This document shows, piece by piece, positions 1-64,000 of a stretch of 64,000 nucleotides of DNA (positions are counted from its first letter, which is position 1; each line of letters begins with the position of its first letter). A model generated the notes under the pieces. The model did no database searches and was not told the DNA's origin. It worked only from the letters and a program-made list of their open reading frames with translations. The DNA lies in the NCBI GenBank assembly GCA_023823795.1, contig CP085710.1, positions 4,924,001 to 4,988,000 of the forward strand, written 5' to 3'. The position numbers and the translations under genes were made by a program. This stretch comes from Bacillus sp. F19 (GTDB taxonomy: Bacteria; Bacillota; Bacilli; Bacillales; Bacillaceae).

Positions 1-105
1 CGTATAGGCCAATGTTTCCCGTTCTGTTTCTTTTGAAAAATGAATTGGTTCGTATAAAAAGATTTCATTTCGCTTTTCTTGAGATAAATATTGAAAATGC
101 TTCAA
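1..105 (-). CDS. HpcH/HpaI aldolase / citrate-lyase-like protein, amino-terminal part
   Basis: Only the first 35 codons lie in the window; the gene runs off the left edge. The start is a TTG at 103-105 preceded on the minus strand by GGAGG (111-115 region) at good spacing. The peptide begins MKHFQYLSQEKRNEIF and contains EPIHFSKETERETLAYT, which resembles the start of HpcH/HpaI aldolase-like proteins found in Bacillus tellurium-resistance (ter) clusters. The neighbouring TerD genes support this. The catalytic part is not visible, so function rests on the N-terminus and context only. Confidence 0.5.
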   Translation of the reverse strand, partial: MKHFQYLSQEKRNEIFLYEPIHFSKETERETLAYT

Positions 106-160
106 GCTTGTTCCTCCATTCAGACCCTCTGCGTGATGTACTAGGTGGTAAATTGCTTAT

Positions 161-284
161 TAGAAAAGCGGAGGCGCCTGGTTAGCTCCGACAGACAGAT
201 AAGAAATCACCCGAAAAGTCCGGGTTTGACTTTTTGGGGGATTTTGTTCTGGCCGAGGAGTTAGGCGCCGCAGCTGGACAATCG
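161..284 (+). repeat. Hairpin-forming intergenic repeat, copy 1
   Basis: It begins GAAAAGCGGAGGCGCC and ends near GGCGCCGCAGCTGGAC, so the outer GGCGCC blocks can pair. A central stem AAAAGTC/GACTTTT lies at about 213-237. Other copies of the family lie at 283, 20771, 27529, 31468 and 43231. There is no coding potential. Confidence 0.75.
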
Positions 285-402
285 AAAAGCGGAACCGCCC
301 TGGGCAGACTCGGGCAGGCAGATAAGGATCCGGCAGAAAAGGCGCTTTATGCCTTTACTGCCGGAGCCGTTCTGACCGAGGGGCTTGAGCGGTGCCTTCA
401 AA
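283..402 (+). repeat. Hairpin-forming intergenic repeat, copy 2 (tandem with copy 1)
   Basis: It starts again with GAAAAGCGGAACCGCC directly after copy 1. The central stem is AAAGGC/GCCTTT (about 334-355), different in sequence from copy 1 but equivalent in structure. A short open frame across it is an artefact of the repeat. Confidence 0.7.
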
Positions 403-412
403 CTTTTCCTTT

Positions 413-446
413 TTAAAAAGGCGCGTTGTTTATAAAAACAACGCAC
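413..446 (-). terminator. Intrinsic terminator of the terD-family genes
   Basis: Read on the minus strand, GCGTTGTTT pairs with AAACAACGC around a short loop and is followed by GCC and a run of T. It lies about 30 bp after the stop of the terD-family gene. Confidence 0.75.
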
Positions 447-474
447 CTCTCATCATGATTTTACTGTCCGGTTA

Positions 475-1053
475 TTAAATGTCTAAACCGTAGTCTTTAA
501 CAAGTGAACCTAAGCCGCCCTGGTAGCCGCTTCCGATTGCATTGAATTTCCATTCAGCGCCGTGACGGTATAACTCGCCAACTACAACCGCTGTTTCGAT
601 TGAGAAATCTTCTCCTAAATCGTAGCGGATTAATTCTTGATTGCTCTCTTCGTTTAAAATGCGTACATATGCATTTGAAACTTGTCCAAAGTTTTGGCTG
701 CGTGATTCAGCATCATGGATCGTGATTGTGAACGCAATTTTATCTATTGTTGATGGTACTTGAGAAAGGTTTACTTTGATTACTTCATCATCGCCTGTGC
801 CTTCTCCTGTACGGTTGTCGCCAGTATGCTCAACAGAACCGTTTCCGCCTATAAGGTTGTTGTAGAAAATGAAATCTGCTTCGCTTGCAGCTTTGCCGTT
901 TGCATCTAATAGGAAAATAGACGTGTCCAAGTCAAAATCATTTCCGCCGTCATACTTGTTTGTGTCCCAGCCAAGACCTACTAATACTTTTGATAAACCA
1001 GGATTTGATTTTGTTAAATCGATTTTTTGACCTTTAGATAAACTGATTGCCAT
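475..1053 (-). CDS. yceD: TerD-family stress/tellurium protein (YceD-like)
   Basis: This 192-residue protein has full TerD-domain length. It starts [15 protein letters not shown] and carries the family's acidic Ca2+-binding segments: FDLDTS near residue 40 and [13 protein letters not shown] near residue 78. The C-terminal half has [16 protein letters not shown] and [12 protein letters not shown], both typical of the family. TerD proteins are cytoplasmic, bind calcium and belong to general stress/tellurite operons; the exact role is unresolved. AAGGAG sits before the ATG. It is the second gene of a pair, 40 bp after the other TerD gene, and closest in memory to B. subtilis YceD. Confidence 0.88.
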
Positions 1054-1093
1054 TTCGATTCGACTCCTTTTATGTATAAGTTTATTTTAATAA

Positions 1094-1702
1094 TTATGAG
1101 TGACGATTTGCAATTTCAGTGATTGATGCATCTTTTGTGCCTGATCCGACTGCTGCGAATTTCCACTCGCCGCCGTGACGGTAAATTTCTCCCGGAATAA
1201 GAGATGTTAAGCCGGAATAGTCATCAGACAGGTTGTAATGGACAAGTTCTGTTCTAGTTGCTGAATCCACAACACGGATAAACGCATTTTGAATCATTCC
1301 GAAATGCTGCTTTCTTTGTACAGCCTGATAAATGTTTACAACAAACACAATCTTATGCACGTTGGGTGGCACTTTGCTGAGATCGATTAAAACCTGCTCA
1401 TCGTCTCCATCGCCATCACCTGTTAAGTTGTCGCCTGTATGTTTGACAGAACCGCATTTGCTTGTAAGGTTGCCGAAATAAATCACACTTTTCTTGTCAA
1501 GCAGAAGGTCATTTTCATCCAGCATCAATACAGATGCGTCACAATCCACATTGCTTCCGCCTCCGCCGCCGAATAAACCGCCAAGCATTCCGCCGCTTTT
1601 TTTCTGTACAGGGTCCCAGCCAAGGCCTACCATTAAATTCTTCAGGCCCGCATTGCCTTTTGTCAGATCAATTTTTTGACCCTTTTGTAATGTAATTGCC
1701 AT
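1094..1702 (-). CDS. yceC: TerD-family stress/tellurium protein (YceC-like)
   Basis: This 202-residue TerD-domain protein begins [15 protein letters not shown]. The frame is open 21 codons further upstream, but the start at 1702 has AGGGAGAG before it and matches the family's N-terminus. It carries a glycine-rich insertion (GGMLGGLFGGGGG, about residues 38-50) before the metal-binding VDCDASV segment, and GDNLTGDGDGDDE further on. Similar insertions occur in YceC-type members. It is transcribed with the following terD-family gene, probably from the ECF-type promoter at 1885-1911. Confidence 0.87.
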   Translation of the reverse strand: MAITLQKGQKIDLTKGNAGLKNLMVGLGWDPVQKKSGGMLGGLFGGGGGSNVDCDASVLMLDENDLLLDKKSVIYFGNLTSKCGSVKHTGDNLTGDGDGDDEQVLIDLSKVPPNVHKIVFVVNIYQAVQRKQHFGMIQNAFIRVVDSATRTELVHYNLSDDYSGLTSLIPGEIYRHGGEWKFAAVGSGTKDASITEIANRHS

Positions 1703-1780
1703 TTCTTCACTCTCCCTCTTGGGTAATGTGGAAACTTGCAAGTCTGAAACCAAGACCAAAGTCACTTTTATATAACAAAT

Positions 1781-1812
1781 GGACCATTTGGTCTACCATC
1801 ACGATACCGTGA
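1781..1812. promoter_or_regulatory. Two adjacent dyads in the terD leader
   Basis: GGACCATTTGGTC (1781-1793; arms GACCA/TGGTC) is followed by TCACGATACCGTGA (1799-1812; arms TCACG/CGTGA). They lie between the putative promoter and the first TerD gene. They could be a repressor site or RNA structure; no regulator gene is linked. Confidence 0.4.
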
Positions 1813-1884
1813 CCACAAGTTTAATACTACCAACAAAATAACAAAATTCAAAATAAAAACCTTTTTCAAAGGTGTTAATCTTTC

Positions 1885-1911
1885 ATACGATTTAAATAAA
1901 AAAAAGTTTCA
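1885..1911 (-). promoter_or_regulatory. ECF-sigma-type promoter for the terD genes
   Basis: On the minus strand TGAAAC (1906-1911) and CGTAT (1885-1889) are separated by exactly 16 bp. This fits the sigma-W/M/X consensus of Bacillus (TGAAAC, 16 bp, CGTA/C). The yceCDE operon of B. subtilis is known to be under ECF sigma factors. It implies a leader of roughly 175 nt before the start at 1702. Confidence 0.65.
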
Positions 1912-1921
1912 TATTAAATAC

Positions 1922-2935
1922 TTACAAAATGATTTCTTTTTCTAGGAAAGTCGCTTTAATATCAAGCTTCATTTCTTGCTTCTCCACATTTTCCCCAAGA
2001 AGCAATCTGACAGCAAGATACGGGAAGTTCACTCCGGATAAACAGCTGAAATAGAGTCCGCCTGACATTCTTGGGTTGATTTCCAGTAATTTTGGCAATC
2101 CCTGATTGAATTTCACTTGAATGTTAAAGATATAATCCAGCTTAAATTCCTTTGTGAAATCCTCGGCAAGTCTGATAAGCTCTTTGTTATTCTCTAAAAT
2201 CCGGATCCTGCCCCCGCCTTTTTTCCGCGGAACCGCAGCAAGCAATTCCCCGTTATAAGCCAGGCAGTCAATGCTGTATTCTTCGCCTTCTAAAAACTCC
2301 ATCACCATCAACTCAGGAAATTCCGGGACAGCTCTCAGGCCATCGTACGCTCTTTGAAATGGAATGCGGTAGCTCGGCGCCATTACTTCTTTTAAAGGAT
2401 CTAGCTCATTATCAATAATCCGAAAACCATAGCCGCCTTCTCCTACAACCGGCTTATAGCAAACGCCAAGGCCCTCGTTTTTCAGTTTTTCATATGTTTC
2501 TTTAAATTCTTCAGCTGTGCTTGCCGTATAAAAAGAGGGAATTTCAAAGATACCTTTTTCTTTGCATATATCATAAAATTCATCTTTATTTTCGATTGTT
2601 TCTAATAGATTTGCGTCTCTATTTACTAATACCTTTGTGCCGATTGCTTCAAACTCTTTTATGGCTTTGGCAATCGGCAGCATTTTATATCTTGGAACAA
2701 ACAGTTCAATTCCATATTTTTTACAAAAATTCAGACAATACCGGACGTACTCATCTTCTGTTTCTAGCTTTGGCTCTACTTCAGAATAATCGCAGTTGGC
2801 AAGCATAACGTGGTCAGGATCCGGGTGCGTACCGTACACTTCGAACTTTATGCCGTCTTCATTGGCCCGGATCATGTCGATGTAATGATAGGCAACTGAG
2901 AACCAGCGATTAAACCATATTTTATATGTACTCAT
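1922..2935 (-). CDS. ATP-grasp domain protein of the ter cluster
   Basis: This 337-residue protein starts MSTYKIWFNRWFSVAYHYIDMIR; an ATG 18 codons upstream is less likely, and GAGAGGGG precedes the chosen start. It has an ATP-grasp fold: a pre-ATP-grasp region, the nucleotide-binding segment GVCYKPVVGEGGYGFRI (about residue 170), VMEFLEGEEYSIDC, and the Mg2+-binding PKLLEINPRMSGGLYFS near residue 290. ATP-grasp enzymes join a carboxylate to an amine or thiol through an acyl-phosphate; the substrate here is unknown. Such genes accompany terD genes in many genomes, which fits the neighbours. Confidence 0.75.
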   Translation of the reverse strand: MSTYKIWFNRWFSVAYHYIDMIRANEDGIKFEVYGTHPDPDHVMLANCDYSEVEPKLETEDEYVRYCLNFCKKYGIELFVPRYKMLPIAKAIKEFEAIGTKVLVNRDANLLETIENKDEFYDICKEKGIFEIPSFYTASTAEEFKETYEKLKNEGLGVCYKPVVGEGGYGFRIIDNELDPLKEVMAPSYRIPFQRAYDGLRAVPEFPELMVMEFLEGEEYSIDCLAYNGELLAAVPRKKGGGRIRILENNKELIRLAEDFTKEFKLDYIFNIQVKFNQGLPKLLEINPRMSGGLYFSCLSGVNFPYLAVRLLLGENVEKQEMKLDIKATFLEKEIIL

Positions 2936-3167
2936 TTTTATGAAAACCCCTCTCTTCAGCGTCTGCCGAAGTTTTCTATGTTCTTTCATTTTATACTAAA
3001 TATGGGATGAACTAAATGAAAAATTCAAGAAGAATTGTGCTGTCATAAAGGCCTTCAGCTTTGTTTTTGGGTCAGATTGATTCGGGAGCACCTCACAAAA
3101 ACTGCCTTTCTATTGGCAAGAATACAGAAAAAAATAGATAGTGACCGATTTAATGGCACTCGACGGA

Positions 3168-3204
3168 TAAAAAATAAAAAATCCTCCCCGGAAAATCGGG
3201 GAGG
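3168..3204 (-). terminator. Intrinsic terminator after icmF
   Basis: CCTCCCCG and CGGGGAGG (3183-3204) form a strong stem. On the minus strand it is followed by a T-rich run (3168-3182). It lies 10 bp after the icmF stop. Confidence 0.85.
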
Positions 3205-3213
3205 CTCTAACAC

Positions 3214-6200
3214 TTACATATTGCGGCGATACTGCCCGCCTACTTCATATAAAGCCTGCGTGATTTGACCCAAGCTTGCGTATTTTACCGTCTCCATCAA
3301 TTCAGCGAAAATATTTTGATTGTGGATGGCCGCCTGCTTTAAGCGGTCGATTGCTTCGGCTGCGTATGCCTCATTGCGCTCCTGGAACGCTCTTAAGTTT
3401 TGAATCTGAGTTTCTTTTTCTTCTTTGGATGCGCGTGCGATTTCCATGTTATCAACTGATTCTTCGGACGGCTTATTTGGATTGATGTACGTATTTACGC
3501 CTATGATCGGCAGCTGTCCTGAATGTTTTTGCATTTCATAATGCATGGACTCGTCTTGAATTTTTCCGCGCTGATACTGAGTTTCCATGGCACCCAGAAC
3601 ACCGCCGCGCTCATTGATGGAATCGAACTCCTTCAGAACCGCTTCCTCTACAAAATCTGTTAGCTCTTCAATAATAAAGGATCCTTGAAGCGGATTTTCA
3701 TTCTTCGTTAATCCGTGTTCTTTTGTAATAATCAGCTGAATGGCCATCGCTCTTCGGACGGATTCTTCCGTCGGTGTTGTGATTGCTTCATCATAAGCGT
3801 TCGTATGAAGCGAGTTGCAATTATCCTGCAGGGCCATTAACGCCTGCAAAGTAGTGCGGATATCGTTAAAGTCGATTTCCTGTGCATGCAGAGAGCGGCC
3901 TGATGTCTGCACGTGATATTTCAGCTTTTGGCTTCGGTCGTTGGCGCCGTATTTTTCTCTCATAACCGTTGACCAGATGCGGCGTGCGACGCGACCGATC
4001 ACCGTATACTCCGGATCTAATCCATTGCTGAAGAAGAAAGAGAGATTCGGTGCGAAATCATCGATTTTCATGCCCCGGCTTAAATAATATTCAACGTAAG
4101 TGAAACCATTGGCGAGAGTAAAGGCCAGCTGGGAAATCGGATTAGCTCCGGCTTCAGCAATATGATAGCCCGAAATAGAAACAGAATAGTAGTTCCTTAC
4201 TTTTTCATTGATAAAGTATTCCTGAATGTCACCCATCATTTTAAGAGCGAATTCAGTAGAGAAAATACATGTGTTTTGACCTTGATCTTCTTTTAAAATA
4301 TCTGCCTGAACCGTACCGCGGACAGTTTGCAGCGTTTTCTCCTTCACTGCTTTTTGCTCATCTGCAGTCAGTGTGCGGCCAAGCTCTGTTTCCTGTTTTT
4401 GAATCTGCTGTGCTATCGCTGTATTCATGAACATTGCAAGAATGATAGGTGCAGGACCATTGATGGTCATTGAAACTGAAGTTGCAGGAGCACACAGATC
4501 AAATCCGGCATAAAGCTTTTTCATATCATCCAGTGTACAGATGCTTACACCGCTTTCACCGATTTTCCCGTATATATCAGGGCGGTAAGCAGGATCTTCC
4601 CCGTACAGTGTAACAGAGTCAAATGCTGTGCTAAGGCGCTTCGCAGGATCGTCTTTGGACAAATAGTGAAAACGGCGATTCGTCCGTTCAGGTGTTCCTT
4701 CTCCGGCAAATTGGCGCTTCGGATCTTCTTCTGCACGTTTGAATGGAAAAACGCCAGCCGTATACGGAAATGAACCCGGAACATTTTCTTTGTATACCCA
4801 TTTCAAAATTTCACCGTAATCTTTGTATTTCGGCAAAGATACTTTAGGAATGGATAATCCTGAAAGAGAAACCGTTTTTAATTTTGTCACGATTTCTTTA
4901 TCACGGATTTTGGTCACAAATTGATCAGCTTCATATTTCTCTCTTAATTCAGCCCATGAATCTAAAATCCGTTTTGATTCTTGTGAAAGTTCTTCCTCTA
5001 CACTCTTTTTAATAGCTTCCAATGATTCCAGCACTTCTGGTGCAGCGTCTCTTTCTTTCACACTTTCGATCGCGCCCTGCAGCTGAAATAACCTTCTCGC
5101 AATGTCAGCCTGATATTCAGCTTTTTGATGATAGGTGCGTACAGATTCGCTGATTTCTCTTAAATAGTAGCGGCGATCTGTCGGGATAATGACGTTTTGC
5201 TTTTCTACATCCTTCACGACTGGAAGGGTTGAAGACCAGCTTTTGTCTGCCTTTTTATTGATTAGATCTAAAAGGGCCACAAACAGTGTATTTGTTCCGG
5301 GATCATTGAACTGGCTTGCAATTGTTCCATAAACCGGCAAGTCTTCGAATGGGCTTTCAAACAGCAAGTGGCTGCGCTGATATTGCTTTTGCACCTGGCG
5401 CTTTGCATCCTGAGATCCTTTTCTTTCAAACTTGTTGATCACAATCAAATCTGCATAATCGATCATATCTATTTTTTCAAGCTGGGACGGGGCGCCGAAT
5501 TCGCTTGTCATGACATATAAAGAGAGATCACAGATTTCAGTAATTGCTGCATCACCCTGGCCAATTCCGCTTGTTTCAACAATAATCAGGTCATAGCCCG
5601 CACCTTTGACAACAGCAATCGCATCATTTATCGCAAGAGACAATTCAGATCTTGATTGTCTTGTCGCAAGACTTCTCATGTAGACCCTTGGCGAAAAGAT
5701 AGCGTTCATGCGGATACGATCACCCAGGAGGGCGCCGCCTGTTTTTTGCTTTGTCGGATCGATGGAGATGACGGCAATTTTGATTTCAGGGACTTCATTT
5801 AAAAATCTGCGGATCAGTTCATCTGTAAGCGAACTTTTCCCGGCTCCGCCAGTACCTGTTATCCCTATAACAGGAGCGTCTGAAGAAAGCTGCTTCACTT
5901 CTGAAATCACCCTTTCGGCTGTTGCCGCTGCTTCGTTTTTGCTTCCGAGCTGTGATTCAGCAACCGTAATCAGCTTGGCAATCGCTCCAACATCACCCGT
6001 TTTCAGCTTTTCGATTTCGTCCTCAATTTTAGTAACTGTTTGAAAATCGCACTCTTTCATCATGAGCTCAATCATTCCCTGAAGACCAAGCTCCCTGCCG
6101 TCTTCAGGAGAAAATATACGCGCAATGCCATATTCATGCAGTTCTTTTATTTCACGCGGGATGATGACACCGCCTCCTCCGCCATACAGACGGATATGCG

Positions 6201-6477
6201 AGGCTCCTCTTTCTTTTAAAAGGTCATACATGTATTTAAAAAATTCTACATGTCCGCCTTGATAAGAAGAGATTGCAATCCCCTGCGCATCCTCCTGAAT
6301 AGCTGCATTTACGATTTCCTCTACCGAACGATTGTGACCAAGATGGATGACCTCTGCTCCGCTTGCCTGCAGAATTCTCCGCATAATATTAATCGAAGCA
6401 TCGTGTCCGTCAAACAAACTTGAAGCCGTTACAAAACGAACGGCATGTTTCGGTTTATAGGTCTCCTGTGTATGCAT
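3214..6477 (-). CDS. icmF: Fused isobutyryl-CoA mutase IcmF
   Basis: This 1087-residue protein is the natural fusion of the B12-binding small subunit, a MeaI-type G-protein chaperone and the large mutase subunit. It interconverts isobutyryl-CoA and n-butyryl-CoA (some homologues act on pivalyl- or isovaleryl-CoA) with adenosylcobalamin. Visible marks: the cobalamin motif DGHDAS at residues 23-28; a Walker A GTGGAGKS near residue 210 with [22 protein letters not shown] after it; and the barrel domain in the C-terminal half ([36 protein letters not shown]). It lies 25 bp after the TetR gene and downstream of two acyl-CoA dehydrogenases, suggesting it channels branched acyl-CoA into beta-oxidation. 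Length is normal for the family. Confidence 0.95.
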
Positions 6478-6502
6478 ACGTCCCGCATCCCCTTTACTCT
6501 CG

Positions 6503-7141
6503 TTATTTCGTTTGATTCCCGTTTTTTCCTACCCCTTGAAGAATCAGTTTTGTCTGAACTTCAATATACTCATCCAGCGTGTAATTTCTTTGCAGAGCCC
6601 ATCTTCTGAACCCCCACATTTGCCCCTGAACGAATATATTGTGCGCTAATAACTCCCTCTCTCTTGAGGAAAGCGAAATTTCCCCTTTATCCACGCAGCC
6701 TGAAATCACTTTTTCAAACATCCCGACCATTTCGATTTCTTTTTGCAGGACGTACGGGAGAGCGTCACGCGACAGTGACTTTACCTCCTGGTACATGACA
6801 AGCACCTCATCCTGCATTTCATCGACAACTTTGAAGTAGTTGGCAATGGCAACCTTTAAGCTTTCAATTGTGCCCTGCTTAATATCAATGTCTTTCTCCA
6901 GTCTGTCGCGAACCTGGTCATAAATCGTGTCACAGACAAGATACAGCACATCTTCCTTTTGTCTGATGTATTCATACAGCGTACCAATGCTGAATCCCGC
7001 CGCCTTAGCAATTTCCCTTGTGGTTGTACGGTGGAATCCTTTTTGCTTAAAGAGATTTACCGCACCTTTAATCATTTGGTCACGTCGTATTTGAACAAGC
7101 CGCTCATCTTTGACAGAAGCATGCACTTCACGTTTCGTCAT
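6503..7141 (-). CDS. TetR/AcrR-family regulator of the acyl-CoA cluster
   Basis: This 212-residue protein has an N-terminal helix-turn-helix domain: [45 protein letters not shown], about residues 23-68. The ligand domain that follows is not identifiable by eye. It sits between the second acyl-CoA dehydrogenase (32 bp gap) and icmF (25 bp gap), so it is very likely cotranscribed. TetR proteins here often sense acyl-CoA, as FadR does in B. subtilis. The two operator-like sites at 11609 and 13931 are candidate targets; this link is inferred. Confidence 0.88.
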
Positions 7142-7172
7142 CTTCCACCGCCTCCCTGTTTGAATTGTCCTC

Positions 7173-8312
7173 TTATTTTGTAATCATCCTCGAGATCACA
7201 AGTCTTTGAATCTCCTGTGTTCCCTCATAGATTTGAGTGATTTTTGCATCCCTCATGTACCGTTCTACTGGGTAATCTTTCGTGTAGCCGTAGCCGCCGA
7301 AAACCTGAACAGCTTCAGTTGTCACCTTCATTGCCGTGTCTCCTGCAAAAAGCTTCGACATGGCTGATTCTTTTCCATAAGGCAGTCCTTCTGATTCAAG
7401 CCATGCTGCCTGATAAGTTAAGAGACGGGATGCTTCTACCGTTGTAGCCATATCAGCCAATTTAAAGCCAATACCCTGCTGCATCGCAATCGGTTTTCCG
7501 AACTGCTGGCGTTCTTTCGCATAAGCTACAGAAGCATCAAGAGCGCCTTGAGCGATTCCGACAGCTTGAGCTGCAATCCCGTTTCGGCCGCCGTCAAGTG
7601 TCATCATGGCAATTTTAAAGCCTTCTCCTTCTTGACCAAGCAGGTTTTCTTTTGGCACAATGCAATCTTCAAAGATGATTTCTGTTGTCGGCGAGGAACG
7701 AATGCCAAGCTTGCTTTCTTTCTTGCCCACAGAGAAGCCCTTGAAGTCTTTTTCAACGATAAACGCACTCGTGCCTTTATGCTTGCTTTCAGAATCCGTT
7801 ACAGCAAACACGATATACGTATCGGCAATCCCTCCGTTTGTGATGAAGATCTTAGAGCCATTAAGAACGTAATGGTCGCCGTTTAATTTAGCCGTCGTTC
7901 TCATGCCGCCTGCGTCAGAGCCTGAACCTGGCTCAGTTAATCCGTAAGCGCCGATCTTCTCGCCCTGTGCCATTGGCTTCAAATACTTCTGTTTTTGTTC
8001 TTCTGTGCCGAATTTGAAAACAGGCCAGCCCGCAAGTGATGTATGGGCAGATAATGTAACCCCAATCGACGCGCACACTCGTGAAAGCTCTTCAATCGCA
8101 ATGACATACGCTAAGTAATCGCTGCCAATGCCGCCGTATTCTTCCGGCCAAGGTATGCCTGTTAAGCCAAGCTCAGCCATTTTGTCAAAAAGTTCACGGT
8201 CAAAACGCTCTTCCTCGTCACGTTCTGCAGCTGTAGGCTCTACTTCATTTTTAGCGAAGTCTCTTACCATTTTACGAATCATTTCATGCTCATCTGATAG
8301 TTTAAAAAACAT
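7173..8312 (-). CDS. Acyl-CoA dehydrogenase (second of two)
   Basis: This 379-residue FAD enzyme oxidises acyl-CoA to trans-2-enoyl-CoA. It shows the family signatures [17 protein letters not shown] near residue 123 and the C-terminal [35 protein letters not shown], with the catalytic glutamate in YEGT. It follows its paralogue at 8334 with a 21 bp gap and closely resembles it, so the pair is a tandem duplication. Chain length or branching preference cannot be read from sequence; icmF nearby suggests short or branched substrates. Confidence 0.93.
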
Positions 8313-8333
8313 CTATTTCATCCCCCGTTTTGA

Positions 8334-9470
8334 TTAATTTAAGATATGTTTACTGATGACGATTCTTTGAATCTCGCTGGTTCCTTCATAAATCTCGCAC
8401 ACTTTTGCATCCCTGAAGTAGCGTTCAACCGGATAATCTTTTGTATAGCCATAGCCGCCATATACTTGAATCGCTTCTATGGCAACCTCCATCGCTGTTT
8501 TAGAGGCGAACAGCTTGGCCATTGACGCTTCTTTTCCGCATGGAAGTCCGTTCTGCCTTAAGAAAGCGGCTCTGTATGTCAGAAGTTCAGAGGATTCTAC
8601 ACTTGTTGCCATGTCTGCCAGTTTAAAACCGATGCCTTGCTGAACAGAGATTGGCTTGCCGAATTGAACACGCTCTTTTGCATAGTTGATGGAGTTCTCA
8701 AGCGCCGCCTGCGCGATGCCAAGTGATTGGGCAGCAATTCCGATTCTCCCCACATCCAGATTGGCCATGGCAATTTTAAACCCGTCTCCTTCTTCCCCAA
8801 GAAGGTTTTCAAACGGTACCTCGGCATCTTCGAAGGAAAGCTGGACTGTCCGTGATCCATAAAGCCCCATTTTGTGCTCATCTTTCCCAATCACAAGACC
8901 CTCGGTATTCTTTTCAACTACAAATGCTGAAATCCCCTTTGTTCCACCCTCGGGATTTGTGGACGCGAACACGATATACGTGTCTGCTTCTCCCCCATTT
9001 GTAATAAACACCTTTGATCCATTCAAAATGTATTTGCCGTCTTTTTTGACGGCTTTTGTTTTTAAACTGCCTGCATCAGATCCTGATCCTGGCTCTGTTA
9101 AACAGAAAGCCCCTAAGTATTCGCCGCTTGCAAGCTTTGGAATATATTTCTTTTTCTGCTCTTCTGATCCAAAATAAAGAATCGGATTTGTGCCGACTGA
9201 TGTATGAACGCTTAGAATGACCCCGACTGTCGCACTTACTTTTGAAAGCTCGTGGATGGCAATAATGTAAGAAGTAAAATCCATACCTGCCCCGCCGTAT
9301 TCCTCAGGTATTGGAATCCCCATTAGACCAAGTGAGCCCATTTTACGGAGAATCTCTCTTGGAAATTCTCCCTGCTCCATTTTTTCAACAAACGGCTCGA
9401 TTTCTGTTTGAGCAAAATCCCGTACCATCTTCCTCATCATTTCCTGCTCTTCTGTGAATTGAATATTCAT
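8334..9470 (-). CDS. acdA: Acyl-CoA dehydrogenase (first of two)
   Basis: This 378-residue acyl-CoA dehydrogenase starts [20 protein letters not shown]. Signatures are [39 protein letters not shown] and [35 protein letters not shown], including the catalytic Glu of YEGT. It is cotranscribed with the 3-hydroxybutyryl-CoA dehydrogenase gene upstream (24 bp) and the second dehydrogenase downstream. It resembles the short-chain (butyryl-CoA) type present in similar clusters of other bacilli, so butyryl-CoA is a likely but unproven substrate. Confidence 0.93.
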
Positions 9471-9494
9471 GTCCCGTCCCCCTGTGATGTCTGA

Positions 9495-10349
9495 TTAACC
9501 CTCGTATGAATAAAAACCTCTGCCTGTTTTCCGGCCAAGCCATCCAGCTTTTACATATTTTCTGAGAAGCGGACATGGGCGGTATTTATCATCGCCAAAG
9601 CCTTCGTGAAGCGTTTCCATAATATAGAGACATGTATCAAGGCCGATAAAGTCAGCAAGTGTGAGCGGGCCCATCAGATGATTCATTCCAAGCTTCATCA
9701 CTTCATCAATCGCTTCTTTCTCTGCAACCCCTTCGTACAGAGTGTAGATGGCTTCATTGATCATCGGCATCAGAATTCTGTTTGAGACGAAACCCGGAAA
9801 ATCATTGACTTCAACCGGAACCTTTTTCAATGTTTTCGTCATATCTTCAATCGCCTGATAGACTTCTTCACTTGTTGCAAGACCGCGGATAATTTCAACC
9901 AGCTTCATCACAGGCACCGGGTTCATAAAATGCATGCCGATTACTTTTTCAGGACGCTTTGTTGCTGCTGCGATCTCTGTAATTGGCAATGAAGAAGTAT
10001 TTGTCGCAAGAATGGTATGCTCTGGTGTAATCTCATCAAGCTTCGCAAAAATATCTGATTTGATTTTCATATTCTCAACAGCTGCCTCAATCACTAAATC
10101 TGTTTGTGCTGCATCCTGAAGATCTATGGAAGCAGTCAATCTGCCTAAGATTTCGTGTTTTTGCTCTGCTGTCATTTTTTCTTTATCTACTTGTCTTTGA
10201 AGATTTTTATTAATCGCAGCAAATCCCTTTTGAACGAATTCTTCTTTTAAATCATTCAAGTAAACCTTGTACCCTGCCATTGCACAAACCTGCGCTATGC
10301 CTGAACCCATCTGACCTGCCCCGATAACCATTACATTTTGAATACTCAT
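9495..10349 (-). CDS. mmgB: 3-hydroxybutyryl-CoA dehydrogenase
   Basis: This 284-residue NAD(P)-dependent enzyme oxidises 3-hydroxyacyl-CoA to 3-ketoacyl-CoA. The Rossmann glycine motif GAGQMGSGIAQ begins near residue 10, and the catalytic histidine region is VIGMHFMNPVPVMKLVEII, about residue 140. The C-terminal domain has NDFPGFVSNRILMPMINEA and a final GRKTGRGFYSY. A good ribosome site (GGGGGGA) precedes the ATG. It lies between mmgA and acdA, giving consecutive beta-oxidation steps. It is the MmgB/Hbd type. Confidence 0.94.
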   Translation of the reverse strand: MSIQNVMVIGAGQMGSGIAQVCAMAGYKVYLNDLKEEFVQKGFAAINKNLQRQVDKEKMTAEQKHEILGRLTASIDLQDAAQTDLVIEAAVENMKIKSDIFAKLDEITPEHTILATNTSSLPITEIAAATKRPEKVIGMHFMNPVPVMKLVEIIRGLATSEEVYQAIEDMTKTLKKVPVEVNDFPGFVSNRILMPMINEAIYTLYEGVAEKEAIDEVMKLGMNHLMGPLTLADFIGLDTCLYIMETLHEGFGDDKYRPCPLLRKYVKAGWLGRKTGRGFYSYEG

Positions 10350-10376
10350 GTATATCCCCCCTGATCGTTTTAACGC

Positions 10377-11558
10377 TTATACTTCTACCATAATTGCGTC
10401 ACCCTGGCCTCCGCCGCTGCAGATTGCCGCAATGCCGATTCCGCCGCCTCGTCTTTTCAGCTCATGAATTAATGTAATAATAATTCGCGCCCCGCTCGCT
10501 CCAATTGGATGCCCGAGAGCAACGGCTCCACCGTTTACATTTACTTTTTCAGGATCGAGCCCCGCCAGCTGATTGCTTGCTAAAGCGACTGCTGAAAATG
10601 CCTCATTTATTTCAAACAAATCAATTTCTTCAAGCTTCTTCCCCGTTTTATTCAGAAGCTCAAGAATGACAAGTCCTGGTGTTTTCGGAAAATCCTTTGC
10701 TTCAAGCGCAATGGATGTATGGCCGATTATCGTCGCAATCGGCTGCTTCCCTTCTTGCTTTGCACGTTCTTCGCTCATCAGTACAAGAGCTCCCGCGCCG
10801 TCATTGACCCCCGGTGCATTTCCTGCTGTAATGGTGCCGGCTTGATTAAAAACTGGTTTTAACTTAGACAATCTTTCAATCGATGTATCTTTTCTCGGTG
10901 CTTCATCGTGCTCTATTTTAAGGGGATCGCCTTTTCGCTGCGGAATCTCTACACTCACGATTTCTTCGCTAAGTTTCCCTGATTCGATCGCTGCAACTGT
11001 CAGCTTATGGCTTCTTAGTGCCCACTCATCCTGTGCTTCTCTTGTAATTTCCAAGTCTGATGCTGTTTCATTTCCGTACGTGCCCATGTGAACCCCTGTA
11101 AAGCTGCACGTAAGACCATCATGGACCATTAAATCCTGAATCTTGGCATCTCCCATGCGCAGGCCCCATCTTGCTTTAGGCATGATGTACGGAGCATTGC
11201 TCATAGATTCCATCCCGCCCGCTACAATGACCTCCTCATCTCCGGCACGGATGATTTGATCAGCAAGCGTGACGCTTCTCATTCCTGATGCACATACTTT
11301 GTTGATCGTTTCTGTTTTTACGTTCCAGGGAATGTCTGCATGTCTTGCAGCCTGACGGGAAGGAATTTGCCCCTGACCGCCTTGCAGAACAGACCCCATA
11401 ATGACTTCATCCACCTCTTCCGCGTTTACATTTGCACGCTTTAAGGCTTCTTTAATGGCAATTCCTCCAAGCTCTGAGGCCGTAAGGGAACTGAGGCCGC
11501 CTCCAAATTTTCCAAAAGGTGTTCTAACACCGCTTACGATCACTGTTCGATTCATCAT
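10377..11558 (-). CDS. mmgA: Acetyl-CoA C-acetyltransferase (thiolase)
   Basis: This 393-residue thiolase cleaves acetoacetyl-CoA with CoA, the last step of beta-oxidation, or runs in reverse. The nucleophilic Cys is in [11 protein letters not shown] near residue 89, the histidine motif is [19 protein letters not shown], and the second Cys is in [12 protein letters not shown] near the C-terminus. Two consecutive ATG codons are possible starts, with GAGGGGA upstream. It is the first gene of the operon mmgA-mmgB-acdA-acd-tetR-icmF. A cre site and an operator-like dyad lie directly upstream, as expected for fatty-acid genes repressed by glucose. Confidence 0.94.
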
Positions 11559-11584
11559 TCTTCATCCCCTCAATTTAATTTATA

Positions 11585-11598
11585 AGAAAACGTTTCCA
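11585..11598 (-). promoter_or_regulatory. CcpA cre site upstream of mmgA
   Basis: Minus-strand TGGAAACGTTTTCT fits the catabolite-responsive element pattern TGnAAnCGnnnnC with a central CG. It is 27-40 bp upstream of the mmgA start. The B. subtilis mmg operon is known to be repressed by CcpA. Confidence 0.65.
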
Positions 11599-11608
11599 AA
11601 ATTCCGAT

Positions 11609-11622
11609 TGAACGCTCGCTCA
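11609..11622. promoter_or_regulatory. FadR-like operator upstream of the mmgA operon
   Basis: Minus-strand TGAGCGAGCGTTCA is an imperfect dyad. It shares TGARYGAGCRTTCA with TGAATGAGCATTCA in the fadF promoter (13931-13944). B. subtilis FadR binds TGAATGA-type dyads. The regulator could be the TetR protein encoded at 6503. Confidence 0.55.
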
Positions 11623-11711
11623 GGTTACTCCCAGGGAAGAAGGTGAAACGGAATCGCTCCACCTTCCTATATATCTATCTCTGTCATTCTCCATTTATGC
11701 TGAAATTCCTT

Positions 11712-13823
11712 TTAAGCAACGCTCTCTTTTTTCTCGCCGAGAACCGCTTTTTCAAGAAGCTCTGCTACGTCATACGTGCTGACTGTTTCTTCAACCTCTT
11801 TTGCCTTCGTTCCGTCGCTCAGCATCGTTAAGCAATATGGACAGCCTGAGCTGATAACGGTCGGGTTCACTTCTAGCGCCTGATTTGTTCTTGCCACATT
11901 TACACGTGAACCGGCATCTTCTTCCATCCACATAAGTCCGCCGCCTGCTCCGCAGCACATTCCCGTTTCACGGTTGCGGGTCATTTCAACAAGCTTTACA
12001 CCCGGTATGGACTTCAGAATTTCGCGAGGCGGCTCATATACTTCGTTGTAGCGTCCCAAGTAGCAGGAATCATGGAAGGTAATCGTCTCATTCACTTCAA
12101 ATTCAGGAACAAGTCTTCCTTCTTCTACAAGCTTGGCTAGAAGCTCTGTATGGTGGTACACTTCTGCCTCGAGTCCAAAATCAGGATACTCATTTTTGAA
12201 AATGTTGTACGCATGCGGATCGATGGTGACGATTTTCTTGATCTCATTCTTCTGGAATTCATCAATATTTTTCGTCGCAAGCTCCTGGAATAAAAATTCG
12301 TTTCCAAGGCGGCGAGGCGTGTCTCCTGAGTTCTTTTCCTTGTTACCAAGTATCGCGAACTTCACTCCAGCTTCATTTAAAAGCTTCGCAAAAGATAATG
12401 CGATTTTCTGGCTGCGGTTATCGTAAGATCCCATGGATCCAACCCAAAACAGGTACTCAAACTCTTCGCCTGCTTTACTCATTTCTTTTACCGTTGGAAC
12501 ATGAACGTCGTCGCGCACCTCGCGCCAATCTTCACGCTCTTTTCGGTTAAGGCCCCATGGATTGCCCTGGCGTTCGATGTTTGTCATCGCGCGCTGAGCA
12601 TCCGGATCCATTTTTCCTTCTGTCAAGACTAGATAACGGCGCATATCAATGATTTTGTCTACATGCTCGTTCATAACAGGACACTGATCTTCACAGTTGC
12701 GGCATGTTGTACAAGCCCAGATTTCTTCTTCTGTGATGATTTCGCCAATCAGGCTTGGGTTATACTCAAGCGTCGCTGCTGCTTCCTGAGAACCCTGTCC
12801 TGATGCCATGGCTGCAAGCTGATTGCCCTTAGTGCCGGCAAAAGCGTACGCTGGCACCCATGGTGACATTGACGTTACTGCTGCCCCTTTTTCCGTTAAG
12901 TGATCACGCAGTCTTAAAATTAAATCCATCGGAGAAAGCATTTTGCCTGTTCCCGTTGCAGGACACATATTTGTACAGCGTCCGCATTCAACACACGCAT
13001 ATAAATCAATCAGCTGTGTCTGCTTGAAATCTTCAATTTTCCCAACACCGAATGTTTCCTGTGATTCATCCTCAAAATCAATCTTCTCAAGCTTTCCAGG
13101 GTTTGAAAGACGGCCGAAGTAAACATTCGCCGGACCCGCAAGCAAGTGAGCATGCTTTGATTGAGGCACATAAACTAAGAACGTTAAAAGAATCAGCAAA
13201 TGCACCCACCATGAAATGTAGAAGATAACAGCAGCACCCGTTTCGCCGACAAAGCTCAGCAAATAGGCAAAGCTTGAAGCAATTGGTTCTGTCCATGTTA
13301 ATTCATGATTGTGCCAGATCAGGTTCATTCCGTTTCCAAGCAGAACGGACAGCATTAAGCCGCCGATAAAGATTAAAACAAGACCTGCTTTAAAGTTTTT
13401 CTTTAACCGCACAAGCCTCTCAATGTACCTGCGGTAAAAAGCCCATACTACCGCAACCAGGATCATCAAAGTGACAATTTCCTGAAAGAAAGTGAAGCCT
13501 GGATAAAGCGGTCCAAGCGGAAGATGCTTGTCTGGCAGTAAGCCTTTAATAATAAAATCAAGCGCTCCAAATTGTACTAGAATAAACCCGTAAAAGAACA
13601 TCACATGCATGATGCCGCTTTTTTTATCCTTAAGGAGCTTCTTTTGACCGAAAACATTGATCATAATGTTCTTCAGTCTTTCATTTAACTGCTGATCAAA
13701 CTCTGTTTTCTTACCGAGCTTGATGTATGCCATTCTTGAACGGATTAAGTAAATAAATAAACTCGCTCCGTAAGCGGTTACAAGTATGAATGCAGCAAAA
13801 TTGATCCATAACAGTGCTTCCAA
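11712..13823 (-). CDS. fadF: FadF iron-sulfur oxidoreductase
   Basis: This 703-residue membrane protein starts at a TTG (13821-13823) with GGGGGAG five bases upstream; an in-frame ATG 12 codons earlier lacks this. An N-terminal respiratory gamma-type membrane domain with several helices (about residues 1-250) is followed by two ferredoxin-like clusters, CVECGRCTNMCP near residue 280 and CTTCRNCEDQCP near residue 370. Cysteine-rich CCG-type motifs follow (SCYLGRYNE, CCGAGGG, SSGCPYC). It resembles B. subtilis FadF (YwjF), thought to pass electrons from acyl-CoA dehydrogenases or ETF to the menaquinone pool. Its own promoter at 13921-13949 contains the FadR-like site. Confidence 0.92.
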   Translation of the reverse strand: MEALLWINFAAFILVTAYGASLFIYLIRSRMAYIKLGKKTEFDQQLNERLKNIMINVFGQKKLLKDKKSGIMHVMFFYGFILVQFGALDFIIKGLLPDKHLPLGPLYPGFTFFQEIVTLMILVAVVWAFYRRYIERLVRLKKNFKAGLVLIFIGGLMLSVLLGNGMNLIWHNHELTWTEPIASSFAYLLSFVGETGAAVIFYISWWVHLLILLTFLVYVPQSKHAHLLAGPANVYFGRLSNPGKLEKIDFEDESQETFGVGKIEDFKQTQLIDLYACVECGRCTNMCPATGTGKMLSPMDLILRLRDHLTEKGAAVTSMSPWVPAYAFAGTKGNQLAAMASGQGSQEAAATLEYNPSLIGEIITEEEIWACTTCRNCEDQCPVMNEHVDKIIDMRRYLVLTEGKMDPDAQRAMTNIERQGNPWGLNRKEREDWREVRDDVHVPTVKEMSKAGEEFEYLFWVGSMGSYDNRSQKIALSFAKLLNEAGVKFAILGNKEKNSGDTPRRLGNEFLFQELATKNIDEFQKNEIKKIVTIDPHAYNIFKNEYPDFGLEAEVYHHTELLAKLVEEGRLVPEFEVNETITFHDSCYLGRYNEVYEPPREILKSIPGVKLVEMTRNRETGMCCGAGGGLMWMEEDAGSRVNVARTNQALEVNPTVISSGCPYCLTMLSDGTKAKEVEETVSTYDVAELLEKAVLGEKKESVA

Positions 13824-13920
13824 TTTGTCTCCCCCATTTCTGTGCTGAAATACTCCCATTGCCCCATCATTCTAAAAAATTAAAATCCATGTAATTTTCT
13901 GAATCTTACCCTATATTTAC

Positions 13921-13949
13921 ATGATAATAATGAATGAGCATTCAGTCAA
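13921..13949 (-). promoter_or_regulatory. fadF promoter with operator in the spacer
   Basis: Minus-strand TTGACT (13944-13949) and TATCAT (13921-13926) are spaced by 17 bp. The palindrome TGAATGAGCATTCA (13931-13944) fills most of the spacer, the classical arrangement for repression by a TetR-type protein. Confidence 0.65.
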
Positions 13950-14027
13950 TGGTTTTATGCTGATAATTTTTCAGCCAGACGTAAAACATAATAGGTAGAT
14001 GATCTAAATCGATAAGGAGGGCTTACG

Positions 14028-15224
14028 TTGAACGGCATGTTACTAATAGGATTAATCGCATTGATATTTGTTGTTTGGCTGAGGCTCGACTATTACTTGG
14101 GAAGAAAAAAGCATCTTCAGAATGAAATGAAGTATCCGCTGAGAAAAAGTGATATTGAACTATTTATTGTGGGTGAACGCTTTTATAAAAGATTGTTTGA
14201 GGACATTGAAAATAGCACTCATTCGATCCATGTGTTATTTTATATTGTAAAAAATGACCCTGACAGCGACGAATTTCTTGCCCTTCTCATAAAAAAAGCA
14301 GAACAGGGCATTCAGGTCAGACTCCTTCTGGACTATGTTGGAAGCAAATCACTTAAAAAAGAGAAAATTGAAGAGTTAAAAAAGAGCGGAGTTTCGTTTT
14401 CGTATACACATAACCCTGCTCCTCCTTTCTTTTTTTATACTCTTCAAGCACGCAATCACCGTAAGATTACTGTTATTGACGGAAAAATCGGTTACTCTGG
14501 AGGATTCAATATTGGAAAAGAGTATTTAGGAAAGGACCCGAAGCTTGGATTTTGGCGGGATTATCATCTGCGCATAACAAGTGAAGGTGTGCAGGATCTC
14601 CAAACACAATTTTTACGTGATTGGCATGAAGCGACAGGTGAAGACCTTAAGACTGTTCAAGCTTACTTTCCTCCCCTCTCACAAGGGACGCTTGAACATC
14701 AATTCCTTTCTACCTACGGTCAAAGTTTAGAAGGTCATTTCTTATCATTCATCAAGCAGGCACAAAAAGAGCTAATAATTTGCACGCCTTATTTTATTCC
14801 GGGCAAACAAATACAGGATGAACTGATAAAAGCAAGGAGGCGCGGAGTAGATATAAAAGTGCTTGTTCCTATGAAGGCGGACCATCCTTTTGTCAAAGAG
14901 GCTTCCTTTCCTTACTTTGGCCCCCTGATTCTTTCGGGCTGTGAGATTTATCAATATTATTATGGTTTTTATCATGCAAAAGTCATTGTTGTAGATGATA
15001 AGCTATGCGATATTGGAACAGCTAATTTTGATAAGCGAAGTCTTTATTTAAATGATGAGATGAATTGTCTTATTTATGATAAGGATTTTATTAAATATGT
15101 GAAGGCTACGGTGAACGATGATATTAGAGGCTCTGTGCAGCTGACCTATGACAAATTTACTCAAAGACCTATTTCACAAAGAGGATTGGAAGCAGTTGCC
15201 ACCATGATTGCTCATTTTTTATAG
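14028..15224 (+). CDS. clsB: Cardiolipin synthase (phospholipase D type, YwjE/ClsB)
   Basis: This 398-residue protein starts at a TTG with AAGGAGG at ideal distance. An N-terminal membrane segment (about residues 2-18) anchors it. Two PLD catalytic motifs are seen: NHRKITVIDGKIGYSGGFN near residue 142 and YHAKVIVVDDKLCDIGTANFD near residue 319. It condenses phosphatidylglycerol into cardiolipin, or acts as a related transphosphatidylase. It is divergent from fadF, matching B. subtilis ywjF-ywjE order, and is followed by the broken uvsE (ywjD) as in that order. Confidence 0.9.
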   Translation: MNGMLLIGLIALIFVVWLRLDYYLGRKKHLQNEMKYPLRKSDIELFIVGERFYKRLFEDIENSTHSIHVLFYIVKNDPDSDEFLALLIKKAEQGIQVRLLLDYVGSKSLKKEKIEELKKSGVSFSYTHNPAPPFFFYTLQARNHRKITVIDGKIGYSGGFNIGKEYLGKDPKLGFWRDYHLRITSEGVQDLQTQFLRDWHEATGEDLKTVQAYFPPLSQGTLEHQFLSTYGQSLEGHFLSFIKQAQKELIICTPYFIPGKQIQDELIKARRRGVDIKVLVPMKADHPFVKEASFPYFGPLILSGCEIYQYYYGFYHAKVIVVDDKLCDIGTANFDKRSLYLNDEMNCLIYDKDFIKYVKATVNDDIRGSVQLTYDKFTQRPISQRGLEAVATMIAHFL

Positions 15225-15237
15225 GCATTTGGGAGCG

Positions 15238-15550
15238 TTGATTCGGATATGTATCAAGTGCATTAGACTTGCGGGACTGCTCTCCTTCAAAATCACTTAC
15301 GTTTGCCCGCTATTCCAGGCTTGATGAAGAGTCTGGAATAGAAGCGCTCCATTCGGTTACAAAGCAGAATTTGGAGCATACTCAGCGGATGATTCATTAC
15401 AATATCGCACATCAAATCGAACTTTACCGTTTCTCATCATCTCTGGTTCCGCTTGCCACTCATCCAGATGTGAAATGGGATTTTCTCACTACTTTCCGGG
15501 ACAATTTAAAAGAAATCGGGGACCTTGTACGAAAAAACAGCTTTAGAACA
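15238..15550 (+). pseudogene. uvsE: UV-damage endonuclease UvsE, frameshifted and truncated
   Basis: The intact reading segment gives FGYVSSALDLRDCSPSKS, then LTFARYSR, QNLEHTQRMIHYNI and LYRFSSSLVPLATHPDVKWDF, which match the first ~100 residues of UvsE (YwjD). A TTG start at 15238 with GGGAG upstream encodes L-I-R and then needs a shift to reach the FGYVSS frame. A 5 bp loss from a TTCGG direct repeat would explain this. Homology stops at the RT codons (15545-15550), where the repeat array begins, so about two thirds of the enzyme is missing. UvsE nicks DNA 5' to UV photoproducts. This copy cannot work. Confidence 0.85.
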
Positions 15551-16516
15551 AAAAATTCCTATTTCTAACTGCATTTGGCCATTTTATCGTTGATGCAGCT
15601 ACTTTATAAAAGAAATTCAGCTGCATTGGGTTTTAGACCTGGTCCCAAAGCACCCAACTCGCAGAAATCGCCATTCAATTCGCGAAAAAGGGCATCCAAT
15701 TCGAAAACATAGATTTGAAACGAAAAAACAATATTAAAATGCCTATTTCTAACTGCAGTTGACCATTTTATCGTTGATTCAGCTATCTTTAAAAAAATTT
15801 AACTACATTGGGTTTCAGACCCGGTTCCAAAGCACCCAACTCGCAGAAAACGTCATTCAATTAGCAAAAACCCTTCTCCAATTCACAGGAATCAGGGTTC
15901 AACTCGCAAAAAAGGACATCCAATTCGCAAACTTCGATTTCAAACGAAAAAACTACATAAAAATGCCTATTTCTAACTGCAGTTGGCCATTTTATCGTTG
16001 ATTCAGCTATCTTTATAAAAAAAATTTAACTGCATTGGGTTTCAGACCCGATTCCAAAGCACCCAACTCACTGGAAACGCCATTCAATTAGCAAAAACCC
16101 TTCTCCAATTCACAGGAATCAGGGTTCAACTCGCAAAAAAGGACATCCAATTCGTAAACTTCGATTTCAAACGAAAAAACTACATAAAATGCCTTTTTTC
16201 TAGATGCCGTTGGCTATTTATCGTTGATGCAGATAACTTTATAAAAGACATTCAGCTGCATTGGGTTTCAGACCCGGTTCCAAAGCACCCAACTCGCAGA
16301 AAACGTCATTCAATTAGCAAAAACCCTTCTCCAATTCACAGGAATCTCGATTCAACTCGCAAAAAAGGACATCCAATTCGCAAACTTCGATTTCAAACGA
16401 AAAAACTACATAAAAATGCCTATTTCTAACTGCAGTTGGCCATTTTATCTTGATTCAGCTAAAAAAAATTTAACTGCATTGGGTTTCAGACCCGATTCCA
16501 AAGCATCCAACTCGCA
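15551..16516. repeat. Nested tandem repeat array (about 4.5 units of 184-227 bp)
   Basis: Units start at the motif CCTATTTCTAACTGC or its variants at 15558, 15742, 15966, 16192 and 16419; the last is partial. Inside each unit a 21 bp sub-repeat beginning CAAYTCGC recurs: three times in unit 1 (15655, 15676, 15697) and five times in each of units 2-4. The 40 bp length difference of unit 1 is thus explained by loss or gain of two sub-repeats. A constant block near CATTGGGTTTCAGACC separates the sub-repeat clusters. Short open frames here are by-products. Confidence 0.92.
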
Positions 16517-16536
16517 CACCTATCTTCTTCTGTGAA

Positions 16537-16563
16537 CAAAAAAAGAACGGCCATTGGCCGTTC
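16537..16563 (-). terminator. Intrinsic terminator of argS
   Basis: GAACGGCC-ATT-GGCCGTTC (16545-16563) is followed on the minus strand by eight T. It lies 8 bp after the argS stop codon. Confidence 0.9.
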
Positions 16564-16571
16564 CCACAAAA

Positions 16572-18242
16572 TTACATTTTTTCTGGTGCAGATACACCGA
16601 TTAGCGACAGTGAATTTTTTAGCGTAATTTGCGTTGCTCTCATTAGAGCCAAGCGCGCTTTACTTTTCTCTTCATTTTCTGGATCAAGTACTTTTTCTGC
16701 ATTATAGAAGCTGTGCAGAGCAGATGCCACATCATACACGTAATTTGTGATGCGATGCGGAATGCGTTTTGTTGCTGCTTCTGCCACTGCCTGCGGGAAT
16801 TCTCCGAGTTTTTTCAGCAGTTCGATTTCTTTTTCAGATGAAATATCTGTGAAATTCAAAACAACGTCATAAGATAATCCTAGTTCTGCTCCTTGACGCA
16901 GCATGCTTTCAATCCGTGCATGTGCATACTGTGCATAGAATACTGGATTTTCATTGGATTGTGATGCAGCGAGATCCATATCAAAGTCCATGTGTGTGTC
17001 TGCGCTTCTCATTGCGAAGAAATAACGAACAGCGTCAAGACCTACTTCTTCCATCAGGTCACGCATTGTAACAGCTTTGCCTGTACGTTTGCTCATTTTC
17101 ATTTTCTCGCCGTTTTTGTAAAGATGAACAAGCTGAATAATTTCAACCCCAAGAGTATCCTTTTCATAGCCAAGGGCCTCAATAGCGGCCTTCATGCGCG
17201 GGATGTATCCGTGATGATCTGCGCCCCAAATGTTAATCAGCTTCGTAAATCCGCGGTCAAGCTTGTCTTTGTGGTAAGCGATATCCGGCGTTAAATACGT
17301 GTAAGAACCGTCATTTTTAATTAATACACGGTCTTTGTCATCTCCGAATACAGTTGAACGGAACCATGTTGCGCCATCTTCTTCAAAAATGTGGCCTTTT
17401 TCACGGAGTACTTGAAGAGCCTGATCAATTTTTCCGTTATGGTAAAGTGAGGTTTCTGAATACCACACATCAAATGGTACACGGAATTCTTCCAGGTCCC
17501 TTTTCAATTTATCCATCTCGAATTTCAAGCCGTATTCACGGAAAAATCCAAGACGCTCTTCTTTGCTTTCATTTGCAAAACGATCGCCGAATTCATCAGC
17601 AAGCTTCTTGCCGATTTCGATGATATCCTGACCATGGTAGCCGTCTTCAGGCATTGCTGCATCTTGTCCGAGAGCCTGCAAATAACGGGCTTCAACTGAA
17701 AGTGCAAGGTTGTTAATCTGGTTTCCTGCATCATTGATGTAGTATTCACGTGAAACATCATAGCCCGCTTTTTCAAGGATATTGCAAAGAGAATCGCCGA
17801 CTGCTGCGCCGCGCGCATGTCCTAAATGCAAAGTTCCAGTCGGATTAGCAGATACAAATTCAACTTGAAGCTTTTCTTTGTTGCCGATATTGACCTCGCC
17901 ATAAGAGTCACCAGCTTCAAGAATAGATGGGATAAGATCTGTTAAATATGAGTTGTTCATATAAAAATTGATAAATCCTGGTCCTGCGATTTCAATTTTT
18001 TCTATAGATGCTTTTCCTTTATCAAAAGAAGCGACAATGTCTTCTGCAATTGCGCGAGGTGCTTTCTTGGCAACGCGTGCAAGCTGCATCGCCATATTTG
18101 TGGAATAGTCTCCATAGGCTTTATCTTTAGGCAGCTCAAGAATAGCATCCGGAATTTGAGTTTCTTCTGCCAGGCCTGCCTTAATTACTGACGCTTTAAT
18201 TTCACCTTTTAACCGTTCTTTTACTTGCTCAACGATGTTCAT
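16572..18242 (-). CDS. argS: Arginyl-tRNA synthetase
   Basis: This 556-residue class I aminoacyl-tRNA synthetase charges tRNA-Arg. The N-terminal additional domain (about residues 1-110) precedes the catalytic HIGH region [20 protein letters not shown] near residue 135. The KMSKS region is [14 protein letters not shown], near residue 380, and the DALR anticodon-binding domain is at the C-terminus. Length matches the B. subtilis enzyme. Its ATG overlaps the ywiB stop by 4 bp, so the two are translationally coupled. A terminator follows. Confidence 0.97.
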
Positions 18243-18670
18243 CCTTTTTCCTCCCTAAACATGATATGTAAAGTATGTAAATGCGAATCTTTTTCGCCGA
18301 TCTGCAATTCATAATCAACTTTGATGATGCCGTTTGACTTCCCTTCCATCGTGCGGACGGAAATCCCTGTAGTATTGGTTTCAAGCTGGAGCTGTCCGAA
18401 TTGTGTCTGATAATTCGTGATCGTTTCCGTTCCTACAATAAAGCGCTGCTTCATTGAGATGGATCCTGACCTCATAATAAAAACCTCGTCGTCTCTGAAT
18501 TTAACGACGGTTTTTACTTTTCCGTACTCGTGTTCCTCGTGATAGCTTAAATAGGAGGCGTTATTTTTAACATAGTGTTCACCGTTCGTAAAAAGCTCCA
18601 GGTTCTCTGAATCATCACCCTGGCGGATCTCGGTTTTCACGATAATTTGAACTGGTTTACTGACCGTCAT
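18239..18670 (-). CDS. ywiB: DUF1934 beta-barrel protein YwiB
   Basis: This 143-residue protein belongs to the YwiB/DUF1934 family, predicted lipocalin-like beta-barrels of unknown function, conserved upstream of argS. The start [17 protein letters not shown] is preferred over an ATG four codons earlier, because AAAAGGAT would overlap the earlier one. There is no signal peptide or membrane segment. It overlaps argS by 4 bp. Confidence 0.85.
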
Positions 18671-18821
18671 TATTTGACACATCCTTTTAAAGTATCCGCT
18701 ATTAACTTATCTAGTATAAAGATTTCATGGAAAAAGTTCAATAGGATGTCGGGTCGTATTCATGGTTGACGTTCTGACATTATTTATACGTTCCTAAGCA
18801 AATCTTCCAATATAAGAAAAA

Positions 18822-18843
18822 AGCCCCAGTCACACCTGGAGCT
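18822..18843 (-). terminator. Intrinsic terminator of speB
   Basis: Minus-strand AGCTCCAG and CTGGGGCT pair with one mismatch, followed by a T run. It lies 12 bp after the speB stop. Confidence 0.8.
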
Positions 18844-18854
18844 TCTCCTCAAAT

Positions 18855-19736
18855 TTAAGGACGCTTTTGCACCCAACCTAAAATCATTTCACGAATCAAT
18901 TTGCTTGCTGTATTAGCCGTCTGCTCAGAGTTATCATAGATTGGTGCTACCTCTACAAGATCAGCGCCTACTACGTGGATATCCGACTTTGCAATGGCAT
19001 GGATTGACGCCAGCAATTCTCTTGATGTAATACCGCCAGCGTCTACCGTACCTGTACCGGGTGCGTGAGCCGGATCTAGTACATCAATATCAATTGTTAC
19101 ATAGACAGGGCGTCCTGCAAGCTTTGGCAGCACTTCTTTTAAAGGCTCAAGCACTTCAAACTTAGAGATGTGCATGCCGGCTTCCTTCGCCCATTGGAAT
19201 TCTTCCTTCATACCGGAACGAATACCGAATGAGTAGACGTTTGCTGGTCCAATCAGATTTGCCGCTTTGCGGATTGGCGTTGAGTGAGAAAGAGGCTCTC
19301 CTTCATACTCTTCGCGCAAATCCGTATGTGCATCCATATGGATAATCGCAAGATCTGGGTATTTCTTGTACATCGCTTTGATAACAGGCCATGATACAAG
19401 ATGCTCCCCGCCCATACCGAGCGGGAACTTGTCCTCTGCCAAAACTTTATCAATGAAATCTTCGATCATATCGAGGCTTCGCTGCGGATTTCCGAATGGA
19501 AGCGGAATATCTCCTGCATCAAAATACTTCACTTCTTCAAGCTCGCGGTCTAAATACGCGCTGTATTCCTCAAGACCGATTGAAACCTCGCGGATGCGGG
19601 TTGGACCGAACCTTGAACCCGGGCGGTAGCTGACTGTCCAGTCCATCGGCATTCCGTAAAGAACAGCTTCACTGTCTTCAAATGTTGGATGACTTTTAAT
19701 AAAAACATTGCCTGAATAGGCTTCATCAAAACGCAT
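18855..19736 (-). CDS. speB: Agmatinase
   Basis: This 293-residue manganese ureohydrolase converts agmatine to putrescine and urea. The metal-binding motifs are GGEHLVSWPVI near residue 118, HMDAHTDLREEYEGE near residue 141, and YVTIDIDVLDPAHAPGTGT near residue 218. It lies 16 bp after speE, forming the speE-speB polyamine operon as in B. subtilis, so putrescine made here feeds SpeE. Length is normal. Confidence 0.95.
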   Translation of the reverse strand: MRFDEAYSGNVFIKSHPTFEDSEAVLYGMPMDWTVSYRPGSRFGPTRIREVSIGLEEYSAYLDRELEEVKYFDAGDIPLPFGNPQRSLDMIEDFIDKVLAEDKFPLGMGGEHLVSWPVIKAMYKKYPDLAIIHMDAHTDLREEYEGEPLSHSTPIRKAANLIGPANVYSFGIRSGMKEEFQWAKEAGMHISKFEVLEPLKEVLPKLAGRPVYVTIDIDVLDPAHAPGTGTVDAGGITSRELLASIHAIAKSDIHVVGADLVEVAPIYDNSEQTANTASKLIREMILGWVQKRP

Positions 19737-19752
19737 TCGTGTTCCCTCCCAA

Positions 19753-20583
19753 TTATTTGATTAAGTCTGCTACAAATTTAGGCAGGACAAACGCTGCTTT
19801 ATGAAGCTCTTTTGTATAATATTTTGTTTCAATCTCATGGAAACGCTCTTCGCTTACTTCTAATGGATCATATTTTTTTGAACCGATTGTAAATGCCCAA
19901 AGACCGCTTGGATATGTTGGGATGTTTGCTGTATATAAACGTGTAATCGGGAAGATTTCTCTTACATCACGCTGTACGTTTTGAATAAGCTCAGGCGTAA
20001 ACCAAGGGTTATCCGATTGGGCAACAAAGATGCCGTCTTCTTTTAACGCTTTTGAAATGCCTGCATAGAATCCTTTTGAGAATAGGTTAACAGCAGGTCC
20101 AACTGGCTCTGTTGAGTCAACCATAATGACATCATACTCATTATCGCTCTTTGCGATATGCATGAACCCGTCGCCTACTTTCACTTCAACGCGCTCGTTT
20201 TCAAGCTCTCCTGCAATTTCAGGCAAGTACTTTTTAGAGTACTCGATTACTTTGCCGTCAATATCGACAAGTGTTGCTTTCTTAACGCTTGGGTGCTTCA
20301 TGATCTCACGGATTACTCCGCCGTCTCCGCCTCCGACTACAAGTACGTTTTCAGGATTTGGATGTGTAAATAAAGGAACGTGCGCAACCATTTCATGATA
20401 AACAAATTCATCTCTTTGTGAAGTCATAACCATGCCGTCTAAAAGCAGCATGTTGCCGAACTCCTCTGTTTCTACCATATCTAATTTTTGAAACTCTGTT
20501 TGCTCTGTATGTAAAGTGCGGTTAATTTTGATCGTGATGCCGAAATTCTCGGTTTGCTTTTCTGTAAACCAATGTCCTCCCAT
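19753..20583 (-). CDS. speE: Spermidine synthase
   Basis: This 276-residue aminopropyltransferase makes spermidine from putrescine and decarboxylated S-adenosylmethionine. Visible motifs are [22 protein letters not shown], the nucleotide-binding [18 protein letters not shown] and [14 protein letters not shown] (catalytic Asp region). AGGAAG precedes the ATG. It is the first gene of the speE-speB operon. Length is standard for bacilli. Confidence 0.96.
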
Positions 20584-20919
20584 TTTAAAACTTCCTTTCT
20601 ATATCAATTTTTTCTTAAAGCCCTAGTTACGATTATACCCTATTCAACAAATACAATTCGCCAAAATTCGAGTTCAAAACCTCAGGAAAAAGTATAGATG
20701 AATCTAGCAAAATTGCAAGAAGAATTTTAATAGAGAAGGTTTAAAAAACCTTGGAAATTCTCATACTGGTAAGAAAAGCGGATTGCCTTGGTCAGTTCGC
20801 GAAGAAAATAGGAATTTCACAGCGAGTTAACCGCTTGAGCTGAACAATAATTCAGGACATGATCTAATACGCTTAATTTAAAAAGAAACAGAACAGATGA
20901 GGAAACGAGGTGGAGAAAC
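20584..20919. other. speE-pbpG intergenic region
   Basis: These 336 bp separate divergent genes. A degenerate CAATTCGC-type 21 bp repeat may remain near 20655-20690. A copy of the hairpin repeat is at 20771-20856. No gene was seen. Confidence 0.6.
20771..20856 (+). repeat. Hairpin-forming intergenic repeat, copy 3 (short, diverged)
   Basis: It begins GAAAAGCGGATTGCC and ends GAGCTGAAC, as other copies do, but the middle is diverged and shortened. Confidence 0.55.
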
Positions 20920-22989
20920 TTGGAAATCATCACATCCAGACGATTGAAAATCACGATAAAAGCTGTGCGTGCCGCTATTTTTATTGGTCTTATTTTATTT
21001 TTCTTAGCATCAATCGTCCTAGCAGCGATTTTGCTCACGGCGAAATGGCAGGGAGCTCCTTCCCTGACTGTTCAGCAATCTTCTATTATGTACGCAAATG
21101 ATGGATCTGAGATGGGAAAGACCCATCACGGCGGTAAGAGGTACTGGGTTGATTTAGATGAGATTTCTCCTTCCTTAATTGAAGCTACTGTTGCGATAGA
21201 AGACCGTCATTTTTATGATCATAACGGCTTTGACTACAAACGGATAGCAGGTGCTGCTCTTGCTGATTTAAAAGCAATGGCCAAGGTTCAGGGAGCGAGC
21301 ACAATCAGCCAGCAATATGCGAGAAACCTGTTTTTGGTTCACGATAAAACATGGAAACGCAAGCTGACAGAAGCGTTCTACACTGTCAGGCTTGAGCTGA
21401 ACTACAGCAAAGAGGAGATTCTAGAAGGCTATTTAAATACGATTTATTACGGTCATGGCGCTTACGGCGCAGAAGCTGCGGCCAATTATTATTTTGACAA
21501 ATCCGCAAGTGAATTATCCATCAGCGAAGCAACCATGCTTGCAGGTATTCCAAAAGCGCCAAGCCTCTATTCGCCCCTTGATAATGAAGAGCGGGCAAAA
21601 AGCAGGCAGGCTCTTATTTTGAAAACGTTGGTGAATCAAAAAATAATCAGCCAAACAGAAGCTGATCAGACATATAATGAAGCACTCAGCTACCGTTCTG
21701 TGAAAGATGTGAAAACAGCAGACATTGCTCCTTATTTTCAGGATGCGGTTATGAATGAGCTGTCAAAAAAGCTGAATCTTGATCAGACAACAATTGAAAC
21801 ACGGGGTTTAAGAATTTTCACCACCTTAGATCCAGATATGCAGAAAATAGCTGAAGAAAAGATTGCAGATGTCATTGATGAAGCATCTGACATCCAGGTC
21901 GGGTTCATGGCAATGGATCCCAAAACCGGCAGTGTGAAGGCTCTTGTTGGCGGCCGTGATTATGCAGAGAGTACGTTTAATCGCGCTACACAGGCAAAAA
22001 GACAGCCTGGTTCAACGATGAAACCGTTTCTGTATTATGCTGCCGTAAATAAAGGATTCACCCCTTCTACCCTTTTAAGGAGCGAACCTTACACGTTTAA
22101 GTTTGAAGACGGCAAATCAAGCTATAAACCTAGCAATTACAACGGGTATTATGCAAACGGCGACATTACATTGGCTCAGGCAATAGCACTTTCGGATAAT
22201 ATATTCGCCGTTAAGACTCACCTTTATCTTGGAATGGATGAGCTGATTCAGGCATCTAAAAGCTTTGGAGTGACAAGCAAATTATCACATGTGCCATCAC
22301 TTGCTCTTGGAACCTCGCCGGTGCGATTGGCTGAAATGGTGAACGGCTATGGAATGCTCGCAAATGGCGGCAAGTGGATTGAACCTTCTTTTATTAAAAA
22401 GGTTGAGGATGCAGAAGGAAACGTGATTTATCAGAATGAAAAAGTGCAAGAACAAATCTTAAATAAAGAGGCGGCGTTCGTTACCTCGCATTTGATGACT
22501 GGCATGTTTGATGAACAATTGAATGATTATACGTCCGTAACAGGCCACACCATTATTCCGAAGCTCTCCCGCGAGTATGCAGGGAAATCCGGAACGACAA
22601 AAGCTGACAGCTGGATGATCGGCTATGCTCCTCAGCTGGTGGCAGGCATCTGGACGGGCTATGATAAAGACAAAACGATTGATCTTGTTGCTGAAAGAGG
22701 ATACGCCAAACAAATATGGGCCGATTTTATGGAAGAAGCATTAGAAGATCAATCAGTTAAAGCATTTAATCCTCCTAAAGGCGTTATTGGCGTTTATATC
22801 AATCCTAAAACAGGCAAGCTTGCCTCAGACGATTGCCCGGTTAAGCGATTTGCTTATTTTGTAAGGGGGACTGAGCCGACTGAGTACTGCACTGAGCATC
22901 TGGAGCATGGAAAACAGAGCGAACCTGCAAAAGATCCTAAAAATCAGGATGAAACATGGTATAAGAAGGTCTTGAGATGGTGGGATTAA
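20920..22989 (+). CDS. pbpG: Class A penicillin-binding protein PbpG
   Basis: This 689-residue bifunctional peptidoglycan synthase starts at a TTG with GAGGTGGAG upstream. A cytoplasmic stub and one membrane anchor (about residues 15-44) precede a glycosyltransferase 51 domain: EDRHFYDHNGFDYKRIAGA, GASTISQQYARN and EILEGYLNTIYYG. The transpeptidase domain has the serine motif RQPGSTMKPFLYY near residue 365, SDN near residue 427 (ALSDNIFAV) and GKSGTTKADSWMIG near residue 555. It matches B. subtilis PbpG (YwhE), made in the forespore and partly redundant with PbpF for spore wall synthesis. Its position next to speE is conserved. Confidence 0.94.
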   Translation: MEIITSRRLKITIKAVRAAIFIGLILFFLASIVLAAILLTAKWQGAPSLTVQQSSIMYANDGSEMGKTHHGGKRYWVDLDEISPSLIEATVAIEDRHFYDHNGFDYKRIAGAALADLKAMAKVQGASTISQQYARNLFLVHDKTWKRKLTEAFYTVRLELNYSKEEILEGYLNTIYYGHGAYGAEAAANYYFDKSASELSISEATMLAGIPKAPSLYSPLDNEERAKSRQALILKTLVNQKIISQTEADQTYNEALSYRSVKDVKTADIAPYFQDAVMNELSKKLNLDQTTIETRGLRIFTTLDPDMQKIAEEKIADVIDEASDIQVGFMAMDPKTGSVKALVGGRDYAESTFNRATQAKRQPGSTMKPFLYYAAVNKGFTPSTLLRSEPYTFKFEDGKSSYKPSNYNGYYANGDITLAQAIALSDNIFAVKTHLYLGMDELIQASKSFGVTSKLSHVPSLALGTSPVRLAEMVNGYGMLANGGKWIEPSFIKKVEDAEGNVIYQNEKVQEQILNKEAAFVTSHLMTGMFDEQLNDYTSVTGHTIIPKLSREYAGKSGTTKADSWMIGYAPQLVAGIWTGYDKDKTIDLVAERGYAKQIWADFMEEALEDQSVKAFNPPKGVIGVYINPKTGKLASDDCPVKRFAYFVRGTEPTEYCTEHLEHGKQSEPAKDPKNQDETWYKKVLRWWD

Positions 22990-23094
22990 CATTTATTCTT
23001 GATTTTCCGGATTATCAAAAAAACCATATATGATCGAAAAATCCATTTTAAATAATTATTCAGCAAAAACCGTCACTTTTCTCGCAAACCACAT

Positions 23095-23130
23095 GAAAAA
23101 CCCCGGACCTCATACGGTCCGGGGTTTTTC
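23095..23130. terminator. Bidirectional terminator between pbpG and ywhD
   Basis: GAAAAACCCCGGACC and GGTCCGGGGTTTTTC form a perfect 15 bp stem around TCATAC, with A and T runs suited to both directions. Confidence 0.92.
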
Positions 23131-23223
23131 GTGTCCTAGCTTTATAAGCTATATTCAGTTTACTAATAAGCGATTTAAAGCTCAAGAATTTGACAATTTG
23201 TTCACATAAACGTCACAGAATTG

Positions 23224-23739
23224 TCACGCTTCCCCGAGCCCTGCTTTTAGCTCCTGATTGGAGTTTTTCCACATTTCTGCATTATGGTTTTTCAGGAAGT
23301 TCATTAAAATACCTTTTGACACATCATCCATATGCTCGACCATAATGTGGCGCTTTAAGGATTTATCCATTTTATTTACATGCTCTGGAAGTGATTTGTA
23401 GCCTCTTCTGATTTCACGGTCTACTGTCATTTCACAGGCTGTAACACCTGCATAATAAGGTCCCTCAGGCTTGCGGTCGATGGTCACCCATACGAGCCAG
23501 AACGGCTTTCCGTTTGGCACCTCTTCTTTGTTCGGAAGAAACTTGATTCCTTTTTCGACAACACTTCTGGCGTGCATCGCACCAATGTCCACAAATGCTT
23601 CCCCTTCGGTTACATCAACGAAAACCGGTGAAATGTTATCGAGGCTGAGTGCGCCGACTCCGTATCCGCCGTGACCGTCCGTCGGATCGCTTTTAATGAT
23701 GTTAAAACCAATCTTTTTTTTCTTTTTATCTTGTTCCAA
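23224..23739 (-). CDS. ywhD: Conserved protein YwhD
   Basis: This 171-residue soluble protein of the YwhD family has no known function. It starts MEQDKKKKKIGFNIIKSDPTDGHGGYGVGALSLDN. It has no signal peptide or membrane segment. It is adjacent to the ywhC protease gene (12 bp), the same arrangement as in B. subtilis. Confidence 0.88.
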   Translation of the reverse strand: MEQDKKKKKIGFNIIKSDPTDGHGGYGVGALSLDNISPVFVDVTEGEAFVDIGAMHARSVVEKGIKFLPNKEEVPNGKPFWLVWVTIDRKPEGPYYAGVTACEMTVDREIRRGYKSLPEHVNKMDKSLKRHIMVEHMDDVSKGILMNFLKNHNAEMWKNSNQELKAGLGEA

Positions 23740-23751
23740 AGAAATGACCTC

Positions 23752-24414
23752 CTAGAAAAACGGGTTAAGTATCAATTCAAAAACAGTCATCACGATATCA
23801 GTCCCATAAGAGAAAACAGGCTGTATCGTGTATTTGTCCAAAGGTGTTAACACTAAAATTAAAAAGACAACCATTCCGTAACTTTCAAACTGCGTCATTT
23901 TTGCCCGGACTCCAGATGGCGCAAGATCTTCAATAATCCGGTATCCATCAAGCGGCGGAAACGGAAAAAGGTTAAAAATGAACAGCGTAATATTCAGGAA
24001 GATTAAAATATTGAAAAACTGATGCACGCCTTCCGCCATCCCGGATGATAAGGAAGATAAAGCACCTGTACTTAAAAGTATATACCAAACAGCAAGCCCA
24101 ATAAAAGCGATGACCAAATTGCTTAATGGGCCTGCTGCTGATACAAGCACACCCGCAAGGCGCGGATTTTTAAAATAAAACCGGTTCACAGGCACCGGCT
24201 TCGCCCAGCCAAAACCGGCAATGAAGATCAGCAGTGTACCAATCGGATCAAGATGGGCAAGCGGCGACAGCGTCAGTCTCCCCTGATTCTTCGCAGTCGG
24301 ATCTCCAAATTTATATGCTACATATGCATGTGCAAATTCATGAACCGTAAACGCAATCGCCAAAACAATCACCACGTACGGAATAAGCTCTAAATCAAAC
24401 GCCAAAAACTCCAC
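23752..24414 (-). CDS. ywhC: Site-2-protease-like membrane metallopeptidase YwhC (M50)
   Basis: This 220-residue integral membrane protein carries the zinc motif HEFAH (residues 25-29) in its first membrane helix. PLAHLDPIGTLLIFIAGFGWAKPVPVN follows near residue 47. The third zinc-ligand region is NLFPFPPLDGYRI, near residue 150. It is a rhomboid-sized S2P relative without a PDZ domain; the substrate is unknown. It lies divergently from the tautomerase gene, as in B. subtilis. Confidence 0.9.
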   Translation of the reverse strand: MEFLAFDLELIPYVVIVLAIAFTVHEFAHAYVAYKFGDPTAKNQGRLTLSPLAHLDPIGTLLIFIAGFGWAKPVPVNRFYFKNPRLAGVLVSAAGPLSNLVIAFIGLAVWYILLSTGALSSLSSGMAEGVHQFFNILIFLNITLFIFNLFPFPPLDGYRIIEDLAPSGVRAKMTQFESYGMVVFLILVLTPLDKYTIQPVFSYGTDIVMTVFELILNPFF

Positions 24415-24512
24415 AAATCATTCTCCTTTGCAAGCGGCTTCGCTAAACATTCTATTCTCTATCAAGTATACTATAGAAGAATCCAACTACGATAGAAAAA
24501 GGAGAGATCAAT

Positions 24513-24701
24513 ATGCCATACGTAACAGTCAAAATGCTTGAAGGCCGCACAGAGGAACAAAAAAAGGCTCTAGTTGAAAAAGTAACGGCTGCTGTATCTG
24601 AAACAACAGGTGCTCCTGCAGAAAAGATTGCGGTTTTCATTGAAGAAATGAGCAAAAATCATTATGCGGTGAACGGCAAGCGTTTGAGTGACGAGGATTA
24701 A
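24513..24701 (+). CDS. ywhB: 4-oxalocrotonate tautomerase family protein (YwhB)
   Basis: This 62-residue protein has Pro directly after Met (MPYVTVKMLEGRTEEQKKAL); that proline becomes the catalytic N-terminus. Arg12 of the motif lies in EGRTEEQ. The family forms hexamers and tautomerises enols such as 2-hydroxymuconate or phenylenolpyruvate; the natural substrate in bacilli is unclear. AAAGGAG precedes the start. It is divergent from ywhC. Confidence 0.92.
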   Translation: MPYVTVKMLEGRTEEQKKALVEKVTAAVSETTGAPAEKIAVFIEEMSKNHYAVNGKRLSDED

Positions 24702-24713
24702 GTACATATGAGG

Positions 24714-24750
24714 AAAACCGGCCGCTTTGGAGTGAGGGTCGGTTTTTTAT
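24714..24750 (+). terminator. Terminator after ywhB
   Basis: AAACCGGCC and GGGTCGGTTTTTT pair imperfectly around a 16 nt loop, followed by T residues. Confidence 0.65.
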
Positions 24751-24797
24751 TTCTAAAGAGCAGAGAAATTTCGTTTTAAGATTTCGGATTTGCTCCA

Positions 24798-25000
24798 GCA
24801 AATAAACTTTGTTTTCAGCTAAAAAGGGGCATATATAGGTACAAAACTTCAGTAATGGCGAAATACACAAATATGAATTCATCTACTTGGCTTAATGATT
24901 CCGGATTTCAGCTAAATAATAAAAGATTTACGCTATAAATCATGGGAATTAAGCTAATAAAATGTCATTTTAGGCTATAAATAAGGTACAGGACTATTCA
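24798..25000. repeat. 21 bp-phased GCTA motif array
   Basis: GCTWAWAA-type motifs start at 24890, 24911, 24932, 24953 and 24974, exactly 21 bp apart each time. Earlier members at 24798, 24818, 24839 and perhaps 24860 are 20-21 bp apart. The sequence between motifs is not conserved. The array fills most of the ywhB-ywgA gap, which has no gene. Confidence 0.75.
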
Positions 25001-25111
25001 AATCTGCTCAATTCCAAGTCATTATCATAACTGCTGCATCTTCTTCTTGCGCTTGCGCTGCCCCTCCCTGAGAATAAAAATCCCGCAGCCAAATAGGACC
25101 GCGGGAACTCT

Positions 25112-25618
25112 TTATTGAACAACCTTCGTGCGAATCGACTCTATGTACGCATACGCCTGTTCAATTTCTTCTTCTGTGTATTTCTGCTTGCTCTTCAGGG
25201 TAAATACCTTCTCTTTCACTTCTTCTTTTTCAAGAGTGTCAAAGAAAAGGACCGTAGATACGAGCTCCAGGAATCTTGCTGACTGGCTGTTTAAGTCTTC
25301 CATACAATCTTTAAGAGGAGGCATCTCAAGGTCATAATGAGTTAAAAATTCCTCGCCTGCTTCTGTCAGGGAGTAGCGGTATTGAAAATAGCCGCCTTTT
25401 TTCTCATGCATTTCGTTCAGAAAGCCCAAATTGCACAGCTCTTCAATTCTGAGCGTAAGCTCCTCCGAATAAGGTCCGTAAAAATGAAAGTCATACTTTT
25501 CATAAAAAGGAAGATTGATTTTTTTTGCGATATAGATCATTTTCTGCAGCTTTTTCCGTCCGGTGATTTCCCCTGATGAAGAGAACACCTTCATCAGTTT
25601 TGCGTGTTCGTTAAGCAA
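25112..25618 (-). CDS. ywgA: Conserved protein YwgA
   Basis: This 168-residue protein resembles B. subtilis YwgA, of unknown function. It is mainly alpha-helical with a possible winged-helix-like region: KLQKMIYIAKKINLPFYEKYDFHFYGPYSEELTLRIEELCNLG, about residues 22-64. Its position beside ywfO is conserved. No catalytic motif is obvious. Confidence 0.85.
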   Translation of the reverse strand: MLNEHAKLMKVFSSSGEITGRKKLQKMIYIAKKINLPFYEKYDFHFYGPYSEELTLRIEELCNLGFLNEMHEKKGGYFQYRYSLTEAGEEFLTHYDLEMPPLKDCMEDLNSQSARFLELVSTVLFFDTLEKEEVKEKVFTLKSKQKYTEEEIEQAYAYIESIRTKVVQ

Positions 25619-25663
25619 ACCCCAACACTCCTAACCTTGTATTTTCACACTATCTCTCTTTTT

Positions 25664-26968
25664 TTATAAGTTTAACAATTCCAAAATCCGTTTTTTTGCC
25701 GTTCGTTTTACTGACATATCTTGAATGAGATCTAATGGAAAATACAGCTTATGGTCTGTTCTGCGTTTTCCGGATATCGCATCTACTATTTCAGACTGAC
25801 GGGAAAGCTCGCGCAGGTCCCCATTCGGCAGCTGCAAATGAATCGGCAGCCTCTCCTCTTCCTCTCCCGGACGATAGAAGTCATACGGAAGATCTGAAGA
25901 TGAATCAACAACCAAATAATAGTCAGGATCAATGCCAGCTTTTTTAAAGAGAGCCGTAAGCTCCATCAGCTTTTTCATTTCCATTGTGGCTGCCGGATTA
26001 AACTCGGCATATTGAAACAGGTTCCGGTTCATAAATCTTGTGCAAAGATCTCTCAATATAGGATCAGTCTCTTCCTGCCACTGCTGAAAATAATACAGAA
26101 CAACTGATTCATCCAATTTCAGATAATCCTGAGTTGTCACTTCCTCTTCAAAAATAGAGTAAAAGTGAATGGGATCCTGCTTAAATGTGTAATAGTCTTT
26201 GTGCAGCTGTTTTGCACGATGAAGGATTTTTGTCAAAATTACTTCTGCACTGCGGGTTACCGGGTGGAAGTACACCTGCCAATACATCTGGTAACGGCTC
26301 ATAATATAATCCTCGACTGCATGCATGCCGCTTTGCTTAATCACGACCTGATCCTCGCGGGGCCTCATGACCCTGAGAATCCGCTCCATATCAAAATGAC
26401 CATAGCTGACGCCTGTAAAATAGGCATCCCGCTGCAGGTAATCCATGCGGTCAGCATCAATCTGGCTTGAAATAAGACTTACAACCTGTTTATTTTCATA
26501 CGTTTTAGCAATGACTTCCGATACCTTCTTCGGAAAATCATCTCCCATGCGGCGGAGCACCTCATTTACTTCTGTCTCTCCGACAAGAATGTCACGCGTT
26601 AACTTTTCATGATCCAAATGAAACACTTTTTCAAAAGAATGCGAAAACGGACCATGTCCGAGATCATGCAGCAGTGCTGCACAAAGCGAAAGCAGACGGT
26701 CATCCTCATTCCATTCAGGACGCCCTTTAAACACATCGTCTACAATTCTCCGTACAATTTCATAGACTCCTAAAGAATGATTAAAGCGGCTGTGCTCTGC
26801 TCCGTGGAAGACTAAATAGGTCGTCCCTAATTGACGGATTCTGCGGAGTCTTTGAAATTCTTTCGTTCCGATTAAATCCCAGATCAGCTTGTCCCTTACA
26901 TGAATGTATCTGTGAACAGGATCTTTAAATACTTTTTCCTCAGATAACTTGCCGCTCCGATATGCCAT
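25664..26968 (-). CDS. ywfO: HD-domain phosphohydrolase YwfO
   Basis: This 434-residue protein starts MAYRSGKLSEEKVFKDPVHRYIHV at 26968 with GAGGGAAA upstream. An open frame of 39 more codons lacks similarity and is not used. It has the HD superfamily metal motif: HSRFNHSLGVYEIVRRI, then LLHDLGHGPFSHSFE near residue 105 and QIDADRMDYLQRDAYFTG near residue 180. Relatives are dNTP triphosphohydrolases of the SAMHD1/Dgt type, and YwfO has been linked to dGTP hydrolysis. It is followed by a small DUF1450 gene upstream and YwgA downstream, as in related bacilli. Confidence 0.9.
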   Translation of the reverse strand: MAYRSGKLSEEKVFKDPVHRYIHVRDKLIWDLIGTKEFQRLRRIRQLGTTYLVFHGAEHSRFNHSLGVYEIVRRIVDDVFKGRPEWNEDDRLLSLCAALLHDLGHGPFSHSFEKVFHLDHEKLTRDILVGETEVNEVLRRMGDDFPKKVSEVIAKTYENKQVVSLISSQIDADRMDYLQRDAYFTGVSYGHFDMERILRVMRPREDQVVIKQSGMHAVEDYIMSRYQMYWQVYFHPVTRSAEVILTKILHRAKQLHKDYYTFKQDPIHFYSIFEEEVTTQDYLKLDESVVLYYFQQWQEETDPILRDLCTRFMNRNLFQYAEFNPAATMEMKKLMELTALFKKAGIDPDYYLVVDSSSDLPYDFYRPGEEEERLPIHLQLPNGDLRELSRQSEIVDAISGKRRTDHKLYFPLDLIQDMSVKRTAKKRILELLNL

Positions 26969-27062
26969 CGCTTTCCCTCTTCCATCTTGACTTGTTTCCA
27001 TTATATCGATTCTTTTTTGATGCAAACAACCATTTTCGGAAAGGAATTGGCTGGATAAAAAA

Positions 27063-27092
27063 ATCACCACTGCATAATGAGCCAATGGTGAT
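27063..27092 (-). terminator. Terminator after the DUF1450 gene
   Basis: Minus-strand ATCACCATTG and CAGTGGTGAT pair and are followed by TTTTTTT, just after the small gene's stop. Confidence 0.8.
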
Positions 27093-27093
27093 A

Positions 27094-27318
27094 TTATTTA
27101 CTGATTTTCGTTTCGATCTTAACCATTAATTCGTCCTCATTTGGTGCTGAGAGCGGACGATTATTTACAAATGCAAACGATTTTTTTCTTCCCGGACCGC
27201 AGTATGATTGGCACCCGATATCAATTTTCGCTTCGGGATCAACCTTTTTCAGGCGGGGGAGCAACGTCTTAATGTTGGTTGCCTGGCAATCGTCGCATAT
27301 TCTGAATTCATTTGCCAC
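27094..27318 (-). CDS. DUF1450 (YuzB-like) small protein
   Basis: This 74-residue protein has four cysteines, in CDDCQATN near residue 8 and [21 protein letters not shown] near residue 36. This is the pattern of the DUF1450/YuzB family, thought to adopt a thioredoxin-like or metal-binding fold. Function is unknown. AAGGAAAG precedes the start region. It has its own terminator. Confidence 0.8.
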
Positions 27319-27528
27319 CTTATTTACAACCCTTTCCTTCTATTGAATCACGTTCAAACACTATTTGGTATTTTACCGTTAATCGACCCTCATTGCAAGC
27401 CGGGGGAAATAACTTCTATTATAGACAAATGTAAAAATAAAGAAAATCTAGTATCCTTGTAAAGTTTTTGTATAAAGCCCAGAGTTTCTGGTCAAAATGA
27501 TAACAGGAAAATACACAACTATCTATCT

Positions 27529-27624
27529 AAGAAAAGCGCAAGCGCCATGCCCCGCTCCAAAGGTCCGCCAGAATTTTTTGGCAGTGCCGTTCTGTCCAAG
27601 GATCTAGGCGCTGAAGCTAGACAT
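27529..27624 (+). repeat. Hairpin-forming intergenic repeat, copy 4
   Basis: It begins GAAAAGCGCAAGCGCC and ends TAGGCGCTGAAGCTAGAC. The central stem is GCCAGAA-TTTTTTGGC. It lies in the rsfA upstream region. Confidence 0.7.
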
Positions 27625-27675
27625 CAAGACGCAATATTTTATAGTTTTTAAAAACTTTAAAAGGGAGTTGAGACC

Positions 27676-28422
27676 ATGAAGCAAAGACAAGATGCCTGGT
27701 CAGAAGAAGATGATTTATTATTGGCTGAAACCGTACTCCGCCACGTTCGCGAAGGCAGCACACAGCTAAACGCATTCGAAGAAGTTGGCGACAAACTCAA
27801 CCGCACATCAGCAGCCTGCGGTTTCCGCTGGAATGCAGTCGTCAGACATAACTATGAAAAAGCGCTTCAGCTTGCAAAAAAACAGCGCAAACAAAAGATG
27901 AGAGCAACCGGCAAGGGTCAGCCTGCCAAAAAACAATTGCTTTATTCTCCGGAAGAATCAGAAGCAGCACCGGAAATGACAGAAGTTGAATCTTTTGAGA
28001 TTGATAATGAGGAATTGCCTGCAGTCACCCATCCTGTCTACAAAGAAGAAGTATATAAAGAAGAAGTATATGAAATTCCATATACAGCACGGAGAACACC
28101 TGCCGCATCTGCAGATCTTACAATGAGCCATGTTATCGCATTTTTAGAATCTTATTCTTCAAACAATGAACATGTAAATGCCTTAAAACTTGAGAATGAA
28201 AGATTGAAACGTGAAAACTATGAGCTATCTAGACGCAATCAGGATCTGGCAGTAAAGGTTTCTCAGCTTGAACAGGATACGGTTATGGTTCAAGAAGATT
28301 ATGAAACATTAATGAAGATTATGAATCGTGCAAGAAAACTAGTTTTATTTGAGGAAGAGGAGCGTCCGGCTACGAAGTTTAAAATGGACCGCAACGGCAA
28401 TCTTGAAAAGCTCGCCGAATAG
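27676..28422 (+). CDS. rsfA: Prespore-specific regulator RsfA
   Basis: This 248-residue protein has a Myb/SANT-like DNA-binding domain at residues 1-70: [49 protein letters not shown]. An acidic linker and a C-terminal coiled coil follow (about residues 175-225, [21 protein letters not shown]). RsfA (YwfN) modulates sigma-F-dependent genes in the forespore of B. subtilis. A direct repeat encodes [12 protein letters not shown] near residue 121. AAGGGAG precedes the ATG. Gene order rsfA-lipL is conserved. Confidence 0.92.
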
Positions 28423-28440
28423 TACGAAAAATGGAAGCAG

Positions 28441-28470
28441 AAAACGCATCAGAAAGAAACCTGATGCGTT
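28441..28470. terminator. Bidirectional terminator between rsfA and lipL
   Basis: AAACGCATCAG and CTGATGCGTTT form a perfect stem between convergent genes. Confidence 0.9.
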
Positions 28471-28473
28471 TTT

Positions 28474-29316
28474 CTATTGCACAGTTCCAAACACTTTTTC
28501 ATTCCGGTCATACATGCGAAGCAGATTTTTTTCAAACAGCACCTGTTCATCGACAGACAGTGAAGCAGCGTAAATTCTGCCGCTCAGGTCCTTTAAGGTT
28601 TTCAGAAACGACAGCATAAGAGTTTGAACAGTAATTTCATCATGAAGCAGTTCGCTCAAGGATGCCATTGTTTCAGGAACAATTTGAGGATATACAAATT
28701 TCGTCGGCTCGCCTTTTTTCGCCAGCTCATAAAATCTGCGTATCAATTCCGCCCTCCAAGCTCCGCTGCCGTCGGCACATAGATAAATTTGAACAGCGAT
28801 GCCCCCGCGCAGTCTTCGCTGTGAAATTCCGGCGAATTTTTTCCCGCCTATGCTTAAGTCATAGCTGCCTGGGCAATAAGATCCCGAAATTTCTCTTGCT
28901 TCTATCTCAGTACCATAGTCCGCAAGCATCCGCTTAATCAGATCCCACATCGTGTCATAGCCGCGATTGATATCGATTCCTTTTTCAGTTTCAGGAAAAA
29001 TCAGCGATATATTAAGAACCCCTTCATCTAAAACAACAGCGAGGCCGCCTGAATTTCGGACGATCACGCGATACCCCTGTTCTTTTAAATAAGTGATTCC
29101 ATCCTGTAAATATGGAAGCTTCGTATCTTGAATGCCAAGCACAATCGTTTTATGATGAACCCATGTCCGGGCCGTTGCAGGTGAAGTGCCGTTCCCGACC
29201 GCTGCACATAACGTATCATCCATCGCAAAGGACTGTCTCGCATCAAAATGAGGTCCGAGACTGGACTGATCGACAATCTTCCATTCATCTTGTTTTAATA
29301 AGGTTTCAAATGACAT
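28474..29316 (-). CDS. lipL: Octanoyl-[GcvH]:protein N-octanoyltransferase LipL
   Basis: This 280-residue amidotransferase moves octanoyl from GcvH to the lipoyl domains of E2 subunits in Bacillus lipoate assembly. The BPL/LPL fold shows [18 protein letters not shown] near residue 87. The catalytic Cys is in [25 protein letters not shown] (about residue 148), with the conserved Lys after it. It corresponds to YwfL. Transcription is convergent with rsfA. Confidence 0.92.
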
Positions 29317-29385
29317 GTTGATGAAATCCTCCCAAGTTTATAAGCATGTATATTATAGCATGAACAATCGGAAATATAGATGCAT

Positions 29386-29416
29386 AAAAAGAGACAGCCT
29401 GCAATCGGCTGTCTCT
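29386..29416 (-). terminator. Terminator of pta
   Basis: Minus-strand AGAGACAGCC and GGCTGTCTCT pair and are followed by TTTTT. Confidence 0.85.
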
Positions 29417-29428
29417 CATTTCTCACTA

Positions 29429-30400
29429 TTAAACAGCTTGTCCCGCAGTAATCAGTGCAAGCTTATAAACATCTTCAGCATTACATCCGCGTGAAAGATC
29501 GTTCACAGGAGCATTCAAGCCTTGCAGAATCGGTCCGACTGCTTCAAAGTTGCCTAAGCGCTGTGCAATTTTGTATCCGATGTTCCCTGCTTCAAGGCTT
29601 GGGAAAACAAATACGTTTGCATCGCCTTTGATGACAGAGTCTGGTGCTTTTGATTTTGCCACGGAAGGTACAAACGCAGCGTCAAATTGGAACTCACCGT
29701 CTAAAACAAGGTTAGGCTGCATTTCTTTTGCCATTTTTACCGCTTCAGCTACGCGCTCTGTTTCAGGTGATTTTGCAGATCCTTTTGTTGAGAAGCTGAG
29801 CATAGCAACTCTTGGTTCGATATCAAACATATCGGCTGTTTTTGCACTTTCGATTGCAATCTCAGCAAGATCCTGGCTATCAGGTGAAATGTTGATTGCA
29901 CAGTCAGCAAATACATATTTCTCGTCGCCGCGAACCATGATGAAGACGCCTGATGTTTTTTTGATACCCTCTTTTGTTTTAATGATTTGAAGCGCCGGGC
30001 GAACTGTGTCTGCCGTTGAATGAGCAGCACCGCTTACTAAGCCGTGAGCTTGTCCAGTGTATACAAGCATTGTTCCGAAGTAGTTCTCATCAAGCAGGAT
30101 TTTTTGCGCCTGCTCTTCTGTAGCTTTGCCTTTGCGGCGTTCTACGAAAGATTGAACAAGCTCGTTCATGCCTTCAAATGTATGAGGGTCATAAATTTCG
30201 ACGCCATCTAATGTAAGATTCAGCTCCATTGCTTTTTTCGTAATCTCATCATTGCTGCCAACAAGAATCGGTTTTAAAATCCCCTCTCCAGCCAAACGGT
30301 TTGCAGCAGTAAGAATACGTTCATCCATTCCTTCAGGAAAAACGATTTTAAGCTCTTTTCCAGTTACTTTTTCTTTTAAAAGAGTAAATAAATCAGACAT
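29429..30400 (-). CDS. pta: Phosphate acetyltransferase
   Basis: This 323-residue enzyme interconverts acetyl-CoA and acetyl phosphate, feeding acetate overflow together with acetate kinase. The family motifs are LVSGAAHSTADTVRPALQIIKT near residue 122 and VFPSLEAGNIGYKIAQRLGNFEAVGPILQGL near residue 268. It is the short Pta form of bacilli. AGGAGG lies before the ATG. A cre-like site 86-100 bp upstream fits the CcpA activation known for B. subtilis pta. Confidence 0.96.
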   Translation of the reverse strand: MSDLFTLLKEKVTGKELKIVFPEGMDERILTAANRLAGEGILKPILVGSNDEITKKAMELNLTLDGVEIYDPHTFEGMNELVQSFVERRKGKATEEQAQKILLDENYFGTMLVYTGQAHGLVSGAAHSTADTVRPALQIIKTKEGIKKTSGVFIMVRGDEKYVFADCAINISPDSQDLAEIAIESAKTADMFDIEPRVAMLSFSTKGSAKSPETERVAEAVKMAKEMQPNLVLDGEFQFDAAFVPSVAKSKAPDSVIKGDANVFVFPSLEAGNIGYKIAQRLGNFEAVGPILQGLNAPVNDLSRGCNAEDVYKLALITAGQAV

Positions 30401-30485
30401 TAAAAAACCTCCTAATTAGTATAAAACCATTGATCTAAGATTAAGGATACTCCACTTACAGGCAAATTCAAACAGCCGCGGACTG

Positions 30486-30499
30486 ATAGAGCGCTTACA
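30486..30499 (-). promoter_or_regulatory. cre-like site upstream of pta
   Basis: Minus-strand TGTAAGCGCTCTAT matches the cre pattern at all but the last two positions. CcpA activates pta in B. subtilis through an upstream cre. Confidence 0.5.
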
Positions 30500-30649
30500 A
30501 CTTAAATTCTTTATTTTCACAATTAACTAACATTTAAACTTATGTACTTCTTTTATAATATGGACAATGAAGTCTGTTTCCATTATGGAATGGACAAACT
30601 ATGGTATAGTTAATAGGTAATTAAGAATGATGAAACGGAGTGAACTTAT

Positions 30650-31393
30650 ATGAGTGAAGCTGCACAAACGTTAGATGGCTGGTATTGTTTACATGACTTC
30701 CGCGCAATAAACTGGGCGCTTTGGAAAACGGTAAGCAGTGACGAGCGTCAAGCAGCAATTTATGAGTTTCAGGGTTTGCTTGAAAAATGGGGAATTGCTG
30801 AAGATCAAAAGCAAGGCAGTCAGGCATTATATTCGATTGTCGGACAAAAAGCTGACTTTATGCTGATGATTTTACGACCTACTATGGAAGAGTTAAATGT
30901 TATTGAAACAGAGTTTAATAAATCGAAGCTTGCTGATTATACTCTGCCTGCTTATTCATATGTATCTGTTGTAGAGCTCAGCAACTACTTGCCTGCAGGT
31001 GAAGATCCATACCAAAATCCTCAAGTGCTTGCCCGTCTTTATCCATCCCTTCCGGAAGCAAAGCATGTCTGCTTCTATCCGATGGACAAACGCCGAAATG
31101 GCCAGGATAACTGGTACATGCTCCCGATGGATGAGCGCAAAAGCTTGATGCGCAGCCATAGCATGATCGGCCGCCAATACGCTGGAAAAGTAAAGCAGAT
31201 TATTACAGGCTCTGTCGGTTTTGATGATTTTGAATGGGGTGTCACGTTATTCTCAGAAGACGTTCTTCAGTTCAAAAAACTTATTTACGAAATGCGTTTT
31301 GACGAAGTCAGCGCACGTTACGGCGAGTTTGGCACATTCTTTGTAGGAAACATTCTTCCTGCCGATAAATTGTACGGATATTTTCATATCTAA
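30650..31393 (+). CDS. hemQ: Coproheme decarboxylase HemQ
   Basis: This 247-residue chlorite-dismutase-fold protein does the last step of the coproporphyrin-dependent haem pathway of Gram-positives, decarboxylating coproheme III to protohaem. Typical segments are [13 protein letters not shown] at the start, [13 protein letters not shown] in the middle and [33 protein letters not shown] near residue 145. The proximal histidine region is that SHSMIGR stretch. It is essential for haem supply to the qox oxidase in this window. It corresponds to YwfI, divergent from pta. Confidence 0.95.
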
Positions 31394-31407
31394 TGAACGA
31401 TAGTATA

Positions 31408-31437
31408 AGCCCTTGCCTAAGCCGGCAAGGGCTTTTT
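31408..31437 (+). terminator. Terminator of hemQ
   Basis: AGCCCTTGCC and GGCAAGGGCT form a perfect stem, followed by TTTT. Confidence 0.9.
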
Positions 31438-31467
31438 AAATATAATAAAACATGATTATGCACATCG

Positions 31468-31592
31468 ATCGCAAGCTTCAGCGCCTAACTCCCCGGTCAG
31501 GACGGCCCTGCCAAAAAAGGCAAACTAGGGCCTTTTTCAGCAGATCTTTATCTGCCTGTCGAAGCTGACCAAGTCATTTCCGCTTTTTCTTA
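31468..31592 (-). repeat. Hairpin-forming intergenic repeat, copy 5 (inverted)
   Basis: On the minus strand it starts GAAAAAGCGGAAATGAC and ends AGGCGCTGAAGCTTGC. The central stem is AAAAAGGC/GCCTTTTT, which differs from copy 1 yet keeps pairing. Confidence 0.72.
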
Positions 31593-31701
31593 GTGTCATA
31601 ACACTGCCTTTCCCTTCATACCTATTAATGAGTGAGACCTAAATTTTTTTCATCTAATCACCTTATACAACCAGATGTTTTTTCATAAGGCAGGTGATGA
31701 C

Positions 31702-32112
31702 ATGGGAGTAATTCCCTATACATCAGAGGTGCATGATTGATCGTGCAGAGGGAGAAAAAGATGGCATGCTCGGCATGCTCATGGCTGGAAATGTTGGAGT
31801 AAATCTGGCTTGTGCTGCATGTCCCTGACCTTAGGGATATAACATCGCTTGCCAAGATGATCTTCCAAAAGCCGGGTGGATTTGAAGCAACACAAAAGGG
31901 TTATTTTTATCAGGCTGCAAGGCAAAGCGATATTAATTTGGCCAAAAAAAGTCATCAGCGGTCAAAGATTTCAACCGGCAGGCAACTCCCTTTGGTTTTT
32001 CAGACCTTTCGGAGAATGTCCGGGCACCTGGTATAACCAGCCGAATACAGGAAGATTCAAATCGCACTTCTTCTTTTCGCCTACTCGAGCAAATTGTCCT
32101 GGCGTTTATTAA
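31702..32112 (+). pseudogene. cwlJ: Spore cortex-lytic hydrolase CwlJ, multiply frameshifted
   Basis: An ATG at 31702 with AGGTGAT upstream opens MGVIPYTSEVHD, then stops. The next frame gives DRAEGEKDGMLGMLMAGNVGVN, a further frame LRDITSLAKMIFQKPGGFEATQKGYFYQAAR, and the last frame NSLWFFRPFGECPGTWYNQP and RFKSHFFF to the stop at 32110. Read together these cover CwlJ (SleB/CwlJ hydrolase family) end to end. Lesions are a deletion near 31732 that also shortens the RAEAEGE repeat, a shift near 31826, and a seven-A run at 31944-31950 with one A too many. CwlJ degrades spore cortex on Ca-DPA germination. It directly precedes gerQ, its usual partner. Confidence 0.88.
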
Positions 32113-32137
32113 TTTTTTCTATCTAAGGAGGTACAAC

Positions 32138-32599
32138 ATGAATTCAGCGTACAATCAGTTTGGAGCAGGCTTCAATCCATATGGAGCCGGATATGATTAC
32201 CGTCAGCAGCAGCCGCAATATCAGCAGTATGGCTATCCTCAACAGCAGCAACAGCAGAGCGGCGGCGGTCAGGGGATGCCCCAGGGCGGCCAGCAGCAAA
32301 CACCCACTCAGGCTCAAGGCGGAATGCTGCCGCTAGAGGAATCGTACATTGAGAATATACTGCGTTTAAATCGCGGGAAAGTAGCTACAGTCTATATGAC
32401 CTTTGAAGCCAGCAAAGAGTGGAACTCTAAAATCTTTAAAGGTGTCATCGAAGCCGCAGGACGAGATCATATTATTCTAAGCGATCAAAAAACGGGAAAA
32501 AGATACCTGCTGTTAATGGTTTATTTAGACTATATTACATTTGATGAGGAAATTGCTTATTATTATCCGTATGATATGACTTCATATCCTCCTAGATAA
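32138..32599 (+). CDS. gerQ: Spore coat protein GerQ
   Basis: This 153-residue protein has a Gly/Gln/Tyr-rich N-terminal half (about residues 8-62, PQYQQYGYPQQQQQQ) and a conserved C-terminal domain, LPLEESYIENILRLNRGKVATVYMTFE. GerQ (YwdL) is an inner-coat protein crosslinked by transglutaminase and is required for CwlJ localisation and function. AAGGAGG precedes the ATG. The partner cwlJ gene just upstream is broken here while gerQ is intact. Confidence 0.94.
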   Translation: MNSAYNQFGAGFNPYGAGYDYRQQQPQYQQYGYPQQQQQQSGGGQGMPQGGQQQTPTQAQGGMLPLEESYIENILRLNRGKVATVYMTFEASKEWNSKIFKGVIEAAGRDHIILSDQKTGKRYLLLMVYLDYITFDEEIAYYYPYDMTSYPPR

Positions 32600-32608
32600 T
32601 CGTACCGG

Positions 32609-32635
32609 GCATACATTTGAAATGTATGCTCTTTT
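32609..32635 (+). terminator. Terminator of gerQ
   Basis: GCATACATTTGAAATGTATGC is a perfect hairpin, followed by CTTTTTT. Confidence 0.88.
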
Positions 32636-32648
32636 TTCTTTGTATCTC

Positions 32649-33092
32649 CTATCCCTTCCAATAATAGCGCTCATCCTTCTCCGGATCTGCGTGGGTTTCT
32701 TCAAAGTCACTCTCATTTCTGCTTTGAAACAGGGTAAGCGTCTGTTTTTCGATTTCAGGCGGGGATTCAGCGACTGCCTGTTCTGCCTGTTCTGCCTGTT
32801 CTGCTTGTCCTTCTTTTCCTTTAAATGCATCTATTAATCGCTCTATCAGAACGTTGCGCTTTTCTTGCTGTTTTAAAAGAGCTGTGAGACCGAGCAAGAG
32901 GCTTCCGGCTGCAAGTAAAGTGACGTAGACGGAGAAGGACGGAATGTACTGCCATATCACTAAAGACGCGGGACTTCCATATTCACCAAGTTCTTCTTCC
33001 AGCGACTTAAAAATAAGAGATACATGATTTAATGCACCTAAAACACCTGATAAAATCATCAAACTGCCTAAAATCAAAAGCACTTTCTTCAC
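32649..33092 (-). CDS. Two-helix membrane protein with AEQ repeat, unknown function
   Basis: I do not recognise this 147-residue protein. It begins MKKVLLILGSLMILSGVLGALNHVSLIF, a membrane segment, with a second near residues 48-68. A cytoplasmic-like charged tail carries QAEQAEQAEQA (about residue 97), encoded by a 9 bp microsatellite. The tail ends DFEETHADPEKDERYYWKG. A minus-strand GGTGGGCTGAAGCG precedes the ATG, a moderate ribosome site. It lies between gerQ and the ywdK gene, where B. subtilis has no obvious equivalent. Confidence 0.65.
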   Translation of the reverse strand: MKKVLLILGSLMILSGVLGALNHVSLIFKSLEEELGEYGSPASLVIWQYIPSFSVYVTLLAAGSLLLGLTALLKQQEKRNVLIERLIDAFKGKEGQAEQAEQAEQAVAESPPEIEKQTLTLFQSRNESDFEETHADPEKDERYYWKG

Positions 33093-33225
33093 GCTTCAGC
33101 CCACCTTTTTTTCCTATTTTACCATGTATTGTATGATTGGGATAATAGATTTGCAGCTAAAACTCTCTTGATTTTTTGCTCCGATTCAATTCTCGACAGG
33201 CAGATCCTGATTCGGAACACTCTTA

Positions 33226-33290
33226 TTATCGAATTCACAGGCTTCTTATCGATTTCTAAGATTTATTATCGAATATCACTGTTTTATTTC
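33226..33290. repeat. 20 bp-phased TTATCGA motif array
   Basis: TTATCGA starts at 33226, 33246 and 33266, with TATTTCGA in register at 33286: exact 20 bp steps. Variant members (TTCGGAA at 33211, TTCTCGA at 33190) may precede it. No gene was seen in this gap. Confidence 0.65.
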
Positions 33291-33324
33291 GAATTGATTA
33301 CCACTTCCCTTTTTCAAAAAAAAG

Positions 33325-33344
33325 AGAGTCCCGCAAAGGACTCT
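33325..33344 (-). terminator. Terminator of ywdK
   Basis: Minus-strand AGAGTCC and GGGACTCT pair, followed by C and eight T. Confidence 0.85.
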
Positions 33345-33353
33345 TCTCCAATT

Positions 33354-33725
33354 TTATAAAAACTTCACAACTGCGATGATCATCATTACCCAGGCAACTA
33401 AAAATGAAAGGCCTCCGAGCGGTGTGATTGCGCCAAGAACACTGATTTGAGTTACAGTTAATACGTAAAGGCTTCCGGAAAATAAGAGAATTCCGATGAA
33501 CATGAGCCAGCCCGCCCATGTCAGCATGCCTGCCTGCGGAAGTTTGTCGATTAAAAACGCGATAACGAATAAACCGCCGGCATGAAACATTTGATAAGTG
33601 ACGCCTGTCTGCCAGATTTTCAAGTATTTCTCAGGAACCTTACCTTCAAGCCCATGAGCTCCGAATGCGCCTAATGCGACGGCCAGAAAAGCGTTTGCTG
33701 CAGCAAGTATTAAGAATAGTTTCAC
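33354..33725 (-). CDS. ywdK: DUF423 membrane protein YwdK
   Basis: This 123-residue protein has four predicted membrane helices. It starts MKLFLILAAANAFLAVALGAFGAHGLEGK, the hallmark of the DUF423 (YgdD/YwdK) family, followed by WQTGVTYQMFHAGGLFVIAFL. The function is unknown. Its location between gerQ and ung matches B. subtilis. Confidence 0.92.
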   Translation of the reverse strand: MKLFLILAAANAFLAVALGAFGAHGLEGKVPEKYLKIWQTGVTYQMFHAGGLFVIAFLIDKLPQAGMLTWAGWLMFIGILLFSGSLYVLTVTQISVLGAITPLGGLSFLVAWVMMIIAVVKFL

Positions 33726-33822
33726 GATTATCTTCTCCTCGATTTTGAAATCAGCCTCTAGTTTTCATCTTACCCTATCATTTCTTTAAATCAAGACAGA
33801 CAACTGATTCGTCAACAGATGT

Positions 33823-34020
33823 TCAAATCTTTGAATTCTTGTTTTTATTTTTATCATCACCTTGTCCATCCTCATCCTCCTGCATGTATTTTTCCTCGTG
33901 AAAGGCGGCGGGTGCCTGGCGGTCTGCTTTTTCACAAAAATTTTGTATAATCCTATGAAAACCAGGATGATGATGATGATTGGAAATGACGGCTAGGTTT
34001 ACAAAATCACTCGGACTCAT
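33823..34020 (-). CDS. Small histidine- and charge-rich protein, unknown
   Basis: I do not recognise this 65-residue protein. It starts MSPSDFVNLAVISNHHHHPGFHRIIQNF and ends in a charged tail, EEKYMQEDEDGQGDDKNKNKN. A perfect AGGAGG stands seven bases before the ATG, the best reason to call it real. It lies 15 bp after the YwdI-like gene and is likely cotranscribed with it. The HHHH cluster could bind metal; that is a guess. Confidence 0.6.
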   Translation of the reverse strand: MSPSDFVNLAVISNHHHHPGFHRIIQNFCEKADRQAPAAFHEEKYMQEDEDGQGDDKNKNKNSKI

Positions 34021-34035
34021 AAAACCGCCTCCTGT

Positions 34036-34317
34036 TTAAAAATCAAAAATAGAATCCCCGTTCACGCCGTCCTCTTCTTTTTTCTTGTTGTTAAAATTAG
34101 ATGCCCCCATCATTTTTTGAAGCTGAAGGGAATCTACTTGATTCGGAGAAGTCTGCTTTGTTTCATAACGCTCTTCCGCTTGCTCTTCAAGCACCAGATC
34201 ACAGAGCGTTTTCACTGCAAGCAATCTTTCTCTTACTTCTGAATCACTTGATCCGTGCATGGCACGGTGAATTTCTTTTTCCATTTTTGCAAGCAGCTTT
34301 GAAATATGTATATCCAT
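34036..34317 (-). CDS. ywdI: YwdI-like protein (DUF5327)
   Basis: This 93-residue soluble protein starts MDIHISKLLAKMEKEIHRAMHGSSDSEVRERLLAVKTLCDLVL, with helical heptad-like character in the first 45 residues and a low-complexity tail. It matches YwdI of B. subtilis in length and position between ywdK and ung. The function is unknown. GGAG precedes the ATG. Confidence 0.8.
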   Translation of the reverse strand: MDIHISKLLAKMEKEIHRAMHGSSDSEVRERLLAVKTLCDLVLEEQAEERYETKQTSPNQVDSLQLQKMMGASNFNNKKKEEDGVNGDSIFDF

Positions 34318-34347
34318 CCTTATCGTTCCTCCATTTCTTTGGTATAT

Positions 34348-34533
34348 CTATATCGCATGGCACATTATCTTTGAAGTATATTTCATACAGGCTTCACCTG
34401 ATGATTTCATCACGGTTAAGGAAGGTCTTTCGGCAGATTTAAAACCGTAAGCCCTGCAGCCGTTTGGAAAATCCCTGTCCCAAGTGACATAGTAAAACGT
34501 GCCTTTTAAGCAGTTGACCGATTGATTCTTCAT
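34348..34533 (-). CDS. Small cysteine-containing protein, unknown
   Basis: This 61-residue protein contains NCLKGTFYYVTWDRDFPNGCRAYGFKS and a final SSGEACMKYTSK. I believe related small proteins exist with a CxxC in place of CLKG, which would make a zinc site, but cannot confirm this. The second of two adjacent ATG codons is chosen, because AGGAGA is better spaced from it. No neighbour shows a clear functional link. Confidence 0.6.
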   Translation of the reverse strand: MKNQSVNCLKGTFYYVTWDRDFPNGCRAYGFKSAERPSLTVMKSSGEACMKYTSKIMCHAI

Positions 34534-34607
34534 CATATCTCCTGCCTTTTTCTTATCCTTGTAACCTATTATAGCAATAGTCGCTGAACATCGCCTGAAA
34601 AAAAGTG

Positions 34608-34633
34608 GTTTAACTTTTACCGGTTCGTGCTAT
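34608..34633 (+). promoter_or_regulatory. Possible sigma-B promoter of the YflT-type gene
   Basis: GTTTAA (34608-34613) and TGCTAT (34628-34633) are 14 bp apart. The -35 is good and the -10 only four of six. Confidence 0.4.
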
Positions 34634-34663
34634 TTAAATACTATGAAACCTAAAGGAGAGTGA

Positions 34664-35017
34664 ATGAAAATGAAACCAGCTGTAAAAGAATACACAAATG
34701 ACGAAGTATTAAAAAATGACGTAATGGAACTGAAAAGTAAAGGTGTGGACAAGCACGACATCTATATTCTCTCACATGACGATGAGCGTACAAACCGCAT
34801 AGCTGACAACGCTGAAGCAAATACCATCGGCATCTCTGAATTAGGTCTTGGGAGTGCGGCCGGCAACATTTTCAGCAAAAAAGGCGATGAGCTTCGCACA
34901 AAGTTAGAAGAAGTCGGATTCAGCTCAGCAGAAGCTGAACGCTATGAAGAAAAGCTTGATGAAGGTAAAATCTTATTGCTTGTTACAGATCATGAGCGTG
35001 TAACGGGCTGGGTATAA
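34664..35017 (+). CDS. YflT-type general stress protein (paralogue 1)
   Basis: This 117-residue protein of the heat-induced stress protein 17M/YflT family starts MKMKPAVKEYTNDEVLKNDVMELKSKGVDKHDIYILSHDDERTNRIA. It ends KLDEGKILLLVTDHERVTGWV. Family members are sigma-B-controlled proteins of unknown mechanism. The second copy at 37909 shares the order: N-terminal beta-alpha, HDxxR, GDELR(T/S)K, and a final EGK(I/V). GGAG precedes the start. Confidence 0.85.
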   Translation: MKMKPAVKEYTNDEVLKNDVMELKSKGVDKHDIYILSHDDERTNRIADNAEANTIGISELGLGSAAGNIFSKKGDELRTKLEEVGFSSAEAERYEEKLDEGKILLLVTDHERVTGWV

Positions 35018-35023
35018 TCAGTT

Positions 35024-35052
35024 AAGAGGAGGTGCGGACAGCACCTCCTCTT
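35024..35052 (+). terminator. Terminator after the YflT-type gene
   Basis: AGAGGAGGTGC and GCACCTCCTCT form a perfect stem followed by T6, abutting the end of ung. Confidence 0.9.
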
Positions 35053-35054
35053 TT

Positions 35055-35732
35055 TTATCTGTTTCTTATTTCCCAGTCAATTTCATTCCGTCCCATTTCC
35101 TTCAGTGCCTCATTCGCTCTTGAAAACGGCTTGCTTCCGAAGAATCCTTTTCTGGCGGAAAAAGGACTGGGGTGCGGCGATTCAATCACTATATGCCTGG
35201 CTATATCAATCAGTGCTTTCTTTTCTGCTGCATGCTTTCCCCATAAAATAAACACGACTGGCTGTTCGCGCTCATTCAGAAGCTCAATGATGCGATTTGT
35301 GAACGTTTCCCAGCCCTGCCCTTTGTGTGAGGCTGCCTGACCTTTTCTCACTGTCAAAACAGTATTCAATAACAGCACACCCTGCTTAGCCCATTTTTCA
35401 AGGGAACCATGATTTGGAGGATCATATCCAAGATCATCCTTCAATTCAAGAAAAACATTACGGAGCGATGGCGGCTGCTTGACACCTTCCTGAACAGAGA
35501 AGCTAAGGCCGTGAGCCTGGTTTGGCCCATGATAAGGATCCTGGCCAAGGATCACTGCTTTTACATCTTCATAAGAAGTGAATTGCAGAGCGTTAAACAA
35601 ATCGTCCTTGTCTGGATAGATGGTCTCTGTCTCATATTCTGTTTTCAGAAATTCTCTCAGCCTCTGATAATATGTTTTTTCAAATTCCGGCTTTAGCCAC
35701 GTCCACCAGCCGTCATGAAGCTGCTGTTTCAT
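35055..35732 (-). CDS. ung: Uracil-DNA glycosylase
   Basis: This 225-residue enzyme removes uracil from DNA. Visible are the water-activating motif [20 protein letters not shown] near residue 62, the uracil-binding [11 protein letters not shown] near residue 120, and the leucine-loop [22 protein letters not shown] near residue 184. It lies next to the ArsR-type regulator gene upstream, 23 bp apart. Its location agrees with ywdG of B. subtilis. Confidence 0.96.
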
Positions 35733-35754
35733 CTGTTTTCACCCTTTCTTAAGG

Positions 35755-36057
35755 TTAAATACAGGTTTCTTCTACTAAGATAATTAATTTTTTCAGCAGG
35801 GTAACTGAATCTTCAAGTGCTAATGAATAGAACCTCTTCGTGCCCTGCTGTTCAATCGTCACCAATCCCTGATCCTTCAATATTTTCAGATGATGGGAAA
35901 TAGCTGGTCTTGAAAGCCTGGATTGATCGGCAATTTCATTCACAGTCAGCCGTTCTGTTTCTGCTAATAAAAGAATAATGTCCTGTCTCGCGGGATCGCC
36001 GAGAGCATGGAATAATGGGATGCATGAACGAAACGTATCAATGGCTTGGTCTCCCAT
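35755..36057 (-). CDS. ArsR-type winged-helix regulator
   Basis: This 100-residue protein has the ArsR fold: HALGDPARQDIILLLAETERLTVNEIADQSRLSRPAISHHLKILKDQGLVTIEQQGTKRFYSL. Its only cysteines, FRSC and the final ETC, are not the classical metal pair, so it may sense something other than metal. It lies 17 bp after the SDR gene and is probably cotranscribed with it. The dyad at 36866-36881 upstream of the SDR is a candidate operator. Confidence 0.87.
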   Translation of the reverse strand: MGDQAIDTFRSCIPLFHALGDPARQDIILLLAETERLTVNEIADQSRLSRPAISHHLKILKDQGLVTIEQQGTKRFYSLALEDSVTLLKKLIILVEETCI

Positions 36058-36074
36058 TTTGCTTCACACCTTTC

Positions 36075-36839
36075 TTAAGCGCGCTCTTGCGTCTTCCGCA
36101 CAATGCCTGTTACCGTTTTACGCGGCATGAATCGTACAGCTGCTGCAAGAATTGTATTTTTAAAGCCTGGAATAATCAGCGTCTTCCCTTTTTTCATCCC
36201 TTCATATGCCGCATCAGCAACGGTTTTCACATCCATTACTCCGCTTTTAAAGAGCTTGGATTGTCCAAGATTGGCGCGTTCGCTGAAGCTTGTTTTAGTA
36301 GGGCCGGGACATAAAACATAGACTGATACACCAGTGCCTTTCAGTTCATTTTCAATTGCTTCACTAAATGATAACACATAAGCTTTTGTCGCGTAATAGA
36401 CAGCCATCAATGGACCGGGCTGAAAAGCGGCAGTGGAGGCAACATTTAAAACCTGGCCTGATTTTTTTGATATCATATCAGGTAAAAATAATTTGGTTAA
36501 CAGCGTGATTGATTTGATATTCAAATCAATCATATTCAGTTCCTCTTCCGCAGACGTGTTTATAAAATCCCCATATAAACCAAAACCGGCATTGTTCACT
36601 AAAACATCGACATGAATCTTCTTCTGCTGCAATTCCTGAAACAATTCATGAATTTGATTCATATTACTTAAGTCCAGAGCTTTGACGATTGCTGTCGTAT
36701 TTTTAAGTTCGTCTGCCAGTTTCATTAGTTTCATTTCGTTTCTTGCTGTCAAAATTAGACGGAAGCCATCCTCTGCATACTTATAAGCAAGTTCTCTTCC
36801 AATTCCATCTGAAGCTCCTGTAATTAATACGGTTTTCAT
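36075..36839 (-). CDS. Short-chain dehydrogenase/reductase
   Basis: This 254-residue classical SDR has the cofactor motif TGASDGIGREL at the N-terminus, NNAGFG near residue 85, the catalytic Ser region VASTAAFQPGP near residue 133 and YYATKAYVLSFSEA (YxxxK near residue 148). It is of the DltE/YqjQ general type; the substrate is not predictable. It heads an SDR-ArsR transcription unit with a palindromic site upstream. Confidence 0.88.
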   Translation of the reverse strand: MKTVLITGASDGIGRELAYKYAEDGFRLILTARNEMKLMKLADELKNTTAIVKALDLSNMNQIHELFQELQQKKIHVDVLVNNAGFGLYGDFINTSAEEELNMIDLNIKSITLLTKLFLPDMISKKSGQVLNVASTAAFQPGPLMAVYYATKAYVLSFSEAIENELKGTGVSVYVLCPGPTKTSFSERANLGQSKLFKSGVMDVKTVADAAYEGMKKGKTLIIPGFKNTILAAAVRFMPRKTVTGIVRKTQERA

Positions 36840-36865
36840 TTATATAAACTCCTTTTTGTTTATTA

Positions 36866-36881
36866 GTTTAAATGTTTAAAC
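36866..36881. promoter_or_regulatory. Operator-like dyad of the SDR-ArsR unit
   Basis: GTTTAAA-TG-TTTAAAC is a perfect 7+2+7 dyad about 27 bp upstream of the SDR start. ArsR repressors bind AT-rich dyads near the promoter. Confidence 0.55.
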
Positions 36882-36925
36882 ATATGATATCATAGAGATT
36901 ATAACTTTGCAATCATCAAACAAAA

Positions 36926-36945
36926 ACTCCTGCCGCAGCAGGAGT
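36926..36945 (-). terminator. Terminator of the glycosyltransferase gene
   Basis: Minus-strand ACTCCTGC and GCAGGAGT pair around TGCG, followed by T5. The stem begins at the stop codon. Confidence 0.85.
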
Positions 36946-37745
36946 CAGATTAATCTCGATATCATTGGCTTCCCGTCCCAGACAAGCAGGCTTAGCGCCT
37001 CTCTTGCCTTTAACTCGGGTTCTTCTAATAAAACAAAGAAGTTTTTTTGAGGAAGCTCTCCCAATTGATGCTTTTCACTGAGCTTTTCAAGGTAAGATTG
37101 TCTTCTTTCATTAAGAGCTGCAGATTGATGATTGCCTGTATCAGAAAAAGCATAAATAACGCTTGCTACCGGTACCCGCTTCACTTGAAATTTTCCTGAA
37201 ACTCTTAAAAAGAAGTCCCAGTCCCAATAATTGTGAACCTCTGGATCAAAATATCCGATCGACTGATGGACATTTTTTAAATATAAGCTTCCTGATGGCA
37301 CAAACGTTGAGAAGCGCCTCATTTCTTTAGCATCATATGTATAGGCAAATAATCTGCGGCTGATTGGCACGCGTACTTTGTTTTGGTCCTCAAACCCGAC
37401 AATCTCAACATCTGAATAGACAAGATGCGCATCTGTCAGTTCATGAACCATTCTTTCAATATGCCCAGGGGTGAAATAGTCATCATCATCACTCAGCATA
37501 ATAGCATCGCCTTCTGCCTGTAAAGCTCCGGCGTTGCGGGCATGAACATGTCCTGCATTTTCTTCTAGATCAATGATGCGTATTGGAAGATCATGATAGG
37601 CATCCTTTAAAGAGTCTACCGGTTCCCCCCCATCATTCACAACAATAATTTCATATGGGCGGTATGTTTGACGGGCAATAGATTCTAATAGCTCGGCAAG
37701 AGTGTAAAGACGGTTATACGTCACAATAATAACTGAAACACGCAA
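36945..37745 (-). CDS. ywdF: Family 2 glycosyltransferase YwdF
   Basis: This 266-residue GT-A fold protein starts MRVSVIIVTYNRLYTLAELLESIARQTYRPYEIIVVNDGG. It has the metal-binding DDD motif AIMLSDDDDYFTPGHIERMV near residue 85 and NYWDWDFFLRVSG near residue 165. The acceptor is unknown; in B. subtilis ywdF lies beside ung as here. There are no membrane segments. GAGGAG precedes the ATG. Confidence 0.9.
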   Translation of the reverse strand: MRVSVIIVTYNRLYTLAELLESIARQTYRPYEIIVVNDGGEPVDSLKDAYHDLPIRIIDLEENAGHVHARNAGALQAEGDAIMLSDDDDYFTPGHIERMVHELTDAHLVYSDVEIVGFEDQNKVRVPISRRLFAYTYDAKEMRRFSTFVPSGSLYLKNVHQSIGYFDPEVHNYWDWDFFLRVSGKFQVKRVPVASVIYAFSDTGNHQSAALNERRQSYLEKLSEKHQLGELPQKNFFVLLEEPELKAREALSLLVWDGKPMISRLI

Positions 37746-37846
37746 TCCGGATCTCCTCTTTTCCTATTTATTTCTACTGCTCATTAAATCATAAAAGGAA
37801 AAGATTGCTCAAGGCTGATACTTTAGACTCATTTATGAACCAGCTT

Positions 37847-37872
37847 GTTTTTAATACTTGTACATTGGGTAT
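37847..37872 (+). promoter_or_regulatory. Sigma-B promoter of the second YflT-type gene
   Basis: GTTTTT (37847-37852) and GGGTAT (37867-37872) are separated by 14 bp, matching the sigma-B consensus. The leader to the ATG is about 30 nt. Confidence 0.75.
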
Positions 37873-37908
37873 TTATTAACTATCAGCAGAAAAAGGAGAG
37901 AGATTAAA

Positions 37909-38226
37909 ATGAAAACATTTGTAGTTGAAAATGGTGTTCAAGCAACTGAAAAAATCAATCACCTTGAAGTTGAAGGGTTTGTGAGAGACGATATTTATCT
38001 TTTCGCACATGACCCGAACCGCTCAAAACATCTCACTTCCGGTACAGATACTGAAAGTGTCGGCGTTTCCGAGCAAGGCGTATTTTCATCAATGAAAAAT
38101 GTTTTCCGTTCACGTGGAGATGAGCTTCGCTCGAAAATGGCATCTCTGGGTTTAACAGAGAACGAAGCAGCTCATATGGAAGAAGAACTTGATAAAGGCA
38201 AGGTAGTAATTGTAGCACACCAATAA
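37909..38226 (+). CDS. YflT-type general stress protein (paralogue 2)
   Basis: This 105-residue protein starts MKTFVVENGVQATEKINHLEVEGFVRDDIYLFAHDPNRS, with AAAGGAG upstream. An open extension of 17 codons overlaps the sigma-B promoter and is rejected. It contains SRGDELRSKMASLGLTENEAAHMEEELDKGKVVIVAHQ. It is a paralogue of the protein at 34664, and the pair flanks ung-SDR-ywdF. The strong sigma-B promoter makes it a stress-induced gene. Confidence 0.87.
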   Translation: MKTFVVENGVQATEKINHLEVEGFVRDDIYLFAHDPNRSKHLTSGTDTESVGVSEQGVFSSMKNVFRSRGDELRSKMASLGLTENEAAHMEEELDKGKVVIVAHQ

Positions 38227-38267
38227 TTCATACAATCTATATTTCCCCCTACTAATATAGATGTATA

Positions 38268-38302
38268 GGCGGGTCTCATATCTCATGAGACCCGCCTTTT
38301 TT
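38268..38302 (+). terminator. Terminator of YflT paralogue 2
   Basis: GGCGGGTCTCAT and ATGAGACCCGCC form a perfect 12 bp stem followed by T6. Confidence 0.92.
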
Positions 38303-38480
38303 ATATTTTATAATTATTGATGGAACAATTTAACAAAAAACTCCGTCTTATGCTATGAATAGAGTAAAAAGAGAAATGCCTTTAATTATCAGCATTAGAC
38401 AAGAAGATTCTACATGTTCCTCATTCTTTGTCTGGTAATCTTTTCTTGTACTTTTTTAAATAAAAGGGGACTAGAGAGAA

Positions 38481-39209
38481 ATGAAAAAATGGTTTGTGCT
38501 GTTTGCCGCTCTTTTCTTATTTGCATCTTTTGCCGTGCCAGCTAAAGCAGACGCTGTGCCTCAGCTCATCATCATTAACAAGAGCACGAATAAACTTGCA
38601 TTTTTTGACAGCGGCCAGCTTGTTAAAGTATTTAATGTCGCAACAGGGAGAGATAATTCGTTTACCCCGGAAGGAACGTTTCCAATTGTAAACAAGATTA
38701 AAAATCGTCCTTATTACAAAGACAATATTCCAGGAGGCGACAGCCGAAATCCGCTCGGAGACAGATGGCTCGGTCTTCATGCTCTTGGCACCAATGGAAC
38801 GACTTATGCCATCCATGGCAATAACAATCCTAATTCCATCGGAACTTATGCCAGCGCAGGCTGTATTCGCATGCATAATGAAGAAATTCGCTATCTATTC
38901 GACCAGGTACACACAGGCACCTCTGTTATCATTCTTCACTCAAACCAATCCTTTGAAGCAATAGCTGCCGCAAACAACTATCCAAATACTGTACCCGCAG
39001 ATTCAGCACCTGTTCAGGAAGAAAAGAAACCGCAGTCTCCTGCTAAAGAAAAACCCGCTCCCGCACCTATAGAAGAGCCAAAACCTGAGGCACCAAAACC
39101 TGAAGAAGAAGATCCTTTATCGTGTATCAAAAGCAAAATTCAAGGCAAAATCTATTTTCCAGATATTCATGTAAAAATAGATGTTGCGTGTCCTGCAAAA
39201 ACCAGCTGA
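38481..39209 (+). CDS. Secreted L,D-transpeptidase (YkuD domain)
   Basis: This 242-residue protein has a signal peptide, MKKWFVLFAALFLFASFAVPAKADA, cleaved near residue 24. The YkuD domain (about residues 28-155) has the active site HGNNNPNSIGTYASAGCIRMHNEEI, with catalytic Cys near residue 128. A Pro/Glu/Lys-rich linker (residues 170-215) leads to a short C-terminal segment with two cysteines, LSCIKSKIQG and VACPAKTS. It makes 3-3 crosslinks or attaches proteins to peptidoglycan. No LysM domain was seen. AGAGAG precedes the ATG. Confidence 0.9.
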   Translation: MKKWFVLFAALFLFASFAVPAKADAVPQLIIINKSTNKLAFFDSGQLVKVFNVATGRDNSFTPEGTFPIVNKIKNRPYYKDNIPGGDSRNPLGDRWLGLHALGTNGTTYAIHGNNNPNSIGTYASAGCIRMHNEEIRYLFDQVHTGTSVIILHSNQSFEAIAAANNYPNTVPADSAPVQEEKKPQSPAKEKPAPAPIEEPKPEAPKPEEEDPLSCIKSKIQGKIYFPDIHVKIDVACPAKTS

Positions 39210-39228
39210 CCTTAATGGCTGGTTTTTT
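39197..39228 (+). terminator. Terminator of the L,D-transpeptidase gene
   Basis: AACCAGC and GCTGGTT pair around TGACCTTAATG, followed by T6. The stem overlaps the stop codon. Confidence 0.85.
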
Positions 39229-40147
39229 GCATGGAGGAAATGACTGCTCTTATGCCCAAGTCAATTGGAGTTCTAGGAAGCGGACCAATTTCTTTTTCAT
39301 ATTTGGATCCTGATAAAAGGACCGGTTTTTCAGTTAAATACATCATTTCAACCGTTTCCCTCATTATTTTGTCGAAAAGACCAATGAAGGAAATCATGCC
39401 CTTTTTAACAGTTATCACTTTTTTGCTGTAGCCAGTTGCATCACGAACCACTTTAACGAATTCTTTCCCAGTCAGTGTCCCCGCACCTGGAATATTCCAA
39501 TTCTGCTGATAGGCATGAGGAGTGAGGGCGAGCTCTACTGCAGCTTTCGCACCATCAGGAGTATAAATATACTCTCTTTCAAGATCCAATGAGCCTACAA
39601 ATTGGGAAGTGCGATTTTGCAGCATTTGATTGAGCGTAAAATGTATATAGGTGTTTTCAGCTTTTGGACCATAATAATCAGGAAAATGAATAATGAGATA
39701 AGGAATTTCTGCTGACTTCACCATCTGTTCAAGCTGAAGTCTGATTTTCCCCTTTTTCGTATGCGGTTTTTTTGAGGCTGCCTCTGTGACCGCCTCTGTT
39801 TGTCTTCCATAGGCGTATATATTGTCAGCGAGAATGAAGCTTGAGTTTTCCTGTTTAACAGCCTGCAGCAAGTTTTGCATAATATGCGGATGTCCATCCC
39901 CCCACTCAGGATAAGGAATATTAATACTGTGAAAGATAAGATCTTTCTTCCTGCAAGCCTCTGCTACTTCATCTTGATTCATTGCATCGCCTGGATGAAT
40001 ATTCACTTCTTTTAAATGACCAAAAAGATCTTTTAACTTTTGTTCATTTCTTGCAAAAGCTGTAACCTCAAATCCTCTGCTTTTAAGTTCCATGACAAGC
40101 GCATACCCCATTCCGCCGGATGCTCCAAAAACAATTGCATGCTTCAT
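39212..40147 (-). CDS. NAD-dependent epimerase/NmrA-like SDR
   Basis: This 311-residue protein starts MKHAIVFGASGGMGYALVMELKSRGFEVTAFARNEQKL, with GGGAGGAG upstream; an ATG two codons earlier is an alternative. The GxxGxxG motif marks an extended or atypical SDR. ADNIYAYGRQTEAVTEAASKKPHTKKGKIR is typical of epimerase-like members. The substrate is unknown. It lies directly downstream of a tetR gene, and both are preceded by nearly identical 15 bp sites, so it is very likely the regulator's target. Confidence 0.82.
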   Translation of the reverse strand: MKHAIVFGASGGMGYALVMELKSRGFEVTAFARNEQKLKDLFGHLKEVNIHPGDAMNQDEVAEACRKKDLIFHSINIPYPEWGDGHPHIMQNLLQAVKQENSSFILADNIYAYGRQTEAVTEAASKKPHTKKGKIRLQLEQMVKSAEIPYLIIHFPDYYGPKAENTYIHFTLNQMLQNRTSQFVGSLDLEREYIYTPDGAKAAVELALTPHAYQQNWNIPGAGTLTGKEFVKVVRDATGYSKKVITVKKGMISFIGLFDKIMRETVEMMYLTEKPVLLSGSKYEKEIGPLPRTPIDLGIRAVISSMQKTSH

Positions 40148-40167
40148 TTTCATTCTCCTCCCACTTA

Positions 40168-40182
40168 TTAACCAGTGTTCAA
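40168..40182. promoter_or_regulatory. TetR-type operator, site 1
   Basis: TTAACCAGTGTTCAA, 20 bp upstream of the SDR start, differs at one base from site 2 at 40790. It is an imperfect dyad with TTAACCA/TGTTCAA arms. Confidence 0.6.
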
Positions 40183-40197
40183 TTAAAGACAAAAAAA

Positions 40198-40770
40198 TTA
40201 AGTTAAACCTTTCATTAGAAAAAGAACATGTGACTTCATCAAAGGCTCCACCTCTTTAAATTTCATCCCTGTCTTGCAGTAATGCGTTACAAATCCATGA
40301 AGGGATAAAAAGACAGACCAAATAACAGTTGCTGAAACCTGTTGTTCTGATAACGCATAAATAGACTGAGCAAATTTTTCGTAGCTCACGTTAGGCTCAT
40401 GAATCAAATAGCTTACAACCTCTTCATCCTTTGTTAAAAACATGAGTTCATACTGACTTTGGTTTTTTAATCCGAATTCAATATATCCCTCCAGTATTTT
40501 TTTAATTTTCACTTCGTTATCTAGTCCTTCCTGGTCTAATACATCCTTCAGTTTTTCATCCAGGAGTTTGAAATCTGCTTTAACAAGCGCGTAAAAAAGC
40601 TCAGCTTTATTTTTAAAATGATAGTAGATGGCTCCGTGACTATAATTCAGTTCTTTTGCGATTTGCCTCATTGAAACGTTCTGATAGCCTTTTTCATGAA
40701 ATAATTGATGTGCAGCTTGCATGATGGATTCTCGCGTAAGCTCTTGATCGACTGCTCTTCTTGCTGCCAA
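40198..40770 (-). CDS. TetR/AcrR-family regulator
   Basis: This 190-residue protein is read from a TTG at 40768-40770 with GAGGTGG five bases upstream; a GTG three codons earlier overlaps that site. The HTH is QELTRESIMQAAHQLFHEKGYQNVSMRQIAKELNYSHGAIYYHFKNKAELFY. The ligand domain is unassigned. It is probably autoregulated through site 2 at 40790 and represses the SDR through site 1 at 40168. Confidence 0.88.
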   Translation of the reverse strand: MAARRAVDQELTRESIMQAAHQLFHEKGYQNVSMRQIAKELNYSHGAIYYHFKNKAELFYALVKADFKLLDEKLKDVLDQEGLDNEVKIKKILEGYIEFGLKNQSQYELMFLTKDEEVVSYLIHEPNVSYEKFAQSIYALSEQQVSATVIWSVFLSLHGFVTHYCKTGMKFKEVEPLMKSHVLFLMKGLT

Positions 40771-40789
40771 ATTGACCACCTCGCTTTAT

Positions 40790-40804
40790 TTAACCATTGT
40801 TCAA
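40790..40804. promoter_or_regulatory. TetR-type operator, site 2
   Basis: TTAACCATTGTTCAA lies 20 bp upstream of the tetR start, matching site 1 at 14 of 15 positions. Confidence 0.6.
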
Positions 40805-40930
40805 AAATATTATATGGGCATCTTATCCATTTTGCAACCTATTCCTCATCAATGGCTAACCTTTTTCGAAATTGATATAATAGCTTTGAAAGATTCGTTT
40901 TCAATCACCTGGATGGAGGTACACACACTT

Positions 40931-41746
40931 ATGACAATGAAAAAAGCCTTAACATTTGCGGGATCAGATAGCAGCGGCGGTGCTGGTATTCAGGCAGATT
41001 TAAAAACATTTCAAGAACGCGGAGTATATGGGATGACGGCTTTAACAGTCGTTGTAGCGATGGATCCGAATAATGAGTGGCATCATCAAGTATTTCCCGT
41101 GGAATTAGATACCATTAAAGCTCAGGCAGCAACCATCGTTGAAGGAATCGGTGTGGATGCAATGAAAACAGGCATGCTTCCAACTGTAGATATCATTAAA
41201 CTTGCTGCTGAAACAATAAAAAAGAATAATCTTGAAAATGTAGTAGTTGATCCTGTTATGGTGTGCAAAGGAGCGGACGAAGTTCTGTACCCTGACCTTG
41301 CGGATGCATTGCGAGAAATCCTTACACCGCTTGCAACAGTTGTTACTCCAAACTTATTTGAAGCTGGCCAGTTAAGCGGCATCGGGACAATTACAACGGT
41401 TGACCAAATGAAGGAAGCAGCAGTGAAAATCTTTGATTTGGGTGCTAAATACGTGCTTGTCAAAGGCGGCGGCAAGCTTCAGCATGAAAAAGCAGTGGAT
41501 GTTCTTTATGATGGAACTGAATTTCAGATTCTTGAAGGCGAGCGCATCGATACTTCTTATACACATGGTGCAGGCTGCACGTATTCAGCTGCCATCACGG
41601 CAGAGCTTGCAAAAGGCGCATCTGTTAAAGAAGCCATCTATACAGCTAAAGAATTTATTACAGCAGCCATCCGCCATTCCTTCCCTCTTAATGAGTACGT
41701 TGGACCGACGAACCATGCTGCATTGCGATTATACGAGAGTGAATAA
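40931..41746 (+). CDS. pdxK: Pyridoxine/HMP kinase PdxK (ThiD family)
   Basis: This 271-residue ribokinase-superfamily enzyme starts MTMKKALTFAGSDSSGGAGIQADLKTFQERGVYGMTALTVVVAMD. It has VVVDPVMVCKGADEVL near residue 108 and the anion-hole region YTHGAGCTYSAAITAELAKG near residue 212. It phosphorylates pyridoxine and related vitamers, and possibly hydroxymethylpyrimidine. The start at 40931 has GGAGG upstream; the frame is open far upstream but overlaps the tetR promoter. Length equals B. subtilis PdxK (YwdB). Confidence 0.93.
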   Translation: MTMKKALTFAGSDSSGGAGIQADLKTFQERGVYGMTALTVVVAMDPNNEWHHQVFPVELDTIKAQAATIVEGIGVDAMKTGMLPTVDIIKLAAETIKKNNLENVVVDPVMVCKGADEVLYPDLADALREILTPLATVVTPNLFEAGQLSGIGTITTVDQMKEAAVKIFDLGAKYVLVKGGGKLQHEKAVDVLYDGTEFQILEGERIDTSYTHGAGCTYSAAITAELAKGASVKEAIYTAKEFITAAIRHSFPLNEYVGPTNHAALRLYESE

Positions 41747-41750
41747 AAGG

Positions 41751-41773
41751 AACCGGCCTATGGCCGGTTTTTG
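41751..41773 (+). terminator. Terminator of pdxK
   Basis: AACCGGCC-TAT-GGCCGGTT is followed by TTT. Confidence 0.88.
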
Positions 41774-41894
41774 ATTTAGTTACGCCAGTTTAATATGATG
41801 TGACACCTGATTTTTATTGCCGAAAATAAAGACTGCTTATCCAAACGGCAGCCTTCCAGCGCATTATAAATCCCATTTCTTCTAATCAAATACT

Positions 41895-42845
41895 TTATGC
41901 ATTGTTTAGAATGTCATTTACCTCTTGAAGAGTCGGCAAAGCGGTCATTGCCCCTTTAACAGATGCAGCCAGTCCTCCTGATACACTTGCAAACCGGCCA
42001 ATGTCCTGTAACTCATTTTCCGAAAGCGAGCTTAGATTTCCATCATACTCATTTAATTTATATAAAATACCTGAAACAAACGCATCTCCTGCGCCTGTTG
42101 TGTCAACTGCATTTACTTTCATTGCATTAATTCTTGCATTCACGTTCTGTGTAAACGCATAGCTCCCTTCACTTCCGAGTGTTACAAGCAGCAAAGGAAT
42201 GTTATAGGCAGAAAGCTTCTCTACTCCTTTTTCAATCGTTGCTTCTCCCGTTAAAAATTCAAGTTCCTCTTCAGAAATCTTGATCAGATCGGCAGAATCA
42301 AACATAGAAAGGATCGTTTCACGTGCAGCATCCTCGTTTTCCCATAAGCTCAATCTTAAATTGGGATCGTATGAAACAATCATTCCGTTCTTTCTTGCAA
42401 GCTCAACTGCCCGGATCGTGGCGTTTCTAGAAGGCCCGCTGATCATGGAAATAGAATCATAATGAAGGATTTTACTGCATTCAAATAGCGATTCGTTCAA
42501 TTCTTCCCATTTTAAAAAACGGTCTGCACTTGGATCAATATAAAAATCAAAAGAACGCTCTCCATTTTCAGCCAATGTAATAAATACAGCCCCTGTTCTC
42601 GCTTCATCTGTCAGCAGCATATGATCTGTATGAACCCCAAAAGAGGCTAAAGTATCTTTTAAAAAAGTCCCGAGTACGTCATTTCCCACTTTTCCAAGAA
42701 AAGCAGACTCAGCTCCAAGTCTGGCTAACCCAACAGCAACGTTTGCAGGCGCACCACCTGGGCTCTTTTGATAGATCAAATTATCTGAATCAACTGGAAT
42801 GAAATCTATTAATGCCTCTCCTAAACTGATAATCCCTTTTTTCAT
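41895..42845 (-). CDS. PfkB-family fructokinase
   Basis: This 316-residue sugar kinase starts MKKGIISLGEALIDFIP, with the PfkB signature SPGGAPANVAVGLARLGAESAFLGKVGNDVLG near residue 28. The catalytic DTTGAGDAFVSGIL is near residue 248. It is most like fructokinases (ScrK/YdjE type); 2-keto-3-deoxygluconate or aminoimidazole riboside kinases are alternatives. AGGAG precedes the ATG. A terminator hairpin lies between its upstream region and its start. No sugar transporter is adjacent. Confidence 0.88.
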   Translation of the reverse strand: MKKGIISLGEALIDFIPVDSDNLIYQKSPGGAPANVAVGLARLGAESAFLGKVGNDVLGTFLKDTLASFGVHTDHMLLTDEARTGAVFITLAENGERSFDFYIDPSADRFLKWEELNESLFECSKILHYDSISMISGPSRNATIRAVELARKNGMIVSYDPNLRLSLWENEDAARETILSMFDSADLIKISEEELEFLTGEATIEKGVEKLSAYNIPLLLVTLGSEGSYAFTQNVNARINAMKVNAVDTTGAGDAFVSGILYKLNEYDGNLSSLSENELQDIGRFASVSGGLAASVKGAMTALPTLQEVNDILNNA

Positions 42846-42869
42846 GAATGCAGCTCTCCTCTCAAGTGA

Positions 42870-42903
42870 AAAAAATCAGGCACCAAATAGCCTGATTTTT
42901 AGT
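42870..42903 (-). terminator. Terminator-like hairpin in the fructokinase leader
   Basis: On the minus strand AAAAATCAGGC pairs with GCCTGATTTTT around TATTTGGT, then T. It sits 30 bp before the fructokinase start. It is either an attenuator or a boundary protecting the gene from read-through. Confidence 0.65.
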
Positions 42904-43047
42904 TATAGCTTACTCAATTCTTTTTTTAGATAACAAGTCCTACTTTGGTTTCTTCTTCTTTTCTTCCAACAATGCTGAAAAAGCACAAATACATGTGTTT
43001 TTTGTAAATTCGTGTAAACGTTTTTAAAGTTTTTGTTAAATTATTAG

Positions 43048-43215
43048 ATATTCACACCTTATTCCACAATTCGACAACGGTTATCCACAGAAGTTATCAA
43101 CATATCCACAAATTCTATCCACATTTTGTGTGGGTACAATTGTTCCCCACTATATATGCAGAGGAAATACATTTATTCACAGGTCTGTTGATAAGTCTAA
43201 AACTATTGTGGTTAA
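43048..43215. promoter_or_regulatory. DnaA-box cluster
   Basis: Two perfect boxes (TTATCCACA at 43081-43089 and TTATTCACA at 43173-43181) and six one-mismatch boxes lie within 168 bp. The latter are 43048-43056, 43094-43102, 43102-43110, 43115-43123 and, reversed, 43186-43194 and 43207-43215. There are no genes. Clusters of this kind in B. subtilis titrate DnaA near oriC. Confidence 0.8.
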
Positions 43216-43230
43216 CTCAAATTTAACACA

Positions 43231-43338
43231 AGAAAAGCGGAACCGCCGTTTAGCTCAGGCATGGCTGAAAAGTCCGGGTTTGACTTTTTGGCTGGATTTG
43301 TTCTGGCCGAGGAGCTGGGCGATGGAGCTAGACATCGA
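43231..43338 (+). repeat. Hairpin-forming intergenic repeat, copy 6
   Basis: It begins GAAAAGCGGAACCGCC and ends GATGGAGCTAGACATC. The central stem is AAAAGTC/GACTTTT, as in copy 1. It abuts the DnaA-box cluster. Confidence 0.72.
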
Positions 43339-43371
43339 ACTGCAAATTTTTTTTTGCTAACTATAAAAAAC

Positions 43372-43392
43372 CCTCTTCCATTTTTGGAGAGG
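43372..43392 (-). terminator. Terminator of the chromate transporter pair
   Basis: Minus-strand CCTCTCC and GGAAGAGG pair and are followed by GTTTTTT. Confidence 0.78.
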
Positions 43393-43413
43393 AACCAACA
43401 GAATGGAACCAGA

Positions 43414-43944
43414 CTATGAAAGAAAAACCCCTCCATAAAGCAGAGCTCCGGCTATGACATAGGCAGGATGAACTTTCATTTTTTCAAGCAGGACGAAACT
43501 AAGGATAAAGAGCAGCAGAGTATGCCAAATTCCAAAACCAAGAACTGCATTATCCAGGAATTGATAGGTCATGACTCCAAGCATAACCGCGATGACAGGC
43601 CTTACAACCGTGGAAAGCCTTTTTACCTGAGGCGATTCCTTATATTTCATTAAAACCTTTAAAAGAATCAGCATTAAGATCAATGAGGGAGCAATAGTGG
43701 CAAACAGCCCAACTGCTGCCCCAAGAAAGCCTCCCTGCTGATAGCCGATAAAGCCGGCCATTTTTGTTGCGATCGGGCCTGGGAGTGCGTTTCCAAGTGC
43801 CAGTGTCTCACTGAATTCACTGACGGTCTGCCATTCATAGCGGTCGACAACTTCTTTTTCAATAAGAGGAATGGAAGCTGGACCTCCGCCAAACCCGAAA
43901 ATGCCCGGAAGGAAGAAAGCCAAAAAAATGTGCCAGTAAATCAT
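43414..43944 (-). CDS. ywrB: Chromate transporter half, second subunit
   Basis: This 176-residue membrane protein of the short-chain CHR family starts MIYWHIFLAFFLPGIFGFGGGPASIPLIEKEVVDRYEW, with LALGNALPGPIATKMAGFIGY near residue 50. The two halves normally work as a heterodimer exporting chromate. It overlaps its partner by 4 bp. Together with the neighbouring gamma-glutamyltransferase and Lrp genes it reproduces the B. subtilis ywrABCD set. Confidence 0.88.
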   Translation of the reverse strand: MIYWHIFLAFFLPGIFGFGGGPASIPLIEKEVVDRYEWQTVSEFSETLALGNALPGPIATKMAGFIGYQQGGFLGAAVGLFATIAPSLILMLILLKVLMKYKESPQVKRLSTVVRPVIAVMLGVMTYQFLDNAVLGFGIWHTLLLFILSFVLLEKMKVHPAYVIAGALLYGGVFLS

Positions 43945-44507
43945 GAATGCATCCCCTTCTCGTTCTTTCCACCGCTTTTCTCTTTATAAAAAATAGCCCA
44001 CATCAGCAGAACGCCAATTAAAATACCCGGATGAATATGAAGAGCTTCCATTAAGACAAGGGATGCTCCCATAAGGATAACCGTTTTAACCAATCCAAAG
44101 GACTGCGATGATTTCTTCGCGAAATCCCATGTAAGAGTTAGCAGCATGACAGCAACGACCGGCAGAACGGCTTGAGACATTCCTTTGACCCACGCCTCAT
44201 CTTTATAAGCATTTAAGGCTGTCAGCAGTAAAATCATCAAGAATACGGTTGGAAGCGCTGTTGCAATTACAGCATTCAGCATGCCTGCATAGCCTCCGAT
44301 CCGATATCCGATGTAACCGGCCATTTTCGTTGCTATTGGACCCGGAAGTGTATTCCCGAGTGCCAATACATCTGAAAATTCATCATCATTCATCCATTTA
44401 AATCTTTCTACCACTTCTTTATGCACAAGCGGAATGGTCGAAGGACCACCCCCAAACCCAAGCATGCCTGACCTGAAAAATGCGATGAAAATATTCCACT
44501 GTTCCAC
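43941..44507 (-). CDS. ywrA: Chromate transporter half, first subunit
   Basis: This 188-residue short-chain CHR protein starts MEQWNIFIAFFRSGMLGFGGGPSTIPLVHKEVVERFKW, with LALGNTLPGPIATKMAGYIGYRIGG near residue 49. It is clearly homologous to the downstream half. The stop codon overlaps the next ATG by 4 bp. Five or six membrane helices are expected. Assignment to YwrA rather than YwrB is by order only. Confidence 0.87.
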   Translation of the reverse strand: MEQWNIFIAFFRSGMLGFGGGPSTIPLVHKEVVERFKWMNDDEFSDVLALGNTLPGPIATKMAGYIGYRIGGYAGMLNAVIATALPTVFLMILLLTALNAYKDEAWVKGMSQAVLPVVAVMLLTLTWDFAKKSSQSFGLVKTVILMGASLVLMEALHIHPGILIGVLLMWAIFYKEKSGGKNEKGMHS

Positions 44508-44534
44508 AAAAAGGTCACCTCATTCTCTCTTCAC

Positions 44535-46145
44535 TTACCAAGACGCAATTGATCCATCTGCTCTTGGCTCTGTACCGCCAGTAAGCACACCTGTATCAGG
44601 ATTCCTCCAAATAATCTGTCCGCGTCCAAATTGGCCTGTATCCACTGTCTTTTGAATTTGATGCCCTTTTCGGACTAAAGCCTGGGCAAGATGCGAAGGA
44701 AAATGCGGCTCAACAAGGACCTTTTTTTCCTCAATCCACTGCCAGCGCGGTGCATCAAGAGCTGCCTGCGGATGCAGGTGAAAATCAATGGTATTCATGA
44801 CTACCTGCAGATGTCCCTGCGGCTGCATATACCCGCCCATTACTCCAAAAGGCCCGACAGCCTGATTATCCTTTGTCAAAAAACCCGGAATAATAGTGTG
44901 GTAGGTTTTCTTCCCTGGCTTTAAGGCATTGGGATGTGTTTCATCAAGAGAAAAATCATGCCCTCGGTTTTGCATAGAGATCCCCGTTCCCGGAATCACA
45001 ACGCCTGAACCAAATCCCATGTAGTTGCTCTGTATGAAAGAGACCATATTGCCTTCCCCGTCTGCTGCCGCCAAATAAACAGTGCCTCCCCTTGCAGGCT
45101 CATATGCTTCCGGTAAAATCGCCTCATCTTTTATTTCTGCTCTTCTCCTTTCTCCGTATTGTTCTGACAGCAGCTCTTCAGTTGTGATCTTCATCTCTTT
45201 TGGATCTGTTACGTATGCTTTCCCGTCTGTAAAAGCGAGCTTCATCGCTTCAATTTGTTTATGGTATGTATCTGCATTGTCCTTCTCGGTTACCAAATAG
45301 CCTTTTAAGATATTGAGACCAAGCAAAGCGACTATCCCCTGGCCATTAGGCGGGATTTCCCATACGTCATATCCTTTGTAATGCACTGAAATCGGATCGA
45401 CCCATTCTGCTTCATAAGAAGCAAGATCTTCTTTTGATAGAAAACCTCCATGCTTTTCGACAAAGGAGCTGATTTCCTCTGCTAATCGTCCGCGGTAGAA
45501 GCTTTCCCCGTTCGTTTCTGCTATCTCCCTTAATGTAGCTGCATGATCTGGAGAACGCCAGATTTCCCCGATTTTAGGGGACCGCTGATTTGGTGCAAAT
45601 GTAGTAAACCACGCTTCAAACTCAGAACCTGTTAGAGTGGTTTTGAATTTTTCATAAGCAAGAGACCAATATTTTCCCAAAATTGGAGTCAAAGGATATC
45701 CTTCTTCAGCATATGCAATCGCAGGAGAGAGCACTTCTTGAAGAGGAAGTCGCCCAAACCGCTTTGATAGCTGTACCCAAGCAGCAGGAGCACCTGGAAC
45801 TGTTATAGGAGTTACTCCATGAACAGGCATTTTTGGGTATCCTTTAGCCTTTACAGCCTCAATGGAGAGCGCTGATGGGGCAGGGCCGCTTGCATTTAGA
45901 CCATACAGGTTCCCATTTGTCCAAACCAGAGCAAATGCGTCTCCTCCAATTCCATTAGAGGTTGGCTCTAGAACCGTTAAGGCTGCGGCAGTTGCTATCG
46001 CCGCATCGATAGCATTGCCGCCTTTTTTCAGGATATCCAATCCAGCCTGCGCGGCAAGAGGCTGTGAGGTTGCGACCATTCCATTTTTCGCAAAAACAGT
46101 CTGCCGCTCTGAAGGATATGGGTGATTTAAATAATCAAAGTTCAT
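44535..46145 (-). CDS. ywrD: Gamma-glutamyltransferase family protein YwrD
   Basis: This 536-residue Ntn-hydrolase family protein starts MNFDYLNHPYPSERQTVFAKNGMVATSQPLAAQAG. The autoprocessing threonine region is ARGGTVYLAAADGEGNMVSFIQSNYMGFGSG near residue 345, and GNAIDAAIATAAALTVLEP is near residue 44. No export signal is seen, so it is probably cytoplasmic, like YwrD. GGGG before the start supports 46145 over an ATG eight codons upstream. It lies between the chromate genes and the Lrp gene. Confidence 0.9.
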   Translation of the reverse strand: MNFDYLNHPYPSERQTVFAKNGMVATSQPLAAQAGLDILKKGGNAIDAAIATAAALTVLEPTSNGIGGDAFALVWTNGNLYGLNASGPAPSALSIEAVKAKGYPKMPVHGVTPITVPGAPAAWVQLSKRFGRLPLQEVLSPAIAYAEEGYPLTPILGKYWSLAYEKFKTTLTGSEFEAWFTTFAPNQRSPKIGEIWRSPDHAATLREIAETNGESFYRGRLAEEISSFVEKHGGFLSKEDLASYEAEWVDPISVHYKGYDVWEIPPNGQGIVALLGLNILKGYLVTEKDNADTYHKQIEAMKLAFTDGKAYVTDPKEMKITTEELLSEQYGERRRAEIKDEAILPEAYEPARGGTVYLAAADGEGNMVSFIQSNYMGFGSGVVIPGTGISMQNRGHDFSLDETHPNALKPGKKTYHTIIPGFLTKDNQAVGPFGVMGGYMQPQGHLQVVMNTIDFHLHPQAALDAPRWQWIEEKKVLVEPHFPSHLAQALVRKGHQIQKTVDTGQFGRGQIIWRNPDTGVLTGGTEPRADGSIASW

Positions 46146-46314
46146 ATTGTCAGATCCCCTTATAGTCATAGTGTTTTAAAATCTATCCATAAGCAAACAA
46201 TTGTTAAGCATCTTTCTTTTTATAGTTAACTTTTGTAATATCCATCTCCTATTTTAGATTATATCTGAATATGTTAAATATTCAATCTATTCGAGGTGCA
46301 AACAGCTCACTAAT

Positions 46315-46764
46315 CTATAATTTCAGTCCATTCCTGCTCTTAAATCTGCGGAGTAAGATGTGGCTCTCAACCCTCGTTATCCCTTCTAAAGCATAAAGCT
46401 CATGATTAATGAATTTTTCAAGAGCCGTGAAATCCTCAACAAGCACGTGCATATGAAGAGTACTCGGTCCTGTCATTTGATAGCAGCTCACGACTTTAGG
46501 ATTGTCTGCAAGCATTTCAGCAACCTCTAGTAAAAAGGCAGGCTCACAATCCACTTCAAAGAATGCAGATACAGACCTGCCAACCTTCTCTGAATTGACG
46601 ACTACTGTAAATCTTTCGATTACACCCTCATTTATTAATTGATTGACTCTTTCTCTTACGGCAACCCGGGAAAGCTCTAACTCTTTTCCAATATCCACAT
46701 AGGACATGCGGCCATTATCCGTCAGCAATTTTATGATTTTCCGGTTGGTCTCATCTATTTTCAA
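46315..46764 (-). CDS. ywrC: Lrp/AsnC-family regulator YwrC
   Basis: This 149-residue protein reads from a TTG at 46762-46764 (AAAGGGGTG upstream; an ATG six codons earlier is an alternative). The N-terminal HTH is IDETNRKIIKLLTDNGRMSYVDIGKELELSRVAVRERVNQLINEGVIERF. The C-terminal RAM domain (about 70-145) includes VVSCYQMTGPSTLHMHVLVED. It probably controls the adjacent ywrD and chromate genes. The family responds to amino acids. Confidence 0.88.
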   Translation of the reverse strand: MKIDETNRKIIKLLTDNGRMSYVDIGKELELSRVAVRERVNQLINEGVIERFTVVVNSEKVGRSVSAFFEVDCEPAFLLEVAEMLADNPKVVSCYQMTGPSTLHMHVLVEDFTALEKFINHELYALEGITRVESHILLRRFKSRNGLKL

Positions 46765-46897
46765 TCTCCCCACCCCTTTCATTAGAAGCCATGTCTAACC
46801 CTCCAAATAATAATTTCATTATACTCACAGCAGCTTTTTTAAAAAAGGTGTTCCATTAAAAGTTTCTCACGTTCCACGTGAAACAAAAACCAACAAA

Positions 46898-46921
46898 AAA
46901 AGACCAATTAAGGTCTTTTTC
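46898..46921 (-). terminator. Terminator of the DJ-1/PfpI gene
   Basis: AAAAAGACC and GGTCTTTTT form a stem with T run, just after the stop of the following gene. Confidence 0.8.
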
Positions 46922-46927
46922 AGCAGT

Positions 46928-47590
46928 TTATTTTGATAACACTCTGACAAATTCTTTTGCCGTATTTGTACTTGATTGCGGATTTTGACCAGTAACCAGC
47001 TTACCGTCAACTTCTACATGCTCAGTAAATTTTGGAGTGGTCACAAATTCTGCACCAAGCTCTGTAAGCTTTGTTTCTAAAAAAAAAGGCATGTATTGAT
47101 CCAATTTGGTGTCCACTTCTTCTTCATTCGTAAATCCAGTTAATCGTTTGCCATCCACTAACGGTTTTCCATTTGAAAGGACAGGACCAACGAAACCAGC
47201 AGGACCGTGGCAGACAGCGCCAATGACTTTATCAGATTCTGCGAAATGAACGAGCAGATCCTGCAGTTTTTTATTAGAAGGGAAATCAAACATGGTTCCA
47301 TGACCGCCAGGAAGGAATATAGCTGCATACTCATCTGCTTGAATTTCATCCAGCATCTGAGTATCTTTCAGCCTGCTGATGGGCTCTGACCATATATCCT
47401 GTTCCACGCCTTCTAAGCTGCTGGGATCAAGAGGAACATCTCCGCCTTTAGGACTTGCTACGGTAACCTCATAACCATGCCCTGTAAATTCCTCATACGG
47501 TTCAGCAAATTCTGACAGCCAAAGGCCAGTTTTATGTTCATCTGTAATTTTGTTTGCAGTGGTCACAACGACTAAAATTTTTTCTGCCAT
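46928..47590 (-). CDS. DJ-1/PfpI superfamily protein (Hsp31-like)
   Basis: This 220-residue protein starts MAEKILVVVTTANKITDEHKTGLWLSEFAEPYEEF, with AAGGAG upstream; 13 earlier codons are not used. The nucleophile elbow VIGAVCHGPAGF has the catalytic Cys near residue 123, and PGGHGTMFDFPSNKKL is near residue 98. Family members act as glyoxalase III, deglycase or chaperone. It is likely stress related. Confidence 0.88.
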   Translation of the reverse strand: MAEKILVVVTTANKITDEHKTGLWLSEFAEPYEEFTGHGYEVTVASPKGGDVPLDPSSLEGVEQDIWSEPISRLKDTQMLDEIQADEYAAIFLPGGHGTMFDFPSNKKLQDLLVHFAESDKVIGAVCHGPAGFVGPVLSNGKPLVDGKRLTGFTNEEEVDTKLDQYMPFFLETKLTELGAEFVTTPKFTEHVEVDGKLVTGQNPQSSTNTAKEFVRVLSK

Positions 47591-47649
47591 TCTTACCGCT
47601 CCTTCATGAGTAAAATCAAATTTATTCATACGAAGTAAGTTTTCCCGGC

Positions 47650-48399
47650 TTATCTTTTATTAAACCCTTTTGATTCAACAAACTCTTTCATATACATTCT
47701 CGCCGGCTTAGAAAGCATGGCTGCCATTAGACTTGTCCAAGTATCCGTTCTCTTTCCTTCAGTCCGCTCATGGTAATAGGAGGAGATGACGCGATTATAG
47801 TCTTCTAATTGCCGGATATATTTTCCGCCGTCGGATTCGTAAGCTTCTTCATGGTATATATGTTCCGGCTGAATTCTTGGCTTTTTATCCGGATTTTGGG
47901 CCGGATGGCCAACAGCAAGCCCAAATAGAGGCACGACTCTGTCTGGTGTTTTAAGCAGCTCTGAGACCTCGTTTAAGCTATTTCGCAATCCTCCGATATA
48001 AACGGCGCCAAGTCCCATCGATTCAGCTGCAATGACTGCATTTTGTGCTGCAAGCGAAGCATCTATTGCAGCCACCATGAATTTCTCTGTGCTCTCGAGC
48101 GTTTCATCTAAGTTCACGCCTTCCATCTCAGCCAATACTTCATGCCGATGCAGATCTGCGCAAAAAATAAAGAAGTGTCCGTTCCGAGCGACATAAGACT
48201 GATTGCCTGCAAGCTCTGCCAATCTCTGTTTTGTTGCTGGATTTTTCACGCCAATTATGGAATACGCTTGAATAAAACTAGAAGTCGAAGCTGCCTGGGC
48301 ACATTCAATGATTGTTTTGATTTGTTCATTGCTGAGCGGTCTTTCTTCAAATTTTCGAATTGAGCGATGGGATAAAATCGTGTCAATTACTTGGTTCAT
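47650..48399 (-). CDS. nfrA: NADPH-dependent FMN reductase/nitroreductase NfrA
   Basis: This 249-residue nitroreductase-fold flavoprotein starts MNQVIDTILSHRSIRKFEERPLSNEQIKTIIECAQAASTSSFIQAYSIIGV. It has GAVYIGGLRNSLNEVSELLKTPDRVVPLFGLAVGHP near residue 140. B. subtilis NfrA1 has the same length and reduces FMN and flavin-linked substrates, with stress induction. In B. subtilis it lies near vpr and qox, consistent with this location. Confidence 0.9.
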   Translation of the reverse strand: MNQVIDTILSHRSIRKFEERPLSNEQIKTIIECAQAASTSSFIQAYSIIGVKNPATKQRLAELAGNQSYVARNGHFFIFCADLHRHEVLAEMEGVNLDETLESTEKFMVAAIDASLAAQNAVIAAESMGLGAVYIGGLRNSLNEVSELLKTPDRVVPLFGLAVGHPAQNPDKKPRIQPEHIYHEEAYESDGGKYIRQLEDYNRVISSYYHERTEGKRTDTWTSLMAAMLSKPARMYMKEFVESKGFNKR

Positions 48400-48603
48400 T
48401 ATTCAGGTCTCCTTTATTATTTGTTTTAACTATCTTACCTAAGTTCTGATCATCTTGCAGTTAATAGGATTAAGTAAGTTTTGTACAGGGTATTGTTTAC
48501 GTGAAAATACAGGAAATTTGCTTAAAAGCATTGGCGTTTTCGCCAAGTTGTATTAAAATAACATACGTTACATAAATATGTACTAGAGTAAGGAGCACAC
48601 AAA

Positions 48604-49944
48604 TTGACATCACGGACTAAAAGCACAGTGAAATTTATCATCCCTTCTATGCTTGGAATTCTATTATTTATGGTTCCAATTAAATATAATGATGAGGTTA
48701 CCATTCCAATTGCTATCCTTTCTGGGATTCTTCAGAAGGCACTTGGTGAATTTTTGCCTGCCATTATGACAGTCATCATTATATTAACTTTAATAGGTAC
48801 TCTTATTGCTAAGACAGCTAAACCTGGTTTTGTTAAAAGAAGCCCCTTCTTTACAGCTTTGTTCGATGTTCCTGTAATATGGGTTTTCGCCAGATTAATT
48901 GGAGCTATCTTTGCCGTGCTGACTTTATTTAAAATCGGACCTGAATGGATTTGGTCTGAAAATACCGGCGGACTTCTCTTAAATGATCTTCTTCCGATAT
49001 TATTTTCAGTATTCTTTTTTGCAGGATTATTGCTGCCTCTTTTGCTGAATTTCGGTTTGCTTGAGCTTTTTGGTTCATTGCTTGCCAAGTTTATGAGACC
49101 TGTATTTAAATTGCCAGGCAGATCCTCTGTTGATTGCGTCGCATCCTGGCTTGGCGATGGAACAATTGGCGTATTGCTGACAAGTAAGCAGTACGAAGAA
49201 GGCTTTTATACGAAACGTGAAGCTGCCATTATTGGCACAAGTTTCTCTGTCGTTTCGATTACCTTCAGTTTAGTTGTCATCTCTCAGGTAAACCTTGGAC
49301 ACATGTTTGTCCCATTTTATTTAACTGTTACGTTTGCAGGAATTATTGCAGCTTTAGTTCTGCCTAGAATTCCTCCATTGTCCACTAAACCTGATACTTA
49401 CTATCACGGTCAGGATAAAAAGATCACAGAAGCTGTGCCTAAAGGTTTTACCCCATTTAGCTGGGGCTATAAACAGGCACTTGTTCAGGCAGATAAAAAT
49501 AAGAGTGTCATTTCTTTCATTCAAGATGGTACAAAGAATGTCCTTGATATGTGGATGGGTGTTGCCCCGATTGTCATGGCACTTGGAACTCTTGCATTAA
49601 TGGCAGCGGAGTTCACACCCGTATTTGATTGGCTTGGGATGCCGTTCATTCCCCTGCTTGAACTGATGCAAATACCAGAAGCAAAAGAGGCATCCAAAAC
49701 ACTTGTTGTCGGATTTGCAGATATGTTCCTGCCTACTGTATTAGCAAGTGAAATTACGAGTGAAATGACCAGATTTATAATAGCTTGTGTCTCTGTTACC
49801 CAGCTTATTTATATGTCTGAAGTCGGCGGGCTGCTGTTAGGTTCGAAAATCCCGGTTTCATTTAAAGATTTAGTGATTATTTTCCTTCTTCGGACATTCA
49901 TTACACTTCCAATTATTGTCGGAATTGCACATTTGTTGTTTTAA
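48604..49944 (+). CDS. YjiH-type membrane protein with nucleoside-recognition (Gate) domain
   Basis: This 446-residue multi-pass protein starts at a TTG with AAGGAG seven bases upstream. Its character is about ten hydrophobic segments, including ILLFMVPIKYNDEVTIPIAILSGIL near residue 18. A conserved segment SWLGDGTIGVLLTSKQYEEGFYTKREAAIIGTSFSVVSITFSLVVI is near residue 182. It resembles the YjiH family, with a Gate domain shared with nucleoside transporters and spore maturation proteins. The substrate is unknown. Confidence 0.82.
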   Translation: MTSRTKSTVKFIIPSMLGILLFMVPIKYNDEVTIPIAILSGILQKALGEFLPAIMTVIIILTLIGTLIAKTAKPGFVKRSPFFTALFDVPVIWVFARLIGAIFAVLTLFKIGPEWIWSENTGGLLLNDLLPILFSVFFFAGLLLPLLLNFGLLELFGSLLAKFMRPVFKLPGRSSVDCVASWLGDGTIGVLLTSKQYEEGFYTKREAAIIGTSFSVVSITFSLVVISQVNLGHMFVPFYLTVTFAGIIAALVLPRIPPLSTKPDTYYHGQDKKITEAVPKGFTPFSWGYKQALVQADKNKSVISFIQDGTKNVLDMWMGVAPIVMALGTLALMAAEFTPVFDWLGMPFIPLLELMQIPEAKEASKTLVVGFADMFLPTVLASEITSEMTRFIIACVSVTQLIYMSEVGGLLLGSKIPVSFKDLVIIFLLRTFITLPIIVGIAHLLF

Positions 49945-49952
49945 AATTTCAA

Positions 49953-49988
49953 AAAACGCATGGAACTTTTTTGGTCCGTGCGTTTTTT
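49953..49988 (+). terminator. Terminator of the YjiH gene
   Basis: AAAACGCATGGA and TCCGTGCGTTTT pair, followed by T. Confidence 0.8.
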
Positions 49989-50048
49989 GATTTGCTGTGA
50001 ATTCTGCAGTTTTTTATCATTTTATAGATGATTCAGCATTCTTAGATC

Positions 50049-50996
50049 TTAAGCCGTCACTGCTGTCTTTTCCAATTCAGCCTTAAGCAGCTTGGCAATC
50101 TCAAGCATGCCGTACTTCCCTGCTGCTGCCTCTGCATCACCATTATAGTTAGTATTTGTATTTATATCGTACGTATAAATGGTTCCGTTCACATCGCGGA
50201 TGAATTCGATTCCAGCTACCTTAATATTGTTTGCTTCCAGCATGCTTTCATATTTAGCGATGATCGGATCATAAAAACCTTCTACAATTTGAAAATTTGG
50301 TTTTTCCGGCACTTCTTCTCCAACAGGGCAGAACAAGTCTCCAATTTGGCATGCATCAGCAGGGCAGAGCTCAAAGCCTTCTGAAGTATCCACACGCACT
50401 GCATAAAGGAACTTGCCGTTTACAAACTCACAGCGGGTGATATATGGCTCTGGAGCTTGAATGTATTGCTGAATTAACGTAATGCCATCCACAGGCTCTT
50501 CAAAATTTGGACCTGCAGCATATTGCTTCAAGGCCTCCACTGAATGGAACAGCTGAACTCCAAGACCTTTCCCAGCCCGGTTATGCTTTGTAATAAACGG
50601 CTGTCCCTCAAATTCTTTGGCTGCGTTCAAGATGGCTTCTTTACCCACAGCTGCAATCGTTTTTGGGGTTTTGATGCCGTGCTCATTTAATGTCATATAT
50701 TGAGCAACCTTGCTTACTTCTAATTGAATCGAGCGGCTGCCGTTAATTACTCTGCGATTATGTCTTTCGAGCCAGGACAATACAGATGCCGTAAGTTCTG
50801 GAGCAAATCGGTGACCCCTGGTGTGAGAAGATGCACTCATCCGGTTATAAAAAATCCCTTCCGGAGGTGCTTCATCTAAGTTAATCATGCCTTGATCCAA
50901 ATGCCATTCTTCATAGGGCACCTCAAGCTCGTCCAGCCTTTTTGTCAGGTGAACCGTCCACTCTTTGTTTTCATGAATGATGTAAACTTTACTCAA
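50049..50996 (-). CDS. RimK-like ATP-grasp ligase
   Basis: This 315-residue protein is read from a TTG at 50994-50996 with GGGGGAT upstream; an ATG five codons before that forms part of the ribosome site. ATP-grasp features are INGSRSIQLEVSKVAQYMTLNEHGIKTPKT near residue 90, PFITKHNRAGKGLGVQLF near residue 135, and the Mg-binding YDINTNTNYN near residue 280. It is RimK/YheCD-like, ligating an amino acid to a carboxylate; the substrate is unknown. It stands alone, divergent from the next gene. Confidence 0.78.
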   Translation of the reverse strand: MSKVYIIHENKEWTVHLTKRLDELEVPYEEWHLDQGMINLDEAPPEGIFYNRMSASSHTRGHRFAPELTASVLSWLERHNRRVINGSRSIQLEVSKVAQYMTLNEHGIKTPKTIAAVGKEAILNAAKEFEGQPFITKHNRAGKGLGVQLFHSVEALKQYAAGPNFEEPVDGITLIQQYIQAPEPYITRCEFVNGKFLYAVRVDTSEGFELCPADACQIGDLFCPVGEEVPEKPNFQIVEGFYDPIIAKYESMLEANNIKVAGIEFIRDVNGTIYTYDINTNTNYNGDAEAAAGKYGMLEIAKLLKAELEKTAVTA

Positions 50997-51011
50997 TTTA
51001 ATATCCCCCAT

Positions 51012-51436
51012 CCACTATCGTTTTAAATTAGTGTAATCCTACTATATCGATCAATTATCTGTCAATTAATTGCCGCCTTAAGTAAAGTTGGATTTTGTTG
51101 AATTACTCCGATGACATTAAGACGTACTTAAAAAAGTATACATTGCGAAAGTGAGCATAAAATGCGGAAAAGCAGGAGGACTTTAAACTTGAAGATATGG
51201 GAAAGTTTCAGAGAGAAATAATCCAGATAGAAGCAAAAGGAATAAAAATGACTATAACCTATAGGTATTTTCAGTATTTTCAAAATTTATTTACAAGAAA
51301 TAGTTAGAAGTACTGGAATTTTAATACTGGTATGATATACTAATTGTAACAAAACGTTCACAAAGTGTTTCTCAGTTTGTCACAATTAAAATAAAGTAAG
51401 CGTTGACAAGAACTATATAAAAGGGAGTTGTTAAAA
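51012..51436. other. Intergenic region before the small membrane gene
   Basis: These 425 bp contain no gene I can support. GTTCACAAA and TTTGTCACAA blocks near 51350-51385 are of the AT-rich kind bound by ResD or Rex-type regulators of respiration. A TTGACA at 51402 may be a -35 element but lacks a well-spaced -10. Confidence 0.4.
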
Positions 51437-51721
51437 ATGGATGTATTTTTCGTATATTTACTTATTGTAAGTGCTACTCCGCTATTCTTGTGGGATCAGC
51501 GTAAAAATCTGGCACTCCTTCACATACCGTTTATTTTATTGCTTTGGGTGTACTTCGGCATGTACGCAACAATGGATCTGAATATGGCCATGCACGTATT
51601 TGGAGGTTCTCTATTTTTTATTAATCTAGTTTTTGCACATGTTGCAGCCTATCTCATTTATGCAAAACCAATCATCAAACGCAAAACAGACCCTAAAAAC
51701 AATCTCGATCTCATTAAATAA
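51437..51721 (+). CDS. Small three-helix membrane protein, unknown
   Basis: I do not recognise this 94-residue protein. It starts MDVFFVYLLIVSATPLFLWDQRKNLALLHIPFILLLWVYFGMYATMDLNMAMHVFGGSLFFINLVFAHVAAYL, giving three membrane helices, and ends in a lysine-rich cytosolic-type tail. The start at 51437 has AAGGGAG nine bases upstream. It is convergent with qoxD and shares its terminator. A role near respiration is suggested only by position. Confidence 0.7.
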   Translation: MDVFFVYLLIVSATPLFLWDQRKNLALLHIPFILLLWVYFGMYATMDLNMAMHVFGGSLFFINLVFAHVAAYLIYAKPIIKRKTDPKNNLDLIK

Positions 51722-51730
51722 ACAATCATG

Positions 51731-51768
51731 CAAAAACACCCTGACCAATTCCGGTCAGGGTGTTTTTG
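51731..51768. terminator. Bidirectional terminator of the qox operon and small membrane gene
   Basis: CAAAAACACCCTGACC and GGTCAGGGTGTTTTTG form a 16 bp stem around AATTCC between convergent genes. Confidence 0.93.
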
Positions 51769-51776
51769 ATTATATT

Positions 51777-52088
51777 TTAATGGTCGTTCATAACCCATAC
51801 AGATCCAAGAACTGTTACTACTGCAACAAAGATCGCGAAAGCTGTATTGACTACCTGAACGTTTCCGCTTTCTGATTCCGTCATATGCATGAACATAAAT
51901 AGCTGGATGCCAGCCTGAAGGAATGCAAGTGTGAAAACAACAGCGATTTTTACTGATAATGCATAATCAGTATATAATCCAAGCCATAAAGCTACAAGTG
52001 TCAATACGATCGAGGAGATAAAACCAATTACGTGACTCCAAGGAAAGTGGTTGTGACCCTCTGCCGTTTTTTGCTGATTAGTGGCCAT
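51777..52088 (-). CDS. qoxD: Cytochrome aa3-600 menaquinol oxidase subunit IV
   Basis: This 103-residue protein has three membrane helices, starting MATNQQKTAEGHNHFPWSHVIGFISSIVLTLVALWLGLY. FLQAGIQLFMFMHMTE is typical of bacterial oxidase subunit IV. It helps assemble the CuB site of the quinol oxidase. It overlaps qoxC by 11 bp and closes the operon. Confidence 0.94.
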   Translation of the reverse strand: MATNQQKTAEGHNHFPWSHVIGFISSIVLTLVALWLGLYTDYALSVKIAVVFTLAFLQAGIQLFMFMHMTESESGNVQVVNTAFAIFVAVVTVLGSVWVMNDH

Positions 52089-52719
52089 GTGGACTTAATC
52101 CTCCCATCATAAGGAGCAAGTACACTCCAGTAAAGATGAAAATCCAGACAACGTCTAGGAAATGCCAGTAAAGACTTGAGATAAACAGCTTCGCAGATGT
52201 TTGAGGTGTTAACCCGCGTTTCTTTATTTGCATTAAGATAAAGCTGATCCAGAATATCCCTATAGTGACGTGAAGTCCATGGGTTCCTGCCAAAACGAAG
52301 AATCCAGACCACATTGCACTAGCCTGCAATGTAGCACCATGGTGAACATATTCTACAAACTCATAAATTTCATACCCGACAAAGCCTAAACCTAATGCCA
52401 ATGTGATAATGGTCCACATAATAACGCCTTTTTGATTATGACGACGCAATTCGTGAATAGCAAGACCACATGTGAAACTGCTTGTTAACAGCAGGAACGT
52501 CATAATCAGTACGCCTTCGATCTTGAAAAGATCAGTTGGCAGAGGTCCGTCTGCTGTCATCGGTGCTAATACAAAGTAGGTGGCAAAGAGCGTTGCAAAC
52601 AGCGCAATTTCAGCACCTAAGAAGATCCAGAAGCCCAGAATATTCAATCGGCCAATTTCCGATTGATATTCAAGAGGCAAATTTGGATCATGTTCTTCAT
52701 GATGATGTGCATGTTCCAT
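52078..52719 (-). CDS. qoxC: Cytochrome aa3-600 menaquinol oxidase subunit III
   Basis: This 213-residue protein with five membrane helices starts MEHAHHHEEHDPNLPLEYQSEIGRLNILGFWIFLGAEIALFATLFATYFVL. The histidine-rich start is followed by the subunit III core, FFVLAGTHGLHVTIGIFWI and SSLYWHFLDVVWIFIFTGVYL. It stabilises the proton-pumping oxidase and overlaps qoxD by 11 bp. Confidence 0.95.
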   Translation of the reverse strand: MEHAHHHEEHDPNLPLEYQSEIGRLNILGFWIFLGAEIALFATLFATYFVLAPMTADGPLPTDLFKIEGVLIMTFLLLTSSFTCGLAIHELRRHNQKGVIMWTIITLALGLGFVGYEIYEFVEYVHHGATLQASAMWSGFFVLAGTHGLHVTIGIFWISFILMQIKKRGLTPQTSAKLFISSLYWHFLDVVWIFIFTGVYLLLMMGGLSPHGH

Positions 52720-52733
52720 AATTCACGCCTCCT

Positions 52734-54680
52734 TTACACAGATATTTTTTGTTCTGTTTCTTTTATTTCGTCAACACTTACATAGAAACCATGATCTTGT
52801 TCAAACGATCGGAGAATCATGCAAGCAAAAATTCCTATTAAACCTGCAATAGCTGGAATCCACCATTGGAAAACAAGAGCGAAACCGCTGATGAAGAAGA
52901 ATACTGACATAATAAACGGTCTGCCTGAGTAGCTAGGCATATGAATTGGCTTATATTTAACTTCTTTTTTCTTGCCTGTTTCTTTTTCTTCCATTTTCAT
53001 GTGCCAGAATGCATCAAGACCCTTAACCTCTGGTATAACTGCAAAGTTATAATGAGGAGGAATCATGGTAGTTGTTGCCCATTCAAGCGTACGGCCATCC
53101 CATGCATCTCCTGTTTGCTCACGTGGTGAGTAACGGAAGCTGTAGTAGATGTTATAAACAAGAACAACAAATCCTAATGCCATTCCAGCTGCACCGATAG
53201 ATGCAACAACATTAAGATCAGTCCAGCCGTCTGCTGCGCCGTATTGGGAAATACGTCTTGGCATACCTGCTAAACCTAGGAAATACATCGGGAAGAAGCA
53301 TAAATTAAAACCGATTGTAAAGAGCCAGAAGCTTACTTTACCGATTCTTTCGTTCAGTTTATGTCCAAACATTTTCGGATACCAGAAAACCAGACCAGCG
53401 AAACATGCAAACACAGTACCCGCAATTAATACGTAATGGAAATGAGCAATAAGGAAGTACGTATTATGATACTGATAATCTGCTGCAGCCATCGCAAGCA
53501 TAACCCCTGTTACCCCGCCGATTACGAAGTTTGGAATAAATGCAAGTGACCAAAGCATTGGTACAGTAAATCTGATTCTTCCTTTGTAAAGTGTGAAGAG
53601 CCAGTTAAAGATTTTAACACCTGTTGGTATGGCAATCGCCATTGTCGTAATCGAGAAGAATGAGTTAACAAGCGCTCCTGAACCCATTGTAAAGAAGTGA
53701 TGGACCCAAACGACAAAGCTCAAGCCAGAGATAGCTACGATGGAGATAACCATCGCTTTGTAGCCGAACAAGGTTTTTCTTGCAAACGTCGAAATAATTT
53801 CTGAGAAAATACCGAATGCCGGCAAGATAACGATGTATACCTCTGGATGTCCCCAAACCCAGAACAAGTTTGCCCATAGCATTGGCATACCGCCATTCTC
53901 AAGGGTGAAAAACGCTGTTCCGAATAATCGGTCAAACGACATCAATGCAAGTGCAACCGTTAATACCGGGAAAGCGAACACGATAATCAAACAAGTGATT
54001 AAAGATGTCCAAGTAAACATAGGCATACGCATTAGCGTCATACCTGGTGCACGCATCTTAAAGATTGTGACCATAAAGTTAATACCTGTCATAAGTGTAC
54101 CGATCCCGGCAATCTGAAGTCCGAGGAGGTAATAGTTCTGTCCAGGTCCAGGACTTGCTTCTGCTCCCGCGAGAGGCGTGTAGCTCGTCCAGCCTGCATC
54201 AGGTGATCCGCCAATAACAAATGAAATGTTAAACAGCATGGCACCAATAAAGAATGTCCAGAAACTTAAGGAGTTAAGATACGGGTATGCCACATCCCGT
54301 GCTCCAATTTGCAGAGGAACAACAACGTTTATTAATCCAATCAGGAACGGCATCGCCATAAAGATAATCATAATTGTTCCGTGTGTTGTAAAAATTTCAT
54401 TATAATGCTGTGCATTTAAAAACTCTGATCCCGGAAGCGTAAGCTGAACACGCATAAGCAGCGCGTCAACCCCTCCGCGGAACAGCATCAGAATTGCAGC
54501 AATGATGTACATAATTCCAAGCTTCTTATGGTCGACAGTTGTAATCCATTCTGTCCATAGCCATTTCCACTTTTTAAAATAAGTGAGTACGAAAATAACG
54601 GCAATCGAAGTTAATAAAATAGAGATTTGCGCTCCTAAAATCATCGGATCGCCGGTTACAATAAATTCATCCCATTTCAT
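52734..54680 (-). CDS. qoxB: Cytochrome aa3-600 menaquinol oxidase subunit I
   Basis: This 648-residue catalytic subunit holds haems a and a3 and CuB. Histidine ligands are in [17 protein letters not shown] (about residue 99), [18 protein letters not shown] near residue 276 (the cross-linked His-Tyr), [20 protein letters not shown] and the haem pair [19 protein letters not shown]. It reduces oxygen with menaquinol and pumps protons. Length matches B. subtilis QoxB. It lies between qoxA and qoxC. Confidence 0.97.
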
Positions 54681-54700
54681 AGTTGGTGTTTCCTCCCTTC

Positions 54701-55768
54701 TCAGTGAGAATCGTGTGCTGAATGATCTTCAGTCTGTTCTTCTGATTCATGTTCTGAATGATCTGTTTCCTGTTCGGAGTGGTCTTCTCCATGTTCTGAA
54801 TGACCTTCTGATTTAATAGAATGATCGATGTTCATTTCTTTATTTGGATCTAATTTCTCTAAATGATCCACTTCATCATGCTTGTGCAATTCATAGCCGG
54901 ATTGCTCGCGGACTCTTACTGCATATTCTGAGTCTTTCGAGTGATCCACCCAGCCAAGATGCGTGTTAGAGAATGTCATTTTTCCGGTTGTTCCCGGAAG
55001 CATTAGCTGATCATATTGATCTTGTGTTAATTCAGGAGCAGAGTCTTTCGTTTTCTCTACCCAGTCTTCAAATTTATCTTCAGGCATAGCTTCTACATTG
55101 AATGTGTGTCTTTCAAAGCCTTTACCTGTAAAGTTTGCATTTCGTCCTGCATATGTTCCAGGCTCATCTGCCTGAAGGAAAAGCTTTGTCTGCATTCCTG
55201 ACATCGCATATTTCTGTCCGCCTAATTGAGGAATCCAGAATGCTGTCATCGTATCAGCAGATGATAGTTTAAATTCAACTGCACGATCTTCAGGAATGTT
55301 TAAGTAGTTAACTGTTTCAATCCCCTCTTCTTCATAAGAGAAAATCCATTTCCAGTCAACAGATGTAGCATGTATGACTAAAGGTGCCTTGTCTTTTGAA
55401 GACTCAGGAGCCTCTTCTAGTGCATAGATGGTTTGCACTGTAGGAATTGAAAGTGCAATAACGATAAGGATTGGAATAACCGTCCATACGATTTCAAGGA
55501 ATTTGCTTCCTTCCATTTCAGGCGGTTCATATTCCATGTTGTCTTTGCGCTCACGATACTTCACAACAATGATAGTAAACAGAACAAAAACAACAGCTAG
55601 AATGAATAGCATAAACCCTATCGACAAGAGAATAAGGTCACTTTGTGCAGCTGCAACTGGCCCTTTCGGATCTAATACGACGAGTTCACTGCATCCGCCA
55701 AGTAAAAAAACAGAGAGTAATAGACCTAACGCTAAAAATGGTTTAAACAGCTTGAACACCAGGTTCAC
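54701..55768 (-). CDS. qoxA: Cytochrome aa3-600 menaquinol oxidase subunit II, His-rich tail
   Basis: This 355-residue lipoprotein has the lipobox LGGC (cysteine near residue 26), two membrane helices and a periplasmic-side cupredoxin domain. That domain lacks the CuA cysteines, as expected for a quinol oxidase. It starts [55 protein letters not shown]. The last ~40 residues ([33 protein letters not shown]) are an unusual His/Glu/Asp-rich extension; other QoxA proteins I recall end earlier. The tail could bind copper or other metals. It is the first gene of qoxABCD. Confidence 0.95.
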
Positions 55769-56394
55769 CTTCCTTCCTAAATAATAACTGATTTCACTAT
55801 TATCCGGATGCTAAAAGAGCATGCCTCTAAATTATTTCAGAAAAACGATGATTTCGTTTTCTTTTCCTCTATATGCTAGCAGAGCAAGCTTCCTGATGTG
55901 ATGCCATTTCTTAAATGTCACGAGAATTTCATCAGTCGTTCAAACAAATGTCACATTTTTTTCATACTTTAGTCATATTTATGTAATTCCTTGCTTTTAT
56001 TGGAATTAAAAGTGCTTTAATGAAAATTTTTCTTTTTAAGGATAAGTTAGACAGCGGGTTTGTCAAACCTTTTTATACCCTATTTTATATGTGATCAAAT
56101 TAACAAGAGTCTTCCAAACTCTCAGTTTAGAAGACTCACTGTAAATTTCTGTGAAAGCATGGGAAGACAGTCTCAGCTAAAAAACCAAGTTAAGATTTAT
56201 TCAAATATAGAAACTACAATTTCTCCTAAAAAGTTAAATGAGATTTCTAAAGAAAATATACGCTTAAAAAAAGAAGTTGAAATTCTCAAACAAGTGATGT
56301 CTATTATGTCCTCTAAATAGGAGTGTATGGGCAATTTCCTCCTTGAAATTATGTTATATTAGACGGTAAATAGTTAGTAAGGGAGTTTGAACAA
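55769..56394. other. qoxA-topB intergenic region
   Basis: It carries the qox promoter region and the left part of the foreign segment. AAATGTCAC occurs at 55913-55921 and 55946-55954, 33 bp apart, upstream of qoxA. A possible transposase remnant is at 56060-56320. Confidence 0.5.
56060..56320 (+). pseudogene. Possible transposase orfA-like remnant
   Basis: The last part of this 86-codon frame reads LNEISKENIRLKKEVEILKQVMSIMSSK, which resembles the leucine-zipper end of IS3-family orfA proteins. The upstream part lacks a clear DNA-binding domain, and no inverted repeats or orfB were found. It ends 75 bp before topB. It could instead be a small unrelated coiled-coil protein. Confidence 0.3.
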
Positions 56395-58584
56395 ATGTCA
56401 AAAAGTGTGGTAATTGCTGAAAAGCCTTCAGTTGCACGTGATATTGCAAATGTATTGAAGTGTAATAAAAAAGGCAATGGATTTTTAGAAGGCGATAAAT
56501 ACATCGTTACGTGGGCATTAGGACATTTAGTTACACTAGCAGATCCAGAGACATACGATATTAAATATAAAACATGGAAACTAGAAGACCTTCCTATGCT
56601 TCCTGAACACATGAAGTTAGTTGTCATGAAACAAACTGGAAAGCAATTTAATACTGTTAAAACACAATTAAATCGCAGTGATGTGAATGAAATAATTGTG
56701 GCTACTGATGCAGGGAGAGAAGGAGAATTAGTTGCTCGTTGGATTATTGATAAAGCAAAAGTTCATAAGCCTATCAAACGTCTCTGGATTTCTTCTGTAA
56801 CAGATAAAGCTATTAAAGATGGATTCAATAACTTAAAGCCTGGTAAAGCTTATGAAAACTTATATATTTCTGCAGTAGCACGTTCCGAAGCTGACTGGTA
56901 TATCGGTTTAAATGCAACTCGTGCTTTAACAACAAAATTTAATGCACAATTAAACTGTGGACGTGTTCAAACACCAACAGTTGCAATGGTTGCAGCACGT
57001 GAAGATGAAATTACGAATTTCAAACCTCAAACATATTATGGAATTGAAGCCCAAACAGATGGACTTACTTTAACGTGGCAAGATGCAAACGGAAATAGTC
57101 GTAGCTTTAATAAAGAAAAGACTGATGCAATCGTGAAATCACTTGGAAGTAAAGATGCAAAAGTTGTTTCCATTGATCGCAAAGCAAAGAAAACATTCGC
57201 ACCTGCTCTATATGATTTAACAGAGTTACAACGTGATGGGAATAAACTCTTTGGCTATTCTGCTAAGGAAACATTAAACATTATGCAAAAACTGTACGAG
57301 CAACACAAAGTCTTAACTTATCCCCGTACTGATTCACGTTATTTATCTTCAGATATCGTTAGTACGCTTCCAGAGCGTTTAAAAGCGTGTGCTGTAGGTG
57401 AATATCGTTCTCTTGCAAATAAAGTGTTAAATAAACCTATTAAAGTGTCAAAAGGGTTTGTAGATGATAGTAAAGTAAGTGATCACCATGCCATTATTCC
57501 AACTGAGAGTTATGTAAATTTTTCATCATTTACTGACAAAGAACGCAAAATATACGACCTTGTCGTGAAACGTTTCTTAGCTGTTTTATATCCTGCATTT
57601 GAATATGAGCAATTAACAGTGCAAACGAAAATCGGTGATCAAAAGTTTATCGCTAAAGGAAGATCAGTGATTAATTCTGGCTGGAAAGAAGTTTATGAAA
57701 ACCATTTTGATGATGAAGAATCAACAGATGATGTAAAAGATCAGCTATTACCTCGTATTGAAAAAGACGATGTATTAAAGACAAAATTAATCACTCAAAC
57801 GTCAGGCCAAACAAAGCCCCCTGCACGCTTTACTGAGGCGACTTTACTATCAGCAATGGAAAACCCCACGAAATATATGAAAACAAACGATAAAAAGCTT
57901 GTAGACACGTTAAAATCGACTGGTGGACTTGGTACAGTAGCCACTCGTGCTGATATCATTGATAAATTATTTAATTCGTTCTTATTCGAAAAACGTGGCG
58001 GTAAGGAAATCTATATCACATCTAAGGGACGTCAGCTTTTAAATTTAGTGCCAGAAAAATTAAAATCTCCTGCGACAACAGCTGAATGGGAACAAAAGCT
58101 TGAGCTAATCGCAAAAGGGAAACTGAAAAAAGATGTGTTCATCAATGAAATGAAAGATTACACAAAAGAGATTGTCAGTGAAATTAAAACTAGTGATAAA
58201 AAATATAAACATGACAATATCTCAACGAAATCTTGTCCAGACTGTGGTAAGCCAATGCTTGAAGTGAATAGCAAAAAAGGCAAAATGCTCGTCTGCCAAG
58301 ATCGTGAATGCGGTCATAAAAAGAACGTCGCTCGCATAACTAACGCACGCTGCCCTCAATGTAAAAAGAAAATGGAACTACGTGGTGAAGGCGACGGTCA
58401 AATCTTCACATGTAAATGTGGATATCGCGAGAAACTATCTGCTTTTGAAGCAAGACGTAAAAAAGAGTCTGGTGGAAAAGTGGATAAACGCTCTGTCCAA
58501 AAGTATTTAAAACAACAAGAAAAAGAGGCTGAACCGATTAATAATCCATTTGCAGATTTATTAAAAGGGATGAAGTTTGATTAA
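56395..58584 (+). CDS. topB: DNA topoisomerase III (second, probably acquired copy)
   Basis: This 729-residue type IA topoisomerase is full length. The TOPRIM domain shows VIAEKPSVARDIANVLK and ATDAGREGELVARWII (about residues 5-120). The active-site tyrosine is 309 in LTYPRTDSRYLSSD. The C-terminal zinc-binding segments are CPDCGKPM and CPQCKKKMELRGEGDGQIFTCKCG (about residue 620-680). It relaxes negatively supercoiled or decatenates DNA. It is AT-rich with codon choices unlike the neighbours. A diverged native topB stump lies at 62942-63274. Confidence 0.95.
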   Translation: MSKSVVIAEKPSVARDIANVLKCNKKGNGFLEGDKYIVTWALGHLVTLADPETYDIKYKTWKLEDLPMLPEHMKLVVMKQTGKQFNTVKTQLNRSDVNEIIVATDAGREGELVARWIIDKAKVHKPIKRLWISSVTDKAIKDGFNNLKPGKAYENLYISAVARSEADWYIGLNATRALTTKFNAQLNCGRVQTPTVAMVAAREDEITNFKPQTYYGIEAQTDGLTLTWQDANGNSRSFNKEKTDAIVKSLGSKDAKVVSIDRKAKKTFAPALYDLTELQRDGNKLFGYSAKETLNIMQKLYEQHKVLTYPRTDSRYLSSDIVSTLPERLKACAVGEYRSLANKVLNKPIKVSKGFVDDSKVSDHHAIIPTESYVNFSSFTDKERKIYDLVVKRFLAVLYPAFEYEQLTVQTKIGDQKFIAKGRSVINSGWKEVYENHFDDEESTDDVKDQLLPRIEKDDVLKTKLITQTSGQTKPPARFTEATLLSAMENPTKYMKTNDKKLVDTLKSTGGLGTVATRADIIDKLFNSFLFEKRGGKEIYITSKGRQLLNLVPEKLKSPATTAEWEQKLELIAKGKLKKDVFINEMKDYTKEIVSEIKTSDKKYKHDNISTKSCPDCGKPMLEVNSKKGKMLVCQDRECGHKKNVARITNARCPQCKKKMELRGEGDGQIFTCKCGYREKLSAFEARRKKESGGKVDKRSVQKYLKQQEKEAEPINNPFADLLKGMKFD

Positions 58585-58590
58585 ATTATC

Positions 58591-58637
58591 AAAATAGAAG
58601 TGCCTATCTAGAAGTTTAGATAGGCACTTCTATTTTA
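58591..58637 (+). terminator. Terminator of topB
   Basis: AAAATAGAAGTGCCTATCTA pairs with its complement at 58618-58637 around GAAGTT and ends in T residues. Confidence 0.9.
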
Positions 58638-59103
58638 TTATGTAAAATGTGTTGAGAGATAATAAAGTTTGATAAGACACGCCTAATAATCTTGATAAAT
58701 AAACAAACGAAAAGAGATTGTTTTGAAAAAAGATGATCAAAACAGGCTCTTCTTATATAAATTTGAATAATTCTTTTATAATAAATTTCGATCATTTTTG
58801 TGTTCCTTAATGAACTAAAGCACCTTATAGTTTAAGTACATTATTTCACAATCTTTCTTAAGGAATAAAAAAAGCGGCCTTCATCTTAAAAGGTCACTCA
58901 TCGTTAGCTGTCCATAAAAAATTGAATGTTGAAGCCAGGAACTGCCCTGTTAGCCAACCATGCTGCACTTCATAGCACCACAGATAATGAAAGACTTTCG
59001 TTCTTTCATGGGAGTTGAAGAAGGGTCACCATAACAATCGTTATAGGAATTAATCTACTAAAAAAGGTCTACTTAACGTAACCTTTTTTAGTACAATCAT
59101 TTT
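58638..59103. other. topB-bla intergenic region
   Basis: No gene was seen in 466 bp. A short perfect hairpin ATGAAAGA/TCTTTCAT is at 58987-59009. A beta-lactamase terminator is at 59059-59092. Confidence 0.5.
59059..59092 (-). terminator. Terminator of the beta-lactamase gene
   Basis: Minus-strand AAAAAAGGT and GACCTTTTTT pair around TACGTTAAGTA, just after the bla stop. Confidence 0.8.
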
Positions 59104-60033
59104 CTATTTATTTTTGACTTTAAGGGCCTTAATTACTTCTTCTGTTGCCTCAGCAATAAGCTCGTCGTTATAATCAGCATCTTTTTTATCACGACTTGAA
59201 AGTACAGCAAGAACAATAGGATCTCCTTTTGGTGGCCAAATGATCGCAATGTCATTTCTCGTACCATATGATCCTGCTCCAGTCTTATCAGCCACTTCCC
59301 AACCTTTCGGCACTCCAGCACGAATTAATGCATCTCCAGTAGTATTTCTTTTCATCCAATCTATTAAAAGTTCACGTTTCTCAGTTGGGAGTGCATCTCC
59401 CAGTGTAAAAGCCTGAAGACTAGTAGCAAGTGCTCTTGGTGTACTCGTATCATGAGTTTCACCTGGATTAACTTCGTTTAACTCTGGCTCATATCGCTCA
59501 GGATTGGTAACATTATCACCAATTTCCTCCAGTGCTTTCTTAAATCCAGTCGGTCCCCCCAGTTGCTTAAGTATGAGATTCGCCGCAGTATTGTCACTGT
59601 ATCTAATAGAAGCATCGGAAAGCTCCTTAAGAGTCATCCCCGTATCAACATGCTTTTCTGTAATCGGATTATAATTAACAAGATCCTCACGTGTATAGGT
59701 AATTCTTTGATTAAGGTCTTCTATTGATTTCTGTTGTAAAAGTGCTCCTACAGCTAGAGCCTTATGAGTAGATGCATAAGCAAAACGCTCATCTGGATGA
59801 TAGGTTACTGTTTGGTTTGTACCAGTATCCAACGCAAAGACACCAAGTTTAGCATCAAATTTTTCTTCAAGCTTAGCAAAATCATGATTATTGGCAGTTT
59901 CTTGTTTTTGGGGTTTAGTTAATTCAGCATGAACGTTATTGTTTGAACAACCTACAAGCGTTGCACATGAAAGAAATAGTACAGCAATTTTTCTGAATGT
60001 GGAAGTACTAAAAATGTTGCTCAATGATTTCAT
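59104..60033 (-). CDS. blaP: Class A beta-lactamase (penicillinase), lipoprotein type
   Basis: This 309-residue enzyme hydrolyses the beta-lactam ring. A signal peptide with lipobox LVGC (Cys29) implies a membrane-anchored form. Catalytic motifs are S-T-H-K (Ser88), RYSDN near residue 146, the omega-loop EPELN and VADKTGAGSYGTRND. It resembles class A enzymes of B. cereus and B. licheniformis. It is divergent from blaR1-blaI and carries BlaI-type operators upstream. A 4-codon upstream ORF with a perfect ribosome site stands in the leader. Confidence 0.95.
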   Translation of the reverse strand: MKSLSNIFSTSTFRKIAVLFLSCATLVGCSNNNVHAELTKPQKQETANNHDFAKLEEKFDAKLGVFALDTGTNQTVTYHPDERFAYASTHKALAVGALLQQKSIEDLNQRITYTREDLVNYNPITEKHVDTGMTLKELSDASIRYSDNTAANLILKQLGGPTGFKKALEEIGDNVTNPERYEPELNEVNPGETHDTSTPRALATSLQAFTLGDALPTEKRELLIDWMKRNTTGDALIRAGVPKGWEVADKTGAGSYGTRNDIAIIWPPKGDPIVLAVLSSRDKKDADYNDELIAEATEEVIKALKVKNK

Positions 60034-60347
60034 TAAAATTCAACCTCTTTCTAAAAAATATTTATTATGTATTCTCCTGGGATAGCAGCCGGATCTTTAA
60101 CTCTTGCACCCTATCTTTTGTTCATGATGTAGACCTCCTAATTATTTGATTAGACTCTTATGTACGAATTGAAAAAACAACCTCATGCAAGGAGTTTTAA
60201 CGGATTACATTTGTAGTCTTATTACATCTGTAGTATAGTATTACATATGTAATCAAGTAAAGTCAATTCTTTATTTTTTTACCATCAAGCCACTATAAAT
60301 ATGCTATATACCTGTTTTTTGAAATTTAAAAATCAAGAGAGTTGGTA
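60034..60347. promoter_or_regulatory. Divergent bla control region
   Basis: Three BlaI-type dyads are at 60204-60217, 60221-60235 and 60240-60253 (ATTACA-TTTGTAGT and variants, TACA/TGTA cores). TTGTAG (60211) and TATAGT (60234), 17 bp apart, give a blaR1 promoter inside them. A minus-strand TTGACT at 60261-60266 may serve blaP. BlaI would block both. Confidence 0.85.
60111..60125 (-). CDS. Four-codon upstream ORF in the blaP leader
   Basis: AGGAGGT (60133-60139) stands seven bases before ATG AAC AAA AGA TAG, giving the peptide MNKR. The frame continues past the stop with weak protein-like sequence, so it may be a relic of a longer gene. No homologue is known to me. Confidence 0.45.
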   Translation of the reverse strand: MNKR

Positions 60348-62168
60348 TTGAAGGACATGTTTTTAACTCATTTTATAATAGGTCTATTGGTGTCTTCATT
60401 TTCCGTTACTGTTATTCTACTTATACGAAAATGGTTTGGAAGACAATTAACAGCAAAATGGTACTATCATTTGTGGATGTTTCTTTTTATGGCTTTAGCA
60501 CTTCCATTCATACCTACTGATTTATATAATTTTAGTTCTCTCTTTAGCGGTGGGGATACATATCAGACTAATGCACCCAGCTCTAATATGGAAACAACTG
60601 GAACAGATATGATACAGGGCCTACACCTAATACAAGACTTTTCTGTATCGGTCAATCGGCTGGACCTGTCCTTACTTAATATGGGAGTGATGGGTTTATG
60701 GATGTCAGGGATGCTTTTATTTACCTTTACTATGGTTCGTGGATGGCTCACACTTAGAAGGATAAAGAATTATTCTTCTGCGTTTTCCAATCAAGAAGTT
60801 CTCGTGCTTTTCGAAGAATGCAAGAAAAGACTACAGATTAAAAAATCAATAAAGATTGTTATTTCGAAAAGAGTCCAATCTCCAATGATATTCGGACTTT
60901 TTCAAACATATATCGTCTTACCTTCTCAGCATGAAAACTGGCTTAGCCTGAAAAATTACGAGTATATCTTTCTTCATGAACTGAATCACTATAAAAACAA
61001 GGATTTGCTGACAAATTACGTGATATTGTTCTATCAAATCATTTATTGGTTTAATCCCCTTGTCTGGCTTGCTTTTAGAGAAATGAGATTGGATCGGGAA
61101 ATCGCATGTGATACATCTGTTTTACAGTTACTAGATGATAATTCATTTAGTGAATATGGAAATACAATCATTAATTTTTTGGATCTTTCAAAACGGTCAA
61201 GCAAGCTACAGTTAGTGACACAATTAAAAGGTTCGAAGCTTCAAATCAAAAAACGAATTGAACACATTTCTGCCTATAAGCATTCCGCAAAAAAATCAAT
61301 AAGAAAAAGCGTCTTTATTTATGTGTTGGCCAGTATCATTTTGACAATCCAATTACCTTTCGTTTCCGCATTTGCGACGGAAAACGACCGATACTATTTT
61401 AATAATGACGGAGCAGTTTATGAGGATTTACATCAATTCTTTAAAGGGTATGAAGGAAGCTTTGTTTTATATGATCATAACGCACAGCAATATCGCATTT
61501 ATAATGAAGAGAAAAGTACGTTGCGGGTATCACCTGATTCCACATACAAAATCTATAGTGCCTTATTTGCACTAGAATCAAATGTGATATCACCCGAAGA
61601 ATCCACCCTTTCATGGGATGGGACGGAGCAACCCTATGACGCTTGGAATATGGATCAGGATGTCTCATCTGCTTTACAAAAATCTGTAAACTGGTATTTC
61701 CAAGAATTAGATCGTAGAACAGGATTTGAAACAATACAATCCAATCTACAAGAGATAAACTATGGAAATTCCGATGTATCTGGGGAATTTGGTGAATTCT
61801 GGCTCGAATCCTCATTAAAAATTTCTCCAGTCGAGCAAGTCCAACTGCTGCAAGCCTTTTATTACAATCAATTTGGATATAAGGAAATGAATATCCAAGC
61901 TGTGAAGGAAGCACTACTCTTAGAAAAGAATGAAGAAGCTCGCCTATCAGGAAAAACAGGTACAGGAGCAGTGAATGGAAAAAACATCAATGGTTGGTTT
62001 ATCGGGTATGTAGAGACGAAGAACAATACTTATTTCTTTGCTACCAATATACAAAATGAAGATGATGCATCTGGAAGCAAGGCAGAAGAAATTACTTTAT
62101 CAATTTTAAAAGATTTAGGAATCTATAAAGAAAATGGAGGGGAGAAATATGGAGAAAAACATTCCTAG
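60348..62168 (+). CDS. blaR1: BlaR1 beta-lactam sensor-transducer
   Basis: This 606-residue integral membrane sensor is read from a TTG at 60348 with GAGAG six bases upstream; an ATG three codons later is an alternative. The N-terminal part has four membrane helices and the M56 metalloprotease motif HELNHYKN near residue 209. The C-terminal sensor has penicillin-binding motifs, Ser in SPDSTYKIY (about residue 398) and KTGTGAVNGKN. Acylation by antibiotic activates the protease, which removes BlaI. It overlaps blaI by 20 bp. Confidence 0.94.
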   Translation: MKDMFLTHFIIGLLVSSFSVTVILLIRKWFGRQLTAKWYYHLWMFLFMALALPFIPTDLYNFSSLFSGGDTYQTNAPSSNMETTGTDMIQGLHLIQDFSVSVNRLDLSLLNMGVMGLWMSGMLLFTFTMVRGWLTLRRIKNYSSAFSNQEVLVLFEECKKRLQIKKSIKIVISKRVQSPMIFGLFQTYIVLPSQHENWLSLKNYEYIFLHELNHYKNKDLLTNYVILFYQIIYWFNPLVWLAFREMRLDREIACDTSVLQLLDDNSFSEYGNTIINFLDLSKRSSKLQLVTQLKGSKLQIKKRIEHISAYKHSAKKSIRKSVFIYVLASIILTIQLPFVSAFATENDRYYFNNDGAVYEDLHQFFKGYEGSFVLYDHNAQQYRIYNEEKSTLRVSPDSTYKIYSALFALESNVISPEESTLSWDGTEQPYDAWNMDQDVSSALQKSVNWYFQELDRRTGFETIQSNLQEINYGNSDVSGEFGEFWLESSLKISPVEQVQLLQAFYYNQFGYKEMNIQAVKEALLLEKNEEARLSGKTGTGAVNGKNINGWFIGYVETKNNTYFFATNIQNEDDASGSKAEEITLSILKDLGIYKENGGEKYGEKHS

Positions 62169-62529
62169 TATATCAGAATCAGAATGGGAAATCATGAACG
62201 TGCTTTGGGATAAAGCCCCTCAAACAGCGAATGACATCATATTTTCCTTACAGGAGAGTACCGATTGGAAGCCGAAAACCATACGCACTCTTCTCGATCG
62301 ATTGGTTCAAAAAGATGTAGTAGGTGTCAATAAAAATCTAAGAGTTTACACATTTTACCCGCTCTATACACAGGAAGAGTGCCAGCGTGCCGAGACCGAA
62401 TCATTTATCAACCGTATCTATGGAGGTACCCTGAAATCCATGCTTGTCCAATTCATTCAGGAAGATACCCTATCTGATGATGATATCAATGAACTACGCT
62501 TTATTTTAAATAAGAAACCTAAAAAGTAA
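62149..62529 (+). CDS. blaI: BlaI repressor
   Basis: This 126-residue winged-helix protein starts MEKNIPSISESEWEIMNVLWDKAPQTANDIIFSLQESTDWKPKTIRTLLDRLVQKDVVGVNKN. The start at 62149 has GGAGGGGA upstream; an earlier in-frame ATG at 62134 is less well placed. The C-terminal part is the dimerisation region cut by BlaR1. It overlaps blaR1 and shares its promoter. Confidence 0.94.
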   Translation: MEKNIPSISESEWEIMNVLWDKAPQTANDIIFSLQESTDWKPKTIRTLLDRLVQKDVVGVNKNLRVYTFYPLYTQEECQRAETESFINRIYGGTLKSMLVQFIQEDTLSDDDINELRFILNKKPKK

Positions 62530-62541
62530 TAATATTAAAAA

Positions 62542-62575
62542 AGTCGATTTGGAAATTTTTCCAAATCGCTTTTTT
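62542..62575 (+). terminator. Terminator of blaI
   Basis: CGATTTGGAAATTTTTCCAAATCG is a perfect hairpin, followed by C and T6. Confidence 0.9.
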
Positions 62576-62704
62576 CGGTCGAAATCGAAATAGCGGGAGA
62601 CATATTTCTCATGTAATTATTGCATTCTTCTCTGTAAATACTACGCCCGTTAGTCATAAACTAAAAAACAAGTGTAGAGCTACACACGAAAGGAGCCATT
62701 AACT

Positions 62705-62770
62705 ATGAAGGATGTACTTTATTCAAGATTTTGGAATCACATTAATTATAGTTTAAATAAGTTAAACTAA
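62705..62770 (+). CDS. 21-residue peptide with strong ribosome site
   Basis: AAAGGAG stands nine bases before ATG, encoding MKDVLYSRFWNHINYSLNKLN and a TAA. A dyad GTGTAG-AG-CTACAC precedes it (about 62674-62687). It resembles a leader peptide or small regulatory peptide, but no regulated gene follows; the next unit is the inverted topB stump. No homologue is recognised. Confidence 0.45.
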   Translation: MKDVLYSRFWNHINYSLNKLN

Positions 62771-62941
62771 AAAAATTGAAACAGATTGCTTTATTACTTA
62801 AAACTTTAAATTATTCTCACCCCATATTGACCAAAAAAGTAGTTATATGAAGTCTTTTATTTATGTGCATTTTCAATAATCTAAGATATCGCTGTTAAAT
62901 CAAGATTAAAAGGAGTTTTAGAGTTTATGTGCAGCAGTGTT

Positions 62942-63274
62942 TTATAGAGATAAATCCACGTCTGTTGCAATAACGATTTCCGTTACGTCTTTCCGGTTTA
63001 ATAAAGCTTTAACTGCGTGAAATTGTTTGCTTGTTTTTTTAATAACGACAAGCTTCAGTTCCTGCGGCAGCATCGGCAAGTCTTCCATTTTCCACGTTTT
63101 ATAAGAATCACTGTAAGCCTCTGGATCTGCATGCGTCACAAGGTGCCCAAGCGCCCAGGTAACAATGTGCGAATTGCCTTCAAAGTATCCGTTGCCTTTT
63201 TTTCCGCATTGTAAGACTCTTGCTAAATCCCTCCCTACAGAGGGTTTTTCTGCAAGTACGACGATTTTCCCCAT
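62942..63274 (-). pseudogene. topB: Native topB, amino-terminal stump
   Basis: Reading from ATG at 63274 (GAGGAG upstream), this gives 110 residues: [33 protein letters not shown] and so on. It is homologous to the first 107 residues of the intact topB at 56395 but differs at about one position in three. Homology ends at EIVIATD (around 62957), just where intact enzymes continue AGREGEL; then DLSL and a stop follow. The rest of the gene is missing. The base composition fits the core genes better than the intact copy does. Confidence 0.88.
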
Positions 63275-63311
63275 AGTCACACTCCTCACTTTCATTCGAT
63301 ATTATATGGTA

Positions 63312-63842
63312 TCACAAAATGCTGCCAAAAGATTTGAACCAATCATGATAGGGATCACCAAAAATTTAGCGGTTAAAATCTATGCAGCCTGCGTACTCTC
63401 CATTTCTGACTATAAAATTGGCAGGATGGAAATCATCAAGCAAGAGAACGCAGGGACGATCTTTCAAGATACTTGAGTTTTCATCGATGAACCTTATTGT
63501 TTTCTCGCCATATTCTAAATGAATACCGCTTTCTTTGTAATGCTTTCAGATAGCGCTCATGCTCCGCCGAAGCCGTCTCATACCAGGAAAGAGGCGATGA
63601 TGGCGCTTGAATTTCCAGAATTCAGCAGGAATGGAGGATTTTATTTTAAGTTTTTCTATCTCTTTTAATATCAAAAATTCTTTTCATTTTGCTTCGTACT
63701 TTTTCAGTTCTGCGGTACGGAGGACATATTTTTTCCGCTTTTAAAAACAGCTATAACCTTTAAGTGGTTTGAAAAACCTTTATATACTTTTTTCTATATT
63801 CATAAATCTGTCAAAATACATGGCTAAATCAGTTTCTCTCAT
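63312..63842 (-). pseudogene. APH-family phosphotransferase, degraded
   Basis: Fragments in several frames give GKKYVLRTAELKKYEAK, KEFLILKEIEKLKIKSSIPA, LSWYETASAEHERYLKA and YKESGIHLEYGEKTIRFIDEN, then LLLDDFHPANFIVRNGEYAGCIDFN, and after a stop (63366-63368) FGDPYHDWFK. These are the ordered motifs of aminoglycoside-phosphotransferase-like kinases (DFHPxN catalytic loop and DP region). Frameshifts, two stops and loss of about 100 C-terminal residues make it non-functional. An ATG at 63842 with AAAGGGAAAG upstream is the likely original start. Confidence 0.8.
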
Positions 63843-63938
63843 CGTCTTTCCCTTTTGCCTTAAACCAAGTTTCCCCTTTTATGTTACCATAATTAAAAGA
63901 GATTCGTGATTTTGACAAGCAGAAAGTGAGGTACCTTG

Positions 63939-64000
63939 ATGCACTCCGACGTACAGCTTTATTTCCGCAAAGCAAAAGAAGAACATCTGGAGGATATGCA
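63939..64000 (+). CDS. Amino-terminal end of an unidentified gene
   Basis: ATG at 63939 preceded by AAAGTGAGG opens MHSDVQLYFRKAKEEHLEDM, running off the right edge. The pattern could be the first strand and helix of a GNAT acetyltransferase, but twenty residues are too few for a call. Confidence 0.45.
   Translation, partial: MHSDVQLYFRKAKEEHLEDM

What the first reader, a model, noticed from the sequence alone, without database searches (positions are those of the whole stretch)
24798..25000. Motif recurring every 21 bp between ywhB and ywgA
GCTA-type motifs at 24890, 24911, 24932, 24953 and 24974 are exactly 21 bp apart while the DNA between them is unconserved; earlier members are at 20-21 bp. 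21 bp is two helical turns, so all motifs face one side of the helix. The same spacing appears with different motifs at 15655-16400 and, at 20 bp, at 33226-33286. This suggests a class of helically phased elements, perhaps protein-binding or curved DNA.
Basis: partly seen in the sequence, partly recalled or inferred. Interest (0 to 1): 0.85.

Follow-up and report, generated by a model that had tools for sequence, protein, structure and literature searches.

The report
Helically phased 21-bp intergenic motif arrays
Short DNA motifs repeated two helix turns (20-21 bp) apart sit behind genes in several Bacillaceae; each array has its own motif, motif and spacing look conserved by selection, and what binds them is unknown.

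Summary
The window lies in a Metabacillus-type genome. Between ywhB and ywgA a GCTA-type motif recurs five times at exactly 21 bp. It belongs to a genome-wide class: in an 844-kb sample, four-unit arrays number 22 at 21 bp (0.6 in shuffles), 10 at 20 bp (1.4) and 0 at 22 bp (0.4). Four 200-kb Fictibacillus stretches give 55 at 21 bp against 0.0. B. subtilis-group and B. pumilus-group loci gave none.

Each array has its own ~11-bp motif, variable spacers and usually 3-6 units. In Fictibacillus arrays sit at gene 3' ends, above all between convergent genes. One gene end carries different motifs in different genera. Orthologous arrays look constrained: motif 8/204 changes, spacer 6/40, flank 98/912; gap openings 0/756 inside, 21/1569 outside in one species pair, not significant in the other. 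Uniform minisatellite decay, coding heptads and Tn7-type transposon ends fit poorly.

Best reading: one-face arrays of sites for sequence-specific proteins, probably architectural or insulating. The binder is unidentified. Fictibacillus arrays carry TGTCGA heads that match the Spo0A-box core. Eight paper searches found no description.

The parts
24884..24994 (+). Core 21-bp array, five units (motif starts 24890, 24911, 24932, 24953, 24974), family A
   Evidence: closed in all six frames
24818..24883 (+). Weak possible earlier members of the array (clear only at 24818)
   Evidence: by eye; lag 21 weaker when they are included
25081..25106 (-). Terminator-like hairpin of ywgA, between the array and that gene
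15552..16516 (+). Second array region, motif CAATTCGCAAA at 21 bp, inside a 182/226-bp tandem repeat
33216..33295 (+). Third array, motif TTATCGAATT at 20 bp, four units

Best explanation
The element is a double-stranded array of usually 3-6 sites of about 11 bp, placed on one face of the helix at two-turn spacing behind gene 3' ends. Sequence-specific proteins bind it, probably side by side and cooperatively, each motif family having its own reader. The array most likely acts as an architectural or insulating patch in the gap behind terminators (anchoring or bridging DNA, or stopping read-through or supercoil spread). Shown: phasing, genome-wide recurrence, 3'-end and convergent placement in Fictibacillus, no clear strand preference of the shared scaffold, slower change of motif columns than of flanks, and different motifs at one gene end in different genera. 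Inferred: that proteins read it, cooperativity, birth by tandem duplication with later drift of the spacers, and the role.
For: Excess at 20-21 bp. Family C two-unit matches: 23 of 23 in G002 and 16 of 16 in G006 spaced 21 bp although 19-22 was allowed; in G000 33 at 21 and 23 at 19, none at 20 or 22 (counted by hand from the lists). Motif/remainder identity 0.82/0.42 against 0.73/0.52 for simulated uniform decay, 110 arrays. With arrays also seen in a third genome: G043-G044 motif 8/204, spacer 6/40, flank 98/912, motif v flank P = 0.0015, 5 sites; G041-G042 motif 29/288, spacer 13/59, flank 242/1287, P = 0.0003, 7 sites. Gap openings in G043-G044, all 9 sites, 0/756 inside and 21/1569 outside, P = 0.0005. 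Placement in Fictibacillus: convergent 27 (8.0 expected), divergent 2 (12.2), codirectional 28 (36.8) and there toward the upstream stop, 15/12/1 by thirds. Scaffold orientation in codirectional gaps 31 same, 21 opposite.
Against: No binder known. In the G041-G042 pair gap openings do not differ (4/743 v 18/1637, P = 0.25); read from G044 the spacers changed little (1/22). An earlier, biased test was weaker (motif 34/638, flank 193/2332, P = 0.012, with 23 v 8 changes showing ascertainment bias). The 33.2-kb array has three gap openings against G006. Family F1 is strand-constant, 20 of 20 arrays, many of them orthologs, which a double-stranded element does not need. In the own genome placement is not clearly biased (convergent 6, 3.9 expected). 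Many motifs need many readers.
Confidence: 0.55

Rival explanations
1. Neutral minisatellites: 20-21 bp tandem duplications that slowly decay, without function.
For: Long, recent tandem expansions of family C exist (23-37 recognised units). L018 holds about ten near-identical units. Site 0 shows near-perfect 20-bp repeats that differ in all four Fictibacillus species.
Against: Motif and spacer contrast exceeds uniform decay, 0.40 v 0.21. Motif columns change more slowly than flanks. A sharp preference for 20-21 bp is not explained.
Confidence: 0.15
2. Ends or remnants of small mobile elements: the repeats are transposase-binding sites behind a defined terminal sequence (TGTCGA in Fictibacillus, GTTCACANTTWTRCGGAATTA in family C).
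For: Defined heads on one side; families dispersed over many places; presence and absence between related species.
Against: No inverted second end or target-site duplication was seen in the aligned sites. The Tn7/Mu-type transposase domain PF09299 is found in 1 of 10 genomes, the window's own, and in none of the five Fictibacillus genomes; other transposase families were not searched. Constraint on old copies.
Confidence: 0.12
3. DNA-topology sites: helically phased, bendable DNA for gyrase or another wrapping protein that takes up supercoils behind genes, motif identity being secondary.
For: 10.5-bp A+T wave within the unit, spacer middle A+T 0.57 v edges 0.70, P = 9e-8 (orthologs not removed); convergent and 3'-end placement; motif differs freely between places.
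Against: Within an array one specific motif is repeated and conserved, which bendability alone does not ask for. In the own-genome sample lags 10 and 11 show no excess (z 0.2 and 1.7); in Fictibacillus they do (5.3 and 8.9), but so do many other lags.
Confidence: 0.12
4. Heptad-coding or formerly coding repeats (7 codons = 21 bp).
For: Arrays of period 21 have slightly more open frames than shuffles, 1.82 v 1.38, 62 arrays.
Against: Arrays of period 20 throughout exist without an excess of open frames, 1.41 v 1.53, 17 arrays. The window array is closed in all six frames.
Confidence: 0.03

Closest known systems
Iterons and centromere-like arrays of plasmids (recalled, not tested)
   Same: Direct repeats at about two helical turns, read by a cognate protein.
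   Different: Here many chromosomal places behind genes, many motifs per genome, variable spacers, no replication or partition gene noted beside them (not searched systematically).
BIME/REP elements with gyrase or IHF sites in enterobacteria (recalled)
   Same: Intergenic, at gene 3' ends, dispersed.
   Different: REPs are palindromic; these are direct repeats with a two-turn pitch and place-specific motifs.
Tn7/Mu-type transposon ends (recalled)
   Same: A terminal sequence followed by direct repeats of about 20 bp.
   Different: Head on one side only; PF09299 in 1 of 10 genomes.
Spo0A box (0A box, core TGTCGAA; PMC3485338, passages)
   Same: Fictibacillus heads contain TGTCGA, often doubled at 10 bp; tandem spacing of 10 bp in known targets is recalled only.
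   Different: Beside arrays at gene 3' ends, not tested in promoters; no TGTCGA enrichment beside arrays of other genera (3 v 1.8 expected, 52 arrays).
Minisatellites
   Same: Tandem, with some recent expansions.
   Different: Motif conserved, spacers diverged beyond uniform decay.

Membership tests
Phased direct-repeat protein-binding array (iteron-like, as a way of working) | Direct repeats at whole helical turns | tested here: met
Phased direct-repeat protein-binding array (iteron-like, as a way of working) | Motif constrained, spacer free | tested here: met
   motif below flank in both species pairs, spacers near flank rate in 3 of 4 runs; few sites (4-7 per run)
Phased direct-repeat protein-binding array (iteron-like, as a way of working) | A cognate binding protein | not testable with these tools
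   none identified
Tn7/Mu-type transposon end | Transposase with Mu-transpos_C domain in the same genome | tested here: not met
   1 of 10 genomes
Tn7/Mu-type transposon end | Two inverted ends and a target-site duplication | tested here: inconclusive
   one-sided heads, no duplication seen by eye in the eight sites aligned
Minisatellite decaying neutrally | Decay uniform over the unit | tested here: not met
Heptad-coding repeat | Open reading frame and multiples of three | tested here: not met
   period-20 arrays
Known RNA family | Match to an Rfam model in the window | tested here: not met
   0 matches at gathering score
Spo0A-bound element | 0A box core TGTCGA beside the array | tested here: inconclusive
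   enriched in Fictibacillus (44 v 4.1 expected), not in the other genera tested
Spo0A-bound element | Spo0A occupancy | not testable with these tools
   needs ChIP or footprinting

The most novel reading that the evidence does not exclude
An undescribed class of bacterial chromosome element: on the order of a hundred or more short one-face protein arrays per genome, fixed in place at gene 3' ends but free in sequence, whose motif is exchanged as a set while place and two-turn pitch stay. It would mean several paralogous array-reading proteins with fast-changing specificity that serve as interchangeable insulators or nucleoid anchors.
Probability: 0.35. Interest if true: 0.92.

Novelty: new variant of a known kind. 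Interest (0 to 1): 0.78.

Why it matters
A strongly non-random, apparently unnamed class of intergenic DNA in a well-studied family suggests a layer of chromosome organisation or 3'-end control that may have been missed because the model organism's group seems to lack it (0 arrays in 56 kb of intergenic DNA of B. subtilis-group loci). It is directly testable: fish for the protein with one array. It could also be a source of spurious repeat ORFs in annotation.

Tried and rejected
Gap against plasmids: no match. Rfam on the window: none. Transposon ends: followed through heads, ortholog sites and PF09299, then set aside. Coding heptads: open-frame counts. RNA-level element: scaffold orientation 31 v 21; RNA folding of the window array z = -1.8 (+ strand) and -2.3 (- strand), not convincing. 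First selection tests were biased toward the genome in which arrays were found and were replaced. Common scaffold AA-NNYC-R-C-S-GAAAWA over 37 motifs: information 5.25 v 3.6-4.2 for six column-permuted controls, which had fewer restarts (4 v 12), so suggestive only. K-mers near own-genome arrays showed no common head. Arrays of exactly 22 bp are rare but not absent: searches show none beyond an N run, one, two, of which one (L215) looks like a clean 22-bp array.

Papers. Ten searches: eight for such arrays listed nothing that describes them; two for Spo0A boxes. I saw listings for all, and passages of PMC3485338 and PMC4168254. Subscription papers and preprints are not in that library.

Limits. 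Genes were called by my own codon-usage script. Own-genome figures come from 844 kb of 5.59 Mb. Loci L071-L170 (100 loci, 9-20.5 kb) include orthologs and some genomes twice (for example L084 and L093), so counts are not independent. L108 has an N run counted as an array at every period. Genus groups were assigned by me from record titles. In one search arrays over 35% different were dropped (two in the G043 run and two in the G042 run with third-genome ascertainment), also those not alignable over 80%; this lowers motif and spacer rates alike.

Full report
What was checked. The five motifs at 24890-24974 are exactly 21 bp apart. The gap lies between the convergent genes ywhB (ends 24701) and ywgA (ends 25112), with a terminator-like hairpin of ywgA at 25081-25106.

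Own genome. It has 5.59 Mb in two contigs; the nearest named relatives are mostly Metabacillus. In intergenic DNA of 380 kb plus the window, without the 15.4-16.6 kb region, lag 21 has z = 11.1, the highest of lags 4-89. In 844 kb, four-unit arrays (score 0.5 or more) number 22 at 21 bp (0.6 in shuffles), 10 at 20 bp (1.4), 7 at 19 bp (1.5), 0 at 22 bp (0.4). Periods 12-14 have many hits and many in shuffles. A separate excess at 26 bp, 10 v 0.1, is a different class of 52-bp tandem repeats. By extrapolation the genome would hold on the order of a hundred arrays.

Families in the own genome. A, GGCTAAWWAA (this window, L003, L056, L020 twice, L070); a related GGMAAGTAAA set; B, CAATTCGCAAA (window 15.6 kb, L008); C, AAAGTCTCGGAATTA (L061, L067, L060, L007, L018 and a degenerate one in L070); E, TTATCGAATT (window 33.2 kb). 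A strict two-unit pattern for A found only 2 places genome-wide, so A is degenerate. Family C was found in 3 of 41 genomes, G000 and its relatives G002 and G006. Its matches are spaced 21 bp in 23 of 23 (G002) and 16 of 16 (G006); G000 has 33 at 21 and 23 at 19, none at 20 or 22. Most of the 19-bp steps lie in long arrays with 23-37 recognised units.

Other genera. In 100 loci (L071-L170, 1.97 Mb, 449 kb intergenic) 53 arrays at 21 bp and 15 at 20 bp stand against 1.2 each in shuffles, 1 at 22 bp against 1.0 (one N-run locus is in every figure). Intergenic regions with an array at score 0.55: Fictibacillus 27 in 55 kb, Pseudalkalibacillus and neighbours 6 in 14 kb, G034 4 in 16 kb, Metabacillus-like 10 in 89 kb, Rossellomorea 4 in 83 kb, Fredinandcohnia-like 2 in 42 kb, other Bacillaceae 5 in 31 kb, Heyndrickxia 1 in 4 kb, own sample 18 in 201 kb, B. 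subtilis group 0 in 56 kb, B. pumilus group 0 in 52 kb, Brevibacillus 0 in 6 kb. In 20 further loci from other genera and families there are 4 arrays at 20-21 bp in 3 loci (G028, G010, G011), none in shuffles, and 2 at 22 bp. Four 200-kb Fictibacillus stretches have 55 at 21 bp (0.0 in shuffles) and 13 at 20 bp (0.2); lag-21 z = 21.1.

Same place, other motif. Behind ywgA the array reads GCTA in G000, G002 and G006; ACTGATAAAA in Bacillus sp. PAMC26568 (L093, the same contig as G003); AAAAGTCACAATCC in G034; TTTCTAGGATTAA in L152 and L153; TATGCTGAAT at 20 bp in Rossellomorea aquimaris (L118); AACTTGCGGA in L105; G001 and G007 have other, inverted repeats there. Most of the other loci scanned showed no array there at the threshold. 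Among four Fictibacillus genomes, 66 arrays were compared with three other genomes each: 100 comparisons found an array at the ortholog place, 65 none, 33 no ortholog. Several places hold different motifs (sites 0, 9, 11, 29, 30, 44). At site 9 one genome has an F1-type head followed by units of another family.

Anatomy. Fictibacillus arrays of period 21 (48 arrays) have 3-6 units, spacings 166 at 21 and 3 at 20; own genome 57 at 21, 6 at 20, 3 at 19. Identity in the best 11 columns is 0.82, in the rest 0.42, chance 0.29; simulated uniform decay gives 0.73 and 0.52 (110 arrays, orthologs included). The unit has two A+T peaks 10-11 bp apart. A weak scaffold is shared by 37 non-redundant motifs. 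Heads: in Fictibacillus TGTCGA is the most enriched 6-mer within 70 bp of arrays, 44 v 4.1, present upstream of 16 of 17 F1 arrays, with 16 pairs at 10-bp spacing. Of 19 tandem TGTCG pairs at 9-10 bp in 800 kb, 15 are beside detected arrays, two more beside array-like sequence by eye. Other Fictibacillus families share a second head, GAACGTGTAATAAATAAAAGAACACGTACCGTAAAA. TGTCGAA is the Spo0A-box core (PMC3485338, passages). I hold this as a lead only, since other genera lack it.

Placement and strand. Fictibacillus: 27 convergent (8.0 expected), 28 codirectional (36.8), 2 divergent (12.2); own genome 6 (3.9), 11 (11.2), 2 (3.9). In codirectional gaps arrays lie toward the upstream stop, 15/12/1 and 6/5/0 by thirds. 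Scaffold orientation is 31 same and 21 opposite; in convergent gaps 20 same as and 37 opposite to the nearer gene. F1 alone is always in one orientation, 20 of 20 arrays, orthologs included. I therefore treat the class as double-stranded and leave F1 unexplained.

Constraint. With arrays also seen in a third genome: G043-G044 motif 8/204, spacer 6/40, flank 98/912 (P = 0.0015); the reverse run 5/168, 1/22, 84/743 (P = 0.0005); G041-G042 29/288, 13/59, 242/1287 (P = 0.0003); the reverse run 33/278, 15/60, 263/1209 (P = 0.0001). The runs of one pair are not independent. Gap openings, all sites: G043-G044 0/756 v 21/1569 (P = 0.0005), G041-G042 4/743 v 18/1637 (P = 0.25).

How it most likely works. 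Constraint on motif and mostly not on spacer, in DNA behind genes, with a fixed two-turn pitch, points to proteins bound on one face of the helix. Change of motif at a fixed place suggests that what matters is to have an array there, not which one. I propose an insulating or anchoring patch with several reader proteins per genome. Readers, cooperativity and role are inferred, not shown.

Noticed in passing
L006:16550, L061:5002, L003:19810, L058:4833, L057:2159, L056:6369, L067:7419, L066:12154, L004:19325, L062:15293: Second repeat class in the own genome: intergenic tandem arrays of 52 bp (two 26-bp halves, about five helix turns), with several sequence families.
   Followed up: no
G000:C1 896668-897701 (L254), 4476172-4476860 (L255), 4628607-4629283 (L256): Long family-C arrays of 23-37 recognised units with 19- and 21-bp steps, 0.7-1.0 kb each; centromere-like in look, function unknown.
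   Followed up: partly
window 15552-16516: 226-bp tandem repeat of about four copies whose units each contain several 21-bp motifs.
   Followed up: partly
G041-G044 (for example G043 66936, G041 160496, 145694, 77362): A conserved ~36-bp second head, GAACGTGTAATAAATAAAAGAACACGTACCGTAAAA, beside arrays of GCGTGAAAC or GAGCGAAAC in Fictibacillus.
   Followed up: no
L227:19608 and L227:11989 (G010), L215:7299 (G028): Clean 20-bp arrays (GCAAATAAA and others) in G010, and a 21-bp array in G028 whose motif itself contains TGTCGA; G028 also has a 22-bp array.
   Followed up: no
G000:C1:3565993-3566190 (L211): A Mu-transpos_C (TnsB-like) gene in the own genome only, of 10 genomes searched.
   Followed up: no
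window 54741-54809: 21-bp tandem repeat reported by TRF, three units, inside a called gene (54701-55768, minus strand; gene bounds seen); probably coding and unrelated.
   Followed up: no
L061, L067, L060, L007: Palindromic CTTTTTCTAGAAAAAG-like sequence recurs near family-C arrays; perhaps another dispersed repeat.
   Followed up: no
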